Part shown: piece after piece, positions 1 through 64,000 of the stretch
Position numbering within the stretch: the stretch's first letter is position 1
Layout: each line of letters begins with the position of its first letter
Assembly (NCBI GenBank): GCA_018268465.1
Contig: JAFDWN010000005.1
Span: forward strand, 186,001-250,000
DNA length: 64,000 nt
Source of the DNA: Actinomycetota bacterium
GTDB lineage: Bacteria > Actinomycetota > Actinomycetes > Mycobacteriales > Mycobacteriaceae
Reading direction: 5' to 3'
Notes under the pieces: model-generated
Told to the model about the DNA's origin: nothing
What the model saw: the letters and a program-made list of their open reading frames with translations, nothing else
The model's database searches: none
Made by a program: the position numbers and the translations under genes

Positions 1-1
1 C

Positions 2-391
2 GCCAATCCGGCTCGGGCCAGCTATTTCGTGTGGACCTACCTGAAGTCGACCAGCGACTACGACCTCTATCTGGTGAACCCCACCATCAGTGAGGTCGAC
101 GGCAACCCGGTGTACGCGTCGCTGGCGGATCTGCCGGTCGTCCCCGACATGGTCGACGTATTCCGCCGCTACGACGACCTGCCGTCGGTGCTCGACGACG
201 CCGTCGCGGTGGGCGCGAAAACCCTGTGGCTGCAATTGGGACTGTGGCATGAGCAGGTCGCCCGCGACGCCGGGGCGGCGGGGTTGCAGGTCGTGATGGA
301 TCGCTGCCTGAAGATAGAACACGCCCGGTTCGCCGGTGGCCTGCACCTCGCCGGGTTCAACACCGGGGTGATCGACTCCCGCCGCCCGTGA
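2..391 (+). CDS. CoA-binding domain protein, 5'-truncated by window edge
   Basis: The frame is open from base 2 to the TGA at 389-391, so the start lies before the window; a GTG at 29 is only internal. The first visible residues, ANPARASYFVWTYLK, match the end of the first Rossmann strand and loop of the YccU/CoA_binding_2 family. The remainder (DLYLVNPTISEVDG, then LWLQLG) follows the expected Rossmann order, and the Cys-Leu-Lys-Ile-Glu stretch near the end matches the family's usual MDRCxKIE motif. These are small cytosolic proteins that bind CoA or a related nucleotide and have no established reaction. The gene is convergent with the Mce-associated pair and ends 33 bp from it. The family call is firm; the function is open. 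Confidence 0.85.
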   Translation, partial: ANPARASYFVWTYLKSTSDYDLYLVNPTISEVDGNPVYASLADLPVVPDMVDVFRRYDDLPSVLDDAVAVGAKTLWLQLGLWHEQVARDAGAAGLQVVMDRCLKIEHARFAGGLHLAGFNTGVIDSRRP

Positions 392-424
392 CCGTCGGCG
401 CCCCGAGTGCGCTGCGTACGCGCT

Positions 425-1114
425 TCAGCGGGAGTGCAGTGGGGTCACGTCCTCGACGAGCCAGCGCCCGCTGTCCTTGGACAGCGTGACCCGAAGCGCC
501 AGCACAGCATTGTCGACCGGCTCGCCGGGTACGCTCTGCGTTCCCCGCAGCACGACCGCGACGCTGGCGTCCCCCGCACCCAGCGCCTCCACCCCCGCGG
601 AGATGGTGCTGGCCTGAGCGGACACCTTCTTACTCGTCAGTTCCTTTGCCACGCTGACGAATTCGTCTTTGAATGCCTGCGCGCGCCGGGGTTCCATCAG
701 TGCGGCTGCCCGGTCGATGGACGCCGTCGGGCTCTGCGGGGTGAACGTCGCGGTGGCTTCGGACACGCTGGTGGCGATCCGCACCACTTCGGTGCGGTCG
801 CTGGCGAAGTTGCGGTCGGGCACGGTCCACTGCAGGTAACCGACCACCACCCCGGCCGCCAGCGCCGCGCAGGCCAGCCCGGTCACTGCCAACCGCAGTC
901 CGGGTCCGTCGTCGTCGGTGCCGACGGTGACGCCGTCGCGGCGCATCAGCGCGAAGTTGACCACCATGCCCTGGACGATCAGCAGGCACAGAATCGAGCA
1001 GACCGAAACCCACCACAGCGGCCACTGCAGGACGACACCGATGTACACCAGCGCCGCGATGGTGGCGGCGGGAGCGAGGATGTCGAATGCCAGCACCCGC
1101 ACGAGGTTTCTCAT
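425..1114 (-). CDS. Mce-associated membrane protein (Rv0200-like)
   Basis: This 229-residue protein starts at MRNLVRVLAFD. The ATG overlaps the stop of the upstream gene as ATGA at 1111-1114, which decides the start against a longer reading. Three hydrophobic segments lie in the first ~110 residues, followed by an extracytoplasmic domain containing SVSEATATFTPQ, the VSEATATxxP motif of Mce-associated (Mas) proteins. These proteins sit beside mce lipid-import operons and are thought to stabilise or assist Mce complexes in the envelope. Translational coupling to the next gene suggests the two products act together. In M. tuberculosis the equivalent pair (Rv0199-Rv0200) flanks zmp1, as here. The exact role is not known. 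Confidence 0.8.
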   Translation of the reverse strand: MRNLVRVLAFDILAPAATIAALVYIGVVLQWPLWWVSVCSILCLLIVQGMVVNFALMRRDGVTVGTDDDGPGLRLAVTGLACAALAAGVVVGYLQWTVPDRNFASDRTEVVRIATSVSEATATFTPQSPTASIDRAAALMEPRRAQAFKDEFVSVAKELTSKKVSAQASTISAGVEALGAGDASVAVVLRGTQSVPGEPVDNAVLALRVTLSKDSGRWLVEDVTPLHSR

Positions 1115-1809
1115 CGGATCGGCTCGAGCCGGGAGATCAACAGCCGGCCGTCGATGTCGGACACATCCAGGCGCAAGTTCCACCGCACGGTCTGCGGTTC
1201 CTTTCCGCCGGCGTTCTCGCTCACCGACGTCGCGACCGCCAGTACGGTGTCGGTGCGTGCCGCCAGGCCTTCCAGTTCCGGGCGCGGTGGCTGCGGCAGC
1301 GTCGGGGCGCCCTCGGGGGCCTGTGGGTTGTGGTAGACGGACTCGATGGCCACCGAGTCGACCTGGCCGGTGGTGTGTGACTGCAGGGTCTGCACGATCT
1401 GGCGGAACGGCTGCACCACGGTCTCGAAGTCGGTGTTGAGCTGGCCGACGGTGCCGTCGTGCAGGGTGACCATGTCGGCGTCGACGGTGTCCTTGTTCAT
1501 GTTGATCAGCACGCTGGTCCAGTCGGCCGCGGCCTGCAGGACGCGGGTCTGGTAGCGGCGTTCGTCGACCTCGCCGCGGTGTGCCGACCAGATGAGCACC
1601 GACAGCACGACGGCGGCGACGGCTATCAGACCCAACACCGCCGACCCGACACCGTAGCCACTGAACAGGCGATCGACGCCGCTCTCGCCGGACTCCTCGG
1701 CACGCTCCTCGGTGAGCTCGTCGGGCATGGGCGTGAGGGTACCTGCCCGCTGGTCAGCGGCGGCGGGCGTGTTCGCGGCGGCCGGCGCGTTGGGGGCGTC
1801 TGGAATCAT
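1111..1809 (-). CDS. Mce-associated membrane protein (Rv0199-like)
   Basis: The predicted 232-residue protein has an Ala/Pro-rich, acidic cytosolic N-terminus, one transmembrane helix (about residues 55-75) and an extracytoplasmic Mas-type domain with VATSVSENAG near the C-terminus. It overlaps the following Mas gene by 4 bp. The start is uncertain. ATG at 1809 lies only 6 bp from the divergent zmp1 GTG, leaving no promoter space. ATG at 1728 (MPDELTEE) would leave 87 bp and still keep the transmembrane helix. The extra 27 codons are GC-rich at third positions and could be coding. Synteny with M. tuberculosis Rv0199 supports the family call. Confidence 0.75.
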   Translation of the reverse strand: MIPDAPNAPAAANTPAAADQRAGTLTPMPDELTEERAEESGESGVDRLFSGYGVGSAVLGLIAVAAVVLSVLIWSAHRGEVDERRYQTRVLQAAADWTSVLINMNKDTVDADMVTLHDGTVGQLNTDFETVVQPFRQIVQTLQSHTTGQVDSVAIESVYHNPQAPEGAPTLPQPPRPELEGLAARTDTVLAVATSVSENAGGKEPQTVRWNLRLDVSDIDGRLLISRLEPIR

Positions 1810-1815
1810 GTTGGG

Positions 1816-3819
1816 GTGACGGTAGAAGCGATCAAGTCCGGTATCGATCTGAGCCACGTCGACGAGGGTGCACGCCCCCAGGATGATCTGTTCGGCCACG
1901 TCAACGGCCGCTGGCTCGCCGACTACGCCATCCCGGCCGACCGCGCCACCGACGGCGCGTTCCGGTCACTGTACGACCGGGCCGAGGAGCAGGTGCGTGA
2001 CCTCATCACCGAGGCGGCCGCCGCGGGTGCGCCGGACGGTACCGATCAGCAGCGCATCGGCGACCTGTACGCCAGCTTCATGGACGAGGCCACGGTCGCG
2101 CGCCGCGGCGTGCAGCCGCTTCTCGACGAACTGGCTCTCATCGACCGGGCGGCGACCGCCGACGAGTTGGCCGCGGTGGTGGGTGGGCTGCAGCGCACGG
2201 GCGTCGGCGGCGGTGTCGGCGCCTACGTCGACACGGACTCCAAGAACTCGTCGCGCTACCTGCTGCACGTGTCGCAGTCCGGGCTGGGGCTGCCCGACGA
2301 GTCGTACTACCGCGACGAGCAGCACGCCGAGGTGCTTGCGGACTACCCCGGCCACATCGCGCGGATGTTCGCCCTGGTCTACGGCGCACCGGAGGACCGG
2401 GCCGCCACCGCGGCACGCATCGTCGCGCTGGAGACGAAGTTGGCCGCCGCGCACTGGGACGTGGTCAAACGCCGCGACGCCGACCTCACGTACAACCTGC
2501 GCCGTTTCACCGCGCTGGCTGACGAGGCGCCCGGTTTCGACTGGAGCGGTTGGGTCGCCGCGCTCGAAGGCGAACAGGACCGTCCGGGTCTTCCCACTGA
2601 GCTGGTGGTGCGCCAGCCCGACTACCTGACCGCGTTCGCGGCCCTGTGGGCGGGCGAGCCGCTGGATGACTGGAAGGCCTGGGCGCGCTGGCGGGTCATC
2701 CACGCCAGGGCCAGGCTGCTCACCGACGAGCTCGTCGCCGAGGACTTCGCGTTCTATGGCCGCAGGCTTTCGGGCACCGAGCAGATCCGCGACCGGTGGA
2801 AACGCGGGGTCTCGGTGGTCGAGGGGCTGATGGGTGACGCGTTGGGCCGGCTCTACGTGGACCGGCACTTCCCCCCCGGCGCCAAGTCGCGGATGGACGA
2901 GTTGGTGGCCAATCTCCGGGAGGCTTACCGGGTCAGCATCGACGACCTGGACTGGATGACACCGCAGACCCGCGCGAAGGCACTGGCGAAGCTGGACAAG
3001 TTCACACCGAAGATCGGCTATCCGGCGAAGTGGCGAGACTATTCCGCGTTGGCCATCGAGCGAGAAGACCTATACGGCAACTACCTTCGTGGGGCGGCTG
3101 TGGAGTCCGACAGGGAGCTGGCCAAGCTGGGCGGGCCGGTGGACCGCGACGAGTGGTTCATGACGCCCCAGACGGTGAACGCGTACTACAACCCCGGCAT
3201 GAACGAGATCGTCTTTCCCGCAGCGATTTTGCAGCCGCCGTTCTTCGACGCCGAGGCCGACGACGCCGCCAATTATGGCGGCATCGGGGCGGTGATCGGC
3301 CACGAGATCGGGCACGGTTTCGACGACCAGGGCGCCAAGTATGACGGCGACGGCAACTTGGTGGACTGGTGGACCGATGACGACCGCTCCGAATTCGGTT
3401 TGCGTACAACAGCATTGATCGAGCAGTACGAGAGTTTCGTGCCCAGGGATCTGGCCTCCGAGAACGGCGGGACGCACCACGTCAACGGCGCGTTCACCGT
3501 CGGGGAGAACATCGGCGACCTGGGCGGGCTGTCGATCGCGCTGTTGGCGTACAAGCTGTCGCTGGGCGGTAAGCCGGCGCCCGTGATCGACGGGCTGACC
3601 GGCGAGCAGCGGGTCTTCTTCGGCTGGGCCCAGGTTTGGCGCACCAAATCCCGCGAGGCCGAAGCTATTCGGCGCCTGGCAGTGGATCCGCATTCGCCGC
3701 CCGAGTTTCGCTGCAACGGTGTCATCCGAAATATGGATGCGTTCTACGAGGCGTTCGGGGTGACCGAGGACGACGAGCTGTATCTGGAACCGTCAGCGCG
3801 CGTGCGTATCTGGAACTGA
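1816..3819 (+). CDS. zmp1: M13-family zinc metalloprotease Zmp1
   Basis: This 667-residue neprilysin/PepO-type endopeptidase has the zinc motif HEIGH at about residues 496-500 and the third ligand in ENIGD at 564-568. NAYYNP, the substrate-backbone motif of M13 enzymes, lies upstream, and the C-terminus ends in VRIWN. Mycobacterial Zmp1 hydrolyses peptides, lacks an obvious signal peptide and has been linked to inflammasome suppression in M. tuberculosis; whether that applies to an environmental species is unknown. The GTG at 1816 (VTVEAIKSGIDLS) is chosen because homologues begin just before SGIDLS; the frame stays open upstream to 1459 but that part resembles no known protein. A strong hairpin follows the stop. 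Confidence 0.93.
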   Translation: MTVEAIKSGIDLSHVDEGARPQDDLFGHVNGRWLADYAIPADRATDGAFRSLYDRAEEQVRDLITEAAAAGAPDGTDQQRIGDLYASFMDEATVARRGVQPLLDELALIDRAATADELAAVVGGLQRTGVGGGVGAYVDTDSKNSSRYLLHVSQSGLGLPDESYYRDEQHAEVLADYPGHIARMFALVYGAPEDRAATAARIVALETKLAAAHWDVVKRRDADLTYNLRRFTALADEAPGFDWSGWVAALEGEQDRPGLPTELVVRQPDYLTAFAALWAGEPLDDWKAWARWRVIHARARLLTDELVAEDFAFYGRRLSGTEQIRDRWKRGVSVVEGLMGDALGRLYVDRHFPPGAKSRMDELVANLREAYRVSIDDLDWMTPQTRAKALAKLDKFTPKIGYPAKWRDYSALAIEREDLYGNYLRGAAVESDRELAKLGGPVDRDEWFMTPQTVNAYYNPGMNEIVFPAAILQPPFFDAEADDAANYGGIGAVIGHEIGHGFDDQGAKYDGDGNLVDWWTDDDRSEFGLRTTALIEQYESFVPRDLASENGGTHHVNGAFTVGENIGDLGGLSIALLAYKLSLGGKPAPVIDGLTGEQRVFFGWAQVWRTKSREAEAIRRLAVDPHSPPEFRCNGVIRNMDAFYEAFGVTEDDELYLEPSARVRIWN

Positions 3820-3828
3820 GTTAACGCC

Positions 3829-3859
3829 ACGCTCGGCGCGGCGCTCCCGCGCCGAGCGT
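3829..3859 (+). terminator. Rho-independent-type hairpin after zmp1
   Basis: Ten bases after the zmp1 stop, ACGCTCGGCGCG (3829-3840) pairs perfectly with CGCGCCGAGCGT (3848-3859) across a 7-nt loop. There is no U-tract, as is common in mycobacteria. It could also serve transcripts arriving from the convergent L,D-transpeptidase gene. Confidence 0.75.
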
Positions 3860-3916
3860 CGCGTGCTGAGCCTCCCGCGCCGAACGTGGTGTGCTGAGCC
3901 TCCCGCGCCGAGCGTG
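3844..3916. repeat. 28-bp imperfect tandem repeat between convergent genes
   Basis: Units of about 28 bp start at 3844, 3872 and 3900. Each begins CTCCCGCGCCGA, and the first two run on to GTGCTGAGC. The third unit is partial and drifts after GAGCGTGCGCG. The repeat shares sequence with the right arm of the zmp1 terminator, so it may have arisen by slippage of that hairpin. Confidence 0.7.
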
Positions 3917-3969
3917 CGCGAACTCGGTGGTCCACCCGGCGTGTCGGCTGCAGACACGCACGCTCGCCG

Positions 3970-4974
3970 TCAGAACAGCTGCCAGTCCTGGGCGCCGTCA
4001 TTCTGGGTGTACCAGCCGCCGTCGGTGTTCTTGACGACGACCGGGTCACCGCTGCCGAAGTTGTCGTAGAACCACTGCGCGTTCGCCGGGCTGAGGTTGA
4101 TGCACCCGTGGCTGACGTTGCGCCTGCCCTGGTCGCCCACCGACCACGGCGCGCTGTGCACGAAGATGCCGCTGTTGTCGATCCGGACCGCGTCCTCGAC
4201 GTCGAGTTTGTAGCCCTCGGGCGAATTCACCGGGACGCCGTAGGTCGAGGAGTCCATGACGATCTCGGGGAACTTCTCCAGCACGTAGTAGGTCCCGTTC
4301 GGGGTTTCGTGCTTTCCGTCCGGCTTGCCCATCGACACCGGGAACGTCTTGATCAGCTTCCCGTCCTGCATGATCTCCATCTGGTGGGTGCTGTCGTCGA
4401 CGGTGGCGACCAGCGATTCCCCGACCCGGAAGCTCGACTTGGTGCCGCCGGCGTCGATGCCGACCACGGTGCCCGCGGGCCAGAAGTCCTGGGGGCGCCA
4501 GCGCACCTGGGTGTCGCTCATCCAGTAGAACCGGCCGGGCACCGGCGGATTCGACGAGACGTGAATGGCGTCCTCGGCCATCTGCCGGTTGGCGATGGGC
4601 CGCTGGAAGTTGATGATGATCGGCTTGGCGACACCGACCATGGACCCGTTGACCGGGTTGAACGTCGGTGGCGCGAACACCGGCTCACCGACATATGGGG
4701 TCGGGTTCTGACCCGCCGGTGTGCCCTCCGGGATCGGCAACGGCCGGGTGGCGGCCGCGGGATCGAACGGATTTACCGGCGGTGGCGGCGGGAACACGTA
4801 CAGGTCCGCCGGTGGGGCCGGCGCAGCGGGCGCCGACGCCGCCGCGGGGTCGGCGGGCACCGGTGGCGGCGGCACGTCGGGTTGGGCGAATGCTGACGGG
4901 CTGCCCACTACTCCACCGGCCAGTCCGGCCGCGATGATCGCGGTGACCAGCTTCCCCCTCGTCCGCAACAGCAT
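3970..4974 (-). CDS. L,D-transpeptidase (YkuD), Rv0192/LdtMt4-like
   Basis: This 334-residue exported enzyme has an N-terminal signal peptide (about residues 1-31, ending SAFAQ) and a Pro/Ala-rich linker to about 100. An Ig-like domain follows, then a YkuD catalytic domain. The catalytic signature is visible as [10 protein letters not shown], then [10 protein letters not shown], with the nucleophilic Cys in SHGC. Such enzymes form 3-3 cross-links in mycobacterial peptidoglycan, or anchor proteins to it, outside the membrane, and are inhibited by carbapenems. The architecture (Ig plus YkuD plus a short aromatic C-terminal extension ending DWQLF) and the position beside zmp1 match M. tuberculosis Rv0192. 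The start is at MLLRTRGK, the only one that gives an intact signal peptide. Confidence 0.9.
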
Positions 4975-5114
4975 GCGCTACCTCCAGTCCACAGACTCAA
5001 CCAGTGTCGCACAGCGCGGGGGTCAGCTACTGCCCCCCAGATCCGGACGGGGGCCTGCCGCGCGCCCGCCGATAGCGCTGAACTGCCCTGTTCATCGCGT
5101 CGAGGCGCCGGACG

Positions 5115-6383
5115 TTACTTACGGCCCAATTCGCAGGCAACGTCGAACAGCCCACGCGCCCGGATGACGCAGGTGAGAGCGACCGCGATGAGCGCGGCCG
5201 ACACCGCGGTCAGCCCGGTCGGCCCGGCCCACCCGGAGAGCACCGCGCCGCACAGCGCGCCGGCGGTGATGCCGACCTGGAAACCCGCTACATACAGGCC
5301 GGATGCGCTGTCAGGGTCGTCGGGTGCGGTACGCATGGCCGCGGCCTGCAGCATCGGCGGCAGCGCCGTCGACGACGCACCCCACACCACGACGGCGAGC
5401 ACGCCGATCACCGTCGTCGCGGTTCCCGCGCCGCCCCGCGCGGCCAGCAGCGACAGTGTGCCCAACGCGCCCGCCAGCACGGCCAGACATATCAGCGCCG
5501 ACGGTTTGGGCCGGAGGTCCAGCGGGCGGGCCATGCCGGCCATCGCGAACAGTCCGGCGAGTCCGAACGCCCCTAACAGCCAGCCCAGGTGCGCCCCGCT
5601 CAGGCCGACGACGTCGCGGATGATCACCACGATGAACGTGTAGGAAATGAAGTGGCCCGTCACTCCGATGACCGTGAGCAGGCTCAGGGTGACCAGACGG
5701 CGGTTGAGCGGCCACAGGCGCCGGTGCGGTGCGACGGCGGTGTCGCCACATGACCTCATCGGCGGCAGCGCGGTCGCGGCGGCCACCGTCACCGCGGCCG
5801 CGGCGACGGCGATCGCGGCGACGGCGACCCGCCAGCCCCACAGCTGGCTCGCCGCGGCGGTCAGGGGGGTGCCCAGCACGAGCGCCAGCGCCGTTCCGGC
5901 GTATACCGCGGTGGTCGCGCGCCCGGCATGGCTGGCTGGTACCAGACGCGCACCTATCGGCGCGATCACCGACCACATCAGGCCGTGGGTGAGCGCACAC
6001 AGCACCCGGCCGCCGGCGAGGACTGCGAAATTGGGCGCCGCCGCGGAGACGACTTGGGAAATGGTCAGGCAAACCAGCGTCAGCAGCAGCGTGCGCCGGC
6101 GCGGCCAGCGTGCCGTCAACCGCACGAGCGGGATGGTTGTCAGCGCGGCGATCAGGGCGTAGCCGGCCAGGAGGGTGCCCACCCGTCCCTCGCTGACGTT
6201 GAGATCCGCGGCGATCGCGGGTAGGGCGCTCACCGGGACGACTTCGGCGGTGACGTACACGAACGCCGCCGCCGAGAGCACGCCGAGCTGGGCGCTGACG
6301 CGCGGATTCCACGGCGCGGTGGGTGGGCGGGTGTCGACGGCGGTCACGGAGCTTCTACTGTGCGTCGGGGCTGGCGGAGACAC
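5115..6383 (-). CDS. MFS transporter, DHA/arabinose-efflux type (Rv0191-like)
   Basis: The roughly 420-residue protein has about twelve hydrophobic segments and a short hydrophilic N-terminus. The loop between helices 2 and 3 carries RLTARWPRRRTLL, the usual MFS motif-A position. The family includes AraJ-like sugar-efflux and chloramphenicol-efflux proteins, so the substrate cannot be read from sequence. Its M. tuberculosis counterpart Rv0191 sits between the L,D-transpeptidase gene and ricR. Here ricR is displaced by some 16 kb of accessory genes. The start is GTG at 6383; a second GTG at 6347 (VTAVDTRP) is equally possible. Confidence 0.85.
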   Translation of the reverse strand: MSPPAPTHSRSSVTAVDTRPPTAPWNPRVSAQLGVLSAAAFVYVTAEVVPVSALPAIAADLNVSEGRVGTLLAGYALIAALTTIPLVRLTARWPRRRTLLLTLVCLTISQVVSAAAPNFAVLAGGRVLCALTHGLMWSVIAPIGARLVPASHAGRATTAVYAGTALALVLGTPLTAAASQLWGWRVAVAAIAVAAAAVTVAAATALPPMRSCGDTAVAPHRRLWPLNRRLVTLSLLTVIGVTGHFISYTFIVVIIRDVVGLSGAHLGWLLGAFGLAGLFAMAGMARPLDLRPKPSALICLAVLAGALGTLSLLAARGGAGTATTVIGVLAVVVWGASSTALPPMLQAAAMRTAPDDPDSASGLYVAGFQVGITAGALCGAVLSGWAGPTGLTAVSAALIAVALTCVIRARGLFDVACELGRK

Positions 6384-6464
6384 CAGATGGACCCGCGGCT
6401 TGGTAGCTGATCGGCGCCCAATCGAGAGGGCATTGTGATGGTTGCCGTCACCCGCGCGGAGCGG

Positions 6465-6980
6465 TCAGGCCGCCACCGCGACGGGCAGTTCCCATCGCCA
6501 CACCTCACCCTCCTCCGGGTGGGCGACCGCCTCGGTGCAGCGGAATCCGAGTCGGCGCAGCACGCTGGTCGACGGATTCTCGCTGGGCAGGGTGTGCGCG
6601 ATGACTCTGGCCACCCGCCCGCTGGCCACCGCCTTGTCGATCATCGCCTGGGCGGCCGCGGTCGCCAGTCCACGTTCACGGAAGGCGGGGGCGATCTCGT
6701 AGCCGATTTCGACCACGCCGTTGACCGGCGGTCCGACGAATCCGCCGGACCCGACCAGGACGGCTCCGCCGTCGGCCAGGAAGAAATGCATCCACCAGTC
6801 GGATTCGTGGGGGTGCTGGGCGAGTTTGGCCAGCGTGTAGTCCACACCCTCGGGGAACTCGGGCCAACCGTCGGGCACGTCACTGCCGAGCAGCTCACCG
6901 AAGGCCAGGCGGTCGGACTGCAGGGCTTTGAGGTGTTCGGTGGTCGCCGGCAAGACGACAACGTCAGCAACATCAGCCAT
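6465..6980 (-). CDS. GNAT-family N-acetyltransferase
   Basis: This 171-residue protein has a recognisable GNAT core. [18 protein letters not shown] is motif A, with the R-x-x-G-x-A acetyl-CoA pyrophosphate loop (RERGLA). [13 protein letters not shown] is motif B and carries the conserved Asn-Ser-x-x-x-L-x-x-x-G-F. Proteins of this RimJ/RimL-like subgroup acetylate protein N-termini, small amines or antibiotics in the cytosol. Nothing here indicates the acceptor. It is a single gene, divergent from the thiamine-binding protein gene 68 bp away, and it marks the left edge of the accessory segment between the MFS exporter and ricR. Confidence 0.88.
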
Positions 6981-7048
6981 TCAGGCAGTGTGAACCTTGG
7001 GCGGCCCCCGCGCCAGCAAATTCCGCGGCGTGCTGGCACTCTGGTGGG

Positions 7049-7348
7049 GTGCTAGTGGCTTTCAGTGTCAGTCCCTCGGGCGGCGACGAATCCGGCGGTG
7101 TCGGCGATGCGGTGGCCGAGGCCATCCGGGTGGTCCGCGCGTCGGGTCTGCCCAATGAGACGAATGCGATGTTCACCAACATCGAGGGTGAGTGGGACGA
7201 GGTGATGGCGGTGGTCAAACAGGCGGTCGACGCCGTCGCCACGGCAGCACCCCGGGTGAGTCTGGTCCTCAAGGCCGATATCCGGCCCGGCCACACCGGC
7301 CAGCTCACCGCGAAGGTGGAGCGGGTCGAGCGCATGCTCGGCGACTGA
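7049..7348 (+). CDS. MTH1187/YkoF-family thiamine-binding protein
   Basis: This 99-residue protein starts at GTG 7049. The pattern VAFSVSPSG at the start, then [17 protein letters not shown] and [12 protein letters not shown], matches the DUF77/MTH1187 family. These are ferredoxin-like-fold proteins that bind thiamine or hydroxymethylpyrimidine and assemble as tetramers. It is cytosolic and probably a vitamin-binding or buffering protein rather than an enzyme. No THI-box riboswitch is visible in the short upstream region. It stands alone between the divergent GNAT gene and the first cyclase-ATPase gene. Confidence 0.8.
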
Positions 7349-7400
7349 GATCCGATCGCGCGGTGCGGCCTGTCCGCATTCCGATTACCGGCTTCACGCG

Positions 7401-7440
7401 TGCGGAAAACACCATCTGTCACCTCGAGCGGTCATAGCCT
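7401..7440 (+). promoter_or_regulatory. Promoter module of cyclase-ATPase gene 1
   Basis: GCGGAAAACACCATCTG followed by CATAGCCT recurs upstream of all three paralogues. TAGCCT (7435-7440) fits the mycobacterial TANNNT -10 hexamer and lies 47 bp before the ATG. This is the most divergent of the three copies. Confidence 0.5.
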
Positions 7441-7487
7441 GAGCCCATCAGGCAGTCAGTCCTGGCCGTGGGGTGGCGGAGGATGCG

Positions 7488-10400
7488 ATGACGGCAGTGT
7501 CGGCAACGTGCCGTTCGTGTGGGGCGGCGCCGCAGGAGGGCGCCCGGTTCTGCGACGCGTGCGGGTCACCGCTAACGGCGCCGGACGTCGCCGAGTACAA
7601 GCAGGTGACGGTGCTGTTCGCCGATGTGGTGCGCTCGATGCATATCGCGGCGGCACTGGAGATGGAGCGGCTACACGAAGTCATGACCGACCTGGCAGGT
7701 CGGTCGGCGGCGGTCGCGCGTCATTTCGGCGGCACCGCTGAGTTCACCGGCGACGGCATCATGGCGCTTTTCGGCGCCCCGGCGGCACTGGAGGATCACG
7801 CCTTTCGCGCATGCCGTGCCGCCTTGGACATCCAACGGGAGGCCGACCGGTTGGCGGCCGACGTGGCGCGTCGCGACGGTATTGCGCTGCGGATGCGGGT
7901 GGGCCTGAATTCTGGCCGGGTGATCGTCGGCGCGATCGGGTCGGGGTTGGGCTACGCGGCGATCGGCGAGACGGTGGGGATGGCACAGCGCATGCAGTCG
8001 ATCGCGCCGCCGGGAGGCGTGACGGTCTCCGAATCCACGGCGCGTCTGGTCGAGCACGCCGCTGTGCTCAGCGACCCCGAATTGCTCCCCGTCAAGGGAA
8101 CCGATCGTCCGGTGCCGGTGCGCCACCTGCTGGCGATCTCGCCGCGCCATGCCCGGGTGGGCCGCGCCGCGTCGAGGCTGGTCGGCCGCGGCCGGGAGCT
8201 GCTCGCGGTCGAGACGATGTTGGATCGCGCGATCGGCGGCCGGGGCGCGGTGGTCGGCGTGGTGGGTTCGCCCGGTATCGGCAAGAGCCGATTGGTACGT
8301 GAGGTCGCCGCCGTCGCGGGCGGCCGCGGGGTGGACGTCGTCACCGCGTACTGCGAATCCCAGGCACGGGAGATCCCGTTCCACGTCGTGTCGCGGGTAT
8401 TGCGCGCCGGAGCCGGCGTGGTGAACCTGACTGGCACGGCGGCCCGCGCGCGGGTGCGGGCTCGGGTGCCCGACGCCGATGCGCAGGATCTGCTGCTGCT
8501 CGACGACCTGCTCGGCATCGCCGACCCCGAGGTGACGCTGCCGAAGATCGACCCCGACGCTCGACGCCGCCGGCTCACCGCCTTGATCAACACCGGCTCG
8601 CTGGCCCGCACCACACCGGCACTTCTGATCATTGAGGACGCCCACTGGATCGACGAGGTCAGCGAATCCATGCTGACCGACTTCCTGTCCGTCATCACCC
8701 GCACCCCGACACTCGTCATGGTCACCGCGCGGCCCGAATACCACGGCACGTTGACACGAATCGCCGGTGCACAAACCATCACGCTTGCGCCGCTGAGCGA
8801 TTCGGATATGGCGACATTGCTCGCCGAGCTGGTGGGTTCGGCTCCGTCCGTTGCCGACCTGACGGCGGCCATATCGGGCCGCGCCGCGGGCAACCCGTTC
8901 TTCGCCGAAGAGATGGTGCTCGAGCAGGTGCAGCGCGGGGTGTTGGCCGGTGAGCGCGGCGCCTATGCGTGCGATGCGGATATCACCGAGGTGAGCGTGC
9001 CGGCCACCGTGCAGGCGACCATCGAGGCGCGCATCGACCGCCTGACCGCGCCGGCCAAGCAGACCGTGCATGCGGCCGCTGTGGTCGGATCTCGCTTCGG
9101 CGCCCACGTGCTCACCGCACTCGGGGTCACCCCGGCTCTCGACGAACTGGTCGGCGCGGAGCTGATCGACGAGGTGAGTCCCGGGCCGGACGCCGAATAC
9201 GCTTTTCACCATCCGGTGATTCGCGCAGTGGCCTACGAATCACAACTGAAAGCCGAACGGGGCGAGGTACATCGGCGGGTGGCCGCCGCGATCGAATCGG
9301 CCGGCCCGGAGGCGGTCGACCAGAACGCCGCGGTGATCGCCGAGCATCTGGAAGCCGCAGGCGATCTGCACGCCGCGTACGGCTGGCATATGCGCGCCGG
9401 AACATGGTCGGCCAACCGGGATCTCGCCGCGGCCCGAGTCAGCTGGGAGCGTGCCCGCCGGATCGCCGACGCACTGTCCCCCGACGACCCGCACACCGTG
9501 GCGATGCGGATTGCGCCCCGAACGCTGCTGTGCGGCAACGGCTGGCGCGTCGATGCCGAGGTGGCCGCCCGATTCGAGGAACTGCGGGAGTTGTGCGCGC
9601 GGGCCGGCGACAAGGCGTCGCTGGCCGTCGGTATGGCCGGCATGGTGCTCGATCACATGATGCACGGCCGGGTGCGTCAAGGGGTTCGGCTGGCCTCCGA
9701 ACAGGTTGCGCTGCTGGATTCGATCGGCGACCCGCTGTTGACCATCGGGGCCGGATTCGCGGCGGTCATCCTGGAGTTCCACACCGGACAGATCTCCGAG
9801 GTTCTCCGGTGGTCGCAGCGGGTGATCGACTGGGCCGACGGTGATGCCACCAAGGGCAACGTGATTCTCGGATCCCCGCTGGCGATGGCGCTCATTTGCC
9901 GCGGGATTTCGCGGTACTGCCTGGGCGTGGAAAGTTGGCGAGACGACCTCGACGACGCCGTCGTGATGGCCGGTGACGCCGATCCCGCGACCCGCGCACT
10001 CGTCGTGACGTGGAGGCACAGTTTCGCAGTGGGCGGTGGCGTCGTGTTACCCGACGACGCCACGGTGCGCGATCTGGAGCAGGCGCTGCGGACCGCGGAA
10101 CGATCCGGCGACGACAAGGCGCTCGGCCTGGCGAAGTACGCGTTGGCCGGCGTGTTGTTGACCAGGGACACCGTGCCGGACCGCCGGCGCGGGCTGGAGC
10201 TGATGGCGCAGGTCCGTGACATGTGCCTGACCCAGCGGTTCTACCGCAGCGAACTGCCGGCGATCGACATCTACGCCGAACGGGAGAAGGCACGGCTCGG
10301 CGGCCGCGATGACGCCATTCCGCTGATCCGGGCGGCTGTTGACGAGGTCGTCGGGGACGGGCGGCTTTGGTACGCCGTCGGGGGCACCGCGTTGCTCGTG

Positions 10401-10646
10401 GAGACGCTGCTGAGCCGTGGCACCGAGGCTGACCTCGTCGAGACGCAGCGGGCGATCGACCGGCTGGCGGGTGTCGCGACCGAGGACGGCTTCGTGATGC
10501 GCGACATCTGGCTGCTGCGGATGCGTACCCAACTGGCCCGCGCCCGCGGTGACGACACCACCTACCGCAACCTGGTGAGCCGATACCGAGCGATGGCGGA
10601 ATCGCTTGGCTTCGAAGGACATATGGCTGTGGCCGCGGCTATGTGA
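7488..10646 (+). CDS. Cyclase-domain / STAND ATPase / helical-repeat protein, paralogue 1
   Basis: This 1,052-residue protein starts at ATG 7488, with GGAGG five bases upstream exactly as in both paralogues. Order of domains: a CxxC...CxxC zinc ribbon (residues 8-27); a class III nucleotide cyclase domain (about 38-190) with metal-binding Asp in FADVVRS and TGDG; a P-loop ATPase with GSPGIGKS and Walker B LLIIEDAHW; then helical repeats to the end. There is no C-terminal HTH, unlike the LuxR-fused relatives. The purine-specifying Lys, Asp and Asn of canonical cyclases are replaced: E before FTGDG, Y-A-A-I-G-E, and V-G-M-A-Q-R. Activity may be weak, altered or absent, as in the atypical M. tuberculosis Rv0386. 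It is most likely a signal-sensing switch of unknown output. Confidence 0.85.
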   Translation: MTAVSATCRSCGAAPQEGARFCDACGSPLTAPDVAEYKQVTVLFADVVRSMHIAAALEMERLHEVMTDLAGRSAAVARHFGGTAEFTGDGIMALFGAPAALEDHAFRACRAALDIQREADRLAADVARRDGIALRMRVGLNSGRVIVGAIGSGLGYAAIGETVGMAQRMQSIAPPGGVTVSESTARLVEHAAVLSDPELLPVKGTDRPVPVRHLLAISPRHARVGRAASRLVGRGRELLAVETMLDRAIGGRGAVVGVVGSPGIGKSRLVREVAAVAGGRGVDVVTAYCESQAREIPFHVVSRVLRAGAGVVNLTGTAARARVRARVPDADAQDLLLLDDLLGIADPEVTLPKIDPDARRRRLTALINTGSLARTTPALLIIEDAHWIDEVSESMLTDFLSVITRTPTLVMVTARPEYHGTLTRIAGAQTITLAPLSDSDMATLLAELVGSAPSVADLTAAISGRAAGNPFFAEEMVLEQVQRGVLAGERGAYACDADITEVSVPATVQATIEARIDRLTAPAKQTVHAAAVVGSRFGAHVLTALGVTPALDELVGAELIDEVSPGPDAEYAFHHPVIRAVAYESQLKAERGEVHRRVAAAIESAGPEAVDQNAAVIAEHLEAAGDLHAAYGWHMRAGTWSANRDLAAARVSWERARRIADALSPDDPHTVAMRIAPRTLLCGNGWRVDAEVAARFEELRELCARAGDKASLAVGMAGMVLDHMMHGRVRQGVRLASEQVALLDSIGDPLLTIGAGFAAVILEFHTGQISEVLRWSQRVIDWADGDATKGNVILGSPLAMALICRGISRYCLGVESWRDDLDDAVVMAGDADPATRALVVTWRHSFAVGGGVVLPDDATVRDLEQALRTAERSGDDKALGLAKYALAGVLLTRDTVPDRRRGLELMAQVRDMCLTQRFYRSELPAIDIYAEREKARLGGRDDAIPLIRAAVDEVVGDGRLWYAVGGTALLVETLLSRGTEADLVETQRAIDRLAGVATEDGFVMRDIWLLRMRTQLARARGDDTTYRNLVSRYRAMAESLGFEGHMAVAAAM

Positions 10647-10702
10647 GTCCGGCGCCGCCCGGCGGGGCGGCCACTCTCAGCGCGGCTTCCCCGACCTTTC
10701 GT

Positions 10703-11089
10703 TCAGTTGATGTCGACGTTCAGAGATTTGCCCACCGTGCCGGATACCGTCGCGCTGCGATTTCCGACGGTGGCTGTGGCACTGAATTCTCCTGTTTTCC
10801 AGTCTCTTTCAAACGACGCCGAGACGTCCTTGTTCAGCTTGACCGTGGTGGACACCGCCGACCCGTCACGCGTCCGGGAGATCGAGGACGTTCCCAGGGC
10901 GGCCTTCACGGCGTTGTTGCCGCCAGGCGCATGGGTCGCCGAGAAGCTCCCGTTCTTGCTGGTGCACACCACCGATCCGGGCGATACCTTGCAGGGGGTA
11001 TCGGCACTCGCGATGCCCGCCCCGGACAGGGCGACAGCTCCGGCGGCCACAACCGTTCCCACGCCTATCGCAATCTTGTGAGTCATCAT
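10703..11089 (-). CDS. Small secreted protein of unknown function
   Basis: This 128-residue protein has a classical Sec signal peptide of about 29 residues ending at AGIASADT. The mature part is about 99 residues, rich in Ser, Thr, Val and Gly, with two Cys near its N-terminus (CKV and VCTSKN) that could form a disulfide. The alternating pattern (SATATVGNRSATVSGTVG) suggests a small beta-rich fold. I do not recognise the family; similar small secreted beta-proteins are common in mycobacteria. AGAAGGGA lies just before two adjacent ATG codons, so either may start it. It sits antisense between cyclase-ATPase paralogue 1 and the decayed copy, and its upstream region carries the two-part element shared with 19731-19773. 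Confidence 0.7.
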   Translation of the reverse strand: MMTHKIAIGVGTVVAAGAVALSGAGIASADTPCKVSPGSVVCTSKNGSFSATHAPGGNNAVKAALGTSSISRTRDGSAVSTTVKLNKDVSASFERDWKTGEFSATATVGNRSATVSGTVGKSLNVDIN

Positions 11090-11161
11090 CTTTCCCTTCT
11101 TCGTTGGGACGAGCGGATATTCGACGGGAGGGTGACCATTTCGCCGGATGCCGCTAGGGGA

Positions 11162-11205
11162 ATCGTCACTCTTCTATGACGGGGCGGACTCAGTAGTGCG
11201 CTACT
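11162..11205 (-). promoter_or_regulatory. Two-part regulatory element upstream of secreted-protein gene
   Basis: ATCGTCAC at 11162-11169 and CAGTAGTGCGCTACT at 11191-11205 recur upstream of the gene at 19461-19670 with the same 28-bp offset. The second block contains the palindrome AGTAG-tgcg-CTACT. A further half-site, CTACTGAGT, at 11232-11240 pairs with ACTCAGTAG at 11188-11196. This looks like an operator; the regulator is unknown. Confidence 0.55.
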
Positions 11206-11249
11206 CGATTCCCGGCCGAATTGCGCTGGCGCTACTGAGTGTTGCTCAG

Positions 11250-11397
11250 AGGGTTCCAAGTTCTGCGCCGGGCGCGCAGCGCCGCTGAGGAAAACCAGGC
11301 CACGGTGCTGTTCGCCGACGTGGCGCGCTCGATGCGACGGTGGACCGCTCGGCTTGGTCGCATGGGGTATCGGCGTCCTGGCGGAGGCCTTGCTGTG
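11250..11397 (+). pseudogene. Internally deleted remnant of a fourth cyclase-ATPase paralogue
   Basis: Two short stretches match opposite ends of the intact paralogues. At 11258-11336, in shifting frames, there is a trace of the zinc ribbon (KFCAGRAAPL) and then NQATVLFADVARSM, the cyclase metal-binding motif. From about 11343 the DNA instead matches the C-terminal region: LGLVAWGIGVLAEALL, in another frame, corresponds to LGYEIWGIGALVEALL near residue 965 of paralogue 3, and it ends in TGA at 11395-11397. About 2.8 kb is therefore missing between the two parts. The promoter module of paralogue 2 follows directly, as expected for a tandem unit. Confidence 0.75.
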
Positions 11398-11434
11398 AAA
11401 AACCTGCATGCCCGAGTGCGGCCAGCCATAGCCT
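11394..11434 (+). promoter_or_regulatory. Promoter module of cyclase-ATPase gene 2
   Basis: GAAAAACC, GCCCGAG and GCCATAGCCT are shared in order with the module before gene 3. The presumed -10 TAGCCT (11429-11434) ends 33 bp before the GTG. Its left end overlaps the stop of the decayed fourth copy, just as the next module overlaps the end of gene 2. Confidence 0.55.
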
Positions 11435-11467
11435 GAACGAATCGGACGGGCTAGGGCGGAGGTCGCG

Positions 11468-14400
11468 GTGACGGCAGCGGGGGCGGTATGCCGGTCGTGC
11501 GGCGCGACGGCGCATGAGGGCGCGAGATTCTGCGCCGATTGCGGGACCTCCTTGGCGGCATCCGGGCAGTCCGCGGAGTACAAGCAGGTCACGGTGCTGT
11601 TCGCTGACGTGGTGCGCTCGATGGATCTCGCGGCGAATCTCGATGTCGAGCGGCTGCGCGAGATCATGACCGAGTTGGTCGAGCGGTCGGCCTCGGTGGT
11701 GCGGCGCTGCGGCGGAATAGTCCAGCACACCGGTGACGGTGTGATGGGGCTGTTCGGCGCACCGGTGGCGCTGGAGGACCATGCCTTACGGGCCTGCCGG
11801 GCCGCCCTCGACATCCAGGCCACGGCGACCAGCATGGCGGGCGAGGTGGGCCGCCGCGACGGTGTGGCGTTGCGGATGCGGGTGGGTCTGAACTCGGGAC
11901 GGGTCATCGCCGGGGACGTCGGATCGGGGTCGCTGGGTTACGCCGCCACCGGCGAGCCCGTCGGCATGGCGCAGCGGATGCAAGCGGTGGCCCCACCCGG
12001 CGGGATCCTGCTCTCGGAGTCGACGGCGCAGCTGGTGGAACACCGCGCCACACTGGCCGAACCCGAGTGGGTGCACGTCAAGGGATCCGACGCACCCCTG
12101 CGGGCTCGCCGGCTGGTCGCGATCGGCGCGCGCGACGGCCTAACCGCACGCGACGCGACTCTGGTGGGCCGGCGCTGGGAGATGGCCGCCCTCGACGCGA
12201 TGATCGAGCGCACCGCGACCGGCCATGGCGGCATCCTGAACCTCGTGGGACCGCCCGGTATCGGCAAGAGCCGCGTCGCGCGGGAGGCCGCTGAGCTGGC
12301 GATGCGCCGCGGAGTCGCGGTGTCGTGGGGGTTCTGCGAGTCGCACGCGCGCGACATCCCGTTCCATGCCGTCACCCGACTGCTGCGCGCGGGTAGCGGT
12401 GCCGCCGGTCTGGACGACGCGGCCGCCCGTGCGCGTATGCGCGAACGGCTTCCCGGCGCTGACCCGCAGGATCTGCTGTTATTCGACGACCTGCTCGGCA
12501 TCGCCGACCCAGGGGCGACGCTGCCCCCGATCGACCCCGAGGCCCGGCGGCGGCGGTTGACCGCGCTGGTCAACACCGCAACGCGGGCCCGCGCCGAACC
12601 GGCGCTGTTCATCATCGAGGACGCCCAATGGATCGACGCGGTCAGCGAGGCGATGCTGGTGGAATTTCTCGGCGTCGTTCCCAGCACCCCGTCGATGGTG
12701 CTGATCACCTCCCGGCCGGACTACGGCGGCATGCTCGCGCGATTACCCGCCGCGCAGACGATTGTGCTGACTCCCCTCGACGATTCCGAGATGGCGGAGA
12801 TGCTGGGTGAGCTGCTCGGAGTCGATCCCTCCGTGCGCGGGCTGACGGCGATCGTCGCCGAGCGCGCCGCGGGGAATCCGTTCTTCGCCGAGGAGATGGT
12901 GCGTGAGTTGGCCCAGCGCGGCGTACTGACCGGCGAGCGCGGCCGCTACTCCTGCCACGCCGACGTCGCCGACATCGCAGTACCCGCAACGGTGCAGGCG
13001 GCCATCGCGGCCCGCATCGACCGGCTCAGCTTCCGGGCCAAACAGACCTTGAGCGCGGCGTCGGCGATCGGAATGCGCTTCGACACGGAGCTGCTGCGCG
13101 TGCTGGGCGTCGTCCCCGACTTCGACGAGCTGCTGGGCGTCGAATTGATCGATCGGGAGCAGATCGGCCCGCACGCCGAGTACGCCTTTCGGCATCCCCT
13201 GATTCGCGCGGTCGCCTACGAGTCGCAGCTCCGAACCGACCGGGCGCGGTGGCACCGGCGCTTGGCGACGGCGATTCAGGACCGCGAACCGGATTCGGTG
13301 GAGGAGAACGCGGCGCTGATCGCCGAACATCTGCAGGCCGCAGGCGACCCGCTCGAGGCGTACGGCTGGCATATGCGCGCTGCGGCCAGGTCGGTCAACC
13401 GTGATCTCGACGCGGCCAGGGGCAGCTGGGAACGCGCTCGCCGCATCGCCGATGGGCTGCCCGCCGACAACCCCGTCCGCTTGTCCCTGCGCATCGCCCC
13501 GCGCACGATGCTGTGTGCGACGGCGTGGCACCCTCTGCAGGAAACCCCGGGCCGTTTCGCGGAGTTGCGGGAGTTGTGCACCGCTGCCGACGACAAGGTC
13601 TCGCTGGCCATCGCCATGTCCGGACCCATCGCCGAACTCATGTACACCGGTCGGTCGCGGGACGGGTCGGCCCTGGCAACCGAGCAGATGACGCTGCTGG
13701 AATCGGTCGAGGATTCCACCCCGACGATGGCGCTGGCATTTGTGGCGTTTTGCACCTGGTTCGACAGCGGCGACATCGACGAGATCCTGCGCTGGTCGCA
13801 GACAGTGATCGACCTCGCCGACGGAGACCCGGCCAAGGGCGGCGGCTTCGGTATGGCGTCGCCGCTGGCAGCCGCGCTGGCCTGGCGCGGGGTGGCCCGA
13901 TCCTGGCTTGGACGCGGCGGCTGGCACCAGGATTTCGACGACGCCGTCGCCATGGCCAGGAACAGCAATCCGGCCGCCTTCGCCGCGGTCACCGCGTGGG
14001 CATACGGCAGCGCCCTCACCTTTGGTGGGCGCTTGGTCGACGACGCCTTGCTGGGCACCATCGAGGGCGCCCTGCAGACCGCGCGAAGCACCACCAACGA
14101 CGTCGTGGTGGCCCTGGCCGAGTTGACGTTGGGTAGCGCGCTGCTGAGTCGGGACGCGCCGGCCGAACGTCGTCGGGGTTTGGAGCTGATGGTCCTGGTC
14201 CGCGGGTGGATGGCGGAACGTGCGCCCTTCCTGGCCCCGGTCGCCGACGTGTGGGTCCGTCGCGGCGGAGGCCCCGGCGAGCGGGACGCCGCGATACCGG
14301 TGATGCGCAGGGTGGTGGACGAATTGCACCAGGCCGGACGACTCTCCTATCTCGTCTGGGCCACCGGGGTATTGGTGGAGACCCTGCTGGCTCGGGGCGC

Positions 14401-14653
14401 GGCGGCCGACCTGATCGAGGCACAGGAACAGATCGACCGGTTGGCGACACTGCCGGCCGACGGAATCGCGATCCGCGACATCACCGCCCTGCGGCTGCGC
14501 ACGCTGCTGGCGTGCGCCCGCGGTGACGCCGGTGCCGCCCGGGATCTGGTGGAGCGTTATCACGCCATGGCCGCATCGCTGGGCTTCGAGGGGCACCTCG
14601 CCTGGGCCGACGACCTACGGAAAAACCATCTGCCCGAGGTCCGCCGGCCATAG
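11468..14653 (+). CDS. Cyclase-domain / STAND ATPase / helical-repeat protein, paralogue 2
   Basis: This 1,061-residue protein begins at GTG 11468, five bases after GGAGG. It keeps the zinc ribbon (CRSCG...CADCG), cyclase domain (FADVVRS, HTGDG), P-loop ATPase (GPPGIGKSR, FIIEDAQW) and long helical-repeat tail, without an HTH. The residue before HTGDG is Gln instead of the canonical catalytic Lys, as in M. tuberculosis Rv0386, so any cyclase activity would be non-canonical. Long stretches of its ATPase region are almost identical at DNA level to paralogue 3 (around 12535-12645 and 15765-15875), indicating recent duplication or gene conversion. Its last codons lie inside the promoter module of paralogue 3. 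Confidence 0.85.
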   Translation: MTAAGAVCRSCGATAHEGARFCADCGTSLAASGQSAEYKQVTVLFADVVRSMDLAANLDVERLREIMTELVERSASVVRRCGGIVQHTGDGVMGLFGAPVALEDHALRACRAALDIQATATSMAGEVGRRDGVALRMRVGLNSGRVIAGDVGSGSLGYAATGEPVGMAQRMQAVAPPGGILLSESTAQLVEHRATLAEPEWVHVKGSDAPLRARRLVAIGARDGLTARDATLVGRRWEMAALDAMIERTATGHGGILNLVGPPGIGKSRVAREAAELAMRRGVAVSWGFCESHARDIPFHAVTRLLRAGSGAAGLDDAAARARMRERLPGADPQDLLLFDDLLGIADPGATLPPIDPEARRRRLTALVNTATRARAEPALFIIEDAQWIDAVSEAMLVEFLGVVPSTPSMVLITSRPDYGGMLARLPAAQTIVLTPLDDSEMAEMLGELLGVDPSVRGLTAIVAERAAGNPFFAEEMVRELAQRGVLTGERGRYSCHADVADIAVPATVQAAIAARIDRLSFRAKQTLSAASAIGMRFDTELLRVLGVVPDFDELLGVELIDREQIGPHAEYAFRHPLIRAVAYESQLRTDRARWHRRLATAIQDREPDSVEENAALIAEHLQAAGDPLEAYGWHMRAAARSVNRDLDAARGSWERARRIADGLPADNPVRLSLRIAPRTMLCATAWHPLQETPGRFAELRELCTAADDKVSLAIAMSGPIAELMYTGRSRDGSALATEQMTLLESVEDSTPTMALAFVAFCTWFDSGDIDEILRWSQTVIDLADGDPAKGGGFGMASPLAAALAWRGVARSWLGRGGWHQDFDDAVAMARNSNPAAFAAVTAWAYGSALTFGGRLVDDALLGTIEGALQTARSTTNDVVVALAELTLGSALLSRDAPAERRRGLELMVLVRGWMAERAPFLAPVADVWVRRGGGPGERDAAIPVMRRVVDELHQAGRLSYLVWATGVLVETLLARGAAADLIEAQEQIDRLATLPADGIAIRDITALRLRTLLACARGDAGAARDLVERYHAMAASLGFEGHLAWADDLRKNHLPEVRRP

Positions 14654-14656
14654 CCT
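14618..14656 (+). promoter_or_regulatory. Promoter module of cyclase-ATPase gene 3
   Basis: CGGAAAAACCATCTGCCCGA and CCATAGCCT repeat the module seen before gene 2. TAGCCT (14651-14656) starts on the TAG stop codon of gene 2 and ends 34 bp before the GTG of gene 3. The module was evidently carried along with each duplicated unit. Confidence 0.55.
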
Positions 14657-14690
14657 TGTCCGATCGGGACGCTGGTGGGTGGAGGTTCTC

Positions 14691-17600
14691 GTGACGGCTG
14701 TGGGCGCGGTATGCCGGTCGTGTGGCGCAACGCCCCTGCCGGGCTCCCGGTTCTGCGCGGGATGCGGGTCACCATTGGCGGCAGCCTCACAGGCCGCGGA
14801 GTACCGGCAGGTCACTGTGCTGTTCGCCGACGTGGTGCGCTCGATGCAGATCGCCGCCACCCTGGACGTGGAGCGGCTGCGTGAGATCATGGCCGAGCTG
14901 GTGGAGCGTTCGGCGGCGGCGGTGCGGCGCCGCGGCGGCGCCGTCCAGCACACCGGCGACGGTGTGATGGGGCTCTTCGGAGCTCCGATGGCGTTCGAGG
15001 ACCACGCCTTTCGCGCATGCCTGGCTGCACTGGACATCCAGGTGCTGGCCGGCGGCCTGGCTCGCGAGGTAGCCCGCCGCGACGGTGTCGCCCTGCAGGT
15101 GCGCGTGGGTCTGAACTCGGGGCGCGTCATCGCCGGGGACGTCGGTTCGGGGTCGCTGGGGTACGGCGCGTTCGGGGAGCCGGTCGGGGTGGCGCAGCGG
15201 ATGCAGTCGGCCGCGGCGCCCGGCGGAGTGCTGCTGTCGGTGTCGACCGCACGCCTCGTCGAGCATCGGGTGGCACTTGCCGAGCCGGAGTGGGTGTACG
15301 TCAAGGGATCCGACGAGCCGGTGCAGGCGCGCCGGCTGGTGGCGATCCGCCCCTGGGACGGGGCGGTCGGTCGTATCGACACGACGCTGGTGGGCCGGCG
15401 CTGGGAGATGGCGGCCCTCGAGGCGATGGTCGACCGCACCGTCACCGGCCGTGGTGGTGTCGTGAGTGTGGTGGGGCCGCCGGGTATCGGCAAGAGCCGC
15501 GTCGCGCGGGAGGCCGCCGAGCTGGCGAGCAACCGCGCAGTCCAGGTCTGCTGGGGGTTCTGCGAATCCCACACCCGCGACGTCCCGTTCCACGCGGTCG
15601 CACGGCTGCTGCGGGCGGGCACCGGCGTGGCTGATCTGGACGGCGCCGACGCGCGGGCCCGCCTTCGTGACCAATTGCCCGGCGCCGACCCGCAGGATCT
15701 GCTGCTCCTCGATGACCTGCTCGGCATCGCCGACCCCGGGGCGACGCTGCCCACGATCGACCCCGAGGCCCGGCGGCGGCGGTTGACCGCGCTGGTCAAC
15801 ACCGCAACGCGGGCCCGCGCCGAACCGGCGCTGTTCATCATCGAGGACGCCCAATGGATCGACGCGGTCAGCGAGGCGATGCTGGCCGACTTCCTCGACG
15901 TCATGTCGGGTACCGCGGCTATGGTGCTGATCACCTCCCGCCCCGAATACCACGGCGCGCTGACGCGGGTTCCCGCCGCGGAGACCATCGTCCTTGCCCC
16001 GCTTGATGATTCGAAGATCGCCGTGCTGCTCAGCGAACTTCTCGGGGCTGATTCCTCGGTCACCGAGCTGGCGGCGATCATCGTCGAACGGGCCGCCGGG
16101 AATCCGTTCTTCGCCGAGGAGATGGTGCGTGAGCTGGCCCAGCGCGGCGTGCTGACCGGCGAGCGCGGCCGTTACGCCTGCCACACCGGTGTCGCCGACG
16201 TCGCGGTACCCGCGACGGTGCAGGCGGCCATCGCGGCCCGCATCGACCGGCTGAGCACCCCCGCCAAGCGAACGGTGAACGGGGCGTCCGTCGTCGGAAT
16301 GCGCTTCGAGGCGGCGCTGCTCACCGACCTGGATATCGATCCGGCGTGGGATGAGTTGCTCGACACGGAGCTGATCGAACAGACCCGGCCCGGTCCGAAC
16401 GTCGAATACGTCTTCCGTCATCCGCTGATCCGCACGGTGGCCTACGAGTCGCAGCTCAAATCCGACCGCGCCCAGTGGCATCGGCGCCTGGCGACGGCGA
16501 TTCAGGACCGCGAACCGGACTCGGTGGAGGAGAACTCGGCGCTGATCGCCGAACACCTGCAGGCCGCGGGCGACGTGCACGCCGCCTACGCCTGGCATAT
16601 GCGCGCCGCCGCTTGGTCCGTCACCCGCGACGTCGCTGCCGCGCGGGTCAGCTGGGAGCGCGCCCGAGAGATCGCCGACGGGCTGCCCGCCGACGAGCCC
16701 GGCCTGGCGTCGATGCGTATCGCCCCCCGCACCATGCTGCGCGCCACCGACTGGCAGGCCCGATCGGTTCAGGAGAGCCACCGCCACTTCGTGGAGCTGC
16801 GTCAATTGTGTATGGAGGCCGGTGACACGGTCTCGCTGGCCGTCGGCATGAGCGGGGTGATTTCGGAGCTCCTGTACGCGGGACGGTCGGGTGAGGGTGC
16901 GCGGCTGGCATCAGAACAGGTGGTGTTGCTGGAGTCGATCGGCGATCCCGACCTGACCACCGGGCTGGCCTTCGTCGCATTCGCCACCTGGTTCGCCACC
17001 GGGGCCGTCGGCGAGATCCTGCGGTGGTCTCAAACCGTCATCGATCTCGCCGACGGCGACGCCACCAGGGGGGCCGGCTTCGGGGTGGAATCGCCGCTGG
17101 CCATCGCGCTGGCCTTCCGGGGCGTCGCACGGTGTTGGCTGGGGATTCCCGGCTGGCGGCACGACTTCGACGAGGCCCTCGCGATGGCCCGAGACGGCGG
17201 GCCGGCGACCCTGGGTGTCGTCGTCACCTGGACCTACGGTGTGGCCATTGCGTACGGGGTGTTGCCGGCCGACGACACGGCAATGAGTGCGATCGAGGAG
17301 TCGGTATGCACCGCCCGTAGGTCGAGCAGCGATCTCGCGTTGATCTTCGCCGAGTACACGCTGGGGAGCACGCTGCTGAATCGGGACGATGCGACCGATC
17401 GCCGCCGCGGACTTGAGATCATGGCAGAGGCCCGCGAGTGGCAGCGGCTGCGTATCCCCTCGCTCGTTCCGCTCACCGAGCTGTTGGCGGCCCGGGAGAG
17501 GGCTCGGCTCGGTGACCACGACGCCGCCATTTCGGCTATCGGTGTGGCCATCGACGAGCTGCACCAGGACAGGCTCGGCTACGAGATCTGGGGTATCGGC

Positions 17601-17867
17601 GCGCTGGTGGAGGCGCTGCTGGATCGGTGCGCCGAGGGCGACCTCGCCGAGGCGCAGGAACAGGTCGACCGGCTGGCGACACTGCCGGCCGAGCGATCGG
17701 CGATCCACGACATCACCGTGCTGCGGCTGCGCACACTGCTCGCGCGGGCCCGCGGTGACGATCCCGGATACCGGGACCTGGCGCAGCGCTATCGTGCGAT
17801 GGCGGAAACCCTTGGCTACCAGGGCCATATCGCTTGGGCCTCAGCGATGGTCGAGCCGTCGGGCTGA
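14691..17867 (+). CDS. Cyclase-domain / STAND ATPase / helical-repeat protein, paralogue 3
   Basis: This 1,058-residue protein starts at GTG 14691 after GGAGG, 37 bp past the stop of paralogue 2. Domain order and motifs equal those of paralogue 2: zinc ribbon (CRSCG...CAGCG), cyclase with FADVVRS and Q-HTGDG, Walker A GPPGIGKSR, Walker B FIIEDAQW, then helical repeats. The frame is open upstream to 14523, but that extension is the antiparalogous end of gene 2 and is not expected to be translated. The three paralogues differ most in the helical repeats, which suggests that ligand or partner recognition diverged while the switch core was kept. Confidence 0.85.
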   Translation: MTAVGAVCRSCGATPLPGSRFCAGCGSPLAAASQAAEYRQVTVLFADVVRSMQIAATLDVERLREIMAELVERSAAAVRRRGGAVQHTGDGVMGLFGAPMAFEDHAFRACLAALDIQVLAGGLAREVARRDGVALQVRVGLNSGRVIAGDVGSGSLGYGAFGEPVGVAQRMQSAAAPGGVLLSVSTARLVEHRVALAEPEWVYVKGSDEPVQARRLVAIRPWDGAVGRIDTTLVGRRWEMAALEAMVDRTVTGRGGVVSVVGPPGIGKSRVAREAAELASNRAVQVCWGFCESHTRDVPFHAVARLLRAGTGVADLDGADARARLRDQLPGADPQDLLLLDDLLGIADPGATLPTIDPEARRRRLTALVNTATRARAEPALFIIEDAQWIDAVSEAMLADFLDVMSGTAAMVLITSRPEYHGALTRVPAAETIVLAPLDDSKIAVLLSELLGADSSVTELAAIIVERAAGNPFFAEEMVRELAQRGVLTGERGRYACHTGVADVAVPATVQAAIAARIDRLSTPAKRTVNGASVVGMRFEAALLTDLDIDPAWDELLDTELIEQTRPGPNVEYVFRHPLIRTVAYESQLKSDRAQWHRRLATAIQDREPDSVEENSALIAEHLQAAGDVHAAYAWHMRAAAWSVTRDVAAARVSWERAREIADGLPADEPGLASMRIAPRTMLRATDWQARSVQESHRHFVELRQLCMEAGDTVSLAVGMSGVISELLYAGRSGEGARLASEQVVLLESIGDPDLTTGLAFVAFATWFATGAVGEILRWSQTVIDLADGDATRGAGFGVESPLAIALAFRGVARCWLGIPGWRHDFDEALAMARDGGPATLGVVVTWTYGVAIAYGVLPADDTAMSAIEESVCTARRSSSDLALIFAEYTLGSTLLNRDDATDRRRGLEIMAEAREWQRLRIPSLVPLTELLAARERARLGDHDAAISAIGVAIDELHQDRLGYEIWGIGALVEALLDRCAEGDLAEAQEQVDRLATLPAERSAIHDITVLRLRTLLARARGDDPGYRDLAQRYRAMAETLGYQGHIAWASAMVEPSG

Positions 17868-17930
17868 GCACTGAGGCCCGAATGTCGAGCGGTACACCCA
17901 GCCATCCGCGGCAGCCGGGTCAACGCCCGT

Positions 17931-19304
17931 TCACGAGTACGCGTTCGCCCCGGCGCCGCCGACGACGCCGGCCCAGTCGATCAGCTGTCCGTGGACGTGG
18001 GCCTGGGCCGCCGACAGCAGGAATCTGCGCATGCCGCCCTCGTCGCGGCGGAGCGTCGCGACGACGCTGTGGTCGTCGCCGCATTCGGTCAGCGAATCGC
18101 GGATTCCGGCGGTGAGCACGGGATGCGGGCTGGATTCGATGAACGTTCGATAGCCGTGGAGGTACGCCCATCGGACCGCATCGTCGAGGAGTACCGGCTG
18201 ACGCAGATTGGCGAACCAGTACTCGCCGTCGAGGATCGACGCGTCCAGTCCCGCACCGGTGACGGTGGAGATGAAGGACATGTCACTTCCGGTTGCGGGG
18301 CTGAGGTGGGAAATCTCCTCCCGCAAGGTGTCTCGCAGCTCTTCGACGTGGACGGACTGGGCGGCATAGTCGATGGGAATCCGCGTGGCCGCGACGTCCT
18401 CCGCGGCACATCGAGCCATCAGCTCCTCGAGTGCGGTTGAATCGCCGGTGACGACCGTCGATGACGGACCATTCTGCGCGGCCACGGAAATCAGTCCGCA
18501 CCAGCGCCTTATCAACGTGCACACCCACTGCAGCGGCCGCGGGATCGCGACCATGCCGCCGGTACCGGCGATCGCGGCTATCGCCTTGCTTCGCGCACAG
18601 ACGACCATCGCCGCATCGCGCAACGAGAGAGCACCGGCGATGTAGGCCGCGGCGATCTCACCCTGGGAATGTCCGATGACGGCATCGGGCTGCACACCCA
18701 GGGCGCGCCATTGCGCGGCCAACGACACCATCACCCCGAACAGCAAGGGCTGCACCGTCTCGGCACGGTCGAGTTTGGGTGCGCCCGCGCTGCCACGCGC
18801 AACATCGATCAACGACCAGTCGACGAACTCGGCGAATGCGGCGTCGCAGCACCTCATCTGTTCAGCAAAAGTGGTTGATGTATCCAGCATTTCGGCCGCC
18901 ATACCCGACCACTGCGGTCCCAGGCCGGGAAAGACGAACACCGTTCCCCCTGGGATCCTCGCCTTTCCGACAACCACGTGGGGTTCCGGCGCACCGGAGG
19001 CGATCGCCGCCAAACCAGTCATCAGTTCGCGAAGTCCGGCTCCGACCACCACGGCGCGGTGTTCGAATGTCATACGGGTGGCCAGCGAGTATGCGATGTC
19101 GCCGGGATTCGCGTCGCCGCACCGTTCGACGAACCGTTGCAGCCGCATTGCCTGTTCGGCCAGTGCCGGCGCGGTCCTCGCCGACAACACCCACGGCGTC
19201 GCCGGCGGATCATTGCGAAACCTGCCCGTGGTCAAGGTATTTGCACCGCATCCGGGCGGGCTGCTCCGCATCGACCGTGCCTGCAGCCAGTCTTCAGCGG
19301 CCAT
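17931..19304 (-). CDS. Stand-alone polyketide-synthase-type acyltransferase
   Basis: This 457-residue protein looks like one excised PKS module segment. Residues ~35-90 are the KS-AT linker (PWVLSARTAPALAEQA). Then comes an acyltransferase domain with FVFPGLGPQW, the active-site Ser in GHSQGEIAAAY, and the small subdomain (AAQNGPSSTVVTG). It stops in the post-AT linker after QLIDWAGVV, where a PKS would continue towards DH or KR. The motif after the AT active site reads IDYAAQS where malonyl-specific ATs have HAFH and methylmalonyl-specific ones YASH, so specificity is not obvious. No KS or ACP is nearby. It may serve a distant PKS in trans or be a surviving fragment; the intact frame and GAAGGA ribosome site favour expression. 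Confidence 0.75.
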   Translation of the reverse strand: MAAEDWLQARSMRSSPPGCGANTLTTGRFRNDPPATPWVLSARTAPALAEQAMRLQRFVERCGDANPGDIAYSLATRMTFEHRAVVVGAGLRELMTGLAAIASGAPEPHVVVGKARIPGGTVFVFPGLGPQWSGMAAEMLDTSTTFAEQMRCCDAAFAEFVDWSLIDVARGSAGAPKLDRAETVQPLLFGVMVSLAAQWRALGVQPDAVIGHSQGEIAAAYIAGALSLRDAAMVVCARSKAIAAIAGTGGMVAIPRPLQWVCTLIRRWCGLISVAAQNGPSSTVVTGDSTALEELMARCAAEDVAATRIPIDYAAQSVHVEELRDTLREEISHLSPATGSDMSFISTVTGAGLDASILDGEYWFANLRQPVLLDDAVRWAYLHGYRTFIESSPHPVLTAGIRDSLTECGDDHSVVATLRRDEGGMRRFLLSAAQAHVHGQLIDWAGVVGGAGANAYS

Positions 19305-19399
19305 CTTTCACCAGTCCTTCGCAACGACGCGAAGTCCCCTTTCCGCGGGATCGTATGTCGCCCGGTGACCCGGCGAACGCGTCTGTCCCGCGGATCAGA

Positions 19400-19463
19400 T
19401 GATCCAGGCGATGGGGCGCCGGCCTGTCCCCTCCGCAGGCCGGTGCCCCATCGGACCGGATCA
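19400..19463 (-). terminator. Very strong hairpin downstream of the 19461-19670 ORF
   Basis: GATGGGGCGCCGGCCTG (19410-19426) pairs with CAGGCCGGTGCCCCATC (19436-19452) over 17 bp with one G-U pair and a 9-nt loop. An outer TGATCC/GGATCA pair extends it to 19400-19463 and includes the stop codon of the small gene. Its placement argues that a transcript really ends here. Confidence 0.8.
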
Positions 19464-19670
19464 TCGGGAATCGCCTGCATCATCCCGGGGTTGGTCGCCC
19501 TCGGGCTTGCCGCCTGATGTGCGGTCAGCCGAGGCGGTGCCCGCGGACGCGGCGTTGTCCGCGCCGGTCGCCCGGACGATCGGGCCCGCACCGGCGACGG
19601 CCAGGTGCGGACGAACGGACCGCTTCCGTATACAGCTGCCCCGCGCGACCGTTTCCCTGGCATCCTTCAT
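19461..19670 (-). CDS. Possible 69-residue peptide gene, function unknown
   Basis: MKDARETVARG to the stop within the terminator hairpin. Support is contextual: GGGAGG lies 8 bases before the ATG, a strong hairpin overlaps the stop, and the upstream 60-105 bp carries the same two-part element as the secreted-protein gene at 10703-11089. The predicted peptide is basic at the N-terminus, has a short Ala/Gly/Val stretch (PHLAVAGAGPIV) and a polar, disordered C-terminal half. I recognise no domain. It could be a frameshifted remnant of a secreted protein whose promoter and terminator survive. Confidence 0.4.
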   Translation of the reverse strand: MKDARETVARGSCIRKRSVRPHLAVAGAGPIVRATGADNAASAGTASADRTSGGKPEGDQPRDDAGDSR

Positions 19671-19730
19671 CAGCGTTCCTCCCACATGTCCTGGTGGAGC
19701 CGGGTCCGGATGTCACGCCCCGCGGGGAAA

Positions 19731-19773
19731 TCGTCACGCTCATCGGTGGTGCGGGGCACAGTAGTGCGGTACT
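19731..19773 (-). promoter_or_regulatory. Two-part regulatory element, second copy
   Basis: TCGTCACGCT at 19731 and CAGTAGTGCGGTACT at 19759-19773 match 11163 and 11191-11205 with identical 28-bp spacing and the same orientation relative to a downstream minus-strand ORF. The palindrome is slightly degenerate here (AGTAG-tgcg-GTACT). It lies in the 139-bp gap after the LuxR-type gene. Confidence 0.55.
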
Positions 19774-19809
19774 GCGATGTCGCGGGCTGGCGGGGGGGGA
19801 CTACTTAGT

Positions 19810-22434
19810 TCATTCCGCTCGGTCCCGGTACCGGGTCAACAACGCGGCCAATTGGTCGCGGCTGTTCGTTCCGGTTTTCGACATCGCCTGGTAAATATGG
19901 CTTTCGACGGTGCGGACGGATAACGTCAGGCGCTCGGCGACGGCCCGGTTGGACAGTCCCTCCCCGATCAGCATCACGATCTCCCGTTCGCGATCGGTCA
20001 GCGGCAGACGCTCGGCGGCCTGGTGGAGGGCGGGGGTGGATGCGCCGCCGCAGTTCTCGGCGAGCGCGCTCGCGCGTGCCGAACAGGTCAGCGCCGACCC
20101 CCGCATATCCTGGCCGCGGTACACGATGGCGGCGTGGGCGGCCGCGTCGACGGCGCCGACGACATCGCCCATCTCCTCGAACTCTTCGGACACCGCGGCC
20201 AACGCCGCCGCGTCGCGGTCGTGCAGGGCGCGGGCGAACCGGGCGGCGACGCCGGCGCGTGGCCCCTCCACCAGCGCTGCCAGCTGACCGAGCCGGGCAG
20301 CGACCGAACGTTCGCCGAACTGTGCGGCGGTTTGCAGGCACAGTACTTCTGCTGCGAATTGCCCTTTGCCACATGCATTTTCGGCAGCGTTCAACAGGAC
20401 CGCGATACCTTCGCTGACGGCACCCTCACCGGCAGCCACCCAGGCCCGCGCGAGGCTCAGCTCGTAGTCCAGCGATCGGAACGGGCGGCGCCGCTGGCCG
20501 AGGGCGGCGAGGATGCCCGCCGCCTCGCCGGTCGCACCGCGGATGGCCAGCGCGGTCGCGCGGGGGATGTCGTAGCGGTAGCCCCAGCCGGTCATATGCC
20601 CCGACCCGGCAAAGGTGTCGGCGGCGCGTTGCAGCAGTGCGCACGCACGGTCGAGGCGGCCCGCACCGAGTTGGGCGCGCCCGGCGACGGCGGTGCCGAG
20701 TGCCTGGGCCACTCCGGGCAGGTCGGCCGCTTCCGCGCGCAGCCGCTCGGTCAGTTCGAGGGCCTCGGCGAGCGAGCCCGACAGCAGCAGCGCGCTGACG
20801 TGTGCGTCGGCGATGTTGAACCGCATCTGGGGAGCGTCCAGTGAGCGCGTGGCGACGTCGTGTCCGGCGTCGGCGGCAGTGACGGTGTCCATGACCCGTC
20901 CGGCGTCGGCGAACACGACGGCGAGCACCCAGGCGACCTCGGCTCCGACCACGGCGGGGAGTTCGTCCAGCGCGAGGTTCTTCGACGCCGCCAGCGCGGC
21001 ATCCGGCTGGTCCATCGCAAACGAATACACGGTCAGGAACGCGTCGATGTAGCTGCGCGCCCCGGACGCGGTGGTGTGTGCCGCGTCATCGATGAGTGCT
21101 TTGGCGCGCCCGGGATCACCCAGTGCCCACAACATGTTGCTGGCGCGCAGGAAGGCCAACCGGGCCTGGTCGTCGTCGGTCAACCTGTGGGCGGGCACGG
21201 CAGCGAATACCGCATCGGCTTCCTCACCCCGACCCAGCCACGAAAGCGCGTGCGCGCGAACCAGACTCGCCTCCGGTCCGGCTCCAGCGCGGATCGCCTC
21301 CGCCGCAAGGCGTTCGGCGAGAGCCAGGTCGGCCAACCACACCGCGCCCCGCGCCGCGGTCAGCAGCAGGTCGGCGTCGGGCGGGAGGTCGGAGTCCAGG
21401 CTGAGCGTGGCTCGGCGTACCACCACACGCATGTCGTCGTGGTCGCCACCGGCGGCGAGTTCGGCCGCGACCAGGCCGCGCAACCGCCGCAACCGGGTGG
21501 GCGCGGAGCGTGCGCGTCGCACTTCGCCGTAGAGCGGATGCGCCACCCGCACCTCCACACCGCCCGCCACCGGCTCGAGGGTGATGAGACCGCGGATATC
21601 GGCCTCCTCGACCGCCTCCGCGTCGGTGATCCGCCGCAACACCGCCAGGTCGATCGGCTCCCCGACGGCGAGCGCGTCGACCACGTCGACGACCCGGGCC
21701 GGCAGCGCCCCGATTCGCGATTCGACCATCTCGGCCAGGCTGGGTGGCACCACGGGATCGCCGATCCACCGCCAGCACCCGCGCCCTTTGACGATCCGGC
21801 CGTCCGTCACTTCCTGGTCGACGATGTTGCGCAGATACAGGACGTTGCCGCGGGTCAGTGTCCACAGCCGTTCGGCGGCGTCGGGATCGATCGGGCCGCC
21901 CAAGGTGTCCGACACCAGCTGTGTGGTTTCGTCACGCGTCAGTGGCTGCAGGCTGAGCCAGTCGAACCGGCCTTCCTTCCATATCTCCTGTACCGCCGCG
22001 GGAACCGGTTCGCCGTCGCGGACCGTGAGAACCACCTTCGCGGCGTCCCGCTGCACGATCTGATGCACCACGAACGTCGACAGATCGTCGAGCAGGTGGA
22101 CGTCGTCGATACCCACCACGGCCGTCACGCCCGACGGCGTCGCGGTCAGCGACTCGATCACGCTCCGTAGCAACTGCACGGTGTCCGTGGCGTCGGGTCG
22201 CGCCCATGTGGTGAACGCGCCGAGGGGGACGGTGTGGGCGGCGGACGAAGCCACCGTCCACCGGACGTCGTATGCGTGTGACGCGGCCGCCGACAGCGCC
22301 TCGCGGGCGATCCGGCTCTTACCGACCCCGGCCGGCCCGCTGACCACGACTCCCGAGACGCCGGGAGCCGCGATGGCGGCCTGGATGGCGCGCATCTCCC
22401 CCGAGCGCCCGATCAGGCTCCACGACAAGCGCAC
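19810..22434 (-). CDS. LuxR-family STAND ATPase transcriptional regulator
   Basis: This 874-residue regulator has a P-loop at residues ~29-42 (VSGPAGVGKSR), a Walker B-like hydrophobic strand ending in IDDVHLLDD, a long helical-repeat region, and a C-terminal LuxR HTH (about 805-870). The HTH reads LTDREREIVMLIGEGLSNRA, followed by LTLSVRTVESH. Large LuxR (LAL/MalT-like) proteins bind an inducer through the repeats and hydrolyse or exchange ATP to activate promoters. The target is unknown; the repeated palindromic element nearest to it (19759-19773) is an obvious candidate, since LuxR HTHs bind short inverted repeats. The start is GTG at 22434; the hydrophilic N-terminus LIGRSGEMRAI is typical of the family. 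Confidence 0.9.
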   Translation of the reverse strand: MRLSWSLIGRSGEMRAIQAAIAAPGVSGVVVSGPAGVGKSRIAREALSAAASHAYDVRWTVASSAAHTVPLGAFTTWARPDATDTVQLLRSVIESLTATPSGVTAVVGIDDVHLLDDLSTFVVHQIVQRDAAKVVLTVRDGEPVPAAVQEIWKEGRFDWLSLQPLTRDETTQLVSDTLGGPIDPDAAERLWTLTRGNVLYLRNIVDQEVTDGRIVKGRGCWRWIGDPVVPPSLAEMVESRIGALPARVVDVVDALAVGEPIDLAVLRRITDAEAVEEADIRGLITLEPVAGGVEVRVAHPLYGEVRRARSAPTRLRRLRGLVAAELAAGGDHDDMRVVVRRATLSLDSDLPPDADLLLTAARGAVWLADLALAERLAAEAIRAGAGPEASLVRAHALSWLGRGEEADAVFAAVPAHRLTDDDQARLAFLRASNMLWALGDPGRAKALIDDAAHTTASGARSYIDAFLTVYSFAMDQPDAALAASKNLALDELPAVVGAEVAWVLAVVFADAGRVMDTVTAADAGHDVATRSLDAPQMRFNIADAHVSALLLSGSLAEALELTERLRAEAADLPGVAQALGTAVAGRAQLGAGRLDRACALLQRAADTFAGSGHMTGWGYRYDIPRATALAIRGATGEAAGILAALGQRRRPFRSLDYELSLARAWVAAGEGAVSEGIAVLLNAAENACGKGQFAAEVLCLQTAAQFGERSVAARLGQLAALVEGPRAGVAARFARALHDRDAAALAAVSEEFEEMGDVVGAVDAAAHAAIVYRGQDMRGSALTCSARASALAENCGGASTPALHQAAERLPLTDREREIVMLIGEGLSNRAVAERLTLSVRTVESHIYQAMSKTGTNSRDQLAALLTRYRDRAE

Positions 22435-22506
22435 GCACTCAGCGTAGGAGCGATCGCCGCAGGATTTGCCGACTTGCCCGGTTCAGGTCCGGGCGCGGAT
22501 CGAATG

Positions 22507-22833
22507 TCAGGACCGCACCAGTCGCGCGATCGCCGCGGAGGCTTCGGCCAGCTTGGTGTCGGCGGCGTCGCCACCCTCGGCGACGGCCTGGGTCACGCAG
22601 TGGCCGAGGTGCTCGTCGAGCAGACCCAGCGCCACGGACTGCAGCGCGCTGTTGACCGCGCTGATCTGGGTGAGGACGTCGATGCAGTACTTGTCCTCGT
22701 CGATCATCTTGGCGATACCGCGCACCTGGCCCTCGATGCGGCGCAGCCGCTTGGCGTACCGCTCTTTGTTCTCCTGGAGCTGCGAGTAACCGTGCGAGCC
22801 GGCGTGACGGGCGTCCTCGTCGTCGGCAGTCAT
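22507..22833 (-). CDS. ricR: Copper-sensing CsoR-family repressor RicR
   Basis: This 108-residue all-helical CsoR/DUF156 protein has the Cu(I) ligands of the family: Cys in DKYCIDVL, then His and Cys in HLGHCVTQ. The flanking signature is RLRRIEGQVRGIAKMI. RicR (Rv0190) is the second mycobacterial CsoR paralogue and represses copper-resistance genes until it binds Cu(I). It lies 12 bp downstream of a DUF305 lipoprotein gene in the same direction, so the two form an operon. The only good promoter space is before the DUF305 gene, where a perfect CsoR-type palindrome sits. Position beside ilvD matches M. tuberculosis. Confidence 0.92.
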   Translation of the reverse strand: MTADDEDARHAGSHGYSQLQENKERYAKRLRRIEGQVRGIAKMIDEDKYCIDVLTQISAVNSALQSVALGLLDEHLGHCVTQAVAEGGDAADTKLAEASAAIARLVRS

Positions 22834-22845
22834 CTCATCTACCTC

Positions 22846-23466
22846 CTAGCCGCCGCTCAGCATCTGTTTCATCTGGCCGATCTCGGCTTCCTGGGCGCCC
22901 ACGATGGCGTGGGCGAGCGCGATGGCATCGGCATTCTCGCCATTGGCGATCTCGGCCTTCGCCATCTCGACGGCCCCCTGGTGGTGGCTGATCATCGACT
23001 CCAACCACAGTGTGTCGAATTCGGCGCCGCGCAGCGACTCCAGGCGCGCCATCGTCGCATCGTCGACCATCCCCTGCATGGCCATGCCGTGCCCGTCGTG
23101 GCCGTCGGCCCCCGTGGCGGGTTCGACGCCCCAGTGTGTAAGGAACCCCTTCATCGTGTCGATCTCCGGCTGCTGGGCGTGGGAGATCGCGGCGGCCAGC
23201 GCCAGCAACTCCGGGTCGGTGGTGCGGTCGGGGGCCAGCGCCGACAGTTCGACGGCCTGTTCGTGGTGCGGGATCATCATGGTCGCGAACGAGATGTCGT
23301 CGCTGTTGTGGCCCGCGTCGGGGGCGGCGGTGGATTCCGCGCCGTGCTGGTGGTCGGTATGACCGTCGTGGGTGGCGGTGGCCGCCTGATCGGTACAGGA
23401 CGATAAGACCAGGGCGGCGGCCAGGGCCGTCAGCGCGGCTCCCATCCGGGCGGCGTACGACGTCAT
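22846..23466 (-). CDS. DUF305 lipoprotein, probable copper-linked envelope protein
   Basis: This 206-residue protein starts at ATG 23464-23466 (MTSYAARMG). It has a lipoprotein signal with lipobox LSSC. The mature part opens with a His/Asp-rich stretch (DGHTDHQHG) and contains two DUF305 repeats, each with the characteristic MM-IPHH or MISHHQGAVEMA motif, plus a second Met/His-rich segment (ADGHDGHGMAMQGM). DUF305 folds as a four-helix ferritin-like bundle. Met/His clusters and co-transcription with ricR suggest it binds or buffers copper on the outer face of the membrane. The family's biochemical role is not proven. Confidence 0.88.
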   Translation of the reverse strand: MTSYAARMGAALTALAAALVLSSCTDQAATATHDGHTDHQHGAESTAAPDAGHNSDDISFATMMIPHHEQAVELSALAPDRTTDPELLALAAAISHAQQPEIDTMKGFLTHWGVEPATGADGHDGHGMAMQGMVDDATMARLESLRGAEFDTLWLESMISHHQGAVEMAKAEIANGENADAIALAHAIVGAQEAEIGQMKQMLSGG

Positions 23467-23482
23467 GACACCAGCGTACTGC

Positions 23483-23499
23483 ATACCCCACAGGGGTAT
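23483..23499. promoter_or_regulatory. RicR/CsoR operator palindrome
   Basis: ATACCCCACAGGGGTAT has perfect 7-bp arms around a 3-bp centre. CsoR-family repressors bind such G/C-tract palindromes (TACCC...GGGTA). It lies 17 bp before the DUF305 start and 47 bp before ilvD, so it should autoregulate the DUF305-ricR operon and might touch ilvD transcription. Confidence 0.75.
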
Positions 23500-23546
23500 C
23501 GGTAACCGGTTTGGCCGGGTGAAACGCCGAAGGCATACTTGTCTGC

Positions 23547-25259
23547 ATGCCCTCAGCGCGTTCCGGTTCCCAGCCCGACATCAAACCCCGCAGCCGCGAC
23601 GTCACCGACGGCCTGGAGAAGGCCGCCGCCCGCGGCATGCTCCGCGCGGTAGGTATGGGTGACGAGGACTTCGCCAAACCCCAGATCGGCGTCGCGTCGT
23701 CGTGGAACGAGATCACGCCGTGCAACCTGTCCCTGGACCGCCTGGCCAAGGCTGTGAAGGAAGGCGTGTTCGAGGCGGGCGGCTACCCGATGGAGTTCGG
23801 CACCATCTCGGTGTCCGACGGCATCTCGATGGGCCACGAGGGGATGCATTTCTCACTGGTGAGCCGCGAGATCATCGCCGACAGCGTCGAGACGGTCATG
23901 CAGGCCGAACGCCTCGACGGCTCGGTCCTGCTCGCCGGCTGCGACAAATCGCTGCCCGGCATGCTGATGGCCGCCGCCCGGCTGGATCTGGCCAGCGTGT
24001 TCCTCTACGCGGGTTCGATCCTGCCCGGCCGGGCCAAACTGTCCGACGGTACCGAGAAGGACGTCACGATCATCGACGCGTTCGAGGCTGTCGGCGCGTG
24101 CGCCCGCGGGCTGATGTCCCGCGAGGACGTCGATGCCATCGAACGCGCGATCTGTCCCGGCGAAGGCGCGTGCGGCGGTATGTACACGGCCAACACGATG
24201 GCCAGCGCGGCCGAGGCGCTCGGCATGTCGCTGCCCGGATCGGCCGCTCCCCCGGCCACCGATCGGCGCCGCGACGGGTTCGCCCGCCGCAGCGGCATGG
24301 CCGTCGTCGAACTGCTCCGGCGCGGGATCACCGCCCGCGACATCCTGACCAAAGAGGCCTTCGAGAACGCGATCGCGGTCGTGATGGCGTTCGGCGGTTC
24401 CACCAACGCGGTCCTGCATCTGCTGGCGATCGCCTACGAGGCCAACGTCAAACTGTCGCTGGAGGATTTCACCCGGGTGGGCGCCAAGGTGCCGCATCTG
24501 GCCGACGTGAAGCCCTTCGGCGCCCACGTCATGAACGACGTGGACCGTATCGGCGGGGTCCCGGTGGTGATGAAGGCTCTGCTGGACGCCGGCCTGCTGC
24601 ATGGCGACTGCCTGACCGTCACCGGTAAGACCATGGCCGAGAACCTCGCTCACATCGCGCCGCCGGATTTGGACGGCAAGGTGCTGCGGGCGATCGACAA
24701 CCCGATCCACCCGACCGGGGGTATCACGATTCTGCACGGATCGCTGGCACCCGAGGGGGCCGTGGTCAAGTCGGCCGGTTTCGACTCCGACATCTTCGAA
24801 GGCACCGCAAGGGTTTTCGAGCGGGAACGGGCCGCGCTCGATGCGCTGGAGGACGGCACCATCACCAACGGTGACGTGGTGGTGATCCGTTACGAGGGCC
24901 CCAAGGGCGGTCCGGGCATGCGCGAGATGCTGGCGATCACCGGGGCGATCAAGGGCGCCGGTCTGGGCAAGGACGTGCTGTTGATGACCGACGGACGGTT
25001 CTCCGGCGGCACCACCGGACTGTGCGTCGGGCATGTGGCACCCGAGGCCGTCGACGGCGGACCCATCGCATTCCTGCGCGACGGCGACCGGATCCGGCTC
25101 GACGTCGCCAACGGCACCCTGGACGTGCTGGTCGACGCCGACGAATTCGCTTCCCGCAAGGCCGGTTTCGAACCGCTGCCGCCGCGCTACACCAGCGGTG
25201 TGCTAGCCAAGTACACCAAGCTGGTCGGCTCGGCGGCCACCGGGGCGGTCTGCACGTAG
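23547..25259 (+). CDS. ilvD: Dihydroxy-acid dehydratase
   Basis: This 570-residue enzyme catalyses the third step of isoleucine and valine biosynthesis, dehydrating 2,3-dihydroxy-isovalerate and -methylvalerate to the 2-keto acids in the cytosol. Three cluster-binding Cys are visible: [16 protein letters not shown] and [12 protein letters not shown]. The C-terminal domain carries [19 protein letters not shown]. Mycobacterial IlvD uses an Fe-S cluster and is essential for branched-chain amino acid prototrophy. The ATG at 23547 is in the normal position for the family. It is divergent from the DUF305-ricR operon, whose copper operator lies in the shared 80-bp gap; copper is known to damage dehydratase Fe-S clusters, so a regulatory link is plausible but unproven. 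Confidence 0.97.
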
Positions 25260-25268
25260 GTCCCGCAC

Positions 25269-25329
25269 GCCGAGATCCGACTTATGGCACGCCAGGCAGC
25301 GCCACGCGTGCCACAAGTCGGATCTCGGC
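25269..25329. terminator. Bidirectional hairpin between ilvD and O-methyltransferase
   Basis: A 24-bp left arm (25269-25292) pairs with 25306-25329 with a single mismatch and a 13-nt loop. It lies 9 bp after the ilvD stop and 20 bp from the end of the convergent gene. The arm sequence CGAGATCCGACTTATGGCAC recurs in degenerate form at 35669 and 36633. Confidence 0.85.
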
Positions 25330-25349
25330 TTACCGACGGGTGACCGGCG

Positions 25350-26018
25350 CTACTTCACGATCGCGAGCGCGAAACCATCCCAGCCCTTCGTACCGACCGT
25401 CTGGATCGCCGCGACGTCCAGATGCGGATTGTCGCCCATCTCCTCGAGCATGTCGCGCACCGCACGGGCCTGCAGGTCCTCGGCCGCCGGGGCGTAGACC
25501 CGCCCGCTACGCACGACGTTGTCCACGACGATCAGCGATCCGGTTCCGCCGAGTTTGATCGCCCAGTCGACGTAGGCGCTGTTGTTCTCCTTGTCGGCGT
25601 CGATGAAGAAGAAGTCGAAGGTGTCACCCCGCTCGGCCAGGCGCGGCAAGGTGTCCAGCGCCGCCCCGACGATGACCTCGACCTGGCCGGCGACGCCCGC
25701 ACGCTCCAGGTTGGTCCGCGCCACCGCGGCATGGGCGGGGTCGTACTCCAGGCTGACGACACTGCCGCCGGGCCCCACACCCCTGGCCAGATTGATGGTG
25801 CTGTAACCGGCCAGCGTGCCGATCTCCAGGACGCGGTTCGCGCAGACCGCCGTGACGAGCAGCGCCAACAGCTTGCCGTACTGCGCGGACACCTCGATCC
25901 CGGGCATCCCGGCGGCGACCCCGGCTTCTCGCGCGGCTCGCAGCGCCTCGTCCTCGGTCTGCAGCAACCGGTTGAGCAGTGAATCGACGTCTGCGGGGGC
26001 CGGATCCGTCACCGCCAC
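25350..26018 (-). CDS. SAM-dependent O-methyltransferase (Rv0187-like)
   Basis: This 222-residue protein belongs to the catechol/caffeoyl-CoA O-methyltransferase group. SAM-binding motif I is VLEIGTLAGYST. The acidic ligand follows in SLEYDPAH, and FFFIDADKENNSAYVDW carries the conserved metal-binding Asp and Lys-Glu-Asn region; VDNVVRSG is the next metal-side motif. Such enzymes use Mg2+ and methylate a catechol-like hydroxyl. The substrate in mycobacteria is unknown. The gene keeps its Rv0187 position next to ilvD. The start is at GTG or ATG about MAVTDPAP, the only one giving full family length. Confidence 0.9.
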   Translation of the reverse strand: MAVTDPAPADVDSLLNRLLQTEDEALRAAREAGVAAGMPGIEVSAQYGKLLALLVTAVCANRVLEIGTLAGYSTINLARGVGPGGSVVSLEYDPAHAAVARTNLERAGVAGQVEVIVGAALDTLPRLAERGDTFDFFFIDADKENNSAYVDWAIKLGGTGSLIVVDNVVRSGRVYAPAAEDLQARAVRDMLEEMGDNPHLDVAAIQTVGTKGWDGFALAIVK

Positions 26019-26072
26019 AGGCTAACCCACCGACCCACCGAACACGCGGCGCCCGGCGGTACACGCATACGC

Positions 26073-26576
26073 CTACCGCGCGCCTTCCTTGGCGTACACC
26101 ACCCGCAGCACATACCCCACCTCGGCACCCATCACGGCGCCCGCCAGATCGCACAGCGTCGCGGTGAACTCGGGACCGTGGGGCGGATCGGACCGGCACA
26201 GGTGATGGGCGATCTCGTGCAGCACTACCAGCTCACGCAACGCCCACCTGCTGTCCCCGTCGGGCACCGCGACAACGGCCGCCCCCTGATCGCCGCCGGT
26301 GTGTTCGTAGTGTGCGGCGCCGATCCCGCGCCGCGCCCGCACCAGAAGTGGCTCCGCGGCCGGCCAGCGTTCCCGCACTCCCGGGAGGGCCAGCACATCG
26401 TCGACGTAGCCCGCGACCGCCGCCACGGAGGCGAACCGCGCCTCGGGCGGAAGAGTCAGCTGGTCGCCGAAGAAATCGACGGCGCGCCCGGCGCGCTCGC
26501 CGGCCCGGTCGAACATCGTCCGCACGAACGCCTCGGCGGCATAGACCCGCCCGCGCTGCGCGTCACGTGCCGTCAC
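26073..26576 (-). CDS. Putative zinc metallohydrolase, TIGR04338 family (Rv0185-like)
   Basis: The protein contains LVVLHEIAHHLCRSDPPHGP, an HExxH zinc motif with a third His ten residues on (HEIAHH...H), typical of SprT-like or archaemetzincin-type minimal proteases. The surrounding family is an actinobacterial metallohydrolase-like group of unknown substrate. I chose GTG at 26576 (VTARDAQRGRVYAAEAF), which begins where family members begin and lies just past the upstream gene. The frame is open to ATG 26669, but that extension overlaps the end of the DUF2786 gene and is Pro/Arg-rich. It is probably translated with the upstream DUF2786 gene. Confidence 0.8.
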   Translation of the reverse strand: MTARDAQRGRVYAAEAFVRTMFDRAGERAGRAVDFFGDQLTLPPEARFASVAAVAGYVDDVLALPGVRERWPAAEPLLVRARRGIGAAHYEHTGGDQGAAVVAVPDGDSRWALRELVVLHEIAHHLCRSDPPHGPEFTATLCDLAGAVMGAEVGYVLRVVYAKEGAR

Positions 26577-26598
26577 CGGGACGGTCCGTTCGGCGGCG

Positions 26599-27348
26599 TC
26601 ACTCCTTGAGGGCGGTGCGCGGGCCCGCGAGTTCGGGGCTCGGCCCCAGCCGGGCTTGCCGGCCGGCATGGTCGCCGGCCCGGCGCGCCGCCGAAGAATA
26701 TCCCGCCGACGCGGTCGTGGCGCGCCACGTCCCCCTGGCCTGGGAGGCCTGCCGGTAGAAACTCTTCAACTCGATGTCCTTGTTCCGCAGGGCGATCGCG
26801 GTCCCCGGGCGGCTCTCGGCGGTACTTTCCGCCTGTTGTTTGGCCTCGTCGCGAGCCTCCGACAGCCGCTGACCGACGCGGGCGCCGAACGCGAGCTGGA
26901 AGTTCAGGCGTGCGGTGATGGTCGGCGTGGGCCGATGCGCGCCGGTGGCGACGTAGCTCTCCGACGCCTTCACCATCTGCAGCACCAGACTCGCGTAGAG
27001 CGCATGGGTGGCGTCGATGTCCTCGGCGAATCCGTAGGCGTGCACGAACGTCGAGTTGGACGCGACGTCACACTTCACGTCGTTGGCCAATCCGATGACC
27101 ACGAACAACTGCACATAGGTACGCAACCCGCGGGCGCCCGCGTCCCCGATGGTGATGGTGCGCTGCACGGGCGCCTGGGCGGCCGTGCGGTTGGCCGTGT
27201 GGGAACGTGCCACCGCGAGGTCGATCGACGTCGCCGTGGCCAGCCGCTGAGCGGCCGCCATGAACGCGTCGGCTTCATGGGCATTGTCCGTGCCCTCGGC
27301 CTGACGCAGCAGCGCGGCGATGCGCGCCAGCATCTTGTCGCCGCTCAC
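26599..27348 (-). CDS. DUF2786 domain protein (Rv0184-like)
   Basis: This 249-residue protein begins with KMLARIAALLRQAEGTDNAH, followed by EADAFMAAAQRLATA, the DUF2786 signature found in many actinobacterial and phage proteins. The middle region (LFVVIGLANDVKC to LYASLVLQMVKASESYV) is the DUF7168-like partner domain often fused to it. No catalytic residues are apparent and its role is unknown. The C-terminal ~50 residues are low-complexity, Ala/Arg/Gly-rich. It is followed within 25 bp by the metallohydrolase-like gene, and both keep M. tuberculosis order, so they probably work together. Confidence 0.8.
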   Translation of the reverse strand: MSGDKMLARIAALLRQAEGTDNAHEADAFMAAAQRLATATSIDLAVARSHTANRTAAQAPVQRTITIGDAGARGLRTYVQLFVVIGLANDVKCDVASNSTFVHAYGFAEDIDATHALYASLVLQMVKASESYVATGAHRPTPTITARLNFQLAFGARVGQRLSEARDEAKQQAESTAESRPGTAIALRNKDIELKSFYRQASQARGTWRATTASAGYSSAARRAGDHAGRQARLGPSPELAGPRTALKE

Positions 27349-27384
27349 GGGGCGACCCTGTCGGTTCTCGTCATGCGCGCAAGG

Positions 27385-28317
27385 TTAGGGCAGCAGTACG
27401 ACTTTTCCGCGAGCGTGGCCCTTCTGCAGGTAACGGTGCGCCTCGACCGCTTCCGCGAGCGGGAACGTCCGATCGATCGTCACCTCCAACCGGCCCTCGG
27501 CAGCAAGGTCGAGGAGTTTCGGCCTGGCCGCGGCACGGATCTCGTCACCACCGTCGTCGCCGGTGAGGACGGCGATTCCCAACTGCGGCGCCCGCGCGAA
27601 TCCGTTGATCGACGCGATCCGCGTCCGGTCGGCGACCAGCTCGGCCGACGAATCCAGCGCCTCGTCGGTGCCCACGAGATCGAGTGCGGCGTCCACCTGC
27701 CCGATGTCGCGAACCCGATCCACCAGCCCGTCGCCGTACGCGACGGGGATGGCTCCATAGCGGCGTAACTGTTCGTGGCGCGGCGGGCTCGCGGTGGCGA
27801 TGACGGTGGCGCCCCTGGCGACGGCCAGCTGCACGGCGGGCAGCCCGACGCCGCCCGAGGCGCCGTGGATGAGCACCGTGTCCCCGCTGCCGACCCGGGT
27901 GAATTCGAGCAGATGCCAGGCGGTTGCGCTGGTCAGCACCAGGCCCGCGGCCTCCTCGAAGCTCAGCGACGCGGGTTTGTGCCCGACCGCGTCGGCGTCC
28001 ACGACGAGCTGTTCGGCGTATCCCCCGGTGATTTGCGCGGCGATCACCTCGTCACCGACGCGCAGCTCGCCGGTGTATCCGGTGGTCCCCGCGGCGCAGT
28101 CGACCACCACCCCGGCGACCTCCAGACCGAGCCGGACGGGCAGATCGGCGGGATCGTCACCCATGTAGCCGCTGTAGCGCTTGTAGTCGAACGGGTTTGT
28201 GCCCGCGGCCTTCACCTCGAGCAGAACCCGACCAGGTTCCACCGGGGGAAGCGCGATATCTTGCACCGCAAGGACTTCCGGGCCTCCGTAACCTTCGGCC
28301 ACTACGCACTTCGGCAT
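27385..28317 (-). CDS. NADP-dependent quinone-oxidoreductase-type MDR protein
   Basis: This 310-residue medium-chain dehydrogenase/reductase lacks the catalytic-zinc Cys/His set and so belongs to the quinone oxidoreductase/zeta-crystallin branch. The GroES-like N-domain runs to about residue 130. The Rossmann domain has VLIHGASGGVGLPAVQLA as its nucleotide-binding motif and a later AALDLVGTDEALDSSAEL segment. Such proteins reduce quinones, enones or acyl enol substrates with NADPH in the cytosol. It stands between the DUF2786 gene and the lipoprotein-MGL pair, all on the minus strand, with no sign of dedicated regulation. Confidence 0.87.
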   Translation of the reverse strand: MPKCVVAEGYGGPEVLAVQDIALPPVEPGRVLLEVKAAGTNPFDYKRYSGYMGDDPADLPVRLGLEVAGVVVDCAAGTTGYTGELRVGDEVIAAQITGGYAEQLVVDADAVGHKPASLSFEEAAGLVLTSATAWHLLEFTRVGSGDTVLIHGASGGVGLPAVQLAVARGATVIATASPPRHEQLRRYGAIPVAYGDGLVDRVRDIGQVDAALDLVGTDEALDSSAELVADRTRIASINGFARAPQLGIAVLTGDDGGDEIRAAARPKLLDLAAEGRLEVTIDRTFPLAEAVEAHRYLQKGHARGKVVLLP

Positions 28318-28333
28318 GCCGAGAGTCTAGCCG

Positions 28334-30234
<1,901 letters not shown>

Positions 30235-30296
30235 CTAACGGGCCGGGCTGAAAATGCGGTCTCCGGTTGTCGGGGGCCGTGCGTAAGCTCGGAATC

Positions 30297-31286
30297 GTGA
30301 CCGTGCTGGCCCGCACATTCGACGACGGCGACGCTGACGACGCATTCCTGGCCGATGCCCAACGGTATCGCCGCGAACTGCTCGCCCACTGTTATCGAAT
30401 GACCGGCTCCCTGCACGACGCCGAGGACCTCGTCCAGGAAACATACTTGCGGGCGTGGAAGTCCTACAAGGGCTTCCAGGGCAAATCGTCGGTGCGCACC
30501 TGGCTGTACCGAATCGCCACCAACACCTGCCTGACGGCGCTGGAAAGCCGCCAGCGCCGCGCGTTGCCGACCGGACTTGGCGCGCCGAGTTCGGATCCCA
30601 CCGGCGATCTGGTGCAGAGCGCGGAGGTGCCGTGGCTGGAGCCCCTCCCCGACCACGGCGACGACTCCTCCGATCCGTCGGTGATCGTCGGCTCACGCGA
30701 GTCGGTGCGACTGGCGTTCGTGGCGGCGCTGCAGCACCTGCCCCCGAGGCAGCGGGCGGTGCTGGTGTTGCGTGAGGTGCTGCAGTGGAAGGCAGCCGAG
30801 GTGGGCGAGGCCATCGGCGCATCCACGGCGGCGGTGAACAGCCTGCTCCAGCGCGCGCGGGCGCAGCTCGACGCGGTGGGACCCAGCGAGGACGACGCGC
30901 TGGCGGCGCCGGACTCCCCGGAGGCCAAGGAGCTGCTGGACCGTTATATCGCCGCGTTCGAGGCCTACGACATCGACTCGCTGGTGGAGCTCTTCACCGC
31001 CGAGGCCATCTGGGAGATGCCGCCGTTCGTGGGCTGGTATCAGGGCGGCCCGGCGATCGGCGCCCTGATTCATCACAACTGTCCCGCTGAACGCCCCGGC
31101 GATATGCGCATGGTGGCGCTGACGGCCAACGGCCAGCCCGCCGCCGCGATGTACATGCGCCAGGGCAACCGGTACGTGGCCTTTCAGTTCCATGTCCTCG
31201 ATATCACTGCCGACGGCGTAGCCCACGTCGTGGCGTTCCTGGATTCGTCCCTGTTCGCCCGATTCGGGCTGCCCGACGAGCTTTGA
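30297..31286 (+). CDS. sigG: ECF sigma factor SigG with C-terminal SnoaL-like domain
   Basis: The protein has sigma region 2 (HCYRMTGSLHDAEDLVQETY), then the typical RAWKSYKGFQGKSSVRTWLY, and region 4 (LPPRQRAVLVLREVLQWKA, then EVGEAIGAS). A SnoaL/NTF2-like domain of about 120 residues closes it (RYIAAFEAYDIDSLVELF to LDSSLFARFG). This is the SigG/SigJ (ECF41-like) architecture, in which the fused domain modulates activity in place of an anti-sigma factor. In M. tuberculosis SigG is linked to DNA damage and macrophage responses. The start at GTG 30297 is preferred; earlier TTG/GTG codons at 30267-30279 would add ten residues. Confidence 0.92.
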   Translation: MTVLARTFDDGDADDAFLADAQRYRRELLAHCYRMTGSLHDAEDLVQETYLRAWKSYKGFQGKSSVRTWLYRIATNTCLTALESRQRRALPTGLGAPSSDPTGDLVQSAEVPWLEPLPDHGDDSSDPSVIVGSRESVRLAFVAALQHLPPRQRAVLVLREVLQWKAAEVGEAIGASTAAVNSLLQRARAQLDAVGPSEDDALAAPDSPEAKELLDRYIAAFEAYDIDSLVELFTAEAIWEMPPFVGWYQGGPAIGALIHHNCPAERPGDMRMVALTANGQPAAAMYMRQGNRYVAFQFHVLDITADGVAHVVAFLDSSLFARFGLPDEL

Positions 31287-31292
31287 GCGGGG

Positions 31293-34200
31293 TCATTCCC
31301 AGATCAGCAGGTTCGGCAGCGAACCCTCGAGATCGCGCAGGCAGGTATATCCCACACCTGCGATCCCGCGGAACAATCCGACGTTGAACCGCCGCGTGCC
31401 CGCGTTCCAGCGGAAATCGCCGGACAGCTCGCCGTGGCTCAGAACCGCCTGCAGCCGCCTGTGGGCGGTGCCGTCCGGCCGGCCCGTCCGCGCGGCCGCC
31501 TCGCGCCACAGTTCGACACTGCCCAGGCTGCCGCAGCACAGCGTGTCGACGGCCCCGGGCCACCCGTGATCGGCTGCGGCCAGTGCGCCGTCGACATCTC
31601 GGGCGATGTCGTCGGACCATGCGGCACCGCGGCGGACCATTCCCAACCGGGCCAGTCCGACGCCCACCGCGCCCCGGCACCACTGCGCGCGGGCGGGGTT
31701 GTGTTCGTCGCCCTGGATCTCGGGCCCGCGCCCGAATTCCAGACATTCGGTCGCCGCCGCGGCGAAGTCGGCACGCCCGGTCGCCGATGCCAGCGCCGAC
31801 AGCGCGTAGGCGAATCCGGCGGCACCGTGCGACATTCCGTTCAGGGCCGCGCCGTGGGGTCCGTATCCGCGCCAGCTGCGCCTGCCGGGCGCACCGGCAC
31901 GCTCGACGCCGAGCAGATGCTCACCACACCGCACGGCGGCATCCAGGTGCTCCTGGCGCGCGGTGTCACGGTGTAGCCGCAGCAGGCACAGGATCGCCCC
32001 TGCGCTTCCGCCGATGACGTCCAGGCGGCGGTCGGAGGCGGCGAGCCCGCCGGTCATCAGCGCAGCGGCACGGTCGGCGTCGGCACGCAGTTCCTCGTCG
32101 CCCAACAGATCCGACATCACCGTGAGCGCATAGACCAGCGATCCCAGCCCCACGGCACCGCCGAGCCCGAGCACCCGCGCCAGGTGGGGTGCGTTGGCGC
32201 TGCGCAGTTGCGCCCGCAGATGAGCGACCGCGGCACGGGCGAGGTCCGATGATTCCCCTGCCTGCCTGACCCGGGCATGCGCGGCCAGGAACACGGCGAT
32301 GCCCGACGTGCCGTTGTACAGGTCGTGACCGAGGACGGCCGGCTGCGCGACGTCGGAGTCGCCCACCCATCCGGTGCCGATCCACGCCGCGGCACCGCCC
32401 GCGCGGATCGCGATGCGGCACAGCTCGGCCGCGACGGCATCGGCGGCCTGACAGACGTCGGAGACGTTTTCGACCGCGGGCGAACCCGCGATGTACTCGG
32501 GTCGTGCGGTGCCCGGGCGCGCCACCGCGGCATCCCCGCCGCCCGCAACGGTCTGCCCGATCAACTCGGCCTGCCAGGCGATCTCGTGGGCGTCGAGACC
32601 ACGCAGCCGCGCGCGTGCACGTTGCAGACCGGGCGTCATCCCCGTCGCGACCAGCGGGCCGTGCTCGTCGCCGAGATCACAGCCGTCGCTGAGCATCTCG
32701 AAGCGGGGCACATCGAGGCGCAGCAGCGCCGTACGTTCGGCACGCTGCAGCGCCCACAGCGGCTCCTCGGTCTCCCAATTCGCCAGCCGGGCGACAAAAT
32801 CCGCCTGCGCCGACCAGATCGCTCCGTCGTCCATGGTGGTGTGGTCGGTCAGCCGTCGCAGCAGCAGCCCGTAGAACCGCGTGGGCCGCAGCACCCTACG
32901 CACCGGAACACCGGCGAAACCGGCGGTCAGTTCGTCGGGGTCCCGCGCGGCAAGGTATTTCGCGTAGTCGCGATAGCCCCGCAGGAAATCGTCGACGTGA
33001 TCGGCCAGGCGGGCGTACTCGCCGGCGACGTGCGGCAGGTTGGGTGTCGCCGCACCCGCCGCACGTGCGCGCACCGGCCGCATCGCATCGGAGTTGACCG
33101 CCTGCCACGTCAGGATTTCCGCACCCGCCCAGCCGGAAGCCACGCCGCCGACCGGGTATACCTGATCGTCGGGCGCGCGGGCGTACCCGGGCAGCAGCCC
33201 GACGGCCAGGACCGAGTCGGCCACCCGTGCCCGCGCGCGCTCGTCGGCCGCCGACGCCGGATGGGAGAGGTCGGCGTCGGGTGCGGCCTGCAGCAGCGTT
33301 TCCAGGTCGATCGGCACCGGGTGGTCACCGGCGGCGACGAGATTCTCCTGGTGGATGTCGGCCGCGGCGAATCCGTGCAGCAGCGCCAGCAGGGCACCGG
33401 CCCGGACGAAGAACCGCCGGACCCCGGAGGTGTCACATCCGGTGTGCTCGACGAATTCGCTCCAGCCGTAACCGTTTCGGGCCAACGTCCGCACCGCGCG
33501 CAACCGGACCGGGGCGTCGCGGTTGAGCCGTTCGACCATGGCCTGCCACGCAGTGTCGGCGCGCAGGTCTCTCGGCTTGTACATCACCCTGGCACCGCAG
33601 CCGAACTGCACGCACAGCACCGACCGTCCACCGTGATGCGGATCGGACAGCGCGCCGGCGATTCCCCTCACCCGGTCCGTGCCGGATATGCCCAGCAGGC
33701 GGGCCAATGCGTCTCGGTCGGCGTCCAGTCGGTGCAGGAATTCGCCTGCGGCGTCGACCCATTGGCGGGTCACGGTCGCCACCAGCCGGAGCATGACCGG
33801 ATTATCGCCCAATAACTGTTGCAGCCCTTGACTTCTCATGGTTTCGATGAACCGGCGATAGTCCGGCTGGCCGGTGGCGAACTGCAGGTACAGAGCGGGT
33901 GCGAGAACACCGGAGATCCTGCGGGTCAACAACTCCCGGAGGTCGACGCGTGCCGCGGCGTCCACGCTGCCGGTGCGGGACCGCCCGACGGTGTTGTGCA
34001 GCCGCCGCTCGGCCTCGTCGACGAGGGGGTGGATGAGGTCGTCGAACGGGTACCGCGCCGCGGACGTCGGGGTCTCCGTGATCCGCTGCGCGCACATCGT
34101 CTGCCGTACCCAGGCCGCGTCGTCCACCCAGGCCGGAGGGTCCGCGCCGGGCCGCAGGCGCGCGCCGCCGAACCTGGCCAACACCTGCCCGGCGTCGAGC

Positions 34201-34382
34201 CCGTCACGGCGCAGGCGCCTGGCGAACAGCGACCAGTCCCCGGCGGTGCTCGACGCGCACCATGCGGTGAGTCGTGCGACCGCAGCCCTTTCGGGATCCG
34301 GGTCGCCGGACGGCTCGAACGCGTCCGACAGCAACTCGTCGATACCGGCGGCGCCGGTCACATCGACGGCCCCGTCCGTCAC
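31293..34382 (-). CDS. lanM: Class II lanthipeptide synthetase LanM, CCG type
   Basis: This 1,029-residue bifunctional enzyme would phosphorylate and eliminate Ser/Thr in a precursor peptide and then cyclise Cys onto the dehydro residues. The DUF4135 dehydratase half shows YKPRDL (about 268-273), DIHQENLV (342-349) and PIDLET (357-362). The LanC-like half shows QWCRGAVGVG (Cys ~902) and DTLCCGSLG (Cys ~949-950). A CCG motif means three Cys zinc ligands, as in the substrate-tolerant ProcM group, instead of the usual CHG. The start is GTG 34382, 7 bp after the candidate precursor stop. No LanT protease-transporter, immunity or regulator gene is adjacent. It ends 6 bp from convergent sigG. Confidence 0.93.
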   Translation of the reverse strand: MTDGAVDVTGAAGIDELLSDAFEPSGDPDPERAAVARLTAWCASSTAGDWSLFARRLRRDGLDAGQVLARFGGARLRPGADPPAWVDDAAWVRQTMCAQRITETPTSAARYPFDDLIHPLVDEAERRLHNTVGRSRTGSVDAAARVDLRELLTRRISGVLAPALYLQFATGQPDYRRFIETMRSQGLQQLLGDNPVMLRLVATVTRQWVDAAGEFLHRLDADRDALARLLGISGTDRVRGIAGALSDPHHGGRSVLCVQFGCGARVMYKPRDLRADTAWQAMVERLNRDAPVRLRAVRTLARNGYGWSEFVEHTGCDTSGVRRFFVRAGALLALLHGFAAADIHQENLVAAGDHPVPIDLETLLQAAPDADLSHPASAADERARARVADSVLAVGLLPGYARAPDDQVYPVGGVASGWAGAEILTWQAVNSDAMRPVRARAAGAATPNLPHVAGEYARLADHVDDFLRGYRDYAKYLAARDPDELTAGFAGVPVRRVLRPTRFYGLLLRRLTDHTTMDDGAIWSAQADFVARLANWETEEPLWALQRAERTALLRLDVPRFEMLSDGCDLGDEHGPLVATGMTPGLQRARARLRGLDAHEIAWQAELIGQTVAGGGDAAVARPGTARPEYIAGSPAVENVSDVCQAADAVAAELCRIAIRAGGAAAWIGTGWVGDSDVAQPAVLGHDLYNGTSGIAVFLAAHARVRQAGESSDLARAAVAHLRAQLRSANAPHLARVLGLGGAVGLGSLVYALTVMSDLLGDEELRADADRAAALMTGGLAASDRRLDVIGGSAGAILCLLRLHRDTARQEHLDAAVRCGEHLLGVERAGAPGRRSWRGYGPHGAALNGMSHGAAGFAYALSALASATGRADFAAAATECLEFGRGPEIQGDEHNPARAQWCRGAVGVGLARLGMVRRGAAWSDDIARDVDGALAAADHGWPGAVDTLCCGSLGSVELWREAAARTGRPDGTAHRRLQAVLSHGELSGDFRWNAGTRRFNVGLFRGIAGVGYTCLRDLEGSLPNLLIWE

Positions 34383-34389
34383 GTCCGGA

Positions 34390-34518
34390 TCAGCTGCAGC
34401 ACTTGTCGTAGTCGGAGGTCTGATACGTGTACGACAGGGCCGATTGCTCGGCGGCGGCTTCGAGTTCTTCGTCGGTGACGTCGATCTGAAGGACGTCCCC
34501 GTAGGTCGGGGTGGTCAT
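34390..34518 (-). CDS. Candidate class II lanthipeptide precursor (42 aa)
   Basis: The ORF starts at ATG 34518 with GAGGA about 8 bases upstream and ends 7 bp before lanM. The N-terminal part is acidic and helical (GDVLQIDVTDEELEAAAEQ), resembling class II leaders with an EELEAAA recognition segment. The C-terminal part, SALSYTYQTSDYDKCCS, holds two adjacent Cys and several Ser/Thr acceptors, enough for one or two (methyl)lanthionine rings. No Gly-Gly cleavage site is present; cleavage after an Ala would need a different protease. On the minus strand, GATAAT (plus positions 34604-34609) could be a -10 element. The annotation rests on position, size and composition. Confidence 0.8.
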   Translation of the reverse strand: MTTPTYGDVLQIDVTDEELEAAAEQSALSYTYQTSDYDKCCS

Positions 34519-34667
34519 GCGATGTCCTCGGGTTCGGTGGGTGGGGTGGTTCGGCGTCCCCTCGGCGCGGAACTGTGGTCGGCGCCCACGGCGTCTGCCG
34601 ACGATTATCCACCCGGCCGCGACGCGACACCCGCGGAATCGGCAGGCGGACGGACGATCGAGGGATG

Positions 34668-35624
34668 TCAGGTCGCCCGCAGCGCTGCCCAGTTCTCGTT
34701 CAGGGTCGCGGCCGACGCCTGAAGCCCCAGTAGTTCGGACACCGACAGCGGGATCTCCAGCACCTGGCCCGCCCCGGCGGCGGAGACCACCGTCGGAAGG
34801 GACAGCGACACGTCGCTGATCTGGTATGCCCCGCGCTGGACGGTGGACACCGGCAGCACACGGTGCTGGTCGCCGAGGACGGCTTCGATGATGCGGGCCG
34901 TGGACAGGCCGATCGCGAGGTTGGTGGCGCCCTTGCCGGCGATGATCTCGTAGGCCGCGTTGACGACGTCGGCCGAGATCTCGCTGCGCACCTGTTCGCC
35001 GAACACCTGGCTGCCGTCGATCCGGAACTCGTCGGCGGGGACGCCGCCGATCGACACACTCGACCACAGCGAGATCTCCGAATCGCCGTGCTCACCCACG
35101 ATGAAGCCGTGCACGTTGCCCACCGCGAGGTCGGCGCGCTGGGCGATCAGGTAGCGAAACCGGCTGGAGTCCAACACCGTTCCGGAGCCGAAGATGTGCC
35201 CGGGCGGCGCGTCGACCGATTGGGCGGCGGCATAGGTCACGATGTCGACGGGGTTGGTGACGAAGATGACGACCGCCGAGGGCGACTGTTCCAGAAGCTG
35301 GGGTGTCAGCGCCTGGGCCATCGCGACATTGGTGGCGGCCAGCTCCAGACGGCTCTGGCCGGGGTCCTGCTTGGCTCCTGCGGTCACGATCACGATCGCC
35401 GACCCCGCGGTGACGCCGATGTCGTCGGACCCGCTGACCGGACAGTGCGGCACGAACTGGCTGCCGTGGTTAAGGTCGAGCACCTCGGCGCGCACCTTCT
35501 GTGTGTTGGTGTCGTACAGCGCCAGAGCGCCCGCGGATCCGCGGATCAGGCAGGCGTAGGCGATGGCGGTGCCGACGCTGCCGACGCCGACGATGGACAC
35601 CTTCCCGGTGCGCGATGCGGTCAC
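34668..35624 (-). CDS. ldh: L-lactate dehydrogenase
   Basis: This 318-residue NAD-dependent enzyme starts at GTG 35624 (VTASRTGKVSIVGVG). The Rossmann motif is GVGSVGTAIAYA. Lactate specificity is indicated by Gln in TAGAKQDPGQSRLEL; malate dehydrogenases have Arg there. The active-site His is in VGEHGDSEISLWSS and the substrate Arg is expected in the preceding DSSRFRYLIA loop region. It interconverts pyruvate and L-lactate in the cytosol. It lies 149 bp upstream of the lanthipeptide precursor on the same strand. Read-through is possible, but no lanthipeptide tailoring role is known for this family, so proximity may be chance. Confidence 0.92.
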   Translation of the reverse strand: MTASRTGKVSIVGVGSVGTAIAYACLIRGSAGALALYDTNTQKVRAEVLDLNHGSQFVPHCPVSGSDDIGVTAGSAIVIVTAGAKQDPGQSRLELAATNVAMAQALTPQLLEQSPSAVVIFVTNPVDIVTYAAAQSVDAPPGHIFGSGTVLDSSRFRYLIAQRADLAVGNVHGFIVGEHGDSEISLWSSVSIGGVPADEFRIDGSQVFGEQVRSEISADVVNAAYEIIAGKGATNLAIGLSTARIIEAVLGDQHRVLPVSTVQRGAYQISDVSLSLPTVVSAAGAGQVLEIPLSVSELLGLQASAATLNENWAALRAT

Positions 35625-35668
35625 GCCACCATCATGGGCCGTTCCCCTCCGCGGCGCTGTCCGACGGC

Positions 35669-35725
35669 CGAGATCCGGGTTATGCGACGCGAAGCTCGGC
35701 AAACCGTGCCTGAAGTCTGATCTCG
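35669..35725. repeat. Degenerate copy of the CGAGATC intergenic hairpin
   Basis: CGAGATCCGGGTTATGCGAC at 35669 faces GTGCCTGAAGTCTGATCTCG at 35706-35725. It resembles the ilvD hairpin with many mismatches. It overlaps the 3' end of the DUF559 gene and encodes part of its C-terminus. A single arm, CGAGATCAGGGTTATGACAC, occurs at 36633. Confidence 0.55.
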
Positions 35726-36585
35726 CGGTCGGACCAGCCGGCGGCATTCATCGCGTCGCGAGTCCTGGCGAGGAAAGTCTGCGGCCGATGGCGCAGCATG
35801 TCGCGGCTGACCCGCACGATCCGCCAACCGAGCGCGTCCAGCCGGGCCAGCCGATCGATGTCGCGCGCATGTTGCGCCGGGTCGGTCCAGTGTTGCGCCC
35901 CGTCGTACTCCACCCCGACCAGCCGATCCCGCCAGCCCATGTCGAGCCGGGCGAACGGGTATCCGTGCTCGTCGACGACGATCTGGGTCTGCGGCCGGGG
36001 AAAGCCGGCGGCGATCAGCAGCAGCCGCGTGCGCGTCTCCGGCGGCGATTCGGCGCCACCGTCCATCAGGTCCAGGGCGCGGCGTAACTGCACGATGCCG
36101 CGGGCGCCGCGATGCCGGCGCAGCAGGACGTCGACATCCTCCCGGCGCAGCGCCGTCGCATTGGCCAGGGCGTCCATCCGGGTGACGGCGGCCACCAGAT
36201 CCCCGCGGCGGCCCAGGTCGAAGGCGGTACGGGCCGGGCTGGTCGTCGACATTCCCGAGATCACGCACACCTCGTCGGCGGCAAGCGTGTCGCGGTGGAT
36301 GAGGATGCCGGGTACCGGATCTCCCAGACGGATGAGTTCGGCGGGCAATCCGGGGTCGATCCACCGCGCCCCGTGCAGCGCGGACGCCGACATGCCGGCC
36401 AGGGTGGCAGTGCGGCCGGACCACAGCCACGCCGCCTTCGCCCGCACCGCCGGGGTCAGCGGGACACCGGTCGGCAGGTACACGTTGCGGTAGACGGCGA
36501 CGTTGCCGCTGCGCAGCCGCCGTCGGGTGAATCGGCCGGCGGCGACCGCTTCGGTGCCGAGAAAGGGGTCGCTGGCGTCGTCCAT
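35680..36585 (-). CDS. DUF559/VSR-like endonuclease-fold protein
   Basis: This 301-residue protein has an N-terminal region of the mycobacterial AbiEi-antitoxin-like type (FTRRRLRSGNVAVYRNVYLP; then WSGRTATLAGMSASALHGARW) and a C-terminal DUF559 domain. The latter keeps the PD-(D/E)xK-like core LDMGWRDRLVGVEYDGAQHW, followed by RDIDRLARLDALGWRIVRVS. Many copies of this protein type exist in mycobacterial genomes. Their role is not established; restriction-like or defence activity has been suggested from the fold. It stands alone, and its end is formed by the repeat described at 35669. Confidence 0.85.
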   Translation of the reverse strand: MDDASDPFLGTEAVAAGRFTRRRLRSGNVAVYRNVYLPTGVPLTPAVRAKAAWLWSGRTATLAGMSASALHGARWIDPGLPAELIRLGDPVPGILIHRDTLAADEVCVISGMSTTSPARTAFDLGRRGDLVAAVTRMDALANATALRREDVDVLLRRHRGARGIVQLRRALDLMDGGAESPPETRTRLLLIAAGFPRPQTQIVVDEHGYPFARLDMGWRDRLVGVEYDGAQHWTDPAQHARDIDRLARLDALGWRIVRVSRDMLRHRPQTFLARTRDAMNAAGWSDREIRLQARFAELRVA

Positions 36586-36681
36586 ACCGCCACGCTGACC
36601 GGGGTGTCCGACACCGCAGCACCGGCAGACCGCGAGATCAGGGTTATGACACGCAATCCTGTGGATAAACGTGCCTGGACC

Positions 36682-37167
36682 TTATTTCGGCGCGAAAGGC
36701 GGCGAGGTCGCGAAAGGCGGCGAGGTCGCGAGGCGGGCGAGGACGGTGTCGATCAGCGCGCCGAGTGATCGCAGGCTCTCGGGCGGCATGCCGTCGAACA
36801 CCAGCCCACGCACCAGGGCGGCGTGTCCGGGGGCGGCGAGCTCGAGCGCGGCCCGGCCTGCGGGGCTCAGTTCCACCGTCACGCCCCTTCGGTCGACGTC
36901 GCTGCCATGGCGTTCCACCAGACCCCGATCGCGCATCCGGCGCAGCTGATGCGACACCCGGCTCTGCTCCCAGGCCAGGTCGTCGGCGATCTGGTACATC
37001 CGAACGGGTCCGCGTTCGGAGAGCACCACCAGCACCTCGTAATCGCTCAGCGACAGTCCGCAGTCTTGCTGGAGCTGACGGTTCATCGCGCCCTGCAGAC
37101 CTGACACCATCTTCAGGTAGCCCCGCCACACCCGTTGTTCGTCGGCCGACAGCCACATGGAATACAT
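36682..37167 (-). CDS. MarR-family transcriptional regulator
   Basis: This 161-residue winged-helix protein has its recognition region at LSDYEVLVVLSERGPVRMYQ, then DDLAWEQSRVSHQLRRMRDRG, and the wing at GSDVDRRGVTVELSPAG. MarR dimers usually bind a palindrome overlapping a divergent promoter and release it on binding aromatic or oxidising ligands. Here the divergent partner is a pirin gene 69 bp away, and a candidate palindrome overlaps the MarR start. The C-terminus has an in-frame duplication of six codons (ATSPPF twice) from an 18-bp DNA repeat at about 36697-36732, outside the conserved fold. Confidence 0.9.
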   Translation of the reverse strand: MYSMWLSADEQRVWRGYLKMVSGLQGAMNRQLQQDCGLSLSDYEVLVVLSERGPVRMYQIADDLAWEQSRVSHQLRRMRDRGLVERHGSDVDRRGVTVELSPAGRAALELAAPGHAALVRGLVFDGMPPESLRSLGALIDTVLARLATSPPFATSPPFAPK

Positions 37168-37184
37168 GATACGTCATCTATGTT
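37161..37184. promoter_or_regulatory. Candidate MarR operator
   Basis: ACATGATACGTCATCTATGT contains the perfect short palindrome ATGA-tacg-TCAT and outer ACAT/ATGT. It overlaps the MarR start codon and faces the divergent pirin gene. This is AT-rich against its surroundings. Autoregulation is inferred from position only. Confidence 0.4.
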
Positions 37185-37236
37185 GTCGAGGGCATGGCGA
37201 GCCGCCTAGGCTGGCCCACGACCGAGGGGTGACACC

Positions 37237-38007
37237 GTGACCGCACCGTCCGCCGAGACCATCGACATCCGCCGCGCCGGGGACCGGGCCAAGACGAAGA
37301 TCGCGTGGCTGGACTCGAAGCACTCGTTCTCGTTCAGCCACCACTACGACCCGAACAACACCCACCACGGGCTGCTGCTGGTCAACAACGACGATATCGT
37401 CAACCCCGGCACCGGGTTTGACACCCATCCCCACCGCGATATGGAGATCGTCACGTGGGTGTTGCGGGGGTCGCTCGTCCACCAGGACTCCACCGGCCAC
37501 TCCGGTGTCATCTATCCGGGCCTGGCACAGCGAATGTCGGCGGGCCGCGGCATCCTGCACTCGGAGAAGAACGACTCCTGGCGGCTGACCGGGGAGCAAT
37601 CCCACAGTGAGCCGGTGCATTTCGTGCAGATGTGGGTGGTACCCGACGAATCGGGCATCACCCCGGGCTATCAGCAGCTGGAGATCGACGACGAGCTACT
37701 GCGCGGCGGCCTGGTAACCATCGCCTCGGGTATGCCCGATCACAAGGACGACACCGCGATCAGCATCCGCAACAAATACGCGGCGCTGCGCGGCGCGCGT
37801 TTGCAGCCCGGCGACAGCGTCGAACTTCCCGACGCGCCGTATCTGCATCTGTTCGTGCCGCGCGGCGAGGTGACGCTGGAAGGGGCGGGCGTCCTACACG
37901 AAGGCGACGCGGTTCGGTTCACCGCATCGGGCGGCCAGCGGGTGACCGCGGTCACGCCCGCAGAGATCCTGGTCTGGGAGATGCATGCGGGTTTGGCTGC
38001 GGCTTAA
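37237..38007 (+). CDS. Pirin-family bicupin protein
   Basis: This 256-residue protein starts at GTG 37237 after GAGGGGT. The N-terminal cupin carries the metal-binding set FDTHPHRDMEIVTWVLRG, GILHSEKN and the later Glu-rich HFVQMWVVP, matching quercetinase-active pirins such as YhhW. The C-terminal cupin lacks metal ligands. Family members oxidise flavonols or act as redox-sensing cofactors in the cytosol; the activity here is not predictable. It is divergent from a MarR gene that probably controls it, and it overlaps the next gene by 23 bp, so translation may be coupled. Confidence 0.92.
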   Translation: MTAPSAETIDIRRAGDRAKTKIAWLDSKHSFSFSHHYDPNNTHHGLLLVNNDDIVNPGTGFDTHPHRDMEIVTWVLRGSLVHQDSTGHSGVIYPGLAQRMSAGRGILHSEKNDSWRLTGEQSHSEPVHFVQMWVVPDESGITPGYQQLEIDDELLRGGLVTIASGMPDHKDDTAISIRNKYAALRGARLQPGDSVELPDAPYLHLFVPRGEVTLEGAGVLHEGDAVRFTASGGQRVTAVTPAEILVWEMHAGLAAA

Positions 38008-39325
38008 GCGAATCGGTGTCGGTGCCGTCGGTGTGATGGTGGTGGGGGCCTGCGCTGCGGGCCCCACCCCCGACGCCGGGACGGCCTCACCGGCGACACC
38101 GGAGGCCACGGAGTCGACCGGGGCGTCGGCTGATCTGGTGCCGGTGACCGTCCAGGTGCCAGAGGACCTGGACGAGCAGCCGTTCGACCAGCCACGACAG
38201 GCGCTCGTCCCCCCGGGCTGGAGCATCTCGGTGTGGGCCAGGGTGCCCAAGCCCAGGCTCGCGGCGTGGGCGCCCGACGGCACATTGCTGGTATCGCAGC
38301 CGAGTACCGGTCGGGTGGTTCACCTGATCCAGACGGGAGCGGGTCCGCGTGAGGCACTTTTGCTCGACGGGCTGGATCAGCCACATGGCCTGGCCTTCAC
38401 ACCGGCTCGGCCCGGCACACCCCCGATCCTCTACGTCGCCGAGAGCGACCAGATCGACGCCTACGACTACGTCGACGGCCAGGCCGTCAACCAGCGCACG
38501 GTGGTGGCGGGATTGCCCGACGCCCGCAGCCCGGACCTGCGCGGCGCATACTCGCATGCGCTGAAGAGCGTCGCGGTCGGGCCCGACGGGGCGGTGTACT
38601 TCTCGATCGGCTCGACGGGCAATATCTCGGCGCACGACCGCGAAGCCGATCCGCCCAGGGCGACCGTCATGCGGGTGCCGCCCGGTGGTGGCCCGGCCGC
38701 ACCGTTCGCCACCGGTGTCCGCAACGGCACCGGTCTGGCCATCGCGCCGGACGGATCGGTGTGGACCGCCGTCAACGGTCGCGACAATGTCCTCTACCCC
38801 GGCGAGGGTCGCGACTACGGCCGGGTGGTGCCCGAGTACGTCAACGACCATCCACCCGAGCAGCTCGCACGTCTCACTCCGGGGCGCGAATTAGGTTGGC
38901 CGTACTGTAATTCCGATGGCGGTCCGGCCGACCTGCCCTTCATCCGCGATGTCCAGACCAACGCCGACGGCGCCCGTCTCGACTGCGCCGCGCTGCCGCC
39001 GGTGGAGCAGAGCTTCGGTGCCCACTCCGCTCCCCTCGGGCTGAGCTTCGTCGACGGGGCACTACCAGAGCCATATGCCCACGGTGCGCTCGTCGGCGTG
39101 CACGGTTCGTGGAACCGCCAGCCGCCCCGCGCGCCCGAGGTGTCGTTCTTCGCCTGGCAGAACGGCACACTTGCCGATCAGCAGACGCTGGTCGGCGGTT
39201 TCCAAGCCGACGACGGGTCCCGCTGGGGCCGCCCGGTGGCCGCGGTTGCCGGCCCTGACGGCGCCGTCTACATCACCGACGACGCCGCCGACGCGATCTA
39301 CCGGCTGGCCCCGCCGGGGCGCTGA
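37985..39325 (+). CDS. Glucose/sorbosone dehydrogenase-like lipoprotein
   Basis: This 446-residue protein has a lipoprotein signal (MRVWLRLKRIG...) with lipobox VGAC and a Thr/Ala/Pro-rich spacer. Its six-blade beta-propeller is of the soluble PQQ glucose dehydrogenase/Hip type. Family features include LDGLDQPHGLAFTP, YFSIGSTGN, TGVRNGTGLAI, ELGWPYCNSD and GVHGSWNRQPP. Homologues oxidise aldoses at the outer membrane face if PQQ is supplied, but mycobacteria usually lack PQQ synthesis genes and may use another cofactor such as mycofactocin-independent flavins; this is open. It overlaps the pirin gene and is probably co-transcribed with it. Confidence 0.87.
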   Translation: MRVWLRLKRIGVGAVGVMVVGACAAGPTPDAGTASPATPEATESTGASADLVPVTVQVPEDLDEQPFDQPRQALVPPGWSISVWARVPKPRLAAWAPDGTLLVSQPSTGRVVHLIQTGAGPREALLLDGLDQPHGLAFTPARPGTPPILYVAESDQIDAYDYVDGQAVNQRTVVAGLPDARSPDLRGAYSHALKSVAVGPDGAVYFSIGSTGNISAHDREADPPRATVMRVPPGGGPAAPFATGVRNGTGLAIAPDGSVWTAVNGRDNVLYPGEGRDYGRVVPEYVNDHPPEQLARLTPGRELGWPYCNSDGGPADLPFIRDVQTNADGARLDCAALPPVEQSFGAHSAPLGLSFVDGALPEPYAHGALVGVHGSWNRQPPRAPEVSFFAWQNGTLADQQTLVGGFQADDGSRWGRPVAAVAGPDGAVYITDDAADAIYRLAPPGR

Positions 39326-39361
39326 GCGGTCTGGGCCGCGCCGCCATGGCTTACCCCGCCG

Positions 39362-40432
39362 TCAGGCCCGGCCAGGAACGGTGGTATTCCGTATCTGAAT
39401 CGTGTAGGGCAGCAATTCGTTTCGCGGACCGCCGGTATCACCTTCGATGCGTTGCAGCAACCGGTGCGCGGCGCGGCGACCGAGGATGTCGCGGGGGACG
39501 GTAACGGTGCTCAATTGCAGGGGACCCGCGCTCGAGAAGCTCATATCGTCGAATCCGGATATCGCGACGTCCTGGGGCACCCGCCTGCCGATCTCGGTGC
39601 ACACGTCCAGAACACCGAGGGCGATGACGTCGTTACCGCACACAAAAGCGTCGACGTCGGGGTGCTCGGCCAACACCGACCTCGCGCGCAGCGCACCCGA
39701 GGCTCGACTCAGTTCCCCCCACACATCCGGGTCGTTCACCGCGGTCAGGCCGGCCTTGCGCAGTGCGCCCAGGTAGCCGTGCATGCGTCCCCTGGATGCA
39801 CTCGACGCTTCGGGGCCGCCGATCAGCGCGATCCGCCGCCGCCCGGTGGCAACGACATGCGACGCCATCTCGAACCCCGCTTGCTCATCGTCGATCCCCA
39901 CCCAGTCGGATTGTTCTCCGTCGACCTTGCGGTAGACCTGCACCACCGGAATGCCTTCCTGCCGAAGGGTATCCAGCAACCGTTTGTCGTCGGCGATCAA
40001 ACTGGTGAAGATCAGGCCACTGCAGTTGCGGTCCACCTGCGCGTACGCGACATCCGCTTGACGAGCGCCGTCGACGCCGACGTGCGCGACGGACACCTCG
40101 TAGCCGGCGTCCTCTGCCCTGGCCACCACTCCGGCGGCCACCTCGGTGTAGAACGGGTTGGCGATGTCGGCCAGCAGCAATCCGATGGTGCGTGTCGTCC
40201 CCGAACGCAGGTCGCGGGCGGTTCGACTGGGGCGAAACCCCATCTCCTCGGCAACGGCCAGGATATGGCGGCGCCGTTCGTCGCTGACACCGGGAGCGCC
40301 GCTCAATGCGTAGGACACCGACGCCGCCGAGACACCGGCCGCCCGCGCCACATCGCTCATCCGAACGCGACGCGGGCGCATCCCCGTATTGGAACGACTG
40401 GCCGTCTGTCGGCTTCGCGGACTGTCGGTCAC
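39362..40432 (-). CDS. LacI-family repressor of the adjacent catabolic cassette
   Basis: This 356-residue regulator has an N-terminal HTH (MSDVARAAGVSAASVSYALS, hinge helix near RPSRTARDLR) and a periplasmic-binding-protein-like effector domain (TRTIGLLLADIANPFYTEV to DVAISGFDDMSFSS). LacI proteins bind CG-centred palindromes and dissociate on binding a small inducer. Four matching sites surround this locus: one 9 bp before its own start and others before the cupin gene and the transporter gene. It therefore likely represses itself and the divergent cupin-MFS-hydrolase genes. The inducer is probably the compound degraded by the cupin. Confidence 0.92.
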   Translation of the reverse strand: MTDSPRSRQTASRSNTGMRPRRVRMSDVARAAGVSAASVSYALSGAPGVSDERRRHILAVAEEMGFRPSRTARDLRSGTTRTIGLLLADIANPFYTEVAAGVVARAEDAGYEVSVAHVGVDGARQADVAYAQVDRNCSGLIFTSLIADDKRLLDTLRQEGIPVVQVYRKVDGEQSDWVGIDDEQAGFEMASHVVATGRRRIALIGGPEASSASRGRMHGYLGALRKAGLTAVNDPDVWGELSRASGALRARSVLAEHPDVDAFVCGNDVIALGVLDVCTEIGRRVPQDVAISGFDDMSFSSAGPLQLSTVTVPRDILGRRAAHRLLQRIEGDTGGPRNELLPYTIQIRNTTVPGRA

Positions 40433-40440
40433 ACATCGAG

Positions 40441-40454
40441 CTTAGGCGATTAAG
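40441..40454. promoter_or_regulatory. LacI operator O1 (autoregulatory)
   Basis: CTTAGGCGATTAAG, centred on CG, lies 9 bp upstream of the lacI-type GTG. It shares CTTA-N2-CGATTAAG with the sites at 40666 and 41332. Confidence 0.7.
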
Positions 40455-40517
40455 CGCCGGCAACGGCCGGTCGGCGGGCGTACCGGCCTTTACGCCTGGC
40501 GACATTGGGTCGGTTTC

Positions 40518-40531
40518 CTGATTCGATTAAT
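40518..40531. promoter_or_regulatory. Weaker LacI-like site
   Basis: CTGATTCGATTAAT keeps the CG centre and right half of the consensus but departs at one position in each outer flank. It sits in the middle of the 269-bp divergent gap and could allow looping between the two better sites. Confidence 0.4.
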
Positions 40532-40665
40532 CAGCCCCGGGACCCGCTCCACATGATGTTCCACCGTCCGAACATCGCCACCACGTCGCCCATTTGGGCT
40601 GTCAGAGCGGCTGTTCGTGTGACTTCACCCATCTCTTGCGTTCCCCGGTGGCGTCGGTTACCTTA

Positions 40666-40679
40666 CTTATGCGATTAAG
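40666..40679. promoter_or_regulatory. LacI operator O2 before the cupin gene
   Basis: CTTATGCGATTAAG ends 22 bp before the GTG start of the cupin gene, so a bound repressor would cover its promoter or initial transcribed region. Confidence 0.7.
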
Positions 40680-40701
40680 CATCGATTCCAAGGAGAGATT
40701 C

Positions 40702-41238
40702 GTGAGTTCCACCGTCGACACACCACACCCCGAGGCAACTCCCTACACCGGCCCCAGGCCGTACGGCATGAGTGACGACCTGATCACCCTCGGAGCCCTC
40801 GACCTCGATTGCGACGAGCGGCTGTGGGTTCCGCAGTCCAAGGACGTCGATTTCCGTCCGCTGGTGCTCTGCGCAAGCCAGGGCTACTTCGTCAACATCC
40901 TGCGGGTCCGGCGTACGGGGATCCTGTCCCGGCACCGTCACGCCGGTGCGGTCCACGCTTTCACCCTGCGGGGGCGCTGGCACTACCTGGAATACGACTG
41001 GTGGGCCGAGGAGGGGTCCCATGCCTTCGAGCCGCCCGGTGATATCCACACCCTCGAGGTACCCGACGACGTGACCGAGATGGCCACCCTGTTCCACGTC
41101 ACCGGCGCCTACATCTACGTCGACGTGGACGGCAACACCGTCGGCATCGAGGACGTCTTCAGCAAGATCGACAGGGCCCGCGAGCACTACGAAGCGGTCG
41201 GGCTGGGCGCTGATTTCGTCGATCAGTTCATCCGCTGA
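40702..41238 (+). CDS. Cupin dioxygenase, 2,4'-dihydroxyacetophenone dioxygenase-like
   Basis: This 178-residue protein starts at GTG 40702 with AAGGAGA 5-6 bases upstream; upstream in-frame codons cross the operator and are rejected. The cupin metal site is GILSRHRHAGAVHAFTLRG, with the later HTLEVPD contributing a His. The overall pattern (WVPQSKDVDFRPLVL, YLEYDWWAEEGS, ATLFHVTGAYIYVD) matches the 2,4'-dihydroxyacetophenone dioxygenase/ChrR-like group. That iron enzyme cleaves the side chain of hydroxyacetophenones to a carboxylic acid and formate. The exact substrate is uncertain. The gene is under a LacI operator and heads a cassette with a transporter and two hydrolases. Confidence 0.82.
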   Translation: MSSTVDTPHPEATPYTGPRPYGMSDDLITLGALDLDCDERLWVPQSKDVDFRPLVLCASQGYFVNILRVRRTGILSRHRHAGAVHAFTLRGRWHYLEYDWWAEEGSHAFEPPGDIHTLEVPDDVTEMATLFHVTGAYIYVDVDGNTVGIEDVFSKIDRAREHYEAVGLGADFVDQFIR

Positions 41239-41331
41239 CCCCACTCCTCCCGCTCGTCCGATCGTCTGCCCGGCAGTTGCGGGTAATGGGACTATGCATC
41301 AACCCCGCGTCCCGGCCGATTCGGAATATTA

Positions 41332-41345
41332 CTTAATCGATTAAC
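41332..41345. promoter_or_regulatory. LacI operator O3 before the transporter gene
   Basis: CTTAATCGATTAAC is the most symmetrical site. It lies in the 318-bp gene-free stretch 41239-41556, in which I see no other structure. It indicates a second promoter that drives the MFS and hydrolase genes, about 210 bp before the ATG. Confidence 0.7.
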
Positions 41346-41556
41346 TACACGCGGGCCTCCGACTTACCCCCATGCGCAAAACCACTGCTGCCCGCCCCTG
41401 CCTCCGCGTGTCGACCGCCAGCCGTGGCCTCTGGTCGCCTGGCTAATTCTGCTATCCCACAACATATTCGGTCGCAATCGGGCGCGCGGGGCGGGCAGAT
41501 CACCGGGTCGCTCTTCGATCGCCGCCCGACTTCTCCCCTCTCGGACTGGAGTTTCG

Positions 41557-42972
41557 ATGACAAGCACCAATGCACCACTCAGCGATGAAAACGCGCCGTC
41601 GATCGGCCCGCTGTCGCGCCGGTCCCGCCGTCCCCGCACACCCGGATACGCGGTCGGCGCGTTGGTCATCTTATGGCTGGTCTACGCGATGAACGCCAAC
41701 ACGCGTCAGATCTTCTTCTTCGTGCTGCCCTCGATCGTCGACGAGTTCTCGATCTCTCCAGGCACCGCAGGTGTGATCGCCGCGATCATCACCGTGTCGT
41801 GCTCACTACTGGCTCTTCCGCTGGGACCGTGGTTCGACAAGGGCGGTCACGGCTGGGCGCGCAAGTATCGCAACGGCGTCGTCGCGTTGGGTTACTTCAT
41901 CTTCTCCATCTTCACCGGCATCGGCGCCCTGACCCAATCACTCTGGTCCATCGTCGTGCTGCAGTCCGTCAAGAATGCGTTCGGCGGCGCCGGCGAGGCG
42001 GCCGAAGTGACGGCGATGGCCGAGTCCTACCCCGTCGAACGGCGCGGATTCGCCCTGGGAATCCAGCACACCGGCTACCCCTGGGGAACTCTCATCGCAT
42101 CGGTGGTCACCTCGGGGATACTCGCGACCTTCGGGCCCGAGAACTGGCGCTACGTCTTCCTTCTCATCCCGCTCGCCATGATCCCGATCTGGTTGGGCTA
42201 CTGGATGTTCGCCACGAAGAAGCGCTACGAAACCTTCGAACGGCAGACCACCGAAGCCGGCCTGACCAAACCCCTGGACAGCACCGAAGACGCCGGACAC
42301 CAAGCCGCACCCGCCGGCGCTCTCGGCCGCGCACTGCGCAATCCGAACATCGTCGTGCCGTCACTCGCGGCGATGCTCGGCATCGCGGTGTACACCGGAA
42401 TCAGCTTCTGGCTGCCGCAGTACATCGCCTTCGTCGGCAACTACAGCTTCGCCGAGGCAGCCGCGTACTCCGCCATCTTCACCATTACCGGTGGCATCGG
42501 CCAGATTCTGTGGGGCTGGACCTCGGACTGGCTGGGCCGCAAATTCACCTCGATCATCTCGTTCGCATGGCTTGCCATCGGCATCTTCCTACTGCAGTAC
42601 GCGGGCCTGGGCCTGGCCTGGCTGATCGCCCTACAGCTCTTCGCCGGCATGGCCACCAACGGCATCTTCCCGGTGATCTACGGATTCGTCAGCGACTCCG
42701 CCGAGAAGGGCGCGATGGGCACCGCCAACTCCATCATGCTGACGGCGATGTATCTCGGCGGCCTGTCACCGCTGATCCTCGGCGTCCTCATCGGTGCGGG
42801 CGGCGGGTTCTCCTCGGTTTCCGGATACAACTGGGGCCTCTACGTCATGGTCACCGCGTGCATCATCGCCGTGCTCGCTCTGACGTTCTTCACCCGTGAG
42901 CCCGTCGGGCGGTTTCGCCACCTCGACCGAGCCCTCGTCTCCCAGAAGCGCTGCAACCTGGCGGCCGCCTAG
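41557..42972 (+). CDS. MFS transporter of the catabolic cassette
   Basis: This 471-residue protein has twelve predicted membrane segments and cytosolic ends. Typical MFS loops are visible: LALPLGPWFDKGGHGWARK between helices 2 and 3, and LWGWTSDWLGRKFTS, the corresponding motif A of the second half. A hydrophilic loop of about 50 residues (MFATKKRYETFERQTTEAG to AGALGRALRN) separates the halves. The subgroup resembles organic-anion and aromatic-acid importers, which fits an uptake role for the compound handled by the cupin and hydrolases. A LacI site lies upstream. The ATG follows a modest TGGAG. Confidence 0.88.
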   Translation: MTSTNAPLSDENAPSIGPLSRRSRRPRTPGYAVGALVILWLVYAMNANTRQIFFFVLPSIVDEFSISPGTAGVIAAIITVSCSLLALPLGPWFDKGGHGWARKYRNGVVALGYFIFSIFTGIGALTQSLWSIVVLQSVKNAFGGAGEAAEVTAMAESYPVERRGFALGIQHTGYPWGTLIASVVTSGILATFGPENWRYVFLLIPLAMIPIWLGYWMFATKKRYETFERQTTEAGLTKPLDSTEDAGHQAAPAGALGRALRNPNIVVPSLAAMLGIAVYTGISFWLPQYIAFVGNYSFAEAAAYSAIFTITGGIGQILWGWTSDWLGRKFTSIISFAWLAIGIFLLQYAGLGLAWLIALQLFAGMATNGIFPVIYGFVSDSAEKGAMGTANSIMLTAMYLGGLSPLILGVLIGAGGGFSSVSGYNWGLYVMVTACIIAVLALTFFTREPVGRFRHLDRALVSQKRCNLAAA

Positions 42973-43033
42973 GACCCACCTACGTCAGCCGGCCACTCCC
43001 GCCCGCTCACCAGCGACAGCAAGGAGAAATTCC

Positions 43034-43966
43034 ATGATCACCATGCCCACCTCCGTAACCGTTCCCCACCTGGGCGGCTCGGCAATCAGCTGCACGTTCG
43101 GCAAACCCTACGATCCGTCGCTTCCGACGCTGGTCATGATCAATTCCTTCACCACCTCGAGGGAGTTGTACCGGCCCCAGTACGCGGACCCCGACCTCAT
43201 GGCCGCGATGAACCTGTTGGCGATCGAGCCCTACGGCCACGGCGGCACTCGTTCGACGTGGGTGCAATTCACCTACTGGGACACCGCAGTGGCAGCGTTG
43301 CAGGCACTCGACGCACTCGACATCCCCGGAGCATTCGTTCTCGGCACCTCGCAGGGCGGCTGGATCGCCGCGCGAATGGCAGTCCTCGCCCCCGACACGG
43401 TCGACGGCATTATCGTTCTGGGCACCTCGATGGACGCCGAAAGCCAACGCAGCCGTGACCTCGGGTGCTGGGATGGCGATGCCTTCTGCACCCCGACGAT
43501 CGACGGGTTCTCCAGCCCCGTCGGGGACGACTGGGTGGTCCCCGACGAGTTCGTCGCCAAACTACTCGAGTCCGGTCTCGGCGACACCGTCACGCCCGCC
43601 GAGTATGCATTCTGGTTGAGCACCTACCGAGCCAACTACACGGGTGATGCCGGCCGAAAGCGCCTGCAGGTCAGTGCGATCAACCTGCGCGACCGAGACG
43701 GCTTACACGCACGCCTCGACGGGGTGCGGTGCCCGGTCCTATGGCTGCACGGCAGCCACGATTCGGTCTACTCGGTGGCGAACGCCCGCGACGAGATCGC
43801 GATGTTCACCAACTCACCGGCGGCGGAGTTGCGCATCATCGACGGCGGCAGACATTTCCTGAGTGCCTCGAATCCTCGCGACGTCGACCAGGCGACCATC
43901 GGATTCGTCGCCCGCTGGCACTCCCCGACGCCGACGAGCGGCGCGCTGGCATCCACGTGCCGCTGA
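43034..43966 (+). CDS. Alpha/beta hydrolase 1 of the catabolic cassette
   Basis: This 310-residue enzyme starts at ATG 43034, eight bases after AAGGAG; an upstream frame extension overlaps the MFS gene and is rejected. The nucleophile elbow is LGTSQGGWIAARMA, the acid is in LHGSHDSVYS and the catalytic His in DGGRHFLSAS. The fold is of the 3-oxoadipate enol-lactonase/haloperoxidase type. Hydrolases of this kind open lactones or cleave esters or C-C bonds in aromatic degradation. It lies 61 bp after the transporter and 47 bp before a second hydrolase, so the three form an operon. Confidence 0.87.
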   Translation: MITMPTSVTVPHLGGSAISCTFGKPYDPSLPTLVMINSFTTSRELYRPQYADPDLMAAMNLLAIEPYGHGGTRSTWVQFTYWDTAVAALQALDALDIPGAFVLGTSQGGWIAARMAVLAPDTVDGIIVLGTSMDAESQRSRDLGCWDGDAFCTPTIDGFSSPVGDDWVVPDEFVAKLLESGLGDTVTPAEYAFWLSTYRANYTGDAGRKRLQVSAINLRDRDGLHARLDGVRCPVLWLHGSHDSVYSVANARDEIAMFTNSPAAELRIIDGGRHFLSASNPRDVDQATIGFVARWHSPTPTSGALASTCR

Positions 43967-44013
43967 CCGTTCCGACTCCCGACCGCATCAACCCGACCGA
44001 AAGGAAACCCACC

Positions 44014-44820
44014 ATGGCACACACCCAACGGGTCTTCGCAGTACGCGACACCCACCTGTTCGTCGACGACACCGGCGAGAACGATCTTCCCGTCATCCTC
44101 TGCCTTCATTCGCTGTTCCTCGACTCCCGCATGTTCGATGGTCTGGTCGACGCGGTGCGCGGTCAGTTCCGGGTCGTCAGACCGGAGTTTCGCGGTCAGG
44201 GCAGAAGCGATTTCCACGACGTCGACATCATCACCATGGACGACGATGCGGAGGACATCCTGGCCTTGATCGACGTGATGGGCTTGACGAACATCAACAT
44301 GCTGGTCCAATCGATGGGCGGAGATGTCGGAGTTCGCGTTGCCGCTCGACGTCCCGACCTTTTCCGCAAGATCGTGATGGCGGGATCGTCCGCACGAGGC
44401 GAAACCCACGCGTCCTACGTCGATTGGACCAACCGTGCCGGCGTCAACGGCTTCGTGGACGATGTTCTCGACGAGACCCTCGGCGTGATGTTCGGCGAGT
44501 CGATTCGCAAAGACCCCGAGAGGGCACACATCGTGGCACTGTGGACCGACCGCATCAACGCACTGCCGAGAAGTCTGCGGCCCGCGATGATGGGTGTGAT
44601 GACCCGCGCGAGCGCACTCGACCTGCTGCCCGAGATCCCCTGTCCGGTACTCATTTTCTCCGGCGCCGAGGATCATGCCCGGCCGCCGGAGTGGGGCAAG
44701 GAGGTCGCCGATGCCCTCCCCGACGCCGAACTCGTGGTGCTCGACCGGGTCGGCCACAGCCCGACCCTCGAAGTCCCGGAGGTCGTCTACCCGAGAATGA
44801 TCGACTTCTTCCGAACCTGA
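44014..44820 (+). CDS. Alpha/beta hydrolase 2 of the catabolic cassette
   Basis: This 268-residue enzyme starts at ATG 44014 after AAGGAAA. Fold landmarks: LCLHSLFLDSRMF (oxyanion region), VRPEFRGQGRS, nucleophile NMLVQSMGGDVGVRVA, acid in FSGAEDHARP and His in DRVGHSPTLEVP. In the nucleophile motif Val takes the place of the first Gly of G-x-S-x-G, tolerated in some lactonases. It is only distantly related to hydrolase 1, so the pair probably performs successive steps. It is the last gene of the LacI-controlled cassette; the next gene, 98 bp on, has its own upstream repeats. Confidence 0.87.
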   Translation: MAHTQRVFAVRDTHLFVDDTGENDLPVILCLHSLFLDSRMFDGLVDAVRGQFRVVRPEFRGQGRSDFHDVDIITMDDDAEDILALIDVMGLTNINMLVQSMGGDVGVRVAARRPDLFRKIVMAGSSARGETHASYVDWTNRAGVNGFVDDVLDETLGVMFGESIRKDPERAHIVALWTDRINALPRSLRPAMMGVMTRASALDLLPEIPCPVLIFSGAEDHARPPEWGKEVADALPDAELVVLDRVGHSPTLEVPEVVYPRMIDFFRT

Positions 44821-44830
44821 GGCAGTGGTA

Positions 44831-44866
44831 GTGACGGCGCGGTGACAGCCTGCGCGTGACGATGAC
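44831..44866 (+). promoter_or_regulatory. 11-bp-period direct repeats before propeller gene 1
   Basis: TGACGGC (44832) and TGACAGC (44843) are 11 bp apart, one helical turn, with a further GTGACGATGA nearby. GTGACGGCGYGGTGACA recurs at 46814 before the second propeller gene. Such phasing is usual for OmpR/PhoP-type regulators. Confidence 0.45.
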
Positions 44867-44918
44867 CCGCGGGGCCGGCAAGGCGCCGGTGCGCCATCAG
44901 TCAGGCGGGAGGTGTCCG

Positions 44919-46799
44919 ATGATCTCCACCCATCTGGTGTGTGGCGGCGCGGGACCTGTCACCGGCGCCGGGCTGGCGCGCGTCGGTGAACTGTTCGACG
45001 TATCGCCCGCCGGTGATCTGCGCTGGTACCGCTACGACGGGACGGGTGAGGCCAGTCCGGACGGGTCGCTCGGTTGGTCGCCCAATTCGGGCAACGCCAT
45101 CGCCACGGGCTGGGACACCCCGAAGTTCCTGTGCGGCGGCGGTGACGGGGTGCTGTTCGCGGTCAAGGCCAACGGTGATCTGATCTGGCACCGTTACATC
45201 GGCGACGGCAGCGCGGGCGCCCCGCCGGGCACCGGGTGGGCGCCCAAGTCGGGTAACCCGATCGGACGCGGCTGGGCCGGCTTCCTCAGCCTGGTATGCA
45301 CCCCGAAATCTTCTCTGGCCGTTACTAACTCGGGCAGTACCCTGTTCGCCGTGCGCACCGACGGGAACCTGCTGTGGTACCGCTACGTCGGTGACGGCAC
45401 CGCCGACCAAACCGGGGGCACCGGCTGGGCGGCCAAGTCCGGCAACCCGATCGGACGCGGCTGGCAGAACTTCAAGATTCTCACGGCGGCCGCCGACGTG
45501 CTGTTCGGCGTCGAGCAGAACGGGGACCTGCGGTGGTACAGCTATCGGGGCGACGGCACGGCCGACGCGACCGGCGGCACCGGCTGGCATCCCAACTCAC
45601 GCAACATCATCGCCCGTGGTTGGCATCGCTTCGAACGGGTGGTGGGCGGACCGGACGACCACGGCGGGGCGGGGATCGCGCTCTACGCCGTCGAGCCGGA
45701 TGGCACGATGTACTGGTACAAGTATCTGGGTCACGGTGAGCCGGACGTCACCGGCACCACCGGGTGGCATCCCCGCTCGGGCACCCGAATCGGACGCGGC
45801 TGGTTCTCCCCCGCGGTCCTCACCGAGTTGCATCGCCTACCACACGACAAACCCGTCAACGCCGTCGCTTTCGCCGGCGACGGATTGTCCGTCGCCACCG
45901 GATCCGACGATCACGCCGCGCGGGTATTCGCTGTCGCCGGCGGGGCCGAGAGGTCCCGCTTGGCTCACGACGGGCCGGTGACCGCTGTCGTCTGGGCGGG
46001 CGCCACACCGCTGGTGGGCAGCGCGAGCGCCGACCGCTCCGTGCGTCTGTTCGATCCGGCCACCGGCGCCGAACGGGCGCGGGTAGACCACGACGGCGCG
46101 GTCCAGATCCTGGTGCCCAGCCCGGATGGGCAGCGATTGGCCAGCGCGGGAGCCGACGGCGTCGTGCGGCTGATAGACGTTCCCTCCGGCGCCGTGGTCC
46201 GCCGCCTGACGCACAACGCACCCGTCACAGCCCTGGCCTTCGGCCCTGGCGGGATGCGTATCGCCACGGCGGCCGACGACGACACCGCCCGGGTGTTCAA
46301 CACGGTGACCGGGGTCGAGTTGCTCACCCTGCCCCACGAGGTCGAGATCCGCGCGATAGCGGTCAGCCCGGACGGCCTTCGGCTGGTCACCGCGACGGCC
46401 GACGGTGCGGTGCGCACCTTCGACACCACCAACGGCGCCCAGGTGCTGTCACTGGCCGGTCTCGCCGCCAACAACGCCGTCGTATTCAGCCCCGACGGCA
46501 GGCGGATCGCCCTGGCCGGCGACGACGGAGTCGCCCGCGTGCTCGACGCGGCCACCGGGACGCGGCTGCACCAGTTCGCCCACGACGGACCGGTGCGCGC
46601 CCTGGCCTTCACACCCGACAACGCGGTGCTGGCGACCGCTAGTTCCGACCGCACCGCCCGGCTGTGGCTGACGGCCGGCGCGGGCCTGTTGTGCAGCTAC
46701 CCCCACGACGGACCCGTCGTGGCCCTCAGCGTGCATCCCGACGGGACCCTGCTGGCCACCGCCGGCACCGACGCCCGCATCTACCGCATTCCCCGCTGA
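44919..46799 (+). CDS. Tachylectin-like lectin fused to a WD40-like propeller
   Basis: This 626-residue protein starts at ATG 44919, six bases after GGGAGG. Residues ~10-300 contain five ~48-residue blades with the tachylectin-2 pattern (LRWYRYDGTGE, GWSPNSGNAI; LLWYRYVGDG, GWAAKSGNPIGRGW and so on). Tachylectin-2 is a five-blade propeller that binds N-acetylglucosamine or N-acetylgalactosamine. Residues ~300-626 form eight ~41-residue WD40-like blades (LAHDGPVTAVVW, ASADRSVRLFD). No signal peptide or membrane segment is visible, so export would need a non-Sec route. It is the first of three propeller genes that share blade sequences. Function is unknown; glycan recognition is inferred from the fold. 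Confidence 0.85.
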   Translation: MISTHLVCGGAGPVTGAGLARVGELFDVSPAGDLRWYRYDGTGEASPDGSLGWSPNSGNAIATGWDTPKFLCGGGDGVLFAVKANGDLIWHRYIGDGSAGAPPGTGWAPKSGNPIGRGWAGFLSLVCTPKSSLAVTNSGSTLFAVRTDGNLLWYRYVGDGTADQTGGTGWAAKSGNPIGRGWQNFKILTAAADVLFGVEQNGDLRWYSYRGDGTADATGGTGWHPNSRNIIARGWHRFERVVGGPDDHGGAGIALYAVEPDGTMYWYKYLGHGEPDVTGTTGWHPRSGTRIGRGWFSPAVLTELHRLPHDKPVNAVAFAGDGLSVATGSDDHAARVFAVAGGAERSRLAHDGPVTAVVWAGATPLVGSASADRSVRLFDPATGAERARVDHDGAVQILVPSPDGQRLASAGADGVVRLIDVPSGAVVRRLTHNAPVTALAFGPGGMRIATAADDDTARVFNTVTGVELLTLPHEVEIRAIAVSPDGLRLVTATADGAVRTFDTTNGAQVLSLAGLAANNAVVFSPDGRRIALAGDDGVARVLDAATGTRLHQFAHDGPVRALAFTPDNAVLATASSDRTARLWLTAGAGLLCSYPHDGPVVALSVHPDGTLLATAGTDARIYRIPR

Positions 46800-46813
46800 C
46801 GGGCGCGGCGCGC

Positions 46814-46848
46814 GTGACGGCGTGGTGACACGCGGGCGGCGATGATGC
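46814..46848 (+). promoter_or_regulatory. 11-bp-period direct repeats before propeller gene 2
   Basis: GTGACGGCGTGGTGACA at 46814 differs by one base from 44831. The gene-free stretch 46800-47036 holds nothing else that I can identify. Propeller gene 3 lacks the element and probably shares this promoter. Confidence 0.45.
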
Positions 46849-47036
46849 CGTTGGCGACCCCAACGCCGGCCTGCAGCGATGTCGGCCGCGGTGCCGATCG
46901 GAGCACGCTATGACAGCCACCACCCCCGTCACCGATGCGTCGTTCGACACGTGGTCCTGCCGAGCGCCATCCCCGTCACCGTATCGACAACCCGCCGACA
47001 TCAGTGGCCGCAGTCGACAAGTCAGGATCATTGGAC

Positions 47037-49061
47037 ATGGCTGAGAACCCGCAACCCGTAGCGACTTTCACCCACGACGAACAGGTTTCGGCGGTGACGT
47101 TCAGCGCCGACGGACGCCGGCTGGCAACGCTGTCCAACAAGACCCTGCGGGTCTTTCCGGTGTCCGGCGGCGGGCAACCCGTGATCGTGCCGACAGACGT
47201 CGAACTCAGCACGGTGGCGTTCGCCCCGACCGGCACGAGCGTCGCGGTCTGCGGGTTCGGCGGATTCAAGTTGTCGGTCATCGTGGTCGATCCGGCCACC
47301 GGTGCGATGCGGTGGCGCAAGACCGAGAAGACTCCGTCGATGAACGTCGGGTTCACCCCCGACGGGACGGCGATCCTGGTCCAGCAGCGGACGTCTGCGC
47401 AGCTGCTCGATGCGGCGTCGGGGACGCCGCGGTGGACATTCGCCGCACAGCAGGGGCAGACGCTGCATCGGGCGGCGTTCAGTCCTGACGGCGCCACGGT
47501 GGCGATCGGAACGGGCATGGATATCCACAGCGGCGAGATCGTGTTGCTCGACGCCACGACCGGCGCGGTGCGCAAGCGGGTCGGCCGGCCCAATGCGGTT
47601 CGCGCAGTGTGTTTCTATTCGGGCACCGGACGATTCGTGGGCTTCGGCACCGATCGTGAAATGGGGATTCTCGACACCACCAGCCAGGCCATGCGGGTCC
47701 TGCCGCACCCCGAGGAGGAGCTGCGCGACGTTTTGAAGATCACGTTCAGTGGTGACGACCGGCTGATCGGGATGATCAGCGAACGGCTCAACGGGATCTT
47801 CTCCTCGGCGCGGGTGCTGGACGCCGATACCCTGGCGGTCATCCGTGACATCCCCGAAGGTTCCTTCTGGGGTCGGCTCGAATTCGGCCGCGATCCACGC
47901 ACGGTGCTCACGGTCGAATCGCTGGGCATCCGGGTGTGGGAGGTGGCCACCGGCGCCGATCTGTTCTGCTACGTCCCGACCGAGGCCGACGGGGGCGCCA
48001 CCGACACGACCCTCGATCCGACCGGTCGGCTGGTTGCGCTGTCCGCCGGTAACAGCGCCCGGGTATTCGAACTCCCGGCGCGCGAACGGCTGCGGCTGGC
48101 ACACGGGGGCGCTGTCCATGCGGTGAGGTTCAGCCCGGACGGGCAGCGGCTGCTCACCGCGAGCGCGGACAAGACGGCCCGGGTGTTCGAACTCGTCACT
48201 GGCACAGAACAATTCCGCCTCACCCAGGACGATGCGGTGGTGGGGGCGTGCTGGATTCCCGCCCGGCCCGCGTTCGCGACCGCCGGCACCGACGGCACCG
48301 CGCGCATCGCGAACAGCGCTACCGGCGCTCAGCGTGCCAGCATCGCCCACCCGGCCGCGGTGACCACGCTGACCGCCAGCGCTGACGGCGCCCGGCTGGC
48401 CACCGCATGCGCCGACGGCACCGCCCGGCTCATCGACGTCGACACCGCCACCGTCCTGCGCCGATTGACACTCGACGACGCGGTGCTGGCCGTGGCGTTC
48501 AATCCGGCCGGCACCCGGCTGGCCGTCGGCAGCGCGGACGGCACCGCCCGCGTGTACAACGTGGCCACCGGCGCCGAGGTTCTCAGCCTGGCCCACTCGG
48601 GAGCCGTATCCGCGGTGGCATTCAACCCGGCGGGCACCCGGCTGGCCACGGCCAGCGCCGACACCACCGCACGGCTCTACGACACCGCCAGCGGAACCGA
48701 ACTGCGCACCCTGTCCCACGACGGCCCCGTGGCCGCGGTCGACTTCACCGGCGACGGGTCCCGGCTGGCGACGGCGAGCGCCGACGGCGCCGCGCGAATC
48801 TTCGACACCACCACCGGCGCCGAACTGCGCAGATTCCCGCACGGCGGGCCCGTCACCGCCGTCACCTTCACCCCCGACGGGTCCCGGCTGGCCACCGCGA
48901 GCGCCGATGCCGCCCGGATCTTCGAGGCCACCACCGGCGCCGAACTGCGCAAACTGCCCCACGACGGCGCGGTCACCGCACTGGCCGTCAACGCCGCCGG
49001 CACCCAACTGGCCACCGCCAGCGCCGATGCCACCGCCCGTCTCTACGACATCCCCACCTAG
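47037..49061 (+). CDS. Double beta-propeller WD40-like protein (propeller gene 2)
   Basis: This 674-residue protein starts at ATG 47037 (MAENPQPVATFTHD). The first ~350 residues form irregular blades (FSADGRRLATLSN, FAPTGTSVAVC, ...WEVATGADLFCYV). The C-terminal ~325 residues form eight regular 41-residue blades ending ARVFELVTGTE, ARLIDVDTATV, ARVYNVATGAE and so on. Each blade has the pattern H-D-(G/A)-V-x-A-V-x-F-x-P-x-G-x-R-L-A-T-A-S-A-D. There is no signal peptide. The blade spacing suggests a scaffold for protein-protein contact. The longer frame upstream of 47037 has no ribosome site and is rejected. A paralogue follows 29 bp downstream. Confidence 0.82.
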   Translation: MAENPQPVATFTHDEQVSAVTFSADGRRLATLSNKTLRVFPVSGGGQPVIVPTDVELSTVAFAPTGTSVAVCGFGGFKLSVIVVDPATGAMRWRKTEKTPSMNVGFTPDGTAILVQQRTSAQLLDAASGTPRWTFAAQQGQTLHRAAFSPDGATVAIGTGMDIHSGEIVLLDATTGAVRKRVGRPNAVRAVCFYSGTGRFVGFGTDREMGILDTTSQAMRVLPHPEEELRDVLKITFSGDDRLIGMISERLNGIFSSARVLDADTLAVIRDIPEGSFWGRLEFGRDPRTVLTVESLGIRVWEVATGADLFCYVPTEADGGATDTTLDPTGRLVALSAGNSARVFELPARERLRLAHGGAVHAVRFSPDGQRLLTASADKTARVFELVTGTEQFRLTQDDAVVGACWIPARPAFATAGTDGTARIANSATGAQRASIAHPAAVTTLTASADGARLATACADGTARLIDVDTATVLRRLTLDDAVLAVAFNPAGTRLAVGSADGTARVYNVATGAEVLSLAHSGAVSAVAFNPAGTRLATASADTTARLYDTASGTELRTLSHDGPVAAVDFTGDGSRLATASADGAARIFDTTTGAELRRFPHGGPVTAVTFTPDGSRLATASADAARIFEATTGAELRKLPHDGAVTALAVNAAGTQLATASADATARLYDIPT

Positions 49062-49090
49062 CCAACACAATCCGCACAGTCAGGATCGAT

Positions 49091-51133
49091 ATGCCCGACA
49101 GTCCCGCGCCGGTCGCGACGTTCCCCAACGACGACCGCGTCTCGTCGATCGCGTTCAGCCACGACGGGCGGCGAGTCGCGGCCATCGCGGACAAGAAAGT
49201 CCGGGTGTACACGCTGAACTCGGCGGTGCCGCCGATCGACATGACCACCGACGTGGAACTGTTCTCCGTGCGGTTCGCCCCGACCGGCGTCACGGCCGCG
49301 GTGTCCGGCTCGGCGCCCGGGCTGCACGGGGTGAAGTCCCTCATCGTGTTCGATCCGGCGAACGGTGTGCAACGCTGGCGATCGGATTCGGCGCAGTTCG
49401 TCGAATTCGATTTCGCCCCGGACGCTCTCGCGATGCTGGCTTACGACGGCAAGTCGGCACGACTGCTGGAGGCCGCCTCGGGAGCGCAACGCTGGACGTT
49501 CGACATGCCCCAGGGCCAGAAGCTGTACCGCACGGCATTCAGCCCCGACGGTACGACGGTGGCGCTCGCCACGGGCATGAGTCGCGACAGCGGGGAGATC
49601 ATCCTGCTCGACGCGGCTTCCGGCGCCGTCCGCAGACGCGTCCCTGTCGCGGGACAGGTTCGGACCGTGGGGTTTTCGCGGACCGGGCGGTTCCTCGCGT
49701 TCGGTCCGGACATCGGTATCGGGGTCCTGGATACCACCACCGGCACCTTCCGTCTGCTGCCGAATCCGACCGTCCCCCATCACGGGAACCTTCGCGAGGT
49801 CTTCGCCAGCACCTTCAGCGACGATGACCGTCTGATCGGTGCCGTCAGCGTCACGATCAACGGGATCAACCCGACGATCACCGTCCTCGATTCGGACACG
49901 CTGGCCACCAGACATGAACTGCCCGACGGCTTCTTCGGGCTGTTCGAGTTCGCCCGCGGTTCCCGGTCGGTGCTGACGGCCGAGACTGGTGCCACCGTAC
50001 GGGTGTGGGACGTGGACTCCGGAGCGGACCTGTTCGCTTTCACGCCTGCCGGTGAGTTCGCCGATATCGGTGACGCCACACTCGACCCCACCGGCCGCCT
50101 GGTCGCGGTGGCGTCCGGGTCCATTGTGTCGATCTTCGAGCTTCCCGTCACCGAGCGGTTGCGGTTGATCCATGGGGGTGCGGTCACCGCGGTGGCCTTC
50201 GATCCCACCGGCACCCGACTGATCACCGGCAGCGCCGACACCACCGCCCGCCTCTTCACCCTGCCCGCCGGCACCGAAAACACCCGCATCACCCACAACG
50301 ACACCGTCACCACCGTCACCTGGATCCCCAACCAATCCTGGTTCGCCACCGCCAGCACCGACAGAACCGCCCGCATCATCGACACCACCACCGGCACCCA
50401 ACGCGCCCGCATCGACCACAACGGCCCCGTCACCACCCTGACCACCAACACCGACGGCACCCGTCTAGCCACCGGCACCACCGACGGCACCGCCCGCATC
50501 ATCGACACCACCACCGGCACCACCCTGCGCCGCCTCACCCTCGACGACGCCGTCCTGACCGTCGCGTTCAACCCCACGACCACCCGCCTGGCCGTCGGCA
50601 GCGCCGACGGCACCGCCCGCATCTACAACACCGCCACCGGCGCCGAAATCCTCAACCTCGCCCACAACGGCGCCGTCAACACCGTCACCTTCTCCCCCGA
50701 CGGCACCCACCTGGCCACCGCCAGCACCGACACCACCGCCCGCATCTACGACACCACCACCGGCACCCTGCTGGCCACCCTGCCCCACAACGGCCCCGTC
50801 ACCGCCCTCACCTACAGCCCCGACGGCACCCGCCTGGCCACCGGCGCCACCGACAACACCGCCCGCATCTACACCACCACTGGCGCGCTGCTACACACCC
50901 TGCCCCACCCCAACCCCGTCACCGCCCTCATCTTCACCCCCGACGCCACCCGCCTGGCCACCGCCAGCACCGACGGCAACGCCCGCATCTACGACACCAC
51001 CACCGCCGCCGAACTCCGCACACTCCCCCACGACGGCCCTCTCACCACCCTCACCATCAACCCCGCCGGCACCCAACTCGCCACCGCCAGCACCGACAAA
51101 ACCGCCCGCCTCTACGACATCCCCGCTGTCTAG
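49091..51133 (+). CDS. Double beta-propeller WD40-like protein (propeller gene 3)
   Basis: This 680-residue paralogue of propeller gene 2 starts at ATG 49091 (MPDSPAPVATFPND), preceded by CAGTCAGGATC as gene 2 is by GTCAGGATC. The N-terminal irregular propeller aligns along its length with that of gene 2. From about residue 370 the blades are highly regular (RLRLIHGGAVTAVAFDPTGT; then TDTTARIYDTTTGTLL). The DNA of this part is strikingly uniform: ACC, GCC, ATC and CTG dominate, giving long ACC-rich runs from 50210 to 51120, unlike the first half. That points to recent blade duplication or homogenisation. It is convergent with the Ada-type gene. Confidence 0.82.
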   Translation: MPDSPAPVATFPNDDRVSSIAFSHDGRRVAAIADKKVRVYTLNSAVPPIDMTTDVELFSVRFAPTGVTAAVSGSAPGLHGVKSLIVFDPANGVQRWRSDSAQFVEFDFAPDALAMLAYDGKSARLLEAASGAQRWTFDMPQGQKLYRTAFSPDGTTVALATGMSRDSGEIILLDAASGAVRRRVPVAGQVRTVGFSRTGRFLAFGPDIGIGVLDTTTGTFRLLPNPTVPHHGNLREVFASTFSDDDRLIGAVSVTINGINPTITVLDSDTLATRHELPDGFFGLFEFARGSRSVLTAETGATVRVWDVDSGADLFAFTPAGEFADIGDATLDPTGRLVAVASGSIVSIFELPVTERLRLIHGGAVTAVAFDPTGTRLITGSADTTARLFTLPAGTENTRITHNDTVTTVTWIPNQSWFATASTDRTARIIDTTTGTQRARIDHNGPVTTLTTNTDGTRLATGTTDGTARIIDTTTGTTLRRLTLDDAVLTVAFNPTTTRLAVGSADGTARIYNTATGAEILNLAHNGAVNTVTFSPDGTHLATASTDTTARIYDTTTGTLLATLPHNGPVTALTYSPDGTRLATGATDNTARIYTTTGALLHTLPHPNPVTALIFTPDATRLATASTDGNARIYDTTTAAELRTLPHDGPLTTLTINPAGTQLATASTDKTARLYDIPAV

Positions 51134-51207
51134 AATGCATGGGCTGCACATGGTTTCAGCGTGCGGCAGCGTCGTTCGGCGACATCCGGCACGCCTCGCG
51201 ACACCGA

Positions 51208-51468
51208 CTAGGTGTTCGCCTTCCAGCGCCGGTAGGCACCGGGCAGGCAGCTGGCGCACGGACGATAGCCCGCGGCAACGGCGGTGTGCTCGTCAGCAAA
51301 GAACACCCGTTGGGCCCGGTAGCCGCCGGCTGCGATCGCACGCAGCGCCGAGGGGCAGTCCAGACGGCCGTAGATCTTGGTGCGCCGATGGCCGCCCAAC
51401 AGCCCTGGCGATGCGGCGCGGTACGGTCGGCCGTCCGCTCCGGTGAGGATGTAGTGGCGGGATGTCAT
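51208..51468 (-). CDS. Stand-alone Ada-type zinc-binding domain protein
   Basis: This 86-residue protein consists of an Ada N-terminal metal-binding domain: TKIYGRLDCPSALRAI, then HTAVAAGYRPCASCLPGAY. The Cys pattern C...C-x-x-C fits the zinc site in which one Cys of Ada accepts methyl groups from DNA phosphotriesters; the domain normally has four Cys and only three are evident here. No HTH or methyltransferase domain is attached. It overlaps the oxygenase gene by 4 bp and is the last gene of a three-gene alkylation-damage operon. It could be a methyl sensor or a repair accessory. Confidence 0.78.
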   Translation of the reverse strand: MTSRHYILTGADGRPYRAASPGLLGGHRRTKIYGRLDCPSALRAIAAGGYRAQRVFFADEHTAVAAGYRPCASCLPGAYRRWKANT

Positions 51469-52175
51469 GCGGCATCATGGAAGACCAGCCCCAGCGTGAA
51501 CCTGCTGCCGGACCGGACCGTGGACACCCCGTGCCGGATCGGGGCTGCCGACCAGCCCCGCACCGATCTCGTCGGACGATCCCGGGTGGTGAACACCAAC
51601 CCGTGGCCGTGCGGGATCACGGTCGCGGTGCCGCGCGACTGGGCGCGGGGCCGCTGCTCGTGGAGCAGAAACTCGCCACCGGTGTAGTCGACGCCCGGAT
51701 CGCTCAGGTTGATGACGACCTGCAGCGGGAAAACCAACTCTCCGTAAAGGTCTCGATGCAAGGCATTCCAATCACCGGTTCCGTACTTCAGCAGGATCGC
51801 CGTCGATTTGGTCTGCCCCGCCGCGTGGCACATATCCAGCCAGTCGTCGAGACTGTCCGGCCACGGTGCGGGCCTGCCGAGGCGGGCCCACCAGTCGCGG
51901 GCGATCGGAAGCAACCTGGGATAGAGCGCATGTTTCAACTCCGTCACGACCCGTGGATAGGGACGGTCGAAGTAGCGGTACTCGCCCTGGCCGAAACGGT
52001 AGCGGGTCATGTCGATCGTGGTGCGGAATCGCGCGGCGTCCTGGTACAGCGCCGCGGTGGACGCGGCCTCCGCATCCGACAGGAGCTGCCCGGTCACGGC
52101 GCATCCCACATCGTCGAGTTCACGGCACACGCGGTCCCACTCGGTCGTGTCCACGCGCTGCTGCCATCGGTTCAT
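51465..52175 (-). CDS. 2-oxoglutarate/Fe(II) oxygenase, alkylation-repair context
   Basis: This 236-residue protein starts at ATG 52175 (MNRWQQRVDTTEWD); an upstream extension crosses into the ogt spacer. The Fe(II) site is visible as NALHRDLYGELVFP (H-x-D) with the distal His in APIRHGVSTVRSGSRFTL, which also supplies the 2OG-binding Arg. GGEFLLHEQRPRAQS lies between, as in prolyl-hydroxylase-like oxygenases. Position between ogt and an Ada-type domain gene suggests it repairs alkylated bases or nucleotides like AlkB, but it lacks AlkB family motifs, so protein hydroxylation is also possible. Confidence 0.82.
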   Translation of the reverse strand: MNRWQQRVDTTEWDRVCRELDDVGCAVTGQLLSDAEAASTAALYQDAARFRTTIDMTRYRFGQGEYRYFDRPYPRVVTELKHALYPRLLPIARDWWARLGRPAPWPDSLDDWLDMCHAAGQTKSTAILLKYGTGDWNALHRDLYGELVFPLQVVINLSDPGVDYTGGEFLLHEQRPRAQSRGTATVIPHGHGLVFTTRDRPTRSVRGWSAAPIRHGVSTVRSGSRFTLGLVFHDAA

Positions 52176-52218
52176 GGTGTTCACATCCTGTAGACGTTCC
52201 GACGGTGAGCTTCGTGAG

Positions 52219-52782
52219 TCACCAAAGGCATCCATGTGCCGTCAGAGGTATCAGCGGCTCCTGGAACGGTGTCGCGCTGCGGTGGCTCAGATGCTCGCGT
52301 TCCAGGTCGAGGAGGTACCGTTTGCGGGTGACACCGCCGGCGTAACCGGTGAGTTTGCCGTTGTGGCCCACCACCCGGTGACAGGGAACGACGATGGAAA
52401 GCGGGTTGCGCCCCACGGCCGCACCCACCTGCTGCGCGGTGATCGTGCCGCCGATCTGTCCCGCCAGCTGGCCGTAGGTGACTGTTGTGCCGTACGGGAT
52501 CTGCGCGATCAACTGCCACACCGCCAGCTGCAACGAATCCCCGCGCACACTCAGCGGCAGCACGAACTGCGTGCGCTCGCCGCCGAGATACTGACTCAGC
52601 TGGTTTCTCACGTCGTCGAAACCCTCGTCGCGGCGCGGACCGAACGTTGTCTGGTGGGGCCGGTACCAATGATGCGGAAAGTACACGCCACGCAGCCCGG
52701 ACGTATCACGGACCAGGGTGAGCTCACCCAACGCGGTTTCCGTCACCGAGTACCACCTGGATTCGTTCGTGGTGAAGGACAT
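52219..52782 (-). CDS. ogt: Methylated-DNA--cysteine methyltransferase
   Basis: This 187-residue suicide repair protein has the acceptor Cys in IVVPCHRVVG, preceded by the DNA-recognition helix QQVGAAVGRNPLS and TVTYGQLAG. It transfers O6-methyl groups from guanine to itself in the cytosol. The C-terminus is followed by a short tail (HLSHRSATPFQEP...). It is the first gene of an operon with a 2OG oxygenase and an Ada-type zinc domain. The start at 52782 (MSFTTNESRWY) is preceded by GGGAGAT. No Ada box could be defined by eye in the 144-bp upstream gap, which otherwise holds nothing I recognise. Confidence 0.93.
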   Translation of the reverse strand: MSFTTNESRWYSVTETALGELTLVRDTSGLRGVYFPHHWYRPHQTTFGPRRDEGFDDVRNQLSQYLGGERTQFVLPLSVRGDSLQLAVWQLIAQIPYGTTVTYGQLAGQIGGTITAQQVGAAVGRNPLSIVVPCHRVVGHNGKLTGYAGGVTRKRYLLDLEREHLSHRSATPFQEPLIPLTAHGCLW

Positions 52783-52926
52783 GCCGATCTCCCTTTCCCT
52801 CGCTTCTGCCCAGTAGACGTGCGCGAACCCGGTGATGTGAGATGCGAAGGAGAAGAAACGAACTGCTTCGCGCTGCCGGCAGCGACGCGCGACGACGCGC
52901 TCACACGCTTCGGATCGTCGACCGTG

Positions 52927-53994
52927 TCAGGGCGCGTACCGCAGGGTGATGGTCGCCTCACGCGGGACGAGGACGCCCGGCGGCGGGAATTGGGTGGCGA
53001 TCCGCAACCCGGTCGGGTCTCCGACGAGGTCGAATCTGACCTTGTTGCGGGTGACGGTGAAGAAGAAGTTCCCGAGATCGCGCGGGGTGTTCTTGGTCAT
53101 TCCGTTCACCTCGTCGCCCAGGAAGTTCAGGCAGTGGTCGACGTTCTCCAGGTTCACGCACGACAGCAGGCTGATGACCGCACCCGCCGGTTCGCCGACC
53201 AGATCCGGCATCGCGTTGGCCGGCCGGGGTACCACGGTGAGCACCCGCGGCGTCGAGCTCGCGTTGAGAAATCCCACCGCGCTGCAGTCGGTTTCGAACC
53301 ACACGTCCGCGGTGAGGCTGACCACGAGGTTGCTGGCCACCTGCGGGGTCTGAAACGTCGTCACCGGGCTCATGGAGCAGGTGGGCAGCCCGGCGATCGG
53401 CACCGTGGAATTCCACCGGTAGGTGGCGGCGGGGATGGGGATCCCGACGATCGTCGGCGCCCCGGCCGGACCGCCGGCCGGGGCCGCGGTGAGCGTCACG
53501 GTGTCCTTTTCGCGCACCGTGCCGTTGGCCAACGAGGCTGCGCCGATACTGAAGTCGCACGCCGGGTCGCACATGACCCGGGTCACGGCCGGTTCGGCGG
53601 GGTCGTCGTCGGTGACGCTGAACCGCCAGGTCTGTTCGGTGCCGGCACGTGCCCGCACCGACCACATCTCGTTCTCCGCGGCGGCCGAGGTGGCCCGCAC
53701 CTCCCAGTCGATGACGATCTCGTCGCCCACTTTGGTGCTCTGGGCGGTCACCCGGCGGTTGGGGAAGGTCACGGTGTCGTTGAGGGCACCGCCCGCGGAG
53801 GTGGGCAGCGCCAGCGTGTGCGCACCCCGGCCGAACGCCACCGTCACCCCACCCGCCCCGGCGGGGAACCGCAGTTGCAACGAGCTGAACGGTGGGCTGC
53901 TCATCACGTCGAGTGCGAGGTCGGCGACCACCGCTCGGGAGCCGGTCACCGTGTAGTCGGCCGACCCGATCGACCCTGGGCTGATGGAGGGCAT
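52927..53994 (-). CDS. Tail-operon protein with C-terminal PASTA-like repeats
   Basis: This 355-residue protein starts at ATG 53994 with AGAGGA 8 bases upstream and follows the DUF6519 gene by 12 bp, so it belongs to the tail operon. The first ~230 residues look like an all-beta immunoglobulin-like surface protein (DEIVIDWEVRATSA, WRFSVTDDDP) with pairs of Cys. The C-terminal ~110 residues contain two segments resembling PASTA domains: NAMPDLVGEPAGAVISLL and, after a Cys-containing insert, DPTGLRIATQFPPPGVLVPR then ATITLRY. PASTA domains bind peptidoglycan or beta-lactams. I do not know a family with this architecture; it might contact the cell wall of the producer or the target. Confidence 0.65.
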   Translation of the reverse strand: MPSISPGSIGSADYTVTGSRAVVADLALDVMSSPPFSSLQLRFPAGAGGVTVAFGRGAHTLALPTSAGGALNDTVTFPNRRVTAQSTKVGDEIVIDWEVRATSAAAENEMWSVRARAGTEQTWRFSVTDDDPAEPAVTRVMCDPACDFSIGAASLANGTVREKDTVTLTAAPAGGPAGAPTIVGIPIPAATYRWNSTVPIAGLPTCSMSPVTTFQTPQVASNLVVSLTADVWFETDCSAVGFLNASSTPRVLTVVPRPANAMPDLVGEPAGAVISLLSCVNLENVDHCLNFLGDEVNGMTKNTPRDLGNFFFTVTRNKVRFDLVGDPTGLRIATQFPPPGVLVPREATITLRYAP

Positions 53995-54006
53995 GAGGGG
54001 TTCCTC

Positions 54007-55959
54007 TCAGATCGCAGTGACGAGCCGCTTGTAGTAGAGCCCGAAGGTGCCGTCGCGGTCGCTACCCCAGTACAGCCATACGGTGGTGTCGGGGCCCGCG
54101 ACCGCATACGGCAATGTGTCGTCCTTGTCGGAGGTCACCACTTGACGCGGAATACCCCACTGCCCCAACGAGTCCCGTCGACGGGCCAGTAGGTCGCGGT
54201 TGGCGATGTCCCCGCGGCTCCAGATCAGCCAGATCGCTCCGTCACCGTCCTCGACCGCACACGGCTCGCGGTCGTTGAGGCTGGTGCCGTCGACCTGAGC
54301 GGTGTTGGCCTGGGCCGGTACGCCGTCGATGCGATTGGCGAAGATGCCGTCGGCCTGCCAGAACACCCACGCACCGCCGGTGCGCGGGCAGAGCACGAAC
54401 GGTGGCGCCGTACTTCCGGTGGGCGCATCACCGATCTTGGTCTGCGTGGGTTCGGCGTCACCGGCCGGGTCGAGGTTGATCACGTAGAAGCCGCCGGTGG
54501 CGCCCGTCGAATTGATCACCGCCCAGATCTTGCCGCTGCTGTCCGCCGCGGCGTGGAAGTCGCGCCGTTTGGTGTCGATGTCGGACAGCTGCCGCGGGTC
54601 GCTGTCCACCCAGCCGTTGGCCAGACTCCAGCGGCGGTAGTACCAGCGGTCGGTGGTGGGGGTGGGTGCGACGCCGGGCACCGTCTTGTGGAAGAACACC
54701 GTGACGATCGGACCGGTCGCCACCACGAACGGGCTGTCCTCGGGCACCTGCGGCGTCGCCGCCACCGGGAACTGCGGCGGGCGGTTGCCTGCGGCGATGT
54801 CCGAATACTGCGCCCGGATGCCGTGAACGTCGGCGCTGATGGCGTTCTCCGACTGGTAGACGATGAACAGTGAGCCGTCGGGCAGCTCGGCAACCGACGG
54901 GCGGGTGTGCGCCACCCCCGAGGTGACCGGAACCAGCGGTGCGAAGCCACCCGAGGTGGCTTCGAGGCCCATCCGGGTGATGTAGATCTGCTCGGTGTTG
55001 GTCAACGACTTGGCGAACACCGCGACCAGGCCGCGACGGCTGTCCAGCAGGAACGCGCGCGACATCGCGTCGGCCGCCCCGGCGTCCTGTCCGGGGGCGA
55101 TCCGCGAGTCCGCGGTCATCGGGAGTTCGCCGCGCAGAAGCGCATTCACCGCCTCGCGCATGCTGATCGGCGGCCGGCGTGATTCCGATCGGTACTCGTC
55201 GGCGGTGGTCCCCATCACGTCCTCGACGAGGGTGGCGGGTGGCAGCCGGAGCCGGCGCTGCCTGCGGTCGGTGACGTCGGCGGCGCGCACGGCTGCCGCA
55301 CCGGCCCGGCGCGTGATCAGCGCCAGCAGTGTGTAGGAATGCCCAGGCACCAGATCGGCATCTCCGGGTTTTGGCGCGTCCTGCCCCGGACGCACCCGCA
55401 CCACCCAGTCGCGGCGCACCCTGGCGCACGTCTCCACGCCGAGCCCGGAATGAACCAGTTCCGGCGCGTCGTCGGCGGTGACGACGGTCTCCCAGACGTC
55501 CAGATAGGCCGCGAGCACCCCGGTCGCGGTCGGGATCGTCAACGCCGTCACCACCTTCACCCCGAGCCGGTTGGCGAGCGCCTGGGCATTCGGATTACGT
55601 TCGTGTAGCGGCTGTTCGGTGTAGGCGAGATCGGCGCCGATGATGACGTCGAGGCCGTCGACGATGATGCGCCCGACATTGCGCAGCCCCCGCTCAGCCG
55701 TCAGCGCGCCACCGTCCGCATCCTGTTCGCCGACCCGGATCGTGAAATCGTTGTCCGCACCGGTGCCCTCGATGCGGAATCCGTCGTTGCCGTCGGGTAC
55801 ACCGTCACCGACGAACCACTTCAGGAACGCCCGCAGTTCGAACTGGCGGATGTCGTCGAGTTCGTTGAGGTCGGCGTCGACGATCGGAACACCCTGTTGC
55901 ATCCGCACGTTCACGTACCGCGCAAGCGGGTCGAATGTGCTCGTCGAGATCACGGCCAT
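54007..55959 (-). CDS. DUF6519-type tail-associated protein with propeller repeats
   Basis: This 650-residue protein starts at ATG 55959 with GAAAGGA upstream; the frame runs on into the next gene but that part is a shadow. The N-terminal region, RYVNVRMQQGVPIVDADLNE, matches the DUF6519-type opening found in many contractile-tail loci (short hydrophobic stretch, then V-D-A-D-x-N-E). Residues ~300-650 contain repeated Trp-rich blades (WYYRRWSLANGWVDS, KIWAVINSTG, GAWVFWQADGIFANR, AIWLIWSRGD, TVWLYWGSDRDG), probably a sialidase-like beta-propeller. It may be a tail fibre or needle accessory that binds a target surface. It lies 13 bp after the gpI-like giant. Confidence 0.75.
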   Translation of the reverse strand: MAVISTSTFDPLARYVNVRMQQGVPIVDADLNELDDIRQFELRAFLKWFVGDGVPDGNDGFRIEGTGADNDFTIRVGEQDADGGALTAERGLRNVGRIIVDGLDVIIGADLAYTEQPLHERNPNAQALANRLGVKVVTALTIPTATGVLAAYLDVWETVVTADDAPELVHSGLGVETCARVRRDWVVRVRPGQDAPKPGDADLVPGHSYTLLALITRRAGAAAVRAADVTDRRQRRLRLPPATLVEDVMGTTADEYRSESRRPPISMREAVNALLRGELPMTADSRIAPGQDAGAADAMSRAFLLDSRRGLVAVFAKSLTNTEQIYITRMGLEATSGGFAPLVPVTSGVAHTRPSVAELPDGSLFIVYQSENAISADVHGIRAQYSDIAAGNRPPQFPVAATPQVPEDSPFVVATGPIVTVFFHKTVPGVAPTPTTDRWYYRRWSLANGWVDSDPRQLSDIDTKRRDFHAAADSSGKIWAVINSTGATGGFYVINLDPAGDAEPTQTKIGDAPTGSTAPPFVLCPRTGGAWVFWQADGIFANRIDGVPAQANTAQVDGTSLNDREPCAVEDGDGAIWLIWSRGDIANRDLLARRRDSLGQWGIPRQVVTSDKDDTLPYAVAGPDTTVWLYWGSDRDGTFGLYYKRLVTAI

Positions 55960-55972
55960 GGGGAGGGTCCTT

Positions 55973-58900
55973 TCAGGCATCCGCGATGGGAACGGCCCGC
56001 ACGTTGGCGGGCAGGAACGGGGTGAGTAACTGGCGCAGCCGCTGGGCATCGCCGATCTGCAGGGGTTCGTCGGCGCGCCCGCGGGTGAAGAACACCGCCA
56101 CGGTGCCCGGGGTGTACCGCTCGTCGGGTGCCGGGGTGTCACCGCGCGGGCGGTGCGGGGTGTAGCTGAGCAGGTCACCGAAAGTCCCCCGGCCGGTGTT
56201 GCGGGCGCCGTCGGCGGGCAGGGCGGTGGTGGTGCCGGCGTAGCGCCGGACCGAGATCGCCGGTACGGCGGTGTCGGCGGGACCGGCGATCTCGGCCGCA
56301 GACACATTGCGATCGCTGCGGAACAGCAGCAGTGCGGGTGCGCTGCCGGGCAGTATCGCCGGGTCGGTGTTCGCACCCGGTCCCACGGCGACCGCCTCGG
56401 GCACCGGTATCGCTCCGGCGTCGTCGGGGACGACCCGCCAGATACCCACGCCGCCCCCACGATCCGAGCGGAAGTAGACCCGCACCGCACCGTCGGTGGC
56501 CACGTCCAGCACCGGTTCGCGATCGGTCGCGTCCGCGGCGGTGAGCGCGGCGGGCTCGCTCCACGCCCCCGCCTCGCGGCGGCGCAGCGTGAGCTGCCAG
56601 GGTGCGTCCGGAGCGGTTCCCGAACGCCGGGATGCGGCCAGCAGCAGCGTGGTGGCGGTGCGCGCCAGATGCGGCTCGCGTTCGCCCGCGCCGGCACCGG
56701 GCAGGTCCATGGGCGGTGACCACGACGGAGTCAGCGCCACCACCGGTCCCGCATCCGGGGATCGTGGCGTCCACTGCCCGTCGTCACCACGGGTGACGAC
56801 GGACGTGCCGGTACCGACCCAGAGCCGCCCGTCGGACACCGTCACCGCGCGGCAGTCGCCGCCCGGGGCGCCGGCTGCCGTGTGCAGCGTGTACCCGGTG
56901 CGGTTGGTCACCTCCACGACACCGGCCGCGGTGGCCAGCCACACCGTCGTACCGTCGCACGCCAGGTCCTGGACGTCGGTGGCCCCGGCGGGCAGGCCCG
57001 TCGGCACCGACGCGGCGACCGAACCGTCGGGCTGCACGGCGGCGGCGCCCGCGCCGGTGGCCACCCACACCGAACCATCCGGGCCGAGCGCCAGGCGCCG
57101 TGCATCGAGGCTCGGCAGCCCCTGCGCCACCCCGAGAATCTGCCAGATCCCGTTGCGGCGGAACCCGACACCGGCTGCGCTGGCGAACCACACCGTCGCG
57201 TCCGGTGTCACCAGGACCGCGCGGATGTCGTTGCTGGGCAATCCCGCTGACGTGCCGAAGGAGTCCCATGCGCCACCGCCGCTGCGCACGCCGACCCCCG
57301 ACGCGGTGGCGAACCACACCGACCCGTCCGGGCCCGGTGCGGCGGCGCGGACGTCGTCGGCCGGTAGACCGCCCGCGGTCGACGCCACGGTGAAGATGGT
57401 GGTCGCGCCGTCGGCGGTGCGGGACACCGCCCCGGCCGCGGTGGCCAGCCAGATCGTGCCGTCGGCGTCGGTGACCGCGGCGCGTACGTCGTCGCTGGGC
57501 AGCCCGTCGGCCGACGCGAGAGTCGTGATGTCGTCGCTGGCGAAGGTTTTCACGCCTGCGGGCGTGGCGGCCAGGACGTGGGGGCTCCACCGGCCGGTGG
57601 CCAGGCGCCACCCCTGACCGTCGTGGGTGCTCCAGCACAGTCGCACGGCACCGCCCGCCTCGGCGATCGCCGCGCAGTCCGCATATCTGCCCGGACCGGC
57701 CCCGGCCACGTCCATCGCCGGACCCCAGTCGACCGTCGACTGCCAGCCACCGCGTCCGGTGAGGCCGCGGCCGCCGAACCCCAACCGCCGGGCGGCGGTG
57801 GAACCGGCGAGGTCGACGCTGAGCCGCGCGTCCGGCCCCGCCGCGATGGTGGCCAGCACCACCCGCCCGTCAGGTGTGCTGCCGGCCACCACGTCCGGCG
57901 CCAGTTGGGCGTTGAGTGCGGCCACCACCTCCGCGGTGGTCGCCGCACTTGGGTCGTCGTAGTCGCCGGCGCGCACCGTGAAGCTGTGGCGGGCAGCGGA
58001 TGTCACGACTGCCACGGTGTTCCCCACCGTGAGCGCGAAAGGCCCTGCCACATCCCCGGTCACCCGCGCGGGCTGCGGTGCGGCCACCGTGCCGATGCGG
58101 TGACGCAGCCGTGACCGGCCGGTCGCGGGGTCGCTCACCCAGGCGCACCAGAGCTGTCCGGTGGTGGCCACGATCGCGGGGTCGGCCTGCGACTCGGTGT
58201 CGGGCCCGACGGCTTGCGCGTCATACCACCGGCCGCCCAGGCGCGGCTTGATCCGCAGCGCGGCGGTTCCCCGGGGTCCGCAGGTGGTGGCGTACGCCGC
58301 CCACGCCGGGTCATCGCCGAAGTTCTCGAATCCGCCTGCCGCGGTGGAGATACGCCCACGTGGCCCGCCCTCCAGGCTCACCGCAGCCGCGGTGGCGGTC
58401 ACCACCGCGACGTCGGCGACCTCGCCGCCGCGCTGGGAACGCAGCCGGACCCTGCCCCCGTCGACGAGCGCGTCGACACCGCGCACCTGACGTGCGATGG
58501 CCGCCGACACCTCGGCCGCCGTCGCCGCGGCGGGGTTGGTGAAGTCGGCACCGGCGAATCGCACGTTCACCGGTGCGGATCCGTCCACCGCCAGGGACAG
58601 CGACATACCGTCGGTGATCGTGAAGGGTTCCGCGACAGTGCCGGTGATCTCGGGTCCCGACGCTCCGGCGAGGCCGAACACCGGCGCGGCGGCGTCGGGT
58701 GCGGTCCAGCCGTCCCCGCGCTCGACCGCAGCGAAGATGTTGCGCTGCGGTGCGCTGTTGCTGCGTGAAATGCTCTGCGCGGACTCGCCGATGCGCACCG
58801 CCCAGCCGGTGTAGTGTTCGACGACCTCGCTGAGGCCGCCCAGGGTGCCGACCGCACGGTAGCGTGCCGGCGCGGCGGCGATTTCGTTGCGCTGCCGGGG

Positions 58901-59674
58901 GATGTCGTCACTGCTCAGGCTCCAGCCGATCCACCGCGCCAGCAGGGGCAGATAGCGGGCGTCGGTGAGGTCGACGTCGCGTAGTCCGCGCAGGCCGTCG
59001 GCGGAGCTGCGCAGCGCGCCCACCGTCACCCCGAACACGTCGACGAGGCGCCGCAACTGTCCCCCCGCGGCGTTGGCCTCCGGCAGGAATCCGGTGCCCG
59101 CGTCGACGGGTCTGCCGACGGTGTCGGCACGCCGGTACACCGCCGGCAGCGCCTCGTACAGGGTGCGGTGGTAACGGTAGGCGGCGGTCGGAGTTGCGCT
59201 GACCCGCAACCGCTCCCCGCTTCCCGCGGCCGGGTCGAGCCGGTAGTAGTAGGTCATCCCGGGCAGCAGCGGGAGGTCGATGGTGCCGGCGTCGAGCAGT
59301 TCGATCTCGTACCGCACCACTGTGTGATCGCGGCGCCGCACCGTGCGGACGGTGCGGCGCAGCTGCTCGACCGGGTGCCCGTCCTCGACGCGGGCGACAC
59401 TGCAGATCTCGTCGGCGAACCGCAGATCCCCGTCGGTGCCGCTGGCACCGGGCAGCCGCCGCACCTCCAGACGTCCGGGCTGCGCAGCGGGCGGGAATCC
59501 GGCGCTGTCGTAGATCACGTACGGGGCGGTGTCGGACGGAAAGCCGAAATCCCGCATCTTGCGCACCACCACGACCTGCGGGTCGGCTCCGTCGGCGTCG
59601 GGAGACACGGTCCAGCGCAGCGCGATACGCGGTCCGCACAGGTCCGCCGACGCCCGCAGCCCGGTGACGCTCAT
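55973..59674 (-). CDS. Tail protein I (gpI)-like giant with hook-IN modules and a beta-propeller
   Basis: This 1,233-residue protein starts at ATG 59674, overlapping the gpJ stop as ATGA. Residues ~1-165 are an Fn3-like beta domain. Residues ~165-310 match tail protein I (TLYEALPAVYRRAD, DARYLPLLARWIGWSLSSDD, RAVGTLGGLSEVVEHYTGW), which sits between baseplate and fibres. Two modules follow with the shared frame PFTITDGMSLSLAVDG... ATAAEVSAAI...GRVRL, like flagellar hook-IN motifs. Residues ~700-950 form a Reg_prop-like propeller with repeated GLPSDDVRAAVTDADGTIWL and SVWFATASGVGV units. A final ~250 residues resemble the blades of the DUF6519 protein. It is probably the fibre-bearing arm of the injection apparatus. 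Confidence 0.78.
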   Translation of the reverse strand: MSVTGLRASADLCGPRIALRWTVSPDADGADPQVVVVRKMRDFGFPSDTAPYVIYDSAGFPPAAQPGRLEVRRLPGASGTDGDLRFADEICSVARVEDGHPVEQLRRTVRTVRRRDHTVVRYEIELLDAGTIDLPLLPGMTYYYRLDPAAGSGERLRVSATPTAAYRYHRTLYEALPAVYRRADTVGRPVDAGTGFLPEANAAGGQLRRLVDVFGVTVGALRSSADGLRGLRDVDLTDARYLPLLARWIGWSLSSDDIPRQRNEIAAAPARYRAVGTLGGLSEVVEHYTGWAVRIGESAQSISRSNSAPQRNIFAAVERGDGWTAPDAAAPVFGLAGASGPEITGTVAEPFTITDGMSLSLAVDGSAPVNVRFAGADFTNPAAATAAEVSAAIARQVRGVDALVDGGRVRLRSQRGGEVADVAVVTATAAAVSLEGGPRGRISTAAGGFENFGDDPAWAAYATTCGPRGTAALRIKPRLGGRWYDAQAVGPDTESQADPAIVATTGQLWCAWVSDPATGRSRLRHRIGTVAAPQPARVTGDVAGPFALTVGNTVAVVTSAARHSFTVRAGDYDDPSAATTAEVVAALNAQLAPDVVAGSTPDGRVVLATIAAGPDARLSVDLAGSTAARRLGFGGRGLTGRGGWQSTVDWGPAMDVAGAGPGRYADCAAIAEAGGAVRLCWSTHDGQGWRLATGRWSPHVLAATPAGVKTFASDDITTLASADGLPSDDVRAAVTDADGTIWLATAAGAVSRTADGATTIFTVASTAGGLPADDVRAAAPGPDGSVWFATASGVGVRSGGGAWDSFGTSAGLPSNDIRAVLVTPDATVWFASAAGVGFRRNGIWQILGVAQGLPSLDARRLALGPDGSVWVATGAGAAAVQPDGSVAASVPTGLPAGATDVQDLACDGTTVWLATAAGVVEVTNRTGYTLHTAAGAPGGDCRAVTVSDGRLWVGTGTSVVTRGDDGQWTPRSPDAGPVVALTPSWSPPMDLPGAGAGEREPHLARTATTLLLAASRRSGTAPDAPWQLTLRRREAGAWSEPAALTAADATDREPVLDVATDGAVRVYFRSDRGGGVGIWRVVPDDAGAIPVPEAVAVGPGANTDPAILPGSAPALLLFRSDRNVSAAEIAGPADTAVPAISVRRYAGTTTALPADGARNTGRGTFGDLLSYTPHRPRGDTPAPDERYTPGTVAVFFTRGRADEPLQIGDAQRLRQLLTPFLPANVRAVPIADA

Positions 59675-61239
59675 CGCACCCTGCTCCGCACGTCGAGCAC
59701 ACCCAGCACGGGGATCTCGTACTGGCCGACGTCGATGCGGCTGGTGACCTCGACGTCGGCGGCCACGGCCGAACGGATGAAGTCGGGCAGCTGCGCCAGC
59801 GGGGGCAGGCCGGACCGGGCGAGTTTCGCCTCGATGTCGGGGTCGGCGCGGTCGGACCGGTGGAACCGGTCCACGGTGGCCCCCAGTACCCCCGGCACCG
59901 ACTCGGCCACGGCGTAGACGTCGCTGAGGTAGAGCGTGGCGGCGAAGTCGACCCGGTCGAAGGCGAGCAGTCCGGCGATGGCGGTGCGCACGTTGCCCAG
60001 CACGGTGGTGGCCGCGAACCGCTCGTCGATGACCACCGCGCAGCCGATGTCGATCGGGGCCGGGTGGGCGCCGACGATGTCGACGGTGGTGCACAGGGGG
60101 CGTTTGTCCTCGAAGTAGGTCAGCAGATGGTTGCGCAGCGACTCCGACAGCGGTGTCAGACGATCGCCGGCCGGGGCGACGTAGACGTTGACCCGGTTCG
60201 AAGAGGGGCTGGCGACACGGACTTTCGCGACGCTGCCGGTGGCGCGTGTCAGGGCTGCGTAGTCGTCGGCGGTGACCGCACGCTGCATGGAGCGAAATGT
60301 CGACGCGGCGTTGCGGATCGCGCTGTCGGGGGATTCGGCGTCGCTGCCACCGGCGGCTGGATCCGGATTGCTCACCGCCACCAGGCCGGCTATGGGGGTG
60401 ATCGCCTCGGTGATCCCGCCCGCGGCGACGTTGCCGCGCGCGCCGAGGCACACCCGGTATCCGGCGCGGACATTGTCCCGCCCGGCCGGCGGGGGACGGT
60501 TGGTGAAGACGATCCGCGGCGTGTCGGAGGCGTCGACGACGAGCCGGAACTCGCGGGCGAGCGGATCGTCCTGCGGCGCAGCGGCCGCCGACCGGAACCA
60601 CCGCACCCACCCGGCGCCCTCGTTCACCTCGACGTCGACCGAGTCGAGATCCACCTGCGGATCGGGAAGGGCGAAGATCTGACTGGGCTCACCCGTGCCC
60701 GACCCCAGCGGCATCGGGGCCACCGCCACACCCTGTTCGACGGGCAGCACGTCGTAGTGCACCAGCGTCGACGCCGGGTCGGCGTCGCGCTCGACCTCGT
60801 CGGACGCCAGGTTGATCGTGAGATCCGCTCCGCGGTAGATGAATTCGACCGGCCCGTGCACCGGCACCTCCGCGCGGAACCGGCTGTTCTGTGTGATGGT
60901 GACGCGACGGTCCGCCACGGCGGCGTCGGAGGTGTCGAAGGTCAGCCGCAGGTCGGTGCGAGCCGGGGTGGCCGTGGTGAACTCGTAGCCGACGAGCCGC
61001 AACAGGTCGACCAGACCGGCACGCTCGGTGGCGGTTTCGGGAAAGAGCTCGCTGGCGATGCGGTCCTGATAGTAGGCGACGATATCGCCGCAATAGGCGA
61101 ACAGGTCGATCAGCACCATGATCAGGTCCGACGGAGAGCGGTCGGTCCACTCGGGCAGCCGCTGGGCCGCCAGGCGCAGCATCGCCGCCCGCAGGGACGC
61201 GAAGTCCTTGTCGGTGTAGTCGATCGCGGGCACGCTCAT
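59671..61239 (-). CDS. Baseplate J (gpJ)-like protein
   Basis: This 522-residue protein starts at ATG 61239 with AGGAG upstream. Its opening, IDYTDKDFASLRAAMLRLA, followed by EWTDRSPSDLIMVLIDLFAY and DIVAYYQDRIASELFPETA, is characteristic of baseplate J proteins of contractile injection systems (Afp11/PVC11-type). Later hallmarks are AAGGITEAITPIAGLVAVSN and DSAIRNAASTFRSMQRAVTADDY. gpJ forms the wedge connecting the hub to fibres in the assembled baseplate. It overlaps the gpI-like giant by 4 bp and follows gp25 by 12 bp, an order shared with many eCIS loci. Confidence 0.9.
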   Translation of the reverse strand: MSVPAIDYTDKDFASLRAAMLRLAAQRLPEWTDRSPSDLIMVLIDLFAYCGDIVAYYQDRIASELFPETATERAGLVDLLRLVGYEFTTATPARTDLRLTFDTSDAAVADRRVTITQNSRFRAEVPVHGPVEFIYRGADLTINLASDEVERDADPASTLVHYDVLPVEQGVAVAPMPLGSGTGEPSQIFALPDPQVDLDSVDVEVNEGAGWVRWFRSAAAAPQDDPLAREFRLVVDASDTPRIVFTNRPPPAGRDNVRAGYRVCLGARGNVAAGGITEAITPIAGLVAVSNPDPAAGGSDAESPDSAIRNAASTFRSMQRAVTADDYAALTRATGSVAKVRVASPSSNRVNVYVAPAGDRLTPLSESLRNHLLTYFEDKRPLCTTVDIVGAHPAPIDIGCAVVIDERFAATTVLGNVRTAIAGLLAFDRVDFAATLYLSDVYAVAESVPGVLGATVDRFHRSDRADPDIEAKLARSGLPPLAQLPDFIRSAVAADVEVTSRIDVGQYEIPVLGVLDVRSRVR

Positions 61240-61251
61240 GGGAATCGGCTC

Positions 61252-61623
61252 CTAATGTTCGGTCAGGGTCACGATCATCTGGCCGGCCACCGGGGCGTCG
61301 GTGTGGACGTACTGCAGCGTGAGCTCGAGCCGGTCGTCGGTCCTGCCGACCTCGGCGGTGGCCACGACGATGCGCGGCTCCCAGCGCAGCAATGCCTCGT
61401 GGGCCTGGCGGCGCAGCAGGTCCGCCGTCACGTCGTCGTCCGGTTCGTGTACGAGTCCTGCAACGTTACAGCCGAATTCGCGCATCATGGGCCGCTCACC
61501 CTGCCGGGTGCCCAGCAACAGCGCCACATCCTCGCGGATCTTGTCCGCACCGTCGCTCCACACCGCCGATCCGGTGCGCGGATCGATGCGGAATGGGATG
61601 GATGGTCCCCGCGGGTCGGTCAT
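61252..61623 (-). CDS. gp25/GPW-like baseplate wedge protein
   Basis: This 123-residue protein starts at ATG 61623, six bases after GAGGAG. The core IREDVALLLGTRQGERPMMR and EFGCNVAGLVHEP form the gp25 signature (the T-x-x-G-E-R-x-x-x-x-x-F-G motif), followed by LRRQAHEALLRWEPRI. gp25 is one of the most conserved contractile-tail proteins; it joins the baseplate to the first sheath ring and nucleates sheath polymerisation. Its presence implies a sheathed, contractile apparatus rather than a non-contractile tail. Confidence 0.93.
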   Translation of the reverse strand: MTDPRGPSIPFRIDPRTGSAVWSDGADKIREDVALLLGTRQGERPMMREFGCNVAGLVHEPDDDVTADLLRRQAHEALLRWEPRIVVATAEVGRTDDRLELTLQYVHTDAPVAGQMIVTLTEH

Positions 61624-61632
61624 CTCGGCTCC

Positions 61633-61992
61633 TCAGTCCAGCGGGCACGACGGGAGTGCCGGCAGGTCGGGCAGGTCGGGCAGGTCGGGCAGCGCGGGCA
61701 GACCCGGCAGCGCCGGCAACGGCACACTCACCGACGGCAACGCCGGCACCGCGATCCCCGGCAACTTCGGCAGCCGCAGCTCCGGCAACTCCGGAATATC
61801 CGGAATCGCAGGCAAACCCGGCAACGCCGGCAACGGCACACTCACCGACGGCAACGCCGGCACCGCGATCCCCGGCAACTTCGGCAGCCGCAGCTCCGGC
61901 AACTCCGGAATATCCGGAATCGCAGGCAAACCCGGCAACGCCGGCAACGGCACACTGATCGCGGGTAAGGCGGGGAAGTGGCAGCGGCTCAT
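61633..61992 (-). CDS. Leu/Pro tandem-repeat protein at the PAAR position
   Basis: This 119-residue protein starts at ATG 61992, overlapping the gpV-like stop (ATGA). After MSRCHFPALPAISVP it is built of 38-residue repeats of x-L-P-x-L-P/x-I-P units (PALPGLPAIPDIPELPELRL, then PKLPGIAVPALPSVSV) and ends LPSCPLD. Nearly every third residue is Pro and every third hydrophobic, with Cys near both ends. No PAAR sequence signature is present, yet the gene lies between spike and gp25 genes, where PAAR tip proteins normally are. It could be an elongated tip or a linker. Nothing similar is known to me. Confidence 0.75.
   Translation of the reverse strand: MSRCHFPALPAISVPLPALPGLPAIPDIPELPELRLPKLPGIAVPALPSVSVPLPALPGLPAIPDIPELPELRLPKLPGIAVPALPSVSVPLPALPGLPALPDLPDLPDLPALPSCPLD
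61721..61948. repeat. 114-bp tandem repeat inside the Leu/Pro protein gene
   Basis: Two copies of 114 bp (61721-61834 and 61835-61948) are almost identical, and both ends run on into partial further copies. The marker GGCACACTCACCGACGG occurs at 61721 and 61835. The period is exactly 38 codons, so unit number can change without frameshift. Confidence 0.85.
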
Positions 61993-62726
61993 TTCACGAC
62001 CACCGAACTGCTCAGGTGTACACCGGGGATGAGCTTGGGGATGGCGAGGAACTGCGGTGACGGCGAAGGCGGCCCGGGGGCGGCGGTGGGATGGGTGTGG
62101 GTGGCCAGCAGCGTCCACAGCGCCTCCATACCGGTGCCCAGGACCGCGGTGTCGGTCGCCCCCGCACCCAGTACGACCGTGGTGGCCTCGACGACCACCT
62201 TCGCTCCCCGGATGTGCACGGTGTCCTTGGTGACGCTGACGACCGCGCCGTCCTTGTTCATGATGCTGACCCCGGACTCGCCCATCGCCACGAAGTTGCT
62301 GTGCCCCTCGGCGAGGGTGGTGGCGTTGTTGGCGGCGTCCATGTGCAAGTACGACCCCGCCGGGCTGGAGAGCAACACGCTGCCGTCGTCGTCGATCGAG
62401 ATGACGGCGTCACCGGTGTGCGTGAACATCATGCTGTCCGGTTTGACCTTGGTCTGTTCGGATTTGGTGACGGCGACCCCGACCCACAGCGGGCGTTCGG
62501 CGTCGCCCGCCTCGAATTCGACCCACACGCTCGCCCCCTTGGGCGGAACGAAGTACTGACCGTAGGGCAGGCAGGCCTCGGCCGTCACCGCGACGCCCGC
62601 GCCGAAGACGTCGGGCACCTCGACGCTCAGCAGACCGCGGTGTTCCTTGTCGCTGTTGTCGAGCACCGTCGCGCGGTATTTGCCGTAGTAGCGGCCGACG
62701 TGGCGGCTGGTTTCCTCGATCAGCAT
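61989..62726 (-). CDS. gpV-like spike protein (C-terminal half of VgrG type)
   Basis: This 245-residue protein starts at ATG 62726 with TAGGAA upstream. Residues ~10-100 are an OB-fold (KYRATVLDNSDKEHRGLLSV, PPKGASVWVEFEAGD, PLWVGVAV) typical of phage baseplate protein V/gp5 spikes. It is followed by a beta-prism region with short repeats (SVLLSSPAGSYLHMD, GVSIMNKDGAVVSV, TVHIRGAKVVVEATTVVLG). The trimer would form the membrane-piercing spike at the tube tip. The C-terminal tail (THTHPTAAPGPPSPSPQF) is Pro-rich. In many eCIS the gpD and gpV parts are one VgrG-like protein; here they are adjacent separate genes. Confidence 0.85.
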   Translation of the reverse strand: MLIEETSRHVGRYYGKYRATVLDNSDKEHRGLLSVEVPDVFGAGVAVTAEACLPYGQYFVPPKGASVWVEFEAGDAERPLWVGVAVTKSEQTKVKPDSMMFTHTGDAVISIDDDGSVLLSSPAGSYLHMDAANNATTLAEGHSNFVAMGESGVSIMNKDGAVVSVTKDTVHIRGAKVVVEATTVVLGAGATDTAVLGTGMEALWTLLATHTHPTAAPGPPSPSPQFLAIPKLIPGVHLSSSVVVK

Positions 62727-62734
62727 CCCGGTTC

Positions 62735-63871
62735 CTATCTCGTGGCGACGAACTCGGTGGAGTAATTGGTCGCGGTCCCCGGCGCCGCGCTCTGGTAGAC
62801 GTGGTTGACCCGGCGCACGTACCAGTCGCCCTCCGCCCAGCCCGAGACCCCGCTGATGTGTACACGCGATTTGGCCCGCAGCTGCGGGGTGCCCGACGCC
62901 ACGCCGCGGCCGTGGAAACCCAGCGCCGTGGTGGGGTCGGCGGCGGTGCTGCGCGCCAACTCGTCGGCGGTGCGCGCCGCCTGCCCGCTGACCCGTTCGG
63001 CGGGGCTGGTCAGTTTGACGGCCGATCCCGACGCCAGTTCGGCCAGCGCCAGGATGGCGGTGCGCCGGGACTCGTCGAGGTCGGGCAGGCGACCCGTGGC
63101 GGGGGCAGGCAGGGCCGGCGCCGGAGCCGGCGGCGGTGGCGGTGCGGTGCGCGGCGTCCCGGTGACCGGGTCGATAGTGGCGACCGCCCGCACCGGTGCG
63201 GCCGTCGACCGGTTGCGTTCGTAGCAGAACTCGATCAGGTTTCCCCCGCCGCGCCCGTAGTGCAGCTCGCCGATCGGTTCGGCCGCAAGGACTTTCGTCA
63301 GCGGCGTGAAGTAGAAGTTCGACGTGTCGGCGCCGTCGAACTCGCAGAACGCCAGGCAGCCCTGCCGCTGCGCCTGGTCGAGCACGAATTCCCACTCGTT
63401 GACGTTGGCCGGGCGGGCGGGTCGGCGAGCGTCGAGCACGATATCTGCCACCGGGTCGATCTGGAATGCGACGATGTCGTTGGCCGGCCTGCTGACGAGG
63501 CGGGTCAGCACGGAGCTCAACGTCTCCCCCGCCTTCCACTCGGCCGGGTCGTATCCCCTCGTGCTCATGCGGTAGGTAAAGTCGAGGGCCGTCAGCTCGA
63601 CCTTCTGACCGGTCGGGGTGGCCAGTACCGTCGCCCCGATCACCACACCCTCGAACACGTAGGTGCGAGCGTCGTTGTCGCCGAACCCGATGCGGCACTC
63701 CAGGCCTTCGAACGACGCGTCGGCCAGCATCCCGGTGGTGTCCTCGAAACGCACGACGGCCTTGTCCGTCAGCCGGTCGTCGTCTTCGACGTTGAGCCAG
63801 TACATCGGGGCGGTGACGTCGCGCCAGTCGTTCCCGTCGGCACTGACCAGAACCGTGGCCGTCGCCGTCAT
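62735..63871 (-). CDS. gpD-like hub protein (N-terminal half of VgrG type)
   Basis: This 378-residue protein starts at ATG 63871, overlapping the previous stop as ATGA. DDRLTDKAVVRFEDTTG, then CRIGFGDNDARTYVFEGVV, is the gpD/gp27 opening. ALDFTYRMSTRGYDPAEWKA, then TLSSVLTRLVSRPA, and EWEFVLDQAQRQGCLAFCE are the late-control-protein D landmarks. A Pro/Ala linker (APPPPPAPAPALPAP) at about residue 240 splits it. gpD forms the hub ring between tube and spike. It is followed 8 bp later by the gpV-like gene, and together they replace a fused VgrG. Confidence 0.85.
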   Translation of the reverse strand: MTATATVLVSADGNDWRDVTAPMYWLNVEDDDRLTDKAVVRFEDTTGMLADASFEGLECRIGFGDNDARTYVFEGVVIGATVLATPTGQKVELTALDFTYRMSTRGYDPAEWKAGETLSSVLTRLVSRPANDIVAFQIDPVADIVLDARRPARPANVNEWEFVLDQAQRQGCLAFCEFDGADTSNFYFTPLTKVLAAEPIGELHYGRGGGNLIEFCYERNRSTAAPVRAVATIDPVTGTPRTAPPPPPAPAPALPAPATGRLPDLDESRRTAILALAELASGSAVKLTSPAERVSGQAARTADELARSTAADPTTALGFHGRGVASGTPQLRAKSRVHISGVSGWAEGDWYVRRVNHVYQSAAPGTATNYSTEFVATR

Positions 63872-64000
63872 CGGAACACCCGGGTCCGGTCGGTGCCCTC
63901 CGGGCGCTGACCGACCGGCATGTCGAGGATGTCGCCCGGACCCACATCGAGCGGGAAGGCCACGGGGTTCGCGTCGGCCACCGCCCACCAGGCCTGGCTG
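63868..64000 (-). CDS. LysM/tail-X-like baseplate protein, truncated by window edge
   Basis: Only the last 44 codons are in the window. They read AWWAVADANPVAFPLDVGPG, then DILDMPVGQRPEG, ending VFR with a TGA that overlaps the gpD-like ATG. The W-x-V-A-D-A-N...PGDILDMP pattern is that of LysM or tail-X domains at the C-terminus of Afp7-type proteins, which bridge tube and hub. The gene continues beyond 64000, so the tail operon does too. Confidence 0.75.
   Translation of the reverse strand, partial: SQAWWAVADANPVAFPLDVGPGDILDMPVGQRPEGTDRTRVFR

Follow-up and report, generated by a model that had tools for sequence, protein, structure and literature searches.

The 64,000-nt stretch analysed here (the window; positions 186,001-250,000 of the forward strand of contig JAFDWN010000005.1 in the Mycobacteriaceae assembly GCA_018268465.1) carries a gene pair, lanA-lanM, that we regard as real with very little doubt, and its linkage with a gene for a TIR-nSTAND1-WD40 protein is highly probable. 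Our preferred reading, to which we give a probability of roughly 45%, is that the product of the pair is a class II lanthipeptide of an NLR-like conflict module, that this peptide probably acts inside the cell, and that the module is split over two loci in this organism, with its LanM working in trans.

The precursor and its synthetase

The lanM gene (31,293-34,382, minus strand, GTG start) encodes a 1,029-aa class II lanthipeptide synthetase with a dehydratase, a LanC-like cyclase and a Cys-Cys-Gly zinc motif. The protein scored 630.6 bits against the type 2 LanM family TIGR03897 (cut-off 304), contained DUF4135 (E 7.9e-95) and LANC_like (E 2.1e-40) domains and matched LicM2 (6st5, E 2.9e-46) and CylM (5dzt, E 2.6e-26). 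The dehydratase and cyclase landmarks claimed in a first-pass annotation of this DNA were borne out by these matches and by the motif positions, with first residues at 268 (YKPRD), 342 (DIHQEN), 357 (PIDLE), 499 (RPTRFY), 851 (SHGAAG), 901 (WCRGAVG) and 947 (TLCCG, with Cys949 and Cys950). The true start may differ by several codons, as the open frame spans 1,073 codons and close full-length relatives align from residue 8-11. No other LanM was found in the genome, where this protein is the sole DUF4135 match. The first-pass annotation was right about the CCG motif and likened it to the substrate-tolerant ProcM group; since the LanM branch has CCG in 21 of its 22 rows (20 by regular expression and L017 by eye, in a tree built without the broken or short L021 and L026), the motif alone is no sign of such tolerance.

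The lanA gene (34,390-34,518, minus strand, ATG start) encodes a 42-aa lanthipeptide precursor with an acidic leader, as judged from its homologues, their alignment and their substitution pattern. Its stop codon lies 7 bp before the lanM start and a GAGG ribosome site ends 7 nt before its ATG. The coordinates in the earlier description, for this ORF and for lanM, proved exact. When the 42-aa ORF alone was searched against 396 genomes of the genus, it matched a second copy on contig 35 of its own assembly (E 3.1e-11) and copies in three other genomes, G054 (E 2.2e-9), G387 (E 2.1e-6) and G121 (E 4.1e-6), the last three each directly upstream of a LanM gene; two weak matches in its own genome were regarded as chance. 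A profile, A2, made from the five copies, which match it by construction, found no sixth strong site in the 396 genomes, and its weak matches in five further genomes (E 0.003-0.008), which fall within frames of 462-831 aa, were likewise put down to chance. In an overlapping second set of 397 genomes centred on G387, the precursor was present only in G387, G054 and G121 and in no other genus among 55, and a contig scan with exact short patterns gave three relatives. The genus-genome searches yielded only four carriers, and the statistics are limited by the rarity of the system and by a profile of five rows.

Twelve residues are invariant in the A2 alignment of all five copies (D16, L19, E20, A22, A23, A27, Y30, T31, Q33, T34, C40 and C41). 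In nine of the ten pairs pS exceeded pN, the tenth being about equal, and the window and contig 35 copies differed with a pS of 0.55 and a pN of 0.18. This constraint, together with conservation in other genomes, rules out a chance ORF. The expectation that the small ORF would recur beside related LanMs held in part: it was true of three other LanMs, while different small ORFs accompany the majority of LanMs in the clade. None of the five copies has a double-Gly site, and neither a Pfam family for the five nor an NCBIfam family for the window copy was found at E up to 10, which rules out membership of a curated lantibiotic precursor family. The alignment and searches thereby bore out the earlier claim of a precursor with a Cys-Cys core and no double-Gly site beside a class II LanM in a mycobacterium.

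Since two Thr and the adjacent C-terminal Cys are invariant in the five copies, the predicted product has two methyllanthionine rings, overlapping or nested, with Thr31 and Thr34 as the putative donors to Cys40 and Cys41. The LanM would read the acidic leader, dehydrate Ser/Thr in the C-terminal core and join the two Thr to the two Cys. Dehydration at the C-terminal Ser/Thr, as first proposed, has to be widened to further candidates within the core, of which Thr31 and Thr34 are constant throughout the five copies.

The pair is flanked upstream by an L-lactate dehydrogenase gene (ldh; 34,668-35,747, minus strand) and downstream by a convergent ECF-type sigma factor gene (SigX5/TIGR02960; 30,267-31,286, plus strand), both assigned by domain searches and both outside the system. 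The two genes lie close together, without lan genes there, in G004, G009 and G012, so the sigma factor gene belongs to the older chromosome and can be ruled out as an adjacent regulator of the pair. The ORFs next to the pair include no LanT, protease or immunity gene, in agreement with the first-pass annotation. No C39 peptidase (PF03412) was detected in the genome at E up to 0.01, and one of 25 LanM-bearing genomes has one. The window likewise has no TIR-nSTAND gene: a STAND query gave WD40-only matches, and the WD40 genes at 44,856-51,133, considered as the missing sensor, are matched only from residue 734 of the query on. For the two of these WD40 proteins that were compared with Pfam, the 25 best families listed include neither TIR nor nSTAND.

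A second precursor beside a TIR-nSTAND1-WD40 gene

The second lanA of the window's genome, on contig 35, has no LanM, and no LanM remnant rose above noise on that contig. It lies just downstream of a gene for a TIR-nSTAND1-WD40 protein, from which a single small ORF separates it. In G054, G387 and G121, the lanA-lanM pair is also found just downstream of such a gene, on the same strand and with one small ORF between. Since the LanMs of these three loci are only 44-49% identical among themselves, the order sensor-small ORF-lanA-lanM has lasted. The intervening ORF is Pro-rich and has a signal-like N-terminus in three of the four loci. The first-pass annotation had described the pair as a minimal locus; the locus is not complete, given a second precursor elsewhere in the genome and a pair that forms the tail of a module in the three other genomes. 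Two precursors and one LanM were found in the window's genome, and its own linkage to the sensor comes from the orphan contig 35 copy only.

Over its whole length, the large protein of contig 35 shares 38-39% identity with its counterparts in G054, G387 and G121. All four contain WD40 repeats and nSTAND1 (E 2.8e-53 to 9.1e-85), and all four matched TIR_2, in G054 with an E of 7.4e-22 and in the N-terminal pieces of the other three with E values of 2.6e-15, 1.5e-15 and 5.5e-12. The TIR-nSTAND half was present in four of 23 fetched loci, namely that of contig 35 and the other three of CC type, and one branch (94/96, just under the support mark) split the four lan-linked proteins from eight others. 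Downstream of relatives of the sensor, we found Patatin in G018 and G004 and SLATT on contig 71 of the window's own assembly. The TIR-nSTAND genes of G011 and of one G054 copy had no immediate same-strand neighbour, another G054 copy was next to a 102-aa ORF, and kinase-fused relatives in G006 and G228 were next to unrelated genes. The G054 contig has overlapping ends (10.7 kb at 99.7%), so two of its TIR/STAND matches are one gene. PADLOC gave HEAT-ARM_XIII matches in the WD40 part of the large proteins and weak TIR-type matches, and named no known system.

Since the estimated contamination of the assembly is 5.86%, contig 35 could derive from another strain. Its composition is compatible with the window's own genome or with a close species, and panD, which was looked at for contig 35 membership, is present in two copies in the assembly (63% identical).

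In this lineage, then, the pair may form the tail of a four-gene module consisting of a TIR-nSTAND1-WD40 protein, a small Pro-rich ORF, lanA and lanM. The large protein would be an NLR-type sensor, presumably of intrusion such as phage, and the lanthipeptide would be part of the response, acting within the producer; we infer intracellular action from the genome search, which found no exporter-protease of the C39 type. In the organism of the window, this module would be split, with contig 35 keeping the sensor, the small ORF and one lanA, and the window having the other lanA and the only lanM. The window's LanM would then modify the two precursors alike, working in trans. A role in defence is possible, at somewhat less than even odds. 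More tentative is the proposal that an NLR-like TIR-nSTAND1-WD40 immune module has the lanthipeptide as its effector or activated product, with one LanM serving two precursors in trans; equally tentatively, lanA and lanM would then fill the place that a phospholipase or SLATT protein holds in sister modules.

Known systems and competing readings

The pair resembles class II lanthipeptide loci (TIGR03897) in combining one protein with dehydratase and LanC-like cyclase and a small precursor directly upstream. A double-Gly leader end with a bifunctional LanT is frequent, although not universal, in such loci; here there is no double-Gly site and no C39 domain in the genome, there is an extra precursor on another contig, and three other genomes show the sensor linkage. 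The Cys-Cys(-Ser) end of the core is shared with the lacticin 481 group, where it forms two overlapping rings, but that group has a CHG zinc motif, whereas here the motif is CCG, the core has only two Cys and no curated precursor family is matched. ProcM shares the CCG motif; unlike the prochlorosins, with their dozens of precursors and Nif11-type leader, the present system has two precursors found in the genome and a leader without a Pfam match. The LanM tree was built without ProcM. TIR/STAND conflict systems with patatin or SLATT have the TIR, nSTAND1 and WD40 parts in a large protein, and Patatin and SLATT genes do lie beside some relatives in the genus, but here a small ORF, a lanthipeptide precursor and a synthetase occupy the downstream place. 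An E/D-L/M motif near the leader end, as described in the available part of PMC7268733, also stands near the end of the lanA leader. Anti-phage class I lanthipeptides ("lanthiphages") are reported, in the available parts of PMC12360287 and PMC12715929, as intracellular products of defence islands in Actinomycetota. The present system is likewise actinobacterial, and an anti-phage activity would be a matter of analogy; it differs from these LanB/LanC class I systems in its class II LanM, the synthetase at the locus, and in its NLR-like partner.

A phage- or plasmid-borne system was not supported: searches of 72,556 plasmid and 50,697 phage records at E up to 1 turned up no counterpart of the precursor, no relative of the LanM or precursor was confirmed in viral contigs, and the LanM matches in 78 plasmid records were below 60% identity in the 25 of 78 listed.

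The peptide could instead be an ordinary secreted bacteriocin or signal that leaves the cell through a general transporter and is cut to size by a housekeeping protease, with the TIR-nSTAND gene a passenger of the same island. We consider this rather unlikely, although a class II LanM and a core with two Cys favour it, and class II lanthipeptide loci do occur near defence genes according to the available part of PMC12715929. Ten fetched loci, none of them CC-type, have members of one ABC-protein cluster, and the three cluster proteins tested were ABC exporters without a C39 domain. In G054, an MFS_3 transporter gene adjoins lanM convergently, 101 bp beyond it, which makes export conceivable; the signal-like small ORF would suit a role in or outside the membrane no less than one inside the cell. 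However, a passenger sensor sits poorly with a gene order that is the same in three genomes despite the divergence of their LanMs and large proteins, and with a sensor-small ORF-lanA set that exists without a LanM. Moreover, in those CC-type loci that were read the lan strand has no transporter gene adjoining the pair, and export via a double-Gly leader has no site to act on.

It is less likely still that the window's pair is a piece of the module that was transposed or acquired horizontally, sensorless and non-functional or residually functional. The lan-free ldh-sigma neighbourhood of three relatives speaks for it, as do the absence of the sensor from the window and of a LanM remnant above noise from contig 35; yet the LanM is intact with the checked landmarks present, most differences between the two lanA copies are synonymous, and both copies keep all the invariant residues. 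Very improbable is the view that the 42-codon ORF is no precursor and that the LanM modifies another peptide. The lack of a precursor family and of a double-Gly site speaks for it, but the five copies, each beside a LanM, a sensor or both, have an invariant core, and small ORFs next to related LanMs look similar to the leader end.

Implications for mycobacteria and NLR-like systems

Among the literature matches listed, no title or abstract described an effector of this kind. Should the peptide belong to the sensor, the weapons of bacterial NLR-like systems would include a ribosomally made peptide that is cyclised after translation, and the idea of anti-phage lanthipeptides would extend from class I to class II. 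Mycobacteria would also gain a lanthipeptide family that is defined by a constant core of two Thr and two Cys. Taken together, a mycobacterial pair that stands behind an immune-receptor-like gene in three relatives suggests that the peptide works within the cell, perhaps against phages, and is not a secreted antibiotic.

The lanA-lanM pair and its precursor family

The first-pass annotation had paired a LanM with a 42-residue ORF carrying a ribosome site and lying 7 bp away, with which the coordinates, domains and GAGG all agree. The lanM gene (31293-34382, minus strand) encodes a 1,029-aa protein that scores 630.6 bits against the NCBIfam type 2 LanM model (cut-off 304) and matches both Pfam domains, and 7 bp separate its start from the end of lanA (34390-34518, minus strand; 42 codons, with GAGG 7 nt ahead of the ATG). 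Akin among solved structures are LicM2 (6st5, E 2.9e-46) and CylM (5dzt, E 2.6e-26). Of the dehydratase and cyclase landmarks described in that annotation, LanM keeps the dehydratase motifs, an Arg-Pro-Thr segment and the cyclase ligands Cys902, Cys949 and Cys950, with roles as in the LanM/LanC literature. We regard the pair as almost certainly real.

Of 396 Mycobacterium genomes searched, 25, including that of the window, have LanM relatives. The 42-aa ORF as lone query found four further copies: one on contig 35 of the window's own genome (E 3.1e-11) and one each in G054 (2.2e-9), G387 (2.1e-6) and G121 (4.1e-6). In the latter three genomes lanA lies directly ahead of LanM, so the pair recurs in the mycobacterial comparison that had been proposed as a check. 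A profile of the five copies, which matches those five by construction, detected no sixth strong copy among the 396 genomes; matches in five more genomes (E 0.003-0.008) lay inside frames of 462-831 aa and were taken as chance. Within a second, overlapping set of 397 genomes from 55 genera around G387, lanA was found in G387, G054 and G121 only. All five copies share D16, L19, E20, A22, A23, A27, Y30, T31, Q33, T34, C40 and C41, with two Thr and two Cys invariant in the core and the Ser residues variable. Synonymous change exceeded non-synonymous change in nine of ten pairs, the tenth (window versus G387) being about equal (0.32 and 0.30).

The LanM clade

In a tree built by a quick method from 55 of 57 extracted LanM rows (L021 and L026 left out), the window LanM fell within a 22-row branch of mycobacteria and two Rhizobiales (SH-aLRT 100). 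The CCG zinc motif noted earlier for this LanM holds, with Cys949 and Cys950 in place, and is widespread in the branch: a regular expression found it in 20 of the 22 rows, and L017 also reads CCG by eye. The label was CHG for 23 of the 27 order-level rows and CCG for one. One LanM of the branch, L007 (G023), has lost both cyclase zinc motifs (no WCxG; SGG for CCG) in an open frame. The LanMs of the four genomes with CC precursors (two adjacent C-terminal Cys) are early branches of the clade, not necessarily forming a single group of their own. Other members adjoin small ORFs of other kinds, in several of which the leader ends in GG or AG, and near some LanMs motif search gave no candidate precursor ORF. 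One ABC-protein cluster has members in ten fetched loci, and the three of its proteins tested are ABC exporters lacking a C39 domain.

Two LanMs from Rhizobiales/Hyphomicrobiales metagenome or draft contigs (L056, L057) are nested among the mycobacterial ones, a placement that points to transfer between phyla. Very short TILTPTCK-type cores stand beside LanM in L040 (G164, near 11535) and in L053 (M. genavense, near 10986); the former has a P450, a leucine carboxyl methyltransferase family gene and a histidine kinase nearby, and the LanM of the latter is spread over two frames.

A TIR-nSTAND1-WD40 module and its downstream partners

A comparison of all ORFs of at least 70 aa around the loci singled out a protein family with members of 1,365-1,475 aa. 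In G054, G387 and G121 these lie upstream of lanA-lanM. The same family precedes a second, orphan precursor with the same core on contig 35 (locus L036, 10533-10673), where LanM is lacking. Aligned almost end to end with the contig-35 protein, those of G054, G387 and G121 show 38-39% identity. All four carry nSTAND1, WD40 repeats and TIR_2 (the latter in the G054 protein and in N-terminal pieces of the other three), and a Walker A motif is present in each; a simple hydropathy scan gives one membrane helix per protein. The stretch that in TIR enzymes contains the catalytic Glu is visible in their sequences.

Between large protein and lanA lies one small ORF in all four loci. On contig 35 and in G387 and G121 it has a hydrophobic, signal-like N-terminus and a Pro-rich tail, while all that the G054 ORF shows is a weaker hydrophobic stretch that starts at residue 32 of its longest frame; these ORFs are barely related in sequence (E 3e-4 for one pair, none in a further comparison). 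The TIR-nSTAND half occurs in 4 of 23 fetched loci, those of the orphan precursor and of the three CC-type pairs. Among the 23, L049 is limited to 4.9 kb, L048 begins right at the end of its contig, and one genome supplied both L053 and L058. L039 (G006) has two WD40 proteins without the TIR-nSTAND half. Because the LanMs of the four CC-precursor genomes are only 44-49% identical to one another, this gene order has outlived much divergence. Linkage of lanA-lanM to the TIR-nSTAND module in this lineage is probable. The sensor gene of G121 comes directly after genes for a PP2C phosphatase and a protein kinase (L054, 141-2511). The window itself has consecutive WD40-repeat ORFs at 44856-51133 (plus strand), the first with a tachylectin-like domain, which the sensor query matches in the WD40 half only.

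Of 20 selected genomes, including four picked as carriers, nine had a protein matching the contig-35 large protein (E <=1e-40). The gene following the sensor varied: Patatin after TIR-nSTAND1-WD40 type genes of G018 (L123) and G004 (L127), SLATT after one on contig 71 of the window's own genome (L122/L117), the small ORF and lanA on contig 35, and the small ORF, lanA and lanM in G054, G387 and G121. Another G054 copy is followed by a 102-aa ORF, G011 and one further G054 copy have no immediate same-strand neighbour, and kinase-fused relatives in G006 and G228 precede unrelated genes. In a tree of 12 large proteins, which includes two kinase-fused rows and a long G054 row, the four lan-linked rows lay on one side of a branch supported at 94/96, just under the starred level. 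G054 contig ends overlap by >10 kb at 99.7%; if they are one place, two further genes of this kind and one for a caspase-like protein lie within ~27 kb of its lan module. Besides the lan module, the island across both ends (L047, L130, L125, L124) contains two additional TIR or nSTAND-WD40 genes, the caspase-like gene (C14) and one with a metallo-beta-lactamase fold.

Two loci, one LanM, and the fate of the peptide

The window's genome has two lanA precursors and one DUF4135 match, with no LanM remnant above noise on contig 35, and LanM would therefore need to act in trans to modify the contig-35 precursor. With an estimated contamination of 5.86% in the assembly, contig 35 may come from another strain; by composition it is as similar to the window (0.913) as window pieces are among themselves (0.904), but loci from two other genomes nearly equal this (0.905-0.911). 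The ldh gene flanking the window pair occurs in 5 of 21 related genomes: the window's own, G003, G004, G009 and G012. In G004, G009 and G012 it lies close to the ECF sigma-factor gene of the other flank (nearly touching in G012, about 0.5-0.6 kb apart in G004 and G009) with no lan genes between, and the pair was therefore gained at this site or lost from it in other genomes. Beside ldh in G003, no sigma gene was seen within 1.5 kb.

The leader had been described as lacking a double-Gly site, and an alignment by eye bears this out, with Ala-Glu or Ala-Ala in the five precursors where related leaders have GG. Export of the lanthipeptide is possible, and an MFS_3 transporter gene lies convergent to LanM in G054, 101 bp beyond it; the genes at that place in G387 and G121 matched no Pfam family. 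Against export, a search for Peptidase_C39 at E <=0.01 was negative in the window's genome and positive in 8 of 14 control genomes; the domain occurs in 1 of 25 LanM-bearing genomes. We favor a peptide that would stay inside the cell, either left uncleaved or processed by a housekeeping protease.

None of the literature matches listed links a class II mycobacterial lanthipeptide to a TIR-STAND gene. From M. tusciae, a LanB-type cluster is reported whose precursor has a double-Gly site (PMC3951391), and class II loci near defence genes are shown in PMC12715929, which also cites class I anti-phage 'lanthiphages'. The main text of a survey of 8,405 precursors lacks the string 'mycobacter' (PMC7268733), and given its size some peptides of this family may be in its precursor list.

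A role for the peptide in intracellular conflict is tentatively proposed, and our best overall explanation has a probability of roughly 0.45. The gene neighborhoods suggest a mycobacterial sensor family with exchangeable downstream partners, in which the lanthipeptide would take the effector role of the sensor module.
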